Of a stretch of 36,294 bases of DNA, positions 1 to 36,294 are shown piece after piece. The stretch comes from Actinomycetota bacterium. GTDB taxonomy: Bacteria > Actinomycetota > Thermoleophilia > Gaiellales > Gaiellaceae. The notes under the pieces are model-generated. The model did not search any database, was not told the DNA's origin, and saw nothing but the letters and a program-made list of their open reading frames with translations. The stretch covers positions 1-36,294 of the forward strand of contig JAFAHG010000043.1 of assembly GCA_019237315.1 (NCBI GenBank). Reading direction: 5' to 3'. The stretch's first letter is position 1, and each line of letters begins with the position of its first letter. Both the position numbers and the translations under genes were made by a program.

Positions 1-1
1 C

Positions 2-589
2 GCGCTCGGCGGCACGGTCGACGGCCAGGCGAACTGGATCTACGACCACGGCGTGCTCTTCAAGAGCCTCTGCTGCGTCGACGGTCACGTCGCCGGCGTC
101 GCGCACGGCGACTGGTGGCGGCTGATCAGCGCCGCGTTCCTGCACTATGGGCCGCTGCATCTCGGCCTCAACATGCTGAGCCTGTACTTCGCGGGGTCGC
201 TCCTCGAGCAGGTGATCGGCCGCTGGCGCTACCTCGTCGTCTACGCGGTCTCGGGTCTCGCGGGGTCGGCAGGTGCGCTGTACGTCACGCCGAACTCGCC
301 GACCGCAGGTGCATCCGGTGCGATCTTCGGCGTGCTCGGCGCGCTGCTCGTGCTCGAACGCCGCGGGATCATCCAGTCGGGCGGACAGATCCTGATGTGG
401 ATCATCCTGAACCTCGTCTTCACGTTCTCGGTCAGCGGCATCTCGGTCGGCGGCCACATCGGCGGGCTCGTCGCCGGCATCGCGACGATGGCTGCGTTCA
501 CGCAGTTCCGGCGCTCCCCGCAGATGAGCATCGCGGCCGCCGGCGGCGTCGCGCTGATCGCGATCCTCGTCGCCTACGCGGCGGCGTAG
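2..589 (+). CDS. Rhomboid family intramembrane serine protease (5' truncated by window edge)
   Basis: Open frame runs from the window start (ALGGTVDGQANWIYDHGVLFKS...). GASGAIFG nucleophile motif, LGLNMLSLYFAG, GGHIGGLVAG His motif, multiple hydrophobic segments. Confidence 0.9.
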   Translation, partial: ALGGTVDGQANWIYDHGVLFKSLCCVDGHVAGVAHGDWWRLISAAFLHYGPLHLGLNMLSLYFAGSLLEQVIGRWRYLVVYAVSGLAGSAGALYVTPNSPTAGASGAIFGVLGALLVLERRGIIQSGGQILMWIILNLVFTFSVSGISVGGHIGGLVAGIATMAAFTQFRRSPQMSIAAAGGVALIAILVAYAAA

Positions 590-963
590 CGCCCGGTCAA
601 CCGCGCCGTCGCGAGCACCGTTCCGTGCTTGTCGAGCGCCTGCAGAGTGAAGACGTACGTGTGCGCGGGTCCGTGCGGCGGGCACGGGCCGCCCCACCCG
701 CTCGAGCCGAACCCGTTCGTCCCTTCACGCGGAGCGTGCTGCCCCGCGGCAAGTCCGCGCGACGTCGCCGGGATGCCCCGCGCGTCCCAGTGCACGAACC
801 GGTGGGCGCTCACGTCGACGACCTCGAGCCGGAAGCTGCGCGTGCCCGCGGGCGGCGCCGTCCAGTGGAGCGGCGGCGAGACGTCGGCTCCGTCACACGT
901 GTACTTCCGCGGGATCTCGCCGCCGTTGGCAAACGCCGACGTGAGGACGAGCGCGAGGAGCAT
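574..963 (-). CDS. PEBP / YbhB-YbcL family protein (Raf kinase inhibitor-like), compact
   Basis: IPRKYTCDGADVSPPLHW, GPCPPHGPAHTYVFTLQALD and LTGRY motifs. Converges on and overlaps the rhomboid 3' end by 16 bp. Confidence 0.85.
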   Translation of the reverse strand: MLLALVLTSAFANGGEIPRKYTCDGADVSPPLHWTAPPAGTRSFRLEVVDVSAHRFVHWDARGIPATSRGLAAGQHAPREGTNGFGSSGWGGPCPPHGPAHTYVFTLQALDKHGTVLATARLTGRYAAA

Positions 964-1002
964 GGAGAAAGTATGGCGGGGCCGCGCGTGCGGCCCCGCC
1001 TG

Positions 1003-1689
1003 TCAGACCGGAGCGTGCGCCGGGGCGGGCGCGTGCTCCGGGGCACGCATCCAGAGCAGCGCGCCGAGCTCGAGCGTGAACACGACGCCGACGAACGAGG
1101 CGACCATGGCAAACGCACCCGTTCCGGCCGCGAACGCGCCCGTCGCCTTGACGGAGACGCCTCCGAGAACGAGCAGGACCGCGAGGACCGCGTTCAGCAT
1201 CATCACGACCCGCGGATAGACACCGCGCGACGCCGCCATGCCGATGCACACGACGCCTGCGCAGGTCGCCCAGTACCAGGGGATCTGGATGAACTGGAGG
1301 AGCTTGTACAGCGGCTGCACCGCACCGGCGGAGACCAGCCCGCCGACGGTCAGCTGGCCGAGTGCACCGAAGATGCCGATGCCGACGCCGAGGATGCCGG
1401 CCGTCGCCGTCCCGGACACCAGGAAGACGGCCGCGAGCGGCGACTGACCCGCGGCGCGGAGGTGCAGCGCAACGTGTGCGATCACCACGATGAGCAGCAC
1501 GACTGCGATCTCGCCGAGCACGGTGCCGACGAGCACCTTGTTGTGGTGGTCGTGGAAGAACGCGACCACCTGGAGCGGGTTGTCCGCGAACTTCGGCGGC
1601 TTGCCGGGCAAGAGGAAGCTGACGAGGAAGAGGATGGCGGACGCGACGCCCCCCAGCCCTGCCAGCTGCCGTCCGGACCACGCACCCAT
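1003..1689 (-). CDS. Multi-pass membrane protein (DUF4386-like), function unknown
   Basis: 228-aa frame starting MGAWSGRQLAGLGGVASAILFLVSFLLPGKPP with about 6 hydrophobic segments. Clear Shine-Dalgarno AGGAGGGTTCC-ATG. Embedded in the ORF listed as 1003..2955. Confidence 0.8.
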   Translation of the reverse strand: MGAWSGRQLAGLGGVASAILFLVSFLLPGKPPKFADNPLQVVAFFHDHHNKVLVGTVLGEIAVVLLIVVIAHVALHLRAAGQSPLAAVFLVSGTATAGILGVGIGIFGALGQLTVGGLVSAGAVQPLYKLLQFIQIPWYWATCAGVVCIGMAASRGVYPRVVMMLNAVLAVLLVLGGVSVKATGAFAAGTGAFAMVASFVGVVFTLELGALLWMRAPEHAPAPAHAPV

Positions 1690-1730
1690 GGAACCCTCCT
1701 TCGGTGGGGAGTGAACGTGCTCTTCGATGA

Positions 1731-1746
1731 TCCGCCGCGAGGCGGA
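1731..1746. other. Perfect 6-bp stem / 4-nt loop inverted repeat just downstream of ppdK stop
   Basis: TCCGCC-GCGA-GGCGGA between the ppdK stop (1755) and the next gene start (1689). No U-tract, so only a weak terminator or mRNA-stability candidate. Confidence 0.4.
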
Positions 1747-1754
1747 CGGAACGA

Positions 1755-4340
<2,586 letters not shown>

Positions 4341-4344
4341 GGCG

Positions 4345-4503
4345 TTACCAGCGACGGCGCGCCTTGAACTCGGCGAGCCACGCAAGCGAACGCAGGCCGA
4401 ACCACACGGGCGTGAAGAGCGCGTAGAAGACGAAGAGCGCGACGGCGAGGGTCAGGCTCCACAGCGCCCAGCGCCACACGGGCACGGGCGGTTTCGGCTT
4501 CAC
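4345..4503 (-). CDS. Small (52 aa) single-pass membrane protein between PDRP and ppdK
   Basis: VKPKPPVPVWRWALWSLTLAVALFVFYALFTPVWFGLRSLAWLAEFKARRRW*. GTG start overlaps the upstream stop by 4 bp and the stop lies 4 bp before the ppdK start. One TM helix with basic C-terminus. Visible only as the tail of the 4345..6744 ORF. Confidence 0.7.
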   Translation of the reverse strand: MKPKPPVPVWRWALWSLTLAVALFVFYALFTPVWFGLRSLAWLAEFKARRRW

Positions 4504-5303
4504 GCGCGTGTCCTCTGCTCGACCGTCCGCATGATCCGGAGCGCGATCTCCTCGATCGACTGCTCTGTGACGTCGATGATCGGGCAGCCGAGGCGGCGGT
4601 GGACGGCGTGCGCGTGCTCGAGGTCCTTGTAGATCTCCTCGAGGCTCGCGTAGCGCCGGTCGCCGCCCATCTGCAGCACGCGCTCGGTGCGGATCTCCGC
4701 GAGGCGCCGCGCGTCGATCGTGAGCCCCACGAGCCGCGCCGGGTCGACCGCGAAGAGCTCCTCGGGCGGCTCGATCCCGACGACGAGCGGTACGTTCGCC
4801 GTCTTCCACCCGAGGTAGCCGAGGTAGATCGAGAGCGGCGTCTTCGACGTGCGCGAGACGCCGCACAGGACGATATCCGCCTCGGCGAGCCGGCGCGCGA
4901 CGCCGTCGTCCGACTTGACGGCGAACTCGATCGCGGCGATCCGCTGGAAGTAGCGCTCGTCGAGCGGCGGCAGCGCGCCGGCCCTCATCTCGGCGGCCTG
5001 CCCCGACACGGCGGCGACCGCTTCGAGTGGACGCTGCAACAGGTCGCAGTACGTGACGCGCTCGCGCTCGCAGAGCGCGTGCATCGCGGCGCGCAGCTCG
5101 GGCTCGACGAGCGTGTAGATGACGACCGACGGCCGGCCCTTCATCCGCTCGACCGCAAGCCAGAGGTCGTCGGCGGTCTCGATGCGCGGATGGCGCACGA
5201 CGGTGAACTCCTGGCCGGGGAACTGCACCTCGGTCGCCTGGACGACCCGCGTCGCGGTCTCGCCCGTCGCGTCGGAGACGATGTGCAGCTCGACGACGGC
5301 CAC
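4500..5303 (-). CDS. ppsR: Pyruvate, phosphate dikinase regulatory protein (bifunctional kinase/phosphorylase, DUF299)
   Basis: LHIVSDATGETA, P-loop-like CGVSRTSKTPLSIYLGYLGWKTANVPLV, IDVTEQSIEEIA. In operon with ppdK. Confidence 0.95.
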   Translation of the reverse strand: MAVVELHIVSDATGETATRVVQATEVQFPGQEFTVVRHPRIETADDLWLAVERMKGRPSVVIYTLVEPELRAAMHALCERERVTYCDLLQRPLEAVAAVSGQAAEMRAGALPPLDERYFQRIAAIEFAVKSDDGVARRLAEADIVLCGVSRTSKTPLSIYLGYLGWKTANVPLVVGIEPPEELFAVDPARLVGLTIDARRLAEIRTERVLQMGGDRRYASLEEIYKDLEHAHAVHRRLGCPIIDVTEQSIEEIALRIMRTVEQRTRA

Positions 5304-5331
5304 GAGCGGACTTTAGGGATAGTTTCAACGG
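5304..5331. promoter_or_regulatory. 28-bp divergent promoter region for ppsR and glyS, both predicted leaderless
   Basis: Plus strand TAGTTT (5320-5325)-N6-ATG(glyS). Minus strand TAAAGT (5315-5310)-N6-GTG(ppsR). Confidence 0.55.
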
Positions 5332-6671
<1,340 letters not shown>

Positions 6672-6690
<19 letters not shown>

Positions 6691-7637
6691 CGGGCCGCTG
6701 GCAGGCGCATTCGTTCGAGAGCGCCGCGCTCGCAGACAATCCACTCGGCGATCCCGCGACGCGGCCGCTGTACGTCTGGTCGCCCGGCGGCGACGGGCCG
6801 TACCCGAGCGTCTACATGCTGCAGGGCTTCACGGGGACGGCGCCCGCATGGTTCAACGTGCGCGCCTGGGAGCCGTCGTTCCCCGTCGTCGTCGAGGGGC
6901 TCGGGCTCGACGTCGTCGTGGTGCTGGTCGACGCGTTCACGTCGCTCGGCGGCTCTCAGTTCCTCGACTCGCCGGCGATCGGAAACTACCACACCTACCT
7001 CTGCGACGAGGTCGTGCCGTGGGTCGACGCGCGCTACCCGACGGGGCGGCGCGCGCTCGCCGGGAAGTCGTCGGGCGGATTCGGCGCGGCGGTGACGGCG
7101 ATGCTGCGGCCGGACCTCTTCTCCGGGTTCGCGACGCACGCCGGCGACGCGCTCTTCGACGTGACCTATCGCCGTGCGTTCGTCGAGGCCGTTCGTGCGC
7201 TGCGCGATGCCTACGGCGGCTCGTACGAGGCGTTCCTCGAGGACTTCCGCTCACGCCGGCCGCTCTCGAAGAAGACCGACCACGCCCTGATCGAGATGTG
7301 GGCGATGTCGGCCGCGTACTCGGGCGGCGAGCTGCCGTTCGACACCGCGACGGCCGCTGTCCGGGAGGACGTGTTCGAGCGGTGGCTCGCATGGGACCCG
7401 GTGCGGCTCGCGGAGAGCCGCACCGAGGCCCTGCGCGGCATGCGGGCGGTCTGGATCGACGCCGGCCGGGGCGACGAGTTCTTCCTCGACGTGGGCGCCG
7501 CCGCCTTCCGGCGGGCGGTCGCGGCGGCCGGGGTCCCCGACGAGATCGTCCATTTCGAGCTCCACGAGGGCGGCCACTTCGACACGGCCTGGCGGTACCC
7601 CCTGTCGCTCCGTCACCTCGTCGAACGCCTCGCCTGA
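6672..7637 (+). CDS. Alpha/beta hydrolase, putative esterase family
   Basis: YPSVYMLQGFTGTAPAWFN, nucleophile elbow AGKSSGGFGA, C-terminal His in HEGGHFDTAW. GTG start overlaps the glyS end by 19 bp. Confidence 0.85.
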
Positions 7638-7658
7638 GCCGCCGTAGAATCACGCCCC

Positions 7659-8240
7659 GTGAACATCGTCGTCTCGAACCTCAAGGGCGGCGTCGGCAAG
7701 ACGACGACCGCCGTCTACCTGGCCGCCGCAGCGGCCGCGCGGGGCCACGACCCGGTCGTGCTCGTCGACGCCGACCGCCAGGCCTCGGCCGCCGAGTGGC
7801 TCGAGGAGCGGCCGATCGACGGCGTCGAGATCGTCGAAGCGCCGTCGGAGCGCACGCTCGCCCGCGCGATGAAGAGCCACGACGGCGTCGGCATCGTCGA
7901 CACGCCGCCGGGAGACGAGCGCCTCGTGGTGTCGACGTTCGGCGTCGCCGACGCGGTCGTCATCCCCACGCGTGCCGGCGGTGTCGAGTTCTCGCGCGTC
8001 GCGTACACGCTCGACATGATTCCGTCGAAGACCGCGCGCGGCGTCGTCATCGTCTCGGCGCGTTTCGGGACGAACGACCTCGAGGAGACGATCGCCTGGT
8101 GGCGCGCCGAGAAGGTGCCGATCTGGGGCGTGATTCCGGAGCGCGTCGCAATCGCCGCCGGCCCCGAGGCGCGGCTCTACCGCGAGGGGCTCGACGAGTA
8201 CGACAAGGTTCTGCGCGCGGCGATGCGCGGCGGCCGCTAG
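7659..8240 (+). CDS. ParA/MinD-family ATPase (orphan, no ParB nearby)
   Basis: Deviant Walker A LKGGVGKTTTAVYLA, LVDADRQASAAEW, VDTPPG. GTG start preceded by TAGAAT-N8. Confidence 0.88.
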   Translation: MNIVVSNLKGGVGKTTTAVYLAAAAAARGHDPVVLVDADRQASAAEWLEERPIDGVEIVEAPSERTLARAMKSHDGVGIVDTPPGDERLVVSTFGVADAVVIPTRAGGVEFSRVAYTLDMIPSKTARGVVIVSARFGTNDLEETIAWWRAEKVPIWGVIPERVAIAAGPEARLYREGLDEYDKVLRAAMRGGR

Positions 8241-8656
8241 CGGCGAGGCCGCTCCATGAGCTTGTAGTCCGGCTTCTCGAAGCCGAACCGCTCGTACAGC
8301 GAATGCGCATCCTCGGTGTGCAGGAACCACTTTGCGTCCGCGTGCGGTCCGTTGTCGATCATCTCGCGCACGAGCTCGACGCCGAGGCCGCGGCCGCGGT
8401 ACGCATCGACGACGTACACGTCGGCGAGGTAGAAGAGCTTCGGCGCGCAGCGCGCAGCGCGGCAGAACCCGACGAGCTCGCCGTCGTGGTACATACCGAC
8501 GACGCGCACGGCCTCTCCGACGATCTTCCGTACGGTTTCGAGGTCGCGGTCGCGCGCCCAGTACGACTCGTTCGCGAGGAAGCGGTGCACGGCATCGACG
8601 TCGATTCGGCTCGGGTCGTCGTCGACCTCGAACCCGTCGCCGAGGTCGCGCTTCAT
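8237..8656 (-). CDS. GNAT family N-acetyltransferase
   Basis: YLADVYVVDAYRGRGLGVELVREMI (acetyl-CoA motif A), LYERFGFEKPD. Confidence 0.88.
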   Translation of the reverse strand: MKRDLGDGFEVDDDPSRIDVDAVHRFLANESYWARDRDLETVRKIVGEAVRVVGMYHDGELVGFCRAARCAPKLFYLADVYVVDAYRGRGLGVELVREMIDNGPHADAKWFLHTEDAHSLYERFGFEKPDYKLMERPRR

Positions 8657-9387
8657 GCGGACAGCGTCCGCAGACGGAACCCGCCGTGCTCCTCGTAGGA
8701 CGACGTGATCACGGCGAGTGCGTCGCGCCGCGCGCGGTCCGACATCGCGATTGCGTGTGCGTCGGCGAGGGGCGCGGAGAGCAGCGCCTCGATGCCGGCG
8801 AGGCCGTCGGGCGAAAGTGCGAGTGCGTCGCGGGCGTGCTCGCGGCACACGGCGCCGCCGGCGCGCGCCGAAAACCCGACGAGCGCGTCGCTCCCGCACT
8901 CGACGCAGCTCGTGACGTGCGGGAGGTATCCCGAGAGCCAGAGCAGCTTCAGCTGGAACGAGAGCGCAAGCGGGTCGACGGCCGGCCGCGTCGTTGCGGG
9001 CGGCGTCGAGTCGAGCGCGTCGAGGAAGCGTGTCAGCGCCGTGAAGGCCCGCGCGTTCGCCTCCGGCTCGGTGAAGAGGCGGAGCATCGCCTCGGCGCCG
9101 ACGAGGCCGACCTCGAGGCGGTAGCGGTCCTCGCGCGCCGCGCGGTGCGAGGCGATGAGCGACGCGCCCGTGACCGTGTCGAGCTCCCCGGATCCCTGGT
9201 GCAGCATCAGCTCGACGTGCGACAACGGCTCGAGCCGTGCGCCGAAGCGCGACTTCGTCTTCCGGATCCCCTTCGCGATCGCACCGACGCGCCCGCGTTC
9301 GAGCGTGTAGAGGTGGAGGATGCGGTCGGCCTCGGAGAAGCGGAGCGAGCGGAGCACGACCGCCTCGGCCTTCGTCGTCCGTCCCAT
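8653..9387 (-). CDS. recO: DNA repair protein RecO
   Basis: TKAEAVVLRSLRFSEADRILHLYTLERGRVGAIAKGIRKTKSRFGARLEPLSHVEL, zinc site CVECGSD...CREHA. Confidence 0.92.
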   Translation of the reverse strand: MGRTTKAEAVVLRSLRFSEADRILHLYTLERGRVGAIAKGIRKTKSRFGARLEPLSHVELMLHQGSGELDTVTGASLIASHRAAREDRYRLEVGLVGAEAMLRLFTEPEANARAFTALTRFLDALDSTPPATTRPAVDPLALSFQLKLLWLSGYLPHVTSCVECGSDALVGFSARAGGAVCREHARDALALSPDGLAGIEALLSAPLADAHAIAMSDRARRDALAVITSSYEEHGGFRLRTLSA

Positions 9388-9449
9388 CGTGACCAGTCTA
9401 GCAGGGGCACCGGGAATCATCCGGGGCGGGTTGTTCGTTTGAACCAGTG

Positions 9450-9704
9450 ATGGCACGAGTTCGGATGTATACGACCCGCTGGTGCGGCTTCTGCGTCCGT
9501 GCGAAGGCGCTCCTCGATGCGAAGGGGATCGCCTACGAGGAGGTGCAGCTCGACGACGACGCCGCGTTTCGCGCCCGGCTCCAGGAGCTGACCGGCGGCT
9601 GGACGGTGCCGCAGATCCTGATCGACGAGCGCCCGATCGGCGGCTACACCGAGCTTGCACGCCTGGCGCGCGACGGGCGGCTCGACGAGCTGCTCGCGGC
9701 GTAA
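9450..9704 (+). CDS. Glutaredoxin / mycoredoxin-like thiol-disulfide oxidoreductase
   Basis: YTTRWCGFCVRAKALLDAKGIAYEEVQLD active site CGFC, cis-Pro TVPQILID, GGYTEL. Confidence 0.9.
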   Translation: MARVRMYTTRWCGFCVRAKALLDAKGIAYEEVQLDDDAAFRARLQELTGGWTVPQILIDERPIGGYTELARLARDGRLDELLAA

Positions 9705-10534
9705 CCCGGCGGCGGCTGGCACTGCGGGCAGTACCAGGTGCCGCGCCCTGCGACGCGGATCTTCTCGATCGGCGTCCCGCAGCGCGAGCACGGCTCGCCC
9801 CCGCGGCCGTACACCTTGAACTCGGTCTGCATGCGGCCGGTCGTCCCGTCCGGGAGGCGGTAATCGGTGAGCGTCGAGCCTTGCCGCGCGATTCCGAGCT
9901 CGAGCGCGCGACGAATCGCGCGGTGCAGCGCCCGGGTTTGCGCGACGTCGAGCTCGTGCGCGGGCCGCAGCGGATGGATGCGCGCGCGCCAGAGCGCCTC
10001 GTCGGCGTAGATGTTCCCGACGCCGGCGACGGTACGCTGGTCGAGGAGCGCCGCCTTGATCGGCGCCCGGCGGTGCGCGAGCTTCGCGGCGAGGTCGCGC
10101 GGGCGGAACTCCTCCGCGAGCGGTTCGGCGCCGACGCGTGCGTCGACGTACTCGGCGACCTCCTGTGGTTCGAGGAGGAGCCATGTGCCGAATCTGCGGA
10201 CGTCGCGGTAGGCGACGTCCGACCCGTCGTCTAGCCTGACAACGGCACGGCGGTAGGGGTCTCCCGGGAGCGTCCCCGCCTGCGCGTGCAGCAACGACCC
10301 CGTCATCCGGAGGTGAACCAGGAGCGCGCGACCCGACTCGAACCGCACGATCAGATACTTGCCGCGGCGGTCGACGGCCGCGACACGCTCCCCCTCGAGC
10401 TCGCGGGCGACCGTCGCGGGATCGAGCGGGCGTGTGAGACGCGTGTCGGCGATCTCCACGTGGTCGAAGCGCCGGCCGGTGAGGACGGGCGCGAGCTGGA
10501 GACGGACGGACTCGACCTCGGGAAGCTCCGGCAT
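9644..10534 (-). CDS. mutM: Formamidopyrimidine-DNA glycosylase
   Basis: MPELPEVESVRLQL N-terminus, GVGNIYADEALW, zinc finger CSRCGTPIEKIRVAGRGTWYCPQCQ. Last ~20 codons overlap the glutaredoxin gene on the opposite strand. Confidence 0.95.
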   Translation of the reverse strand: MPELPEVESVRLQLAPVLTGRRFDHVEIADTRLTRPLDPATVARELEGERVAAVDRRGKYLIVRFESGRALLVHLRMTGSLLHAQAGTLPGDPYRRAVVRLDDGSDVAYRDVRRFGTWLLLEPQEVAEYVDARVGAEPLAEEFRPRDLAAKLAHRRAPIKAALLDQRTVAGVGNIYADEALWRARIHPLRPAHELDVAQTRALHRAIRRALELGIARQGSTLTDYRLPDGTTGRMQTEFKVYGRGGEPCSRCGTPIEKIRVAGRGTWYCPQCQPPPGYAASSSSSRPSRARRASSV

Positions 10535-10557
10535 GCGGCCACGGTAGCCGCGCCCGG

Positions 10558-10573
10558 GTCTCCGCTAGGAGAC
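10558..10573. other. Perfect inverted repeat with the deoA stop codon in its loop
   Basis: GTCTCC-GCTA-GGAGAC. The minus-strand TAG stop (10567-10565) lies within the loop. Confidence 0.4.
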
Positions 10574-11863
10574 GACTTCGATCAGGATGCGTCGCTCGGG
10601 CGGCGGCGTGTCGCCGAGCTCGTAGGCCGCGAGCACCGCGTCGACCGCTTCAGCTGCGGACGCGTCGTCGCGCGCGTGCACCTCGGCGAGCGTCTCGCCG
10701 CGCTCGACGCCGTCCCCGCGCTTCCGGAGGCAGACGACGCCGACGGCGTGGTCGATCGTGTCCGACTTCGTCTGCCGTCCGGCGCCGAGGTGGAGCGCGG
10801 CGTTGCCGACGGCGATCGCACCGAGCCGCGTCACGACGCCCTCGCGCGGCGACTCGACGGTGCGCACGACCGGCGCGCGCTCGAGGACGTCCTCGTCCGC
10901 GGTGCCGCCCTGCGCCTCCAGCCAGCGGCACCAGGTCGCCTCGGCTGCGCCGCTCGCGACCGCTTCCGCGACACGTCGGCGCGCCTCGGCCTCGTCGATA
11001 CCGAGATCCGAGAGCGTCAGCAGGCGCAGACACGCGTCGTGCACGAGCTGCGTGAAGTCGGGCGGCCCCTCGCCGCGCACGGTCGCGCGCGCCTCGCGCA
11101 CCTCGAGCGCGTTCCCGACCGCAGCCCCGAGCGGCTGCTCCATGTCCGTCAGCAGACAGACGACCTGACGGCCGGCTTGCTCGCCGAGCGAGAGCATCGC
11201 CTCCGCGAGGCGGCGCGCGTCGTCCAGCGTCTTCATGAACGCGCCGTCGCCGACCTTGACGTCGAGCACGATCGCCTGCGCCCCGGCCGCGATCTTCTTC
11301 GACATGATCGAGGCGGCGATCAGGGAGAGCTGGTCGACGGTCGCCGTCACGTCGCGGAGCCCGTAGAGCGCCTTGTCGGCGGGAACGAGCTCCGCCGTCT
11401 GCCCGATGATCGCGAGGCCGACGTCGCGGACCTGCGACACGAACTCGTCGAGCGTCAGCTCGATCCGGAAGCCGGGGATCGACTCCAGCTTGTCGAGCGT
11501 ACCGCCGGTGTGCCCGAGTCCCCGGCCACTCATCTTCCCGAACGGGACGCCGCACGCGGCGACGATCGGCCCGACCGCAAGCGAGGTCTTGTCCCCCACC
11601 CCACCTGTCGAATGCTTGTCGACGACCTTGCGGCCGAGGGCGCCGCCGAGGTCGATCGTGTCGCCGCTCCGGATCATCGCGTCCGTCAGCGCGTACGTCT
11701 CGCGCGGAGAAAGCCCGCGGAAGTACACGGCCATGCAGAACGCTGCGAGCTGGTAGTCGGGGACCTCACCGCGCGCGTAGCCGAGGATGAGCTCGCCGAT
11801 CTCCTCCGGCGCAAGCTCCGCTCCGTCCCGCTTGCGCTGGATCAGCTCGGCTGCGCGGATCAC
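10565..11863 (-). CDS. deoA: Pyrimidine-nucleoside/thymidine phosphorylase
   Basis: DKHSTGGVGDKTSLAVGPIVAACGVPFGKMSGRGLGHTGGTLDKLESIPGF, DVKVGDGAFMKT. GTG start overlaps the deoB stop by 4 bp. Confidence 0.95.
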   Translation of the reverse strand: MIRAAELIQRKRDGAELAPEEIGELILGYARGEVPDYQLAAFCMAVYFRGLSPRETYALTDAMIRSGDTIDLGGALGRKVVDKHSTGGVGDKTSLAVGPIVAACGVPFGKMSGRGLGHTGGTLDKLESIPGFRIELTLDEFVSQVRDVGLAIIGQTAELVPADKALYGLRDVTATVDQLSLIAASIMSKKIAAGAQAIVLDVKVGDGAFMKTLDDARRLAEAMLSLGEQAGRQVVCLLTDMEQPLGAAVGNALEVREARATVRGEGPPDFTQLVHDACLRLLTLSDLGIDEAEARRRVAEAVASGAAEATWCRWLEAQGGTADEDVLERAPVVRTVESPREGVVTRLGAIAVGNAALHLGAGRQTKSDTIDHAVGVVCLRKRGDGVERGETLAEVHARDDASAAEAVDAVLAAYELGDTPPPERRILIEVVS

Positions 11864-13023
11864 TGCTCGACGATTGTCTTGCCTGGCAGCGCACGGCCGG
11901 CCGAAGCGCCGAGCCATCGCGAGACGGTCGCACCGACGTCCGCGAACTCGCCCTCGTGCAGGTGGCCGGCGGCGTTGCGTCCTTCCACGTAGGCGAGTAG
12001 GAGCGCGTGCTCGCGCGAGTGGTCGGTCGACGGCGTCGTCGGGTCGCACCCGTGGTCCGAGGTGAGGATCAAGAGGTCGTCCTTGCGGAGCGCGTCGAGG
12101 ATGTCCGGCAGCCGGCGGTCGAAGTCCTGCAGGCAGCGGTGGAAGTTGACCGGGTCGTTGCGGTGTCCCCAGAGCATGTCCGTCTCGACGAGGTTCGTGA
12201 AGACGAATCCGTCGTCGACCGAGCGCAGGAGCTCCTCCGTGCGCGTGATGCCGTCAATGTTCGACTTGGTCGGGAACGACTCGTCGACGTCGCAGCCGGC
12301 GAAGATGTCGGAGATCTTCCCGACGCCGTACACCTTGTGCCCGGCGTCGCGGAGGACCGAGAGATAGTTCGGCCGCTTCGGTTCGAGCGAGAAGTCGTGC
12401 CTGTTCGCGGTGCGGGTGTAGTTACCCGGCTCGCCCGCGAACGGTCGAGCGATGACGCGGCCGACCGCGTGCTTGCCCGTGAGGATCTCGCGGGCGACGC
12501 GGCATGCGTCGTACAGCTCCTCGAGCGGGATCGTCTCCTCGTGCGCGGCGATCTGGAAGACCGAGTCGGCACTCGTGTAGACGATCCACTTGCCGGTTCG
12601 CTGATGCTCCTCGCCGAGGTCCTGGATGATCTCCGTCCCGCTCGCCGGGTAGTTGCCGAGGACGCCGCGCCCCGTCCGGTTCATGAACGGGTCGATCACC
12701 TCGTCGGGGAAGCCGTGCGGGTAGGTCGGCATCGCCTGCGGCGTGACGATCCCCATCAGCTCCCAGTGCCCGGTGGTCGTGTCCTTCCCGCGGGAACGCT
12801 CGACGAGCCGGCCGGCGATCGCGGGTGCACCGGGCTGCGGCGGACAGCCGGCGAGCTCCTCGACGTTGCCGAGGCCGAGCGCCTCGAGGGTCGGGAGGTC
12901 GAGGCCTCCGACGGCGCGGGCGACGTTCCCGAGGGTGTCGGAACCCTCGTCGCCGTAATCGGCCGAGTCCGGCAGCTCGCCCGCACCGACCGCATCGAGC
13001 ACGATGACGCACGCGCGGGCCAC
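11860..13023 (-). CDS. deoB: Phosphopentomutase
   Basis: ACVIVLDAVGAGELPDSADYGDEGSDTLGN, GKDTTTGHWELMGI, ILTSDHGCDPTTPSTDHSREHALLL. Confidence 0.96.
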   Translation of the reverse strand: MARACVIVLDAVGAGELPDSADYGDEGSDTLGNVARAVGGLDLPTLEALGLGNVEELAGCPPQPGAPAIAGRLVERSRGKDTTTGHWELMGIVTPQAMPTYPHGFPDEVIDPFMNRTGRGVLGNYPASGTEIIQDLGEEHQRTGKWIVYTSADSVFQIAAHEETIPLEELYDACRVAREILTGKHAVGRVIARPFAGEPGNYTRTANRHDFSLEPKRPNYLSVLRDAGHKVYGVGKISDIFAGCDVDESFPTKSNIDGITRTEELLRSVDDGFVFTNLVETDMLWGHRNDPVNFHRCLQDFDRRLPDILDALRKDDLLILTSDHGCDPTTPSTDHSREHALLLAYVEGRNAAGHLHEGEFADVGATVSRWLGASAGRALPGKTIVEQ

Positions 13024-13040
13024 GTGGCTATCCTAATCCC
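13024..13040. promoter_or_regulatory. 17-bp divergent intergenic region with one symmetric -10 element
   Basis: TATCCTA: plus-strand TATCCT (13029-13034)-N6-GTG(13041); minus-strand TAGGAT (13035-13030)-N6-GTG(13023). Confidence 0.55.
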
Positions 13041-13166
13041 GTGTCGACTGTGCTCGGACTCGTCGGCGTCGCGGCGTTCATCGCCTTCGTCGTCGCACTT
13101 GCAGCGGGTGTGACCTGGCTCGTGGTCAGGTTCAGCCCGGCCCCGAGCACGAAGACGAAGAGCTAG
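13041..13166 (+). CDS. Small (41 aa) single-pass membrane protein
   Basis: VSTVLGLVGVAAFIAFVVALAAGVTWLVVRFSPAPSTKTKS*. One long TM helix with positive tail. Fills the deoB-ald gap exactly. Too short to appear in the ORF track. Confidence 0.7.
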   Translation: MSTVLGLVGVAAFIAFVVALAAGVTWLVVRFSPAPSTKTKS

Positions 13167-14272
13167 AGCGCGTCGGCGAGCGGCGTGTAGTCGAGGCCGT
13201 GCGCCTCCGCCACCGCCTGGTACGTGATCTTGCCGCCGATGACGTTGACGCCCTTTGCGAGCGCCGGATCGGCCGCGACGGCGCCGTGCAGTCCGCGCTC
13301 CGCGATCGCCTCGACGTACGGGAGCGTCGCGTTCGTCAGCGCGCGTGTCGAGGTGACCGGGACGCCGCCCGGCATGTTCGCGACGCAGTAGTGGATGACC
13401 TCGTCGACGACGTACACGGGGTCGGTGTGCGTCGTCGCGTGCGAGGTCTCGAAGCAGCCGCCCTGGTCGATCGCGACGTCGACGACGACGGCGCCGCTCT
13501 TCATCCCGGCGATCATCTCGCGTGTGACGAGCTTCGGCGCGAGCGCGCCCGGAATGAGCACCGCGCCGATCACGAGGTCCGCGCCTTCGACCGACGCTGC
13601 GATCTGGAGCGTGGAGGACATCAGCAAGGTCACGCGTCCGGACAGCACTTCTTCGAGGTGCCGCATCCGGTCGATCGAACGCTCGAGGATCGTCACCTGC
13701 GCACCGAGCCCGAGCGCGACGATCGCCGCGTTGTAACCGACGATCCCACCCCCGATGATGACGACGCGTCCCGGCTCGACACCCGGTACCGCGCCGAGCA
13801 GGAGCCCACGCCCGCCGAACGGCTTCTCGAGGAAGTACGCACCCGCCTGCGACGCGAGCTTCCCGGCGACCTCCGACATCGGCGCGAGGAGCGGGAGCGC
13901 ACCGTTGCCGGTCTCCACTGTCTCGTATGCAACCGCGGTGACCCCCGAGTCGACCAGCGCGCGGGTCAGCGGCTCGTCCGCGGCGATGTGGAGGTACGTG
14001 AAGAGCGTGAGCCCCTCGCGCAACCGCGGGTATTCGGCTGCGACCGGCTCCTTGACCTTGAGCAGGAGCTCGCTCGTCTCCCAGACCTCGTCGACCGTGA
14101 CGATCTTCGCGCCGATGCGCTCGTACGCAGCGTCGCGGAACGCGCTGCCGTCGCCCGCGCCGCTTTCGATCAGGACGTCGTGCCCGCGGTTGATCAGCTC
14201 GAGCGCGCCCGCAGGCGTGAGCGCGACGCGATACTCGTCGGCCTTGATCTCGGTGGCAACGCCGATGCGCAA
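13163..14272 (-). CDS. ald: Alanine dehydrogenase
   Basis: GVATEIKADEYRVALTPAGALELINRGHDVLIESGAGDGSAFRD, VVIIGGGIVGYNAAIVALGLGAQVTILERS, VDVAIDQGGCFETSHATTHTDPVY. TTG start. Confidence 0.95.
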   Translation of the reverse strand: MRIGVATEIKADEYRVALTPAGALELINRGHDVLIESGAGDGSAFRDAAYERIGAKIVTVDEVWETSELLLKVKEPVAAEYPRLREGLTLFTYLHIAADEPLTRALVDSGVTAVAYETVETGNGALPLLAPMSEVAGKLASQAGAYFLEKPFGGRGLLLGAVPGVEPGRVVIIGGGIVGYNAAIVALGLGAQVTILERSIDRMRHLEEVLSGRVTLLMSSTLQIAASVEGADLVIGAVLIPGALAPKLVTREMIAGMKSGAVVVDVAIDQGGCFETSHATTHTDPVYVVDEVIHYCVANMPGGVPVTSTRALTNATLPYVEAIAERGLHGAVAADPALAKGVNVIGGKITYQAVAEAHGLDYTPLADAL

Positions 14273-14357
14273 AACCGCGCAACCATATCGACCCGCACGC
14301 GCCTCGCGTTGCCCGCGCTGTGGACGAAACGGCACGCAAGATTCACGCTCCTGTCAC

Positions 14358-14385
14358 GGACACGCGCGCTACGAAGCGGTATCGT
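14358..14385. promoter_or_regulatory. Intergenic copy A of a shared promoter-like motif GGACAC-N16-TATCGT
   Basis: CACGGACACGCGCGC...TATCGT between ald and the M20 peptidase. Matches the copy at 17376-17403. Confidence 0.3.
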
Positions 14386-14451
14386 CGCCGTCGAGGGCGG
14401 CGGGCCGGCTTCCCCACCCAGGGCGGGGGTGCGGGCGCGGACGGGAGGGCG

Positions 14452-15564
14452 TCAGTCCGCGCGCGCGGTGTCGAGGAGTGCGAGGGTGACCTCCACCATC
14501 GCCTCGAGGTCGGCCACCGCGATGTGCTCGTCCGGCGTGTGGATCTCGGCCATGCCGTTCGCGAGGTTCACGCACGCGAGACCCCGCTCGTTGAAGACGT
14601 TCGCGTCCGCAGCGCCCCCGGACAATCCGTACGTCGGCTCGAACCCGCAGCGCGCCAGTGCATCGGCCGCGATCGCGACGACGGTGTCGTCGCGGCGGAA
14701 CCGGTAGGCGCGGTAGCTGCGCCGCGTCTGCGTCTCCACCTCGCACTCGGCGACTCCGGCCGCGAACGTCACGGCGTCCTGCATGGCCTGCACGATCCCG
14801 GCGAGCTTACGCTCGTCGTGCGACCGCGCCTCCCCGATCACCGTGCACCACTCCGGGACGATGTTCGGCGCCGTCCCACCACGGATCTCGCCGACGTTGG
14901 CAGTCGTCTCGTCGTCGATCCGCCCGAGTTGCATCTCCGCGATCGCGCGCGCCGCCGCTGCGATCGCCGACCGCCCCTCCTCGGGGTACATCCCCGCGTG
15001 CGCGGCACGGCCGTGGAAGCGGTACTCGAGCTGCTGCGACGACGGTGCTCCGAGCACGATCTCACCGATCGCCGCCGCCTGGTCGTAGACGTAGCCGGTG
15101 CGTGCATGGAGCCGGCGATGGTCGAAGGCGTACGCCCCGAGGAGTCCGACCTCTTCCTTCGGCGTGAAGACGAGCTCGATCCCGGCGTGCCGCCGGTTCT
15201 CTGCGAGAACACGTCGCGTCGCGTCGAGCATCGCTGCGACGGCAGCCTTGTTGTCGCCGCCGAGAATCGTCGGGCGCGCGTTCCGCACGATCCCCTCCTC
15301 GACAACCGGCTCGATCGCGTCCGTCGGCGGCACCGTGTCGAGGTGCGCGCAGAGAAAGAGGGGCTCGCCCGGCGCCGTCGCCTCGAGCCGCACGTAGAGG
15401 TTCCCGGCGGTTGCGTCGACCTCGGCGCCGGCACCGTCCTCGTCAGGCTCGAGACCACAGTCGCGCAGGTAGCGAACGACGATGTCCGCGACCTCCCGCT
15501 CCTCCCCCGGCGGACTCGCCACTGCAGCGAGCTCGAGGAACAGATCCAGCACCTCCGACGACAC
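14452..15564 (-). CDS. M20 family metallopeptidase (PepT-like)
   Basis: LFLCAHLDTVPP, ILGGDNKAAVAAML, FTPKEEVGLLGA, YRFHGRAAHAGMYPEEGRSAI, GLSGGAADANVFN. GTG start. Confidence 0.88.
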   Translation of the reverse strand: MSSEVLDLFLELAAVASPPGEEREVADIVVRYLRDCGLEPDEDGAGAEVDATAGNLYVRLEATAPGEPLFLCAHLDTVPPTDAIEPVVEEGIVRNARPTILGGDNKAAVAAMLDATRRVLAENRRHAGIELVFTPKEEVGLLGAYAFDHRRLHARTGYVYDQAAAIGEIVLGAPSSQQLEYRFHGRAAHAGMYPEEGRSAIAAAARAIAEMQLGRIDDETTANVGEIRGGTAPNIVPEWCTVIGEARSHDERKLAGIVQAMQDAVTFAAGVAECEVETQTRRSYRAYRFRRDDTVVAIAADALARCGFEPTYGLSGGAADANVFNERGLACVNLANGMAEIHTPDEHIAVADLEAMVEVTLALLDTARAD

Positions 15565-15575
15565 GGAGGCCGATC

Positions 15576-17411
<1,836 letters not shown>

Positions 17412-17463
17412 TCACGGGGAGGGAGGTGGGTCCCTGGCACTCGTGCGCGCGCGCGTGATCCTC

Positions 17464-19074
17464 TCAATCGCGCAGCGTCGCGAGGAAGTCGGCGCCGCCG
17501 AGCATCCGTTCGAGCTCCGCGCGGCGCTCCGGGCCGTCGAGCGGCGCGATCACCGTCCGCGTCGGGTCGCCGGGGACCTTCTCGACGCGGAAGTGCCGGT
17601 CGGCGAGGCTCGCGATCTGCGGCAGGTGGGTGATCGTGATCACCTGCGCGCGGCCGGCCAGGCGCCGCAGCGTGTCTCCGACCGCGTGCGCGGTTCCTCC
17701 CCCGACGCCGGCGTCGATCTCGTCGAAGACCATCGTCTCGCCGCCGCCGACGGCCGCGATCGCGAGCGCCACCCGCGAGAGCTCGCCGCCCGACGCCGTC
17801 TCCGCGACCGGCGCCTCGGGCAGGCCGGGATTCGGCCGCACGAGGAACCTGACCTCGTCCACGCCCGACGGCCCCGGTTCGGCCGGCCGGATGTCCGCCC
17901 GGAACTCACCCTCGCCGACGCCGAGCCCGGCAAGCTCCGACGACACGGCCGCTGCGAAGTCCGGCGCTGCGGCACGCCGCGACTCCGCGAGCGCGCGGTG
18001 CAGCTCGTCCACGCGCGCCTCGGCCTCGGCCACCGCAGCGGCCGCCGCGGCAGCGGGGTCGTGTCCCTCGCCGATCGCGGCCAGCTCGCTCCGCGCAGCC
18101 GCCGCGCGGTCGAGCAGCTCGGCGTAGGTCTCCGCGCGGTGGCGCCGCTTCGCGTCGGCGATCCGGTCGAGCTCCTCCTCGACCGCCTCGAGACGTCCAG
18201 GCTCGGCGTCGAGGGACGCGAGGAACGCGTGCAGCTCGGAGGCCGTGTCGCGCAGCGAGAGCTCGGCGTCGCGCAGCGCTGCGGACGCCGAGACGAGCTC
18301 AGGCGCGAGGTGCTCGAGCGGAGCGAGCGCCCGCTCCGCCTCTGCGACGAGATCGGACGCCCCGCCGCCGTCCTCGGGGGCGAGCGCCGCGGCCGCCGCT
18401 GCGACCGCCTGCGTCAACTCGGAGACGTGCCGCAGTTGCTCCGACTGCGCGCGGAGCTCGTCTTCCCGGCCCTCTTCGAACCCTTCCGTGTCCTCGACGA
18501 GGGCGCGCAGCTCGTCCAGCCGCGCGGCCGCGGCGGCGGAGTCGCGTGTCAGCTCGTCGTGCGCCTTCCGCGCGGCGACGAGGTCGCGCCACGCCCGGCG
18601 CGCGTCGCGCGCGAGCGGGTCCACGCCCGTGAACGCGTCGAGCACCGCGAGCTGGTAGCTGGGACGCGCCAGGCGGCGCTGCTCGAACTGCCCGCTCATC
18701 GCAAGGAGCTTCTCCACCACCGCGGCGACGTCTTCGCGCGCAGCGCTGCGGCCCCACACGTACGCGCGCGTGCGCCCGTCCGTGAAGATCCGCCGCGCGA
18801 CGACGAGCCCTTCCTCGCCCGCCGGGCGCAGCTCGGCGAGCGTGTCCAGCACCTCGTCGTCCGGGAGGTCGAACTCCGCCTCGACGTATGCCTCTGCCGC
18901 GCCGGGCCCGATCAGCGCCGCGTCGCCGCGCCCGCCGAGGAGGAGGCCGATCGCGTTCGAGAGGATCGTCTTTCCGGCTCCCGTCTCACCGGTGATCGCG
19001 TTCAGCCCTGCGTCGAAGTCGAGCTCCGCCTCCCTGATCAGGACCAGGTTCTCGATGCGGAGGCGACGGAGCAC
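17464..19074 (-). CDS. recN: DNA repair protein RecN (SMC-like ATPase)
   Basis: LRRLRIENLVLIREAELDFDAGLNAITGETGAGKTILSNAIGLLLGGRGD, AMSGQFEQRRLARPSYQLAVLDAF, ASGGELSRVALAI, VFDEIDAGVGGGTAHAVG. Confidence 0.96.
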   Translation of the reverse strand: MLRRLRIENLVLIREAELDFDAGLNAITGETGAGKTILSNAIGLLLGGRGDAALIGPGAAEAYVEAEFDLPDDEVLDTLAELRPAGEEGLVVARRIFTDGRTRAYVWGRSAAREDVAAVVEKLLAMSGQFEQRRLARPSYQLAVLDAFTGVDPLARDARRAWRDLVAARKAHDELTRDSAAAAARLDELRALVEDTEGFEEGREDELRAQSEQLRHVSELTQAVAAAAAALAPEDGGGASDLVAEAERALAPLEHLAPELVSASAALRDAELSLRDTASELHAFLASLDAEPGRLEAVEEELDRIADAKRRHRAETYAELLDRAAAARSELAAIGEGHDPAAAAAAAVAEAEARVDELHRALAESRRAAAPDFAAAVSSELAGLGVGEGEFRADIRPAEPGPSGVDEVRFLVRPNPGLPEAPVAETASGGELSRVALAIAAVGGGETMVFDEIDAGVGGGTAHAVGDTLRRLAGRAQVITITHLPQIASLADRHFRVEKVPGDPTRTVIAPLDGPERRAELERMLGGADFLATLRD

Positions 19075-19118
19075 GTGGCCATCGTACGACGGCCGCCTGT
19101 CGACTTCGATTGTCCGAT

Positions 19119-19907
19119 TCAGCCGGTGCCGAAGACGTCGCTGTACCGCTCGAAGAACCCGCGCTCGGGCAGCGTCGCGAGCAGGCTGCGTTCGGAGCTC
19201 AGGTGCACGTGCACGCCGTCGCCCGGCTCCAGCTCCGCCACGGGATGGCCGTCGACGAGCACGGCTGCCGAGACGCCGCGCGTGACGTTCGTGACCACCA
19301 GGTTCGCCTCGGGGCCGACGACGAGCGGCCGCACGTGGAGCGTGTGGGGCGCGGAGAACGTGATGACCATCGCCTCGAGACCCCAGACGAGGACGGGGCC
19401 GCCGTTCGACAGGTTGTACGCCGTCGAGCCGGACGGCGTCGCGCAGATGACACCGTCGCAGGGTTGCACGCCGAGCGGCTTGCCGCCGATCGCGTAGTCG
19501 AGCTCGAGCATGCGCCCGAGCTGGGCACTCGTCACGACGACGTCGTTCACCGCGACGTGCCGCGCGCCGTCGAGCGTCATCTCGAGCGTCGGCAGCTCGA
19601 CCAGCTCGTAGTCACCTGCGAAGACGCGCGCGACTCCTGCTTCGAGATCTTCCGCTGCGATCGACGTGAGGTAGCCGACACGGCCGAAGTTGACGCCGAG
19701 CGCCGGCACGCCGGAGCCGAGGAAGCGCGTCAGCGCACGGAGGATCGTGCCGTCGCCGCCGAGCACGATCGCGATGTCCGCACCCGACACGTCGTCGCCG
19801 AGGAGCTCCACGCCCGCCTCTCGCGCGATCCCCTCGAGCCGCGCGACCGCCTCGCTCACGTCACGCGAGCCGTGCGTGACGACCGCCGCGCGCTCAACCG
19901 GCCGCAT
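19119..19907 (-). CDS. nadK: NAD kinase
   Basis: IAIVLGGDGTILRALTRF, GVNFGRVGYLTSI, CDGVICATPSGSTAYNLSNGGPVL. Confidence 0.96.
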   Translation of the reverse strand: MRPVERAAVVTHGSRDVSEAVARLEGIAREAGVELLGDDVSGADIAIVLGGDGTILRALTRFLGSGVPALGVNFGRVGYLTSIAAEDLEAGVARVFAGDYELVELPTLEMTLDGARHVAVNDVVVTSAQLGRMLELDYAIGGKPLGVQPCDGVICATPSGSTAYNLSNGGPVLVWGLEAMVITFSAPHTLHVRPLVVGPEANLVVTNVTRGVSAAVLVDGHPVAELEPGDGVHVHLSSERSLLATLPERGFFERYSDVFGTG

Positions 19908-20655
19908 CGTCGATCCAGTCGTCGAGCTCCGGCGGGAGGACGGGTCGCTCTGCGTGTGCGAGGTGGAGGACGAACTCACGGTTTCCCTTCGCTCCGGCGA
20001 GACCCGAGTCTACGACCCCGCGCACCTCGGCCCCCCACCCGAGCGCGGCGGCGGCCACCTCGCGCACCACCCTGCGCCGAACGGCATCGTCGCGCACGAC
20101 GCCCTTCGGCGCCTCCGCCCGGCCGGCTTCGAACTGCGGCTTGACGAGCACGAGCGCGTGCCAACCCGGCGCCGCGAGACGCAGCACCGGCGGGAGCGCG
20201 AGGCGTACCGAGATGAACGACACGTCGCAGACGACGAGCTGCGGCGCGAACGGCAGCGCGGTGAGCTCGCGTGCGTTCGTCCGCTCGAGGACGACGACGC
20301 GCGGGTCCTCGCGGATCCGCTGGTGCAGCTGTCCGTGGCCGACGTCGAGCGCGACCACGCGCGCTGCGCCGCGCTGGAGGAGCACGTCGGTGAAGCCCCC
20401 CGTCGACGCGCCGACGTCGACGCAGTCGAGTCCCGCCGGGTCGACGTGGAAGCGGTCGAGCGCGTTCGCGAGCTTGTGACCGGCGCGCGACACGTACGGC
20501 GGGGCCGACTCGACCTCGAGGGGCTCGGCCTCGTCGACCTGCTCGCCGGCCTTCGAGTGGCCGGGAACGCGTCCGGCCATGATGAGCGCCTGCGCCTGGG
20601 TGCGGCTCTCCGCGAGGCCGCGCTCGACGAGCAGCACGTCGAGGCGCTTCTTCAC
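19894..20655 (-). CDS. tlyA: TlyA family rRNA 2'-O-methyltransferase (S4 domain + RrmJ-like)
   Basis: KKRLDVLLVERGLAESRTQAQALIMAGRV, YVSRAGHKLANALDRF, CVDVGASTGGFTDVLLQRGAARVVALDVGHGQL. Confidence 0.95.
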   Translation of the reverse strand: MKKRLDVLLVERGLAESRTQAQALIMAGRVPGHSKAGEQVDEAEPLEVESAPPYVSRAGHKLANALDRFHVDPAGLDCVDVGASTGGFTDVLLQRGAARVVALDVGHGQLHQRIREDPRVVVLERTNARELTALPFAPQLVVCDVSFISVRLALPPVLRLAAPGWHALVLVKPQFEAGRAEAPKGVVRDDAVRRRVVREVAAAALGWGAEVRGVVDSGLAGAKGNREFVLHLAHAERPVLPPELDDWIDDAAG

Positions 20656-21419
20656 GAAGTACGTGCGACGAGACCCGCGACGATCTCCGTGAGCGCCGAG
20701 GTGTCCGCGTCGATCGCCCCGAGCCTCGCCAGCGCGCGGTCGCCGGCCTCGTCCGCCAGCCGCCGCGCGTCCTCGGCACCGACCTCGACGACATAGCCGT
20801 CCCCGTCGAGGATGTCGTCGACGATCTGGAAGAGCAGGCCGAGCTCGGCGGCGAACGCACGCCACGGCGGATGCTCCGCAGGCGGCAGGCCCGCCGCCCA
20901 CAACCCGCACATGACCGACGCCGAGAAGAGCGCGCCGGTCTTGAGCGCGTGCAACGCCGCGAGGTCGTCGTGCCGGTCGGTCAGGTCGAGTTGCTGCCCA
21001 CCGATCATCCCGAGTGTCGCCGACACGAGCTCGCGCGCGACGTCCGGCGTCGGGTACGACAACGAAAGGCGCATCGCCTCGGCGAGCAGTGCGTCGCCGG
21101 CGAGCACGGCGGTCGCCTCGCCGTAGGCGGCCCACACCGTCGGGCGTCCGCGCCGCTCCGTGTCGTTGTCGAGCGCCGGCAGGTCGTCGTGCACGAGCGA
21201 GAAGGAGTGGACGAGCTCGACCGCGGCGGCCGCAGGGAGCACCGACTCGACCTCCGCGCCTGCGGCCTCGCCCGCTGCGAGGCACAACACGGGCCGCACG
21301 CGCTTGCCGCCGAGCGCGTGGCGGATCGGCTCGGCGAGCGTCCCGAGCTCGGGCGTCAGCGCGAGGTCGTCGAGGTAGTCCTCGACGAGCGCGCGCAGCT
21401 CCTCAGGCCCCCGCGGCAT
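20652..21419 (-). CDS. Polyprenyl diphosphate synthase (FPP/GGPP synthase-like), compact variant
   Basis: GGKRVRPVLCLAAGEAAGAE, first Asp-rich motif VHDDLPALDNDTERRGRPT, GGQQLDL, second Asp-rich motif QIVDDILDGDG. Confidence 0.9.
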   Translation of the reverse strand: MPRGPEELRALVEDYLDDLALTPELGTLAEPIRHALGGKRVRPVLCLAAGEAAGAEVESVLPAAAAVELVHSFSLVHDDLPALDNDTERRGRPTVWAAYGEATAVLAGDALLAEAMRLSLSYPTPDVARELVSATLGMIGGQQLDLTDRHDDLAALHALKTGALFSASVMCGLWAAGLPPAEHPPWRAFAAELGLLFQIVDDILDGDGYVVEVGAEDARRLADEAGDRALARLGAIDADTSALTEIVAGLVARTS

Positions 21420-21600
21420 CGCCCTCCGCGGCGGACCGGGCCCGCTGGAGCTCCGCCTCGACCTCCTTCGCAAGCTGCGCGAGCTCCTGCAGCACCTCGA
21501 TCGCCTGGTCGGGGTCGTCCGTCGCCTCGAGGCGCGCACGCGCGGTCTCGAGCCGTGCAAGCAGGTCTTCTGCCTTCGTCAATGCGTCCTCGGCGCTCAC
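21403..21600 (-). CDS. xseB: Exonuclease VII small subunit-like (XseB-like) protein
   Basis: 65-aa helical protein VSAEDALTKAEDLLARLETARARLEATDDPDQAIEVLQELAQLAKEVEAELQRARSAAEG between nusB and the polyprenyl synthase, the position xseB occupies in many bacteria. Confidence 0.6.
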   Translation of the reverse strand: MSAEDALTKAEDLLARLETARARLEATDDPDQAIEVLQELAQLAKEVEAELQRARSAAEGDAAGA

Positions 21601-21980
21601 TTGCGCGCAGCCTCCTCTCGTTGGATGCGTCCCAGGATGCCGTTCACGAGCCTGCCTGCCTCGTCGGATGAATACCGCTTCGCGAAGGTGACCGCCTCGT
21701 CGATCGCGACCTCCGGCGGAACCTCGCCCCGGTCGAGCTCGTGGATCGCCACGCGGAGCGCGTTCCGCTCGACCGCACCGAGCCGGTCCGCCGTCCAGCC
21801 GACGGACGCAGCGGTGATCCGCACGTCGAGGTCGTCCGCGTTCGCGATCACCTCCTCCGCGAGCGCGCGCGCCCACGGGTCGATCTCCTGCGGATATTGA
21901 GACCCGAGCTCGGCACCCGAGAGGTCCCACTGGTAGAGCAGGATGAGCGCCTGCCTCCGAGCCTGCCGCCGCGAGATCAC
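21597..21980 (-). CDS. nusB: Transcription antitermination factor NusB
   Basis: SRRQARRQALILLYQWDLSG, RNALRVAIHELDRGEVPPEVAIDEAVTFAKRYSSDEAGRLVNGILGRI. Confidence 0.93.
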   Translation of the reverse strand: MISRRQARRQALILLYQWDLSGAELGSQYPQEIDPWARALAEEVIANADDLDVRITAASVGWTADRLGAVERNALRVAIHELDRGEVPPEVAIDEAVTFAKRYSSDEAGRLVNGILGRIQREEAARK

Positions 21981-23320
21981 GCGGCCACCATCCCGAGCTC
22001 CGCGAGGGTCGAGGTCGAGTACTCCCCGCTTCGGAACTCGTCGCTCCGCAGCACGGCGAGTGCGGCGTCGCGCGTCGTCGGGACGCCCTCGACGACCGTC
22101 TCGTCGAGCGCGCGTTCCGCCCGGGCGATCGCGGCCGGGCGGTCCTCGGCCCACACGACGATCTTCGCGAGCAGCGAGTCGTAGTAGGGCGACACGCGCG
22201 TGCCGCTCTCGACGAACGTGTCCACGCGCACTCCGGGCCCGAGCGGCGGCCGGAAGCGCGAGACGAGACCCGGCGCCGGCAGGAAGTCGCGCGTCGGGTC
22301 CTCTGCGTTCAGGCGGATCTCGATCGCGTGGCCGCGGCGCTCCGCGCGGCCGGTCACCTCGAGCGGCTCCCCGGCAGCGACGGCGAGCTGCGCGCGCACG
22401 AGGTCGATGCCGGTGCAGAGCTCCGTCACCGGATGCTCCACCTGCAGCCGCGCGTTCAGCTCGATGAACGAGAAGCGGCCGTCGGGGCCGAGCAGGAACT
22501 CGAGCGTGCCCGCGTTCACGTACCCGGTGGCGACGCATGCACGTTGCGCTGCCGCCTCCATCGCCTCGCGCAGCGTCGGGTCGAGCGCGGGTGAAGGCGT
22601 CTCCTCGATGAGCTTCTGGTGGCGTCGTTGGATCGAGCATTCGCGCTCGCCGAGCGTGAGCACGCCGCCGCGCCCGTCGGCGAGCACCTGTATCTCGACG
22701 TGCCTCGCTGGGTCGACGACCTTCTCGACGTACAACGTCGAGTCGCCGAACGCCGCCTGCGCTTCCGCCGCCGCAGCGCCGTACGCGTCCTCGAGCTCGT
22801 CGGGCGCCTCGACGAGACGCATGCCCTTCCCGCCGCCGCCCGCCGACGCCTTCAACAGGATCGGGTAGCCGATGTCGTCGGCGGCCGCGCGTGCGGCCTC
22901 GACGCTCGTCGGCCCGTCGGTTCCGGGAACGACGGGGACGCCCGCGGCGGACATCGCGTGCCGCGCCGCGACCTTGTCGCCCATCGTCCGCATCACCTCC
23001 GCCGGCGGCCCCACGAAGACGAGGTCGTTGTCGACGCAGGCCTCGACGAACGCGGGGTTCTCCGCGAGGAATCCGTAGCCCGGGTGCACGGCGTCGCAGC
23101 GCGTGGTGACGGCCGCCGCGACGATCGACGGGATGCGCAGGTAGCTCTCCGCGGCCGGCGGTGGCCCGACGCGCACCGCGTGGTCTGCGATGCGCACGTG
23201 CAGCGCATCCGCATCGGCGGTCGAGTAGACGGCGACGGCTTCGATCCCGAGCTCGTGCAGCGCGCGGATCACCCGAACCGCGATCTCCCCGCGGTTCGCG
23301 ACGAGTACACGGTCAAACAT
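21977..23320 (-). CDS. accC: Biotin carboxylase subunit
   Basis: FDRVLVANRGEIAVRVIRALHELGIEAVAVYSTADADALHV, LLKASAGGGGKGMRLV, RHVEIQVLADGRGGVLTLGERECSIQRRHQKLIEE, FIELNARLQVEHPVTE. Confidence 0.96.
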   Translation of the reverse strand: MFDRVLVANRGEIAVRVIRALHELGIEAVAVYSTADADALHVRIADHAVRVGPPPAAESYLRIPSIVAAAVTTRCDAVHPGYGFLAENPAFVEACVDNDLVFVGPPAEVMRTMGDKVAARHAMSAAGVPVVPGTDGPTSVEAARAAADDIGYPILLKASAGGGGKGMRLVEAPDELEDAYGAAAAEAQAAFGDSTLYVEKVVDPARHVEIQVLADGRGGVLTLGERECSIQRRHQKLIEETPSPALDPTLREAMEAAAQRACVATGYVNAGTLEFLLGPDGRFSFIELNARLQVEHPVTELCTGIDLVRAQLAVAAGEPLEVTGRAERRGHAIEIRLNAEDPTRDFLPAPGLVSRFRPPLGPGVRVDTFVESGTRVSPYYDSLLAKIVVWAEDRPAAIARAERALDETVVEGVPTTRDAALAVLRSDEFRSGEYSTSTLAELGMVAA

Positions 23321-25106
23321 CGAGCGGACGGCCGTTCAGCGGCTCGAGCTCGAGCAGCAGCTGCCCGTACTCGACCGGGTCCGCATTGCGCACGTGGAAC
23401 GCGCGCACGATCCCCTCGACGTCGGCCTTCACCTCGTTCATCAGCTTCATCGCCTCGAGGATGCAAAGTGTCTGGCCGGGCGAGACCGGATCGCCGACCT
23501 CGACGAACGGCGGCGCGCCCGGTTGTGGGCTGCGGTAGAAGGTTCCGACCATCGGGCTTTCGATGCGGACGAGGCCGTTCGACGGCGCCGGCGCGGCCCG
23601 CGCCTCGTCTGACGTCGACGCCGCGACCGGCTCCACGGGTCCGTGCGCCGGTGTCTCGGCGGCACGCCGGACGCTGACCCGCATCCCCTCCTCCTCGATC
23701 GTGATCTCGTCGACGCCGGACTCCTGCACGATCTGCACCAGCTCGCGGATGCGTGCGGCGCGCTCCTGGTCGACGCCGCCGCCGCCGAGCGTCGGCTCCC
23801 CGCTCGTGCGCTGGCGGATCGAGTGCAGCAACGGCTCGGCCTCGGCGCCGAAGAGCGCGAGGAGAAGGAGCTCCTCCTCGCTCGCCGCGAGCCCGTGCGC
23901 GCTCTCGCGCAACGCGTCGAGGTCAGGCTCGTCGTCGTCGACGTCGCCGTCGCCGAGGAGCTCCACCGCGCGACGAAGGCCTGCGTCGATCGGGGCCGGC
24001 GTGCGCCCGAAGCGGCCGACGACGAGGTCGCGCAACTCGTCGAGAATCGTCCCGTAGCGGTTCGCGCCGAGCACGTTTACGAGCGCTTGCGACGCGACGA
24101 TCTGCCCGACCGGCGCCGCAAGCGGCGGCGAACCGGTCTCGCCGCGCACGCGGTCGATCTCGTCGAGGACCTCGTCGAGGCGGCCGCCGGCGCCGTGTGC
24201 ACGCAGTTGCGCGTCGACCGCGCTCACGATCCCCACGGGGATCCGCCGCTGGGATGCGCGCACGGAGATGCGCGGCACGAGCCGCGTCACCGGCATGTCG
24301 CCGATGTACTCGTCGACGATCTCGGCGGCACGCCACAGGACGTCCTGGTCGATCTGCGGGTCGAGGCCCATGCCGGCGAACGCGGTCGCGACCGCTTCCG
24401 CAGACACGCGGTGGACGATGAGCGCAACCGGGTAGACCGTGCACGCGATCAACTCGGCGCCCGCGCGCCCCGCCTCGATCGCGGCGGCGAGTGCGTTTCC
24501 ACCCGCGCCCTGGCAGTACAGGCCGATCGGAACGCCGGCGACCTCGCGCAGCTCCGCGACGAGCTCGCCCGCGCGGTGCGGCTGCAGGAGGCCGGCCGGG
24601 TCGTGGAGGATGATCCGCGCCGCGCCGATCTCCGGCAGGCGGCGCGCGGCTTCGACGAGCGCCTCGTGGCGGTTGCTCCCGTAGAGGAGCCCGGCGTCGA
24701 ACTCGCGCCCTGCCGCGCGGATCGCGTCGGCCGCATCCCGCAGGTTGTCCGCGTCGTTCAAGGGATCGTGGAGACGGAAGACGTCGATGCCGCTGTCGGC
24801 GGCAGAGGCGAAGAACCGGCGCGCGAGCTCGCGCCCGACGGGGCGCGACCCGACGAGGAAGCGCCCGCGCACTGCGAGCGCGAGCGGGGTCGTCGTACGG
24901 GCGCGAATCGCGCGGATGCGCTCCCACGGGCTCTCGACGCCGCGGCGGACGGCCGCGTCGAAGACGCCGCCGCCGGAGACCTCCAGGTAGGCAAAGCCGG
25001 CCCGATCGAGCACGGCGGCGAGCTCGAGGAGAGCCGAGGTGGGCAGCGCGGACTCGAGTGGTTCCTGTCCGAGCAGGCGGATCGTGGTGTCGACGAGCTT
25101 CGGCAC
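23313..25106 (-). CDS. AccB-type biotin carboxyl carrier protein fused C-terminally to a degenerate OadA/PycB/transcarboxylase-5S-like carboxyltransferase domain
   Basis: C-terminus is AccB-like: IRELVQIVQESGVDEITIEEEGMRVSVRR, thumb-type SPMVGTFYRSPQPGAPPFVEVG, biotinylation site CILEAMKLMNEV (23433-23456). N-terminal ~450 aa align by eye to 5S/PycB (VDTTIR..., SPWERIRAIR, RGRFLVGSR, SGIDVFRLHDPLND, HDPAGLLQP, VDAQLRAHGAGGRLDEVLDEIDRVRGETGSPPLAAPVGQIVASQALVNVL). GTG start 25106 preceded by TAAGGT-N7. Confidence 0.88.
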   Translation of the reverse strand: MPKLVDTTIRLLGQEPLESALPTSALLELAAVLDRAGFAYLEVSGGGVFDAAVRRGVESPWERIRAIRARTTTPLALAVRGRFLVGSRPVGRELARRFFASAADSGIDVFRLHDPLNDADNLRDAADAIRAAGREFDAGLLYGSNRHEALVEAARRLPEIGAARIILHDPAGLLQPHRAGELVAELREVAGVPIGLYCQGAGGNALAAAIEAGRAGAELIACTVYPVALIVHRVSAEAVATAFAGMGLDPQIDQDVLWRAAEIVDEYIGDMPVTRLVPRISVRASQRRIPVGIVSAVDAQLRAHGAGGRLDEVLDEIDRVRGETGSPPLAAPVGQIVASQALVNVLGANRYGTILDELRDLVVGRFGRTPAPIDAGLRRAVELLGDGDVDDDEPDLDALRESAHGLAASEEELLLLALFGAEAEPLLHSIRQRTSGEPTLGGGGVDQERAARIRELVQIVQESGVDEITIEEEGMRVSVRRAAETPAHGPVEPVAASTSDEARAAPAPSNGLVRIESPMVGTFYRSPQPGAPPFVEVGDPVSPGQTLCILEAMKLMNEVKADVEGIVRAFHVRNADPVEYGQLLLELEPLNGRPLDV

Positions 25107-25160
25107 GACCGGGACCTTACCGTCGCGCAAGTTCCGGCCTCGACCGGCATCGAGAACGGT

Positions 25161-25349
25161 ATGGGGCGAGATCCACAGCCGTCGCATGTGCGCTGCCTCG
25201 ACTGCCACTACGAGTACGACGAGCCGCCGCGCGGGATCAAGTGCGCGTGCCCACGCTGTGGCGCGGCGGCGTGGATCGCCGCGCGCATCCCGCCGCGGAG
25301 CGGCGACACCGCCGCGTTCGAGCTACCGCCTCAGGCTCTCGAGATGTAG
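25161..25349 (+). CDS. Small (62 aa) zinc-ribbon protein
   Basis: MGRDPQPSHVRCLDCHYEYDEPPRGIKCACPRCGAAAWIAARIPPRSGDTAAFELPPQALEM*. CxxC...CxCPxCG knuckles. Divergent from the accB fusion, overlaps the efp 3' end by 19 bp. Confidence 0.65.
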   Translation: MGRDPQPSHVRCLDCHYEYDEPPRGIKCACPRCGAAAWIAARIPPRSGDTAAFELPPQALEM

Positions 25350-25894
25350 CGACGTTCGCGCGGGTCGACCTTGATCTTGTCGCCCACGTTCACGAAGAGC
25401 GGCACCTGGACGACGCCGCCGGTCTCGAGCGTCGCGGGCTTCGTCACGTTCGAGACGGTGTCCCCTTTCACGCCGGGCTCCGTCTCGGTCACCTCGAGCA
25501 CGACCGACGCCGGCAGGTCGACGCCCGACGCCCGGCCGCCGACGAAGAGCACCTGCACCGAGGACGACGGCTGGAGGAACGGCAGCGCGTCCTCGACGCT
25601 CGAACGTGGCATGTTGATCTGCTCGTAGGTCTCCTCGTCCATGAAGACCACGTCGTCGCCCGCGTCGTAGAGGTACTGCATGTTCTTGTTCTCCGTGAAC
25701 ACGCGCTCGAACTTCTCGCCCGCGCGGAAGGTGCGGTCGACGACAGAGCCGGAGTCGAGCGACTTCAGCTTCGTGCGGACGAACGCCCCTCCCTTGCCCG
25801 GCTTCACGTGCTGGAACTCGACGATGCGCCAGGTCTGGCCGTCGAGCTCGATGTGCATGCCGTTCCGGAACTCGTTTGTGCTTACGGGTGGCAC
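25331..25894 (-). CDS. efp: Translation elongation factor P
   Basis: VSTNEFRNGMHIELDGQTWRIVEFQHVKPGKGGAFVRTKLKSLDSG, TYEQINMP, VVLEVTETEPGVKGDTVSNVTKPATLETG. Confidence 0.97.
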   Translation of the reverse strand: MPPVSTNEFRNGMHIELDGQTWRIVEFQHVKPGKGGAFVRTKLKSLDSGSVVDRTFRAGEKFERVFTENKNMQYLYDAGDDVVFMDEETYEQINMPRSSVEDALPFLQPSSSVQVLFVGGRASGVDLPASVVLEVTETEPGVKGDTVSNVTKPATLETGGVVQVPLFVNVGDKIKVDPRERRYISRA

Positions 25895-25909
25895 GGCGCA
25901 GCAGGGTAG

Positions 25910-26950
25910 CTAAGAGACGTGGGTCAGCTCCTTGGGGAACGACGTGAGGAGCTCGAGCCCGTCCTCGCGCACCACGGCGAGATCCTCGATGCGCACGCCG
26001 CCGAGGCCCGGCAGGTAGACGCCCGGCTCGACGGTGACCACGTTTCCCACCTCGAGCACGTCCGTCGATTCCGGCGAGAGCCGCGGCGCCTCGTGGATCG
26101 CGAGGCCGACGCCGTGGCCGAGTCCGTGCCCGAAACGCGCGCCGTACCCGCGCTCCTCGATCACGGACCGCGCGAGCGCGTCCGCCTCGACGCCCGTCAT
26201 GCCCGGCCGGATCCCATCGACGGCGGCGAGCTGCGCCTCCAGGCACGCGTCGTAGGCACGACGTAGCTCACGCGGCAGGTCGCCCGTTGCGGGCGTCCGC
26301 GTGCAGTCCGAGCAGTAGCCGTCGAGCCGCGCACCCCAGTCGGTGATCACGAGGGTGTGCTCCTCGACGATGCGGTCGGTCGGCTCGGTGTGCGGCTTCG
26401 ACGCGTTCGTGCCCGACGCGACCGAGATCTCGAACGAGACGTCGTCGGCGCCGTGCGCGTGCATGAGCTGGTGCAGCCGCCACGCGAGCTCGCGTTCGCT
26501 GCGTCCGATCCACACCTCCGCGGTGAGCGCCTCGAACGCGCGGTCCGCACCGAGGGCGGCACGTCGGATGATCTCGATCTCGCCCTCGTCCTTGACCGCA
26601 CGCAACTCCTCGACGACACCCGTCGTCGGGACGAGGTCGAGACCGCCGGAACCGAGTACCTGGTACTGCGAGTACGGAATCGCGTCCGCCTCGAAGGCGA
26701 GCGTCCCTTTCAGACGCTCGGAGAGGTCGCGGACGAGCGCGCGCTTCGTCTGCACCGCCTCGACGCCGGCGACGGACTCGGCGGTCTCGAAGTAGCGGAA
26801 GTCGGTGAAGAGCTGCGTCTCGCCGCCGGGATCGACGAGGAGCGCCGCGTTCGAGCTCTCGAAGCCCGTCAGGTAGCGCACGTTGACGAGGTTCGTGACG
26901 AGCAGCGGCTCGGTGAGCCGCGCACGCAGTGCGTCGAGCCGTGCGGTCAC
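25910..26950 (-). CDS. pepP: M24 family Xaa-Pro aminopeptidase/dipeptidase
   Basis: LVTNLVNVRYLTGFESSNAALLV, TDWGARLDGYCSDCTRT, FGHGLGHGVGLAIHEAPRLS, GNVVTVEPGVYLPGLGGVRIEDLAVV. Confidence 0.92.
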   Translation of the reverse strand: MTARLDALRARLTEPLLVTNLVNVRYLTGFESSNAALLVDPGGETQLFTDFRYFETAESVAGVEAVQTKRALVRDLSERLKGTLAFEADAIPYSQYQVLGSGGLDLVPTTGVVEELRAVKDEGEIEIIRRAALGADRAFEALTAEVWIGRSERELAWRLHQLMHAHGADDVSFEISVASGTNASKPHTEPTDRIVEEHTLVITDWGARLDGYCSDCTRTPATGDLPRELRRAYDACLEAQLAAVDGIRPGMTGVEADALARSVIEERGYGARFGHGLGHGVGLAIHEAPRLSPESTDVLEVGNVVTVEPGVYLPGLGGVRIEDLAVVREDGLELLTSFPKELTHVS

Positions 26951-27378
26951 GACGCTCCGCCCTGCAGATGGACGAGCGCGTCGCGATACCCCTCGGGGCC
27001 CTTGCCGAGCACGCGGTGCGACACGACGTCGGCGATCACGGAATGCCGCCGCCAGTCCTCGCGCCCCTCGATGTTCGACAGGTGCACCTCGACGACCGGC
27101 CCCGCGAACGGCTCGAGCGCGTCGTGGATCGCGTAGCTGTAGTGCGTCCACGCGCCCGGGTTCACGACGAGCGCGTCAGCGTCGTCGTATGCGTCGTGGA
27201 TCCAGCCGATGAACTCACCCTCGCTGTTCGACTGCCGGCAGCGCACGCTGACACCGAGCTCGTGCGCCCATTCGTAGATCCGCGTCTCGAGCTCGTTGAG
27301 ACTGATGCCGCCGTAGACCGACGGGTCGCGCCGGCCGAGCACGTCGAGGTTCACGCCGTTCAGGATGAGGACCTGCAT
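26947..27378 (-). CDS. aroQ: 3-dehydroquinate dehydratase, type II
   Basis: MQVLILNGVNLDVLGRRDPSVYGG, QSNSEGEFIGWIHDA, VVNPGAWTHYSYAIHDAL, PVVEVHLSNIEGREDWRRHS. Confidence 0.95.
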   Translation of the reverse strand: MQVLILNGVNLDVLGRRDPSVYGGISLNELETRIYEWAHELGVSVRCRQSNSEGEFIGWIHDAYDDADALVVNPGAWTHYSYAIHDALEPFAGPVVEVHLSNIEGREDWRRHSVIADVVSHRVLGKGPEGYRDALVHLQGGAS

Positions 27379-27404
27379 TTCGGGCAGCGTATTTGAGTTG
27401 ACGC

Positions 27405-27424
27405 TGCCTGACTGAAGTCAGGCA
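27405..27424. repeat. Perfect 9-bp-arm inverted repeat TGCCTGACT-GA-AGTCAGGCA between aroKB and aroQ
   Basis: Directly visible. Lies 5 bp past the aroKB stop and overlaps the predicted -35 region of the aroQ leaderless promoter (TACGCT 27391-27386, N7, ATG). Confidence 0.6.
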
Positions 27425-27428
27425 CCTT

Positions 27429-28820
27429 TCAAGCGATCAGGCGTTCCAGCTCCCGCCGCACGTCGGCGGCGGGACGCGCTTCGACGACGGGCCCGTTGCC
27501 GCCGAGCAGCACCACGTTGATCGTGTCGCCGGAGCGCTTCTTGTCGCGGAGGAGCGCTTGCCAGGCTCGCTCCACGTCGACCGCGACCGCCTTCGGGGCG
27601 AGCCGGGCCTCGACCGCCGCGGTGTCCCGTCCGGAGAGCCGGAGCGCCGCCAGCAGCCCGAGCGCCACTGCGTCCCCGTGCGGCAGGTCGAAGTCGGCCG
27701 CAGCCTCGAGCGCGTGGGCGAACGTATGCCCGAGGTTGAGCCAGCGCCTGTCTCCGTGGTCGTACGGGTCGCGCAGGCACACCGCGCTCTTGTACGCCGC
27801 GGCGCCGCGCACGTCGAGCTCGCGGCCGGCGAGGAGTTGCGTCTTCACGAGCTCCGCGAGCCCCTGGCGCCGTTCGCGCTCGGGCAGCGTCTCGAGAAGC
27901 GTTTCGTCGATCACGACGCGCGCAGGCCAGTGGAACGCGCCGACGAGGTTCTTGCCACCGGGGATGTCGATCGCGGTCTTGCCGCCGACCGCCGCGTCGA
28001 CCTGACCGACGAGCGTCGTCGGCACGGCGACCCATGGCACGCCGCGCAGATAGGTCGCGGCGGCGAACCCGGCGAGGTCGGTGGTGCAGCCGCCGCCGAG
28101 CGCGACGATCGTCCCCGAGCGGTCAAGGCGAAGCTCGCCCCAGAGGCGCTCGAGGACCGCTCCCTGCTTCGCCGACTCGCCCGGCGGCAGCTCGTGCAGG
28201 GACGCGAACCGCTTGCCGAGCGCCTCCTGCGCACGCGGCCCGTAGATGCCGAGCACGACCGCGTCGCCGACGAGCGCGACCCGGCCGTCGCCGGGGACGA
28301 GTGCACCGAGATCGTCGAGCGAACCCGTCTCGTGGTGGACGCCCGCGGCGGCGAGCACTGCGCCGTCGGAATCGGAGGCCGTTCCGTCCGCGACCTCCTC
28401 GTACATGGGCTGTCGCAGCTCGTAGCGGCGGCGGAACTCGCTTTCGTCGCGCGCGAGCGGGCGGTTGCTCCGGCGCACGCGCTCCCACGCCGTGTCGACG
28501 TCGACGTCCACGAAGAGCACGAAGGCGTCGGTCTCGCGCAGGAGGCCGCGCGTCTCGACAGCGCCACCGCCGACCGCGATCACCGATGGGTCGCGCGCCG
28601 CCGTCGCGGCGCGGACGAACTCCGCCTCGATCGCGCGGAACGCCGCTTCGCCGTCGCGCGCGAAGATGTCCCAGATCGGACCGTGCACCTCCTCGATCGC
28701 GTGGTCGACGTCGTGGAACGGACGGCCGAGGCGGCGCGCGAGGTCGCGGCCGAGCGTCGTCTTGCCGGCCCCCATGAAGCCGGTGACGACGACGTGGCGG
28801 TCGAGCGCGTTCAGCGCCAC
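27429..28820 (-). CDS. aroKB: Bifunctional shikimate kinase / 3-dehydroquinate synthase fusion
   Basis: N-terminal VVVTGFMGAGKTTLGRDLARRLGRPFHDVDHAIEE...VIAVGGGAV (AroK), then VALGGGCTTDLAGFAAATYLRGVPWVAVPTTLVGQVDAAVGGKTAID, GLAELVKTQLL, RWLNLGHTFAHALE, LPHGDAVALGLL (AroB) in one frame. GTG start 28820. Confidence 0.93.
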   Translation of the reverse strand: MALNALDRHVVVTGFMGAGKTTLGRDLARRLGRPFHDVDHAIEEVHGPIWDIFARDGEAAFRAIEAEFVRAATAARDPSVIAVGGGAVETRGLLRETDAFVLFVDVDVDTAWERVRRSNRPLARDESEFRRRYELRQPMYEEVADGTASDSDGAVLAAAGVHHETGSLDDLGALVPGDGRVALVGDAVVLGIYGPRAQEALGKRFASLHELPPGESAKQGAVLERLWGELRLDRSGTIVALGGGCTTDLAGFAAATYLRGVPWVAVPTTLVGQVDAAVGGKTAIDIPGGKNLVGAFHWPARVVIDETLLETLPERERRQGLAELVKTQLLAGRELDVRGAAAYKSAVCLRDPYDHGDRRWLNLGHTFAHALEAAADFDLPHGDAVALGLLAALRLSGRDTAAVEARLAPKAVAVDVERAWQALLRDKKRSGDTINVVLLGGNGPVVEARPAADVRRELERLIA

Positions 28821-29878
28821 TGGATGCGCTCGACGTACGCGCGCCACGCGGCGACGAAGTCCTCGACGCTGTCGCCGCCGAACTTCTCGTGCGCCGAGAC
28901 TGCGAGCTCCCACGCGACGGCCGCCTCGGCGACGACGGCGAGCGCCTCCACCGCCGCGACGTCGGAGCGCTCCACGAGCGCCTGCGCGGCCTCGCCGGTG
29001 GCGAGGTCGACCGATGAGAGCGGCTTCATCAACGTCGGCAACGGCTTCATCGCCGCGCGCACGACGATCTCCTCGCCGTTCGACATTCCGGCTTCGAGAC
29101 CGCCGGCGTGGTTCGTGTCGCGGCGGCGGTCGGTGCGGATCTCGTCGTGCGCCGCCGAGCCGCGCTTCGCCGCGAGGTCGAAGCCGTCGCCGATCTCGAC
29201 GCCCTTCACCGCCTGGATGCCCATCACGGCCGCGGCGAGGCGCGCGTCGAGCCGGTCCTCCTTCGTCGCGTACGTCCCGAGTCCCGGCGGTACGCCGCGC
29301 GCGCGCACCTCGACGACGCCGCCGACCGTGTCGCGCTCCTTGCGCGCCTCGTCGATCTCGGCGCGCAACCGTTCCTCCTCCACCGTCGAGCCTGCGACCT
29401 CGATCCCGATCGTTCCGAGAAGCGCCTTCGCCGCCGCGCCGGCGGCGACGTGGACGGCCGTGTGCCGCGCCGACGCGCGCTCGAGAGCGTTGCGGACGTC
29501 GTCGTGCCCGTACTTGAGCACCCCGGCGAGATCCGCGTGGCCGGGCCGCGGCAAGGTGACCGCCTTCGTCCCCTTCCCTTCGGGCTCGCCCTCGGGAGGC
29601 CAGGGGTTCATCCCCCACGTCCAGTTCTTGTGGTCGCGGTTCCGCACGACGAGCGCGAGCGGCGTCCCGAGCGTCCGGCCGTGCCGGAGCCCGGCGAGCA
29701 CCTCGATCTCGTCCGTCTCGATTTGCTGGCGCGGGCTTCGTCCGTAGCCCTCCTGCCGTCGGCGCAGGTCGGCGTTGATCGCGTCCCGGTCGAGCAGGAG
29801 CCCGGCCGGAAGCCCGGTGACGATCGCGACCAACGCAGGGCCGTGCGACTCGCCCGCGCTTGCGAGACGGAGGGTCAT
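28811..29878 (-). CDS. aroC: Chorismate synthase
   Basis: LRLASAGESHGPALVAIVTGLPAGL, RRRQEGYGRSPRQQIETDEIEVLAGLRHGRTLGTPLAL, KPLPTLMKPLSSVDLATGE. Confidence 0.97.
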   Translation of the reverse strand: MTLRLASAGESHGPALVAIVTGLPAGLLLDRDAINADLRRRQEGYGRSPRQQIETDEIEVLAGLRHGRTLGTPLALVVRNRDHKNWTWGMNPWPPEGEPEGKGTKAVTLPRPGHADLAGVLKYGHDDVRNALERASARHTAVHVAAGAAAKALLGTIGIEVAGSTVEEERLRAEIDEARKERDTVGGVVEVRARGVPPGLGTYATKEDRLDARLAAAVMGIQAVKGVEIGDGFDLAAKRGSAAHDEIRTDRRRDTNHAGGLEAGMSNGEEIVVRAAMKPLPTLMKPLSSVDLATGEAAQALVERSDVAAVEALAVVAEAAVAWELAVSAHEKFGGDSVEDFVAAWRAYVERIQWR

Positions 29879-29887
29879 GCCTCCAGC

Positions 29888-30565
29888 CTAGAGGCGAACC
29901 GCGGCGCGCATCACGTCGACCGGCGCCTCGACGCCGGTCCAGAGCTCGAAGCTCTTCGCCCCCTGCCGCACGAGCGCCTCGCGCCCGTCGATCACCGTGG
30001 CGCCTGCAGCGCGCGCCGCAGCGGCGAGCGCGGTGTCGCCGCTGTCTCCGGAGTACGCGAGCTCGACGACGACCTGCCCCGCGTGCGGGACGACGAGGAG
30101 CTCGTCGCGGACGGGCGTCGCGTTGACGACCAGGTCGCACCCGTCGGCGTCCGGCGGCCACTCGCCGCGGCGCGAGAAGACGCGTGTGTCCGGTGGAAGC
30201 GCAGGCGCGAGCGCACGCGCCGCGCCGCCCGCGCCGATCACGCACGCGCGCCGAGCCTCGATGCCCGCGAGGATGTTCTTGTCGGTGTTGAAGCCGAGCA
30301 CGCGGCCGTCGCGGACGACGAGCGTGTTGATCGAGTCGCCTTCCGCCTCGTCGCACGCGGCGACGACCGCCTGCTTGTGCGGGATCGTGACGTTCGCGCC
30401 GGCGAATCCGCGCGCACGCAGGTCGTCGACGGCGGCAACGACGTCCTCGACGTCGAGTGCGGTGTAGTCCCAGTCGAGCCCGCGCGCGGCGAACGCGGCG
30501 TTCTGCATCTTCGGCGAGAGCGAATGCGAGACGGGGTGACCGAGCAGATAGACGTGCTGGGTCAA
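29888..30565 (-). CDS. aroE: Shikimate dehydrogenase (compact, 225 aa)
   Basis: YLLGHPVSHSLSPKMQNAAF, FAGANVTIPHKQAVV, SINTLVVRDGRVLGFNTD, CVIGAGGAARAL, RQGAKSFELWTG. Confidence 0.93.
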   Translation of the reverse strand: MTQHVYLLGHPVSHSLSPKMQNAAFAARGLDWDYTALDVEDVVAAVDDLRARGFAGANVTIPHKQAVVAACDEAEGDSINTLVVRDGRVLGFNTDKNILAGIEARRACVIGAGGAARALAPALPPDTRVFSRRGEWPPDADGCDLVVNATPVRDELLVVPHAGQVVVELAYSGDSGDTALAAAARAAGATVIDGREALVRQGAKSFELWTGVEAPVDVMRAAVRL

Positions 30566-31383
30566 TGCGGGCCGTACCCGTGCGTCGCGAGGTACTGCTC
30601 GTACGCGGTGTAGCTCTCGAAGAACACCTGCCTGTCCGTGTTCGGGATCCGCGCGTAGTACAGATAGCCGAGTCGCGACGGATGTGCAGCGGCCTGCAGC
30701 GACGCGAAGCCGGGGTTGCCGATCGGCGTCGGCGGCAGGCCGTACAGCTTGCGCGTGTTGTAGGGGTTGTCACTCGCGAGCTCCGACTGGGTGATCGACT
30801 GTGTGGGCGGGATGTGCAACCCGTACCGGAGGGTTGCGTCGATCTGCAGCGGCATGCGGTCACGCAGCCGGTTGTAGATCACCGCCGCGACCTTCGGGCG
30901 GTCGCCGGGAACCGCCGCCTCCTCCTCGACCATCGACGCGATCTCGAGCACGTCGTAGGCGGTGAGATGCTTCGAGACGGCGTACGCGAGATTCAGCCGG
31001 CGCCAGTTGCGACAGAACGCGATCAGCTGCGCCTGCACGAGCACCCGCGACGGCGTCTGCCGCAGGAAGTCGTATGTCGCCGGGAAGAGGAACCCCTCGA
31101 GGTTCGACTGGATCTGCTTCCCGAAGCAAGGAACCAACCCGCGCTTGCTCGCGAGGAGGTACGCGCGCTCGTTCAGCCGCACCGGCTCGTGCCGCTCGTG
31201 TTGCGCGATCTTCGCCACCTTCGCGACGCGCAACGCCATCTCGACCCGCGTGAAGCCCTCCGGGAAGACGATCCGGAACGGTTTCGGCGGCGGGGGCGGC
31301 GGCGGAGGCGCGGCGGGCTTGCTGCTGCCGCACCCCGCGAGGGCGAATGCCCCGGCGACGATCAGCGCCGCGCGCTTCGCCAT
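30562..31383 (-). CDS. mltG: MltG/YceG-like endolytic murein transglycosylase, predicted lipoprotein
   Basis: Lipobox ALAGC after a short signal peptide, Pro8 linker, LEGFLFPATYDF, LEIASMVEEEAAVPGDRPKVAAVIYNRLRDRMPLQIDATLRYG. Confidence 0.9.
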   Translation of the reverse strand: MAKRAALIVAGAFALAGCGSSKPAAPPPPPPPPKPFRIVFPEGFTRVEMALRVAKVAKIAQHERHEPVRLNERAYLLASKRGLVPCFGKQIQSNLEGFLFPATYDFLRQTPSRVLVQAQLIAFCRNWRRLNLAYAVSKHLTAYDVLEIASMVEEEAAVPGDRPKVAAVIYNRLRDRMPLQIDATLRYGLHIPPTQSITQSELASDNPYNTRKLYGLPPTPIGNPGFASLQAAAHPSRLGYLYYARIPNTDRQVFFESYTAYEQYLATHGYGPH

Positions 31384-31732
31384 TCGAGGTAGGTCGACAG
31401 CAGATGGGCAGCAGCCCGGGCGTCGTCGCCGTCGGCGAGCACGGATGTGAACCGCTCGTCATAGGTCTCGACCGGGATCTCGAGCACGTCGCGCAGCGAC
31501 TCGACGAACCGCGTCGTCGCATCGGCCTGGTCTCCATGCGTGCCCTTCAGCGTGAGCGGGAGGCCGACGACGATCTCCTCCGGCTGCTCGACGCGGATCA
31601 CGTCGAGCAGCCGCTTGAACCCGTCCGGCTCGTCGACGTACTCGACGAGGCCGAGCGGACGCGCGACCGTGCCGGTCGGGTCCGAGACGGCGACGCCGGT
31701 TCGCGCCGACCCGTAGTCCAGCGCGAGGACCT

Positions 31733-31736
<4 letters not shown>
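31362..31736 (-). CDS. ruvX: Putative pre-16S rRNA nuclease (YqgF/RuvX family)
   Basis: VKVLALDYGSARTGVAVSDPTGTVARPL, EEIVVGLPLTLKGTHGDQA, VETYDERFTSVLAD. GTG start. Confidence 0.93.
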
Positions 31737-34273
<2,537 letters not shown>

Positions 34274-34296
34274 CGACGACAGTGTAGGCGCGCCTG

Positions 34297-35070
34297 CTAG
34301 CCGCGCTGGGCGGCGCTGCCCTGCGCCTCGTCCGCGGCGATCTCGTCGCGGATCTTCTCGAGCGCACGGCGGATCAGGCGGGACACGTGCATCTGCGAGA
34401 TGCCCACCTGCTGCGCGATCTGCGACTGCGTCAGGCCCTCGAAGAAGCGCAGGTGGAGGATCGTCCGCTCGCGCGGGTCGAGCACGCGGAAGCCGGGCGC
34501 GAGCACAGCGCGGTCTTCCGAGACCTCGTACTCGTGCTCGATCTCCCCCAGCGTCTCGAGCGGGTCGATCTCGTCGCCGTCCTCCTGCCCGCCGCCCTGC
34601 GAGAGGGAAAGGGAGGAGTACGCACGACCGGACTCGAGCGCCTCGAGCACCGCTTCCTCCTCGACGCCGGCGGCCTGCGCCAGCTCGGGGATCGTCGGCG
34701 AGCGCGCAAGCTGCACGGTCAACTGCTCGACCAGCTTCGAGAGCTGGACGTTCAGCTCTTGCAACCCGCGCGGAACGCGAACCGCCCAGCTGCGGTCGCG
34801 GAAGTGCCGCTTGATCTCACCGATGATGTTCGGCGTCGCGTACGTCGTCAGCTCGACGCCGCGGTTGACGTCGAAGCGGTCGATCGCCTTGATCAGGCCG
34901 ATCGCGCCGATCTGGACGAGGTCGTCGAACTGCTCGCCGCGGTAGGCGTAGCGCCGCGCAAGCGAGCGCACCAGCGACATGTACTGCTCGATCAGCTGCT
35001 GGCGTGCTTGCAGATCGCCTTGCTCGTGGTAGCGGCGCAGGAGGATCTTGTCGTTCTCAGCCACTCGCAC
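34297..35070 (-). CDS. RNA polymerase sigma factor, SigB/F/G subfamily
   Basis: LIEQYMSLVRSLARRYAYRGEQFDDLVQIGAIGLIKAIDRFDVNRGVELTTYATPNIIGEIKRHFRDRSWAVRVPRGLQELN (region 2/3) and RERTILHLRFFEGLTQSQIAQQVGISQMHVSRLIRRALEKIR (region 4). Confidence 0.95.
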   Translation of the reverse strand: MRVAENDKILLRRYHEQGDLQARQQLIEQYMSLVRSLARRYAYRGEQFDDLVQIGAIGLIKAIDRFDVNRGVELTTYATPNIIGEIKRHFRDRSWAVRVPRGLQELNVQLSKLVEQLTVQLARSPTIPELAQAAGVEEEAVLEALESGRAYSSLSLSQGGGQEDGDEIDPLETLGEIEHEYEVSEDRAVLAPGFRVLDPRERTILHLRFFEGLTQSQIAQQVGISQMHVSRLIRRALEKIRDEIAADEAQGSAAQRG

Positions 35071-35413
35071 CCACCCGCTTCAGCAGACGCACGGAGTCTC
35101 CTTCGACCTCGACGTCGTCCGCGACCGCCATCAGGACGCGGCGCAGGTCGAGGTCGCTGTCGCTGCCGCCGTCGAGCGAGCCGACATCGACGGGGGCGAC
35201 GCGCGTCTCGAGCAGTCCGTCGTGGTTCGAGAGCGCAACCGTCACGTCACCGTCGACGGCGCTCGCGTTCAGGAGCGCGTCGAGTGCGATCTGCATGTCC
35301 TCGAGCATCTCGATCGTCAGGTCGAGCCGCAGGGCGAGCCCGCCGAGGACGAGGTGCGCGACGCGGTGGTACTCGCGGTCGCGCGGAATCGTGAGGGTGA
35401 TCTCGTCAGTCAC
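35057..35413 (-). CDS. RsbW-like (GHKL fold) putative anti-sigma regulatory protein, degenerate ATP site
   Basis: VTDEITLTIPRDREYHRVAHLVLGGLALRLDLTIEMLEDMQIALDALLNA resembles the RsbW/SpoIIAB N-terminus and N-box. C-terminal DVEVEGDSVRLLKRV matches the RsbW last strand. Immediately upstream of and overlapping the sigma gene. No DxGxG or GxGL boxes. Confidence 0.6.
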   Translation of the reverse strand: MTDEITLTIPRDREYHRVAHLVLGGLALRLDLTIEMLEDMQIALDALLNASAVDGDVTVALSNHDGLLETRVAPVDVGSLDGGSDSDLDLRRVLMAVADDVEVEGDSVRLLKRVGASG

Positions 35414-35861
35414 GTGCGCGTCGGAGCTCCTCTTCGAAGTCGGCTTCGCGGCGTGCCGCAGCTTCCTTTCCGGTTGCGACGGCGTCGCTCCAACTGCGGC
35501 GTGCGCGGAGGCTGGCGGCGCCGTGGGACACACCCGCCGCGAGCCCCGTCAGCTTCTGCACCGGTCGCTTGACGGCGAAACTCACGGCGCGCACCGCCTG
35601 GTCGACGCTCTCGACCGCGTCGACGGCGCTGTCGCTGGCCTGCCCCAATTTGTCGAGCTCTGCGTTCACCCGATCGACGGACCCTCCGACCTTCGCGATC
35701 ACCGGCAAAAGTTCTCGTTCCGTACCCCTGATCAACGAAGAAAGCCGTCCGAAAGTTGCGCCTAGTCGCAAAAAGACCCAGCCGAGGCCGAGACCGACGG
35801 TGACGAGGAAGACCGCGAGGGCGATCCAGGCCGCGTCGCTGGCCGTGAAGGCGAGGAGCAC
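35406..35861 (-). CDS. DUF948-like membrane protein with N-terminal TM and coiled coil
   Basis: DAAWIALAVFLVTVGLGLGWVFLRLGATFGRLSSLIRGTERELLPVIAKVGGSVDRVNAELDKLGQASDSAVDAVESVDQAVRAVSFAVKRPVQKLTGLAAG. Confidence 0.75.
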   Translation of the reverse strand: MLLAFTASDAAWIALAVFLVTVGLGLGWVFLRLGATFGRLSSLIRGTERELLPVIAKVGGSVDRVNAELDKLGQASDSAVDAVESVDQAVRAVSFAVKRPVQKLTGLAAGVSHGAASLRARRSWSDAVATGKEAAARREADFEEELRRARD

Positions 35862-35871
35862 GGGCGGGATC

Positions 35872-36294
35872 TTAGACCCCGGTCGCCGTGATCAGCCCCG
35901 ACCCGACGACGGCGCCGTCCGCGTAGAGGACGGCCGCCTGGCCGCGCGCCACGCCGTAGGCGGGCCGGTCGAGACGGAGCTCGAAGCCGTCGGCGGTGGG
36001 CTCGACGCAGGCCCCGGTGGCGGGCGAGCGGTAGCGGAGCTTCGCCTCGACCCGTGGCACCTCCGCGAAGAGGCGACCCTCGACGGAGACGCGCGTGCGG
36101 CCGAGCGACGCGCGCGGGCCGACGACGAGCGTGTTCGTCGCGGCGTCCGCCGAGATCGCGTACAGCGGCTCGCGGGCGGCGACGCCGAGCCCCCGCCGCT
36201 GCCCGACCGTGTAACGCCAGTGGCCGTCATGCGCACCCACGACCCGTCCGGACTCGTCGACGATCGGCCCTGCCGCACGAGACACGCCGTGCCG
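35872..36294 (-). CDS. mnmA: tRNA-specific 2-thiouridylase MnmA, C-terminal part (5' end beyond window)
   Basis: GPIVDESGRVVGAHDGHWRYTVGQRRGLGVAAREPLYAI plus C-terminal beta-barrel LDRPAYGVARGQAAVLYADGAVVGSGLI. Frame open through the right edge. Confidence 0.92.
   Translation of the reverse strand, partial: RHGVSRAAGPIVDESGRVVGAHDGHWRYTVGQRRGLGVAAREPLYAISADAATNTLVVGPRASLGRTRVSVEGRLFAEVPRVEAKLRYRSPATGACVEPTADGFELRLDRPAYGVARGQAAVLYADGAVVGSGLITATGV

What the first reader, a model, noticed from the sequence alone, without database searches (positions are those of the whole stretch)
35057..35413. RsbW-like protein without recognisable ATP-binding G boxes next to a SigB/F-type sigma factor
118-aa product starts like RsbW/SpoIIAB (TLTIPRDREYHRVAHLVLGGLA...EDMQIALDALLNA, with D replacing the N-box Glu) and ends like it (VEVEGDSVRLLKRV). 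The DxGxG and GxGL nucleotide-binding motifs are replaced by an Asp-rich segment (DVGSLDGGSDSDLDLRR). It is encoded 5' of the sigma gene with a 14-bp overlap, as in rsbW-sigB. No RsbV/SpoIIAA-type antagonist is visible. A kinase-dead anti-sigma factor would need a different release mechanism from classical partner switching.
Basis: partly seen in the sequence, partly recalled or inferred. Interest (0 to 1): 0.65.

Follow-up and report, generated by a model that had tools for sequence, protein, structure and literature searches.

The report
Kinase-dead RsbW guarding a stress sigma factor
A small protein encoded just before a bacterial stress-response sigma factor is a cousin of the RsbW switch protein that has lost its ATP-binding site; it most likely still holds the sigma factor, while a separate, intact RsbW elsewhere in the genome does the phosphorylation, a division of labour already shown in mycobacteria and here seen across a whole phylum.

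Summary
The 118-aa product (35413-35057, minus strand) is a true RsbW/SpoIIAB homologue: profile-profile probability 98.5, AlphaFold model pLDDT 88.7, and its 19 best PDB fold matches are all RsbW, SpoIIAB or UsfX. It lacks the N, G1 and G2 boxes and most of the ATP lid. It is not a one-off: 77 of 103 genomes of its family carry it, almost always 5' of the same SigB/F-type sigma gene, under purifying selection (dN/dS about 0.31).

The claim that release must differ from partner switching is not needed. The genome, though not the window, holds an intact RsbW kinase (beside an otsA-type gene, with a SigB-like promoter), a stand-alone STAS antagonist with the phospho-serine motif, and a SpoIIE phosphatase. 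In genomes at least 90% complete the dead copy, sigma, intact RsbW and STAS come and go together (37 genomes, one discordance).

This is the split system shown experimentally in Mycobacterium smegmatis (PMC7693655): RsbW1/UsfX, kinase-less, holds SigF; RsbW2 is the kinase. New here: the dead copy is spread across Actinomycetota, and the Thermoleophilia branch is more degenerate than UsfX, having also lost the catalytic Glu and a sigma-contact Lys. Sigma binding is inferred, not shown.

The parts
35057..35413 (-). pseudo-RsbW: kinase-dead RsbW/SpoIIAB-type anti-sigma protein, 118 aa, GTG start
35264..35278 (-). position of the lost N box (residues 46-50, ALLNA): Ala46 at the catalytic Glu, Ala50 at the Mg-binding Asn
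   Evidence: alignment; residue roles from PMC10345196
35138..35197 (-). position of lost G1 (DxGxG), shortened ATP lid and lost G2 (GxGL) (residues 73-92, APVDVGSLDGGSDSDLDLRR)
   Evidence: alignment; AF2 secondary structure (14 residues between strand 67-73 and helix 88-97)
35327..35377 (-). helix alpha-1 (residues 13-29, REYHRVAHLVLGGLALR), the best conserved part; the equivalent helix forms the RsbW dimer and partner surface; His20 replaces Arg20 of SpoIIAB
   Evidence: interface roles PMC7340262, PMC10345196
34297..35070 (-). SigB/SigF/SigG-family sigma factor, 257 aa, the only close one in the genome; overlaps pseudo-RsbW by 14 bp (8 bp if it starts at 35064)
35406..35861 (-). DUF948-like protein, 151 aa, probable N-terminal membrane helix; overlaps pseudo-RsbW by 8 bp; conserved neighbour
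   Evidence: (PF06103 E 2.9e-4, below cut-off)
35872..36294 (-). mnmA (tRNA 2-thiouridine synthase), C-terminal part, cut by the contig end; conserved upstream neighbour
31733..34273 (-). alaS (alanine--tRNA ligase), conserved downstream neighbour

Best explanation
[quoted passage not shown] Proposed steps: (1) pseudo-RsbW forms a dimer through beta-1 and alpha-1 and holds sigma without ATP (inferred); (2) the intact RsbW encoded on contig C200 phosphorylates the STAS antagonist encoded on C44, which keeps the antagonist inactive (inferred from intact motifs and from M. smegmatis RsbW2/RsfB); (3) under stress the GAF-SpoIIE phosphatase on C246, or a similar one, dephosphorylates it, and it then pulls pseudo-RsbW off sigma (inferred); (4) sigma probably transcribes the intact rsbW/otsA gene pair as feedback (inferred from a promoter-like motif). 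Shown here: homology, fold, loss of the boxes, conservation and selection, synteny with sigma, presence and co-occurrence of the partners. Not shown: any binding, any kinase activity.
For: Homology and fold. The boxes are lost in the window protein and its relatives, while all 23 intact RsbW compared keep E46, N50, D of G1 and the second G of G2. Position directly 5' of sigma in about 110 locus records, some of them the same locus fetched twice. Purifying selection. Genome has one such sigma, one stand-alone intact RsbW, one stand-alone STAS protein with FIDST motif and a GAF-SpoIIE phosphatase. Co-occurrence: of 37 genomes at least 90% complete, 25 have both dead and intact RsbW, 11 have neither, 1 differs; sigma and STAS follow the same pattern (from 12, 41, 46, 59, 60). 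In related genera the genes form one operon, STAS - pseudo-RsbW - sigma - intact RsbW. The intact rsbW has a GTTT-N15/16-GGG(A/T)A motif upstream in 7 of 21 loci, own genome included, against 0.6% background. Experimental precedent: PMC7693655, PMC10950880. Dead copies including UsfX lie on one side of a branch with 99/98 support.
Against: Residues that bind partners in SpoIIAB/RsbW are changed in this branch: Arg20 is His here (variable in the family), Lys41 is Gln or Glu in most, catalytic Glu46 is Ala, Ser or Thr in most; UsfX-type relatives keep Arg20 and Glu46 and have Lys or Arg at 41. So the STAS protein or sigma may not bind in the known way. No covariation of residue 20 with the sigma acidic residue was seen. 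The intact RsbW keeps all contact residues and could itself be the anti-sigma factor. Grouping with UsfX weakens to 79/60 when the lost-motif columns are left out. Co-occurrence counts are not corrected for shared ancestry or for incomplete MAGs, and presence/absence calls for the strict STAS orthologue used a hand-set cut-off.
Confidence: 0.62

Rival explanations
1. RsbW3-like modulator. The intact RsbW is both kinase and anti-sigma factor, and pseudo-RsbW pairs with it through the conserved beta-1/alpha-1 surface, making heterodimers that cannot hold sigma or that work asymmetrically. It would then be an antagonist or tuning subunit.
For: RsbW3 of M. smegmatis binds RsbW1 and raises SigF activity without binding SigF (PMC7693655). 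The dimer helix is the best conserved part. Sigma-contact Arg20/Lys41 are lost in the dead copy but kept in the intact one. Strict co-occurrence of dead and intact copies. In genus g10 some genomes have sigma next to the intact copy only and the dead copy beside STAS genes (L033; L041 and L048 show the dead copy beside STAS genes).
Against: In most genomes sigma is translationally coupled to the dead copy, not to the intact one, the usual sign of an anti-sigma/sigma pair. RsbW3 is not next to sigF.
Confidence: 0.2
2. Anti-sigma factor released by another route: it binds sigma without nucleotide and does not respond to the STAS protein; release is by proteolysis, redox, the DUF948 neighbour or simple titration.
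For: Residues equivalent to those of RsbW that touch RsbV (Arg23, Glu49) are replaced here. A DUF948-like probable membrane protein is translationally coupled and conserved.
Against: STAS antagonist and intact kinase are conserved and co-lost with it. In related genera the STAS gene is in the same operon.
Confidence: 0.1
3. Sigma-binding chaperone or remnant with no anti-sigma role, or a decaying gene.
For: Loss of catalytic and some contact residues.
Against: Conserved across the class, open in nearly all genomes, dN/dS about 0.31, invariant L21, G25, L48 across 50 relatives.
Confidence: 0.05

Closest known systems
RsbW1 (MSMEG_1803) of Mycobacterium smegmatis / UsfX (Rv3287c) of M. tuberculosis, anti-SigF
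   Same: Directly 5' of a SigB/F-type sigma gene; N-box Asn, G1 and G2 lost; in M. smegmatis a separate intact RsbW (RsbW2) and STAS antagonist (RsfB) are encoded elsewhere; same GHKL fold (8jzt, 8ih8 among best fold matches); same side of the tree.
   Different: UsfX-type proteins keep Arg20 and the catalytic-position Glu46 and have Lys or Arg at 41; the Thermoleophilia branch has lost Glu46 and Lys41 in nearly all members and often Arg20. Here the pair sits between mnmA and alaS, usually with a DUF948 gene, and the intact rsbW is beside otsA.
RsbW (Bacillus subtilis) / SpoIIAB
   Same: Fold, beta-1/alpha-1 dimer region, gene position before sigma.
   Different: No ATP site, shortened lid, so no kinase; kinase and anti-sigma roles are on one protein in Bacillus (PMC7340262, PMC7693655).
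RsbW3 (MSMEG_1787) of M. smegmatis
   Same: RsbW1-like homologue without kinase activity.
   Different: RsbW3 does not bind SigF and is encoded outside the rsbW1-sigF operon (PMC7693655).

Membership tests
RsbW/SpoIIAB serine kinase anti-sigma factors (TIGR01924, TIGR01925, PF13581) | Score above the curated family cut-off | tested here: not met
   TIGR01924 25.4 bits against 155; PF13581 no hit
RsbW/SpoIIAB serine kinase anti-sigma factors (TIGR01924, TIGR01925, PF13581) | N, G1 and G2 boxes | tested here: not met
   all lost in the window protein and its orthologues
RsbW/SpoIIAB serine kinase anti-sigma factors (TIGR01924, TIGR01925, PF13581) | Bergerat/GHKL fold of the anti-sigma type | tested here: met
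   AF2 pLDDT 88.7; Foldseek best matches RsbW, SpoIIAB, UsfX, E 2.5e-7
RsbW/SpoIIAB serine kinase anti-sigma factors (TIGR01924, TIGR01925, PF13581) | Phosphorylates a STAS antagonist | not testable with these tools
   needs a kinase assay; very unlikely without the boxes
Kinase-less UsfX/RsbW1-type anti-sigma factors | Encoded directly 5' of a SigB/F-type sigma gene | tested here: met
Kinase-less UsfX/RsbW1-type anti-sigma factors | RsbW homologue lacking nucleotide boxes | tested here: met
   UsfX aligned
Kinase-less UsfX/RsbW1-type anti-sigma factors | Separate intact RsbW kinase and STAS antagonist in the genome | tested here: met
Kinase-less UsfX/RsbW1-type anti-sigma factors | Common descent with UsfX to the exclusion of intact RsbW | tested here: inconclusive
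   99/98 with all columns, 79/60 when motif columns are left out
Kinase-less UsfX/RsbW1-type anti-sigma factors | Binds sigma; released by unphosphorylated STAS protein | not testable with these tools
   needs binding assays

The most novel reading that the evidence does not exclude
In Thermoleophilia the dead RsbW is not a plain RsbW1 equivalent. Having lost the residues that in RsbW and SpoIIAB touch both sigma and the STAS protein, it would work by a new geometry, most likely as an obligate heterodimer of one dead and one catalytic RsbW subunit around sigma, so that a single ATP site sets the switch.
Probability: 0.17. Interest if true: 0.65.

Novelty: new variant of a known kind. Interest (0 to 1): 0.42.

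Why it matters
The kinase-less anti-sigma factor of mycobacteria might look like a local peculiarity. The same kind of gene in front of a SigB-type sigma gene turns up here in many families across the phylum, mostly below the Pfam and NCBIfam cut-offs, so it is likely to be annotated as hypothetical. That suggests that splitting anti-sigma and kinase between two RsbW paralogues is old and widespread in Actinomycetota, and it gives natural variants (UsfX-like against the more degenerate Thermoleophilia branch) with which to ask which residues of RsbW are needed for holding sigma and which only for the ATP switch.

Tried and rejected
Chance ORF or pseudogene: rejected by conservation and dN/dS. 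Different fold: rejected. 'No antagonist in the organism': rejected by whole-genome searches. The Asp as a stand-in for the N-box Glu: rejected, off by one in a gap-free helix alignment. Compensatory change between residue 20 of pseudo-RsbW and the acidic residue of sigma equivalent to SigF Asp148: tested on 87 pairs, no pattern; most sigmas keep Glu/Asp although the window's has Ala. A SigB-type promoter inside the window: none found. A first database scan with the single protein found no relatives; an alignment was needed. The 50-row alignment was too diverse for a pattern scan. A fold of the pair as a complex was not possible with the tools.

Full report
What is there. On the minus strand the window reads mnmA (C-terminal end, cut by the contig end), a DUF948-like gene, the 118-aa gene, a sigma gene and alaS. 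The DUF948-like gene overlaps the 118-aa gene by 8 bp, and the 118-aa gene overlaps sigma by 14 bp (8 bp if sigma starts at the second GTG). The sigma protein is a SigB/SigF/SigG-family factor (TIGR02980, 285 bits against 234) and the only close one in the genome; the other sigma-70 proteins are at most 36% identical to it. The window is the whole of contig C169 of a 2.33-Mb, 91% complete genome bin. Named relatives found by sequence carry titles such as 'Thermoleophilia bacterium'.

Is it an RsbW? The single protein hits RsbW models weakly and only with its N-terminal half, and no Pfam family. With 50 relatives as a profile, B. subtilis RsbW is found in the PDB at E 4e-13, and profile-profile comparison with intact RsbW relatives gives probability 98.5 over the full length. 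The AlphaFold2 model (pLDDT 88.7, pTM 0.82) has the order E-H-H-E-E-H-E-E, and its 19 best PDB matches are all RsbW, SpoIIAB or UsfX chains (E 2.5e-7 to 2.2e-5, TM about 0.7-0.8). The homology and fold are settled.

What is missing. In SpoIIAB, Glu46 is the catalytic base, Asn50 binds Mg, and glycines 107 and 109 bind nucleotide (PMC10345196). The window protein has Ala46, Ala50, no DxGxG, no GxGL, and 14 residues between strand 67-73 and helix 88-97 where intact RsbW has a long lid. In the 83-sequence set, all 23 intact RsbW keep E46, N50, D of G1 and the second G of G2; no dead copy keeps the full set of boxes. Dead copies from other classes, and UsfX, still keep Glu46 and Arg20 (21 of 21), whereas in the family of the window Glu46 was kept in none of the 22 members in that set (a few members of the larger pair set do carry Glu there) and Arg20 is most often His.

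How widespread. 77 of 103 genomes of the family have an orthologue. The gene order mnmA - (DUF948) - pseudo-RsbW - sigma - alaS is the rule; the roughly 110 locus records counted include some loci fetched twice. In other families of the class the same pair occurs, often with the DUF948-like gene. In other classes of the phylum degenerate RsbW genes also lie directly 5' of a SigB-type gene, in two loci again followed by alaS. In a tree all dead copies, UsfX included, are on one side of a branch from all intact RsbW (99/98). With the motif columns removed to avoid circularity this drops to 79/60, while the class's own clade stays at 97/94. A single origin of the dead copy in the phylum is therefore plausible but not proven.

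The rest of the switch. The genome encodes, away from the window: an intact RsbW (C200, N/G1/G2 present, PF13581 96 bits) immediately before an OtsA-type trehalose-phosphate synthase gene; a stand-alone STAS protein with the FIDST phospho-serine motif (C44), 65-90% identical in most of the family; and a GAF-SpoIIE phosphatase (C246). Of 37 family genomes at least 90% complete, 25 have both dead and intact RsbW and 11 have neither, with one discordance; sigma and STAS follow (not corrected for relatedness). In genera g10, g11 and g31 the parts sit together: L032 is STAS - pseudo-RsbW - sigma - intact RsbW with 4-bp overlaps, L035 adds a SpoIIE and a second STAS gene. The intact rsbW carries a GTTT-N15/16-GGG(A/T)A motif upstream in 7 of 21 loci, including this genome (background 0.6%), and 17 of 21 with at most one mismatch (background 9%). 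This resembles the mycobacterial SigF consensus GTTT-N17-GGGTAA (PMC7693655) and suggests feedback.

How it probably works. In M. smegmatis RsbW1, the UsfX orthologue encoded 5' of sigF, binds SigF but has no kinase activity; RsbW2, with N, G1 and G2, does not bind SigF but is the only kinase for the STAS protein RsfB; unphosphorylated RsfB removes RsbW1 from SigF (PMC7693655); a PP2C phosphatase reactivates RsfB (PMC10950880). Every part of that scheme has a counterpart here. Confidence is 0.62, because binding is untested and because this branch has lost residues (equivalents of Arg20, Lys41, Glu46) that in SpoIIAB and RsbW contact sigma or the antagonist (PMC7340262, PMC10345196). That loss keeps alive the rival in which the dead copy acts through heterodimers with the intact RsbW, as RsbW3 is thought to do with RsbW1.

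Verdict. It is a new, more degenerate variant of a known kind, and its main value is to show that the split partner switch is probably a widespread feature of Actinomycetota.

Noticed in passing
L072:6331-6390 (own genome C200) and L173-L192: SigB/F-type promoter-like motif GTTT-N15/16-GGG(A/T)A upstream of the intact rsbW beside otsA; 7 of 21 loci exact against 0.6% background. In the own genome it overlaps the first possible GTG start, so the true start is probably further in.
   Followed up: partly
L031, L033, L041, L048 (genus g10): A dead RsbW copy beside STAS genes and away from sigma; in L033 sigma is followed directly by intact RsbW, while L031 has a second dead copy before sigma.
   Followed up: partly
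L143, L144, L146, L147: In other families of the class (f2, f5, f8, f10) a dead copy lies beside the intact RsbW; in L143 and L144 the order is sigma - intact RsbW - dead RsbW.
   Followed up: partly
window 35406-35861: DUF948-like gene translationally coupled to the dead RsbW and conserved in much of the class; role unknown.
   Followed up: no
window 31733-36294: A stress-type sigma gene embedded between the housekeeping genes mnmA and alaS, without a SigB-type promoter motif in the window, unlike the operons of genera g10, g11 and g31, several of which have such a motif upstream.
   Followed up: partly
   Followed up: no
window 27429-30863: Minus-strand frame that reads as a shikimate kinase followed by 3-dehydroquinate synthase in one ORF, a possible aroK-aroB fusion (judged by eye from the translation).
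   Followed up: no
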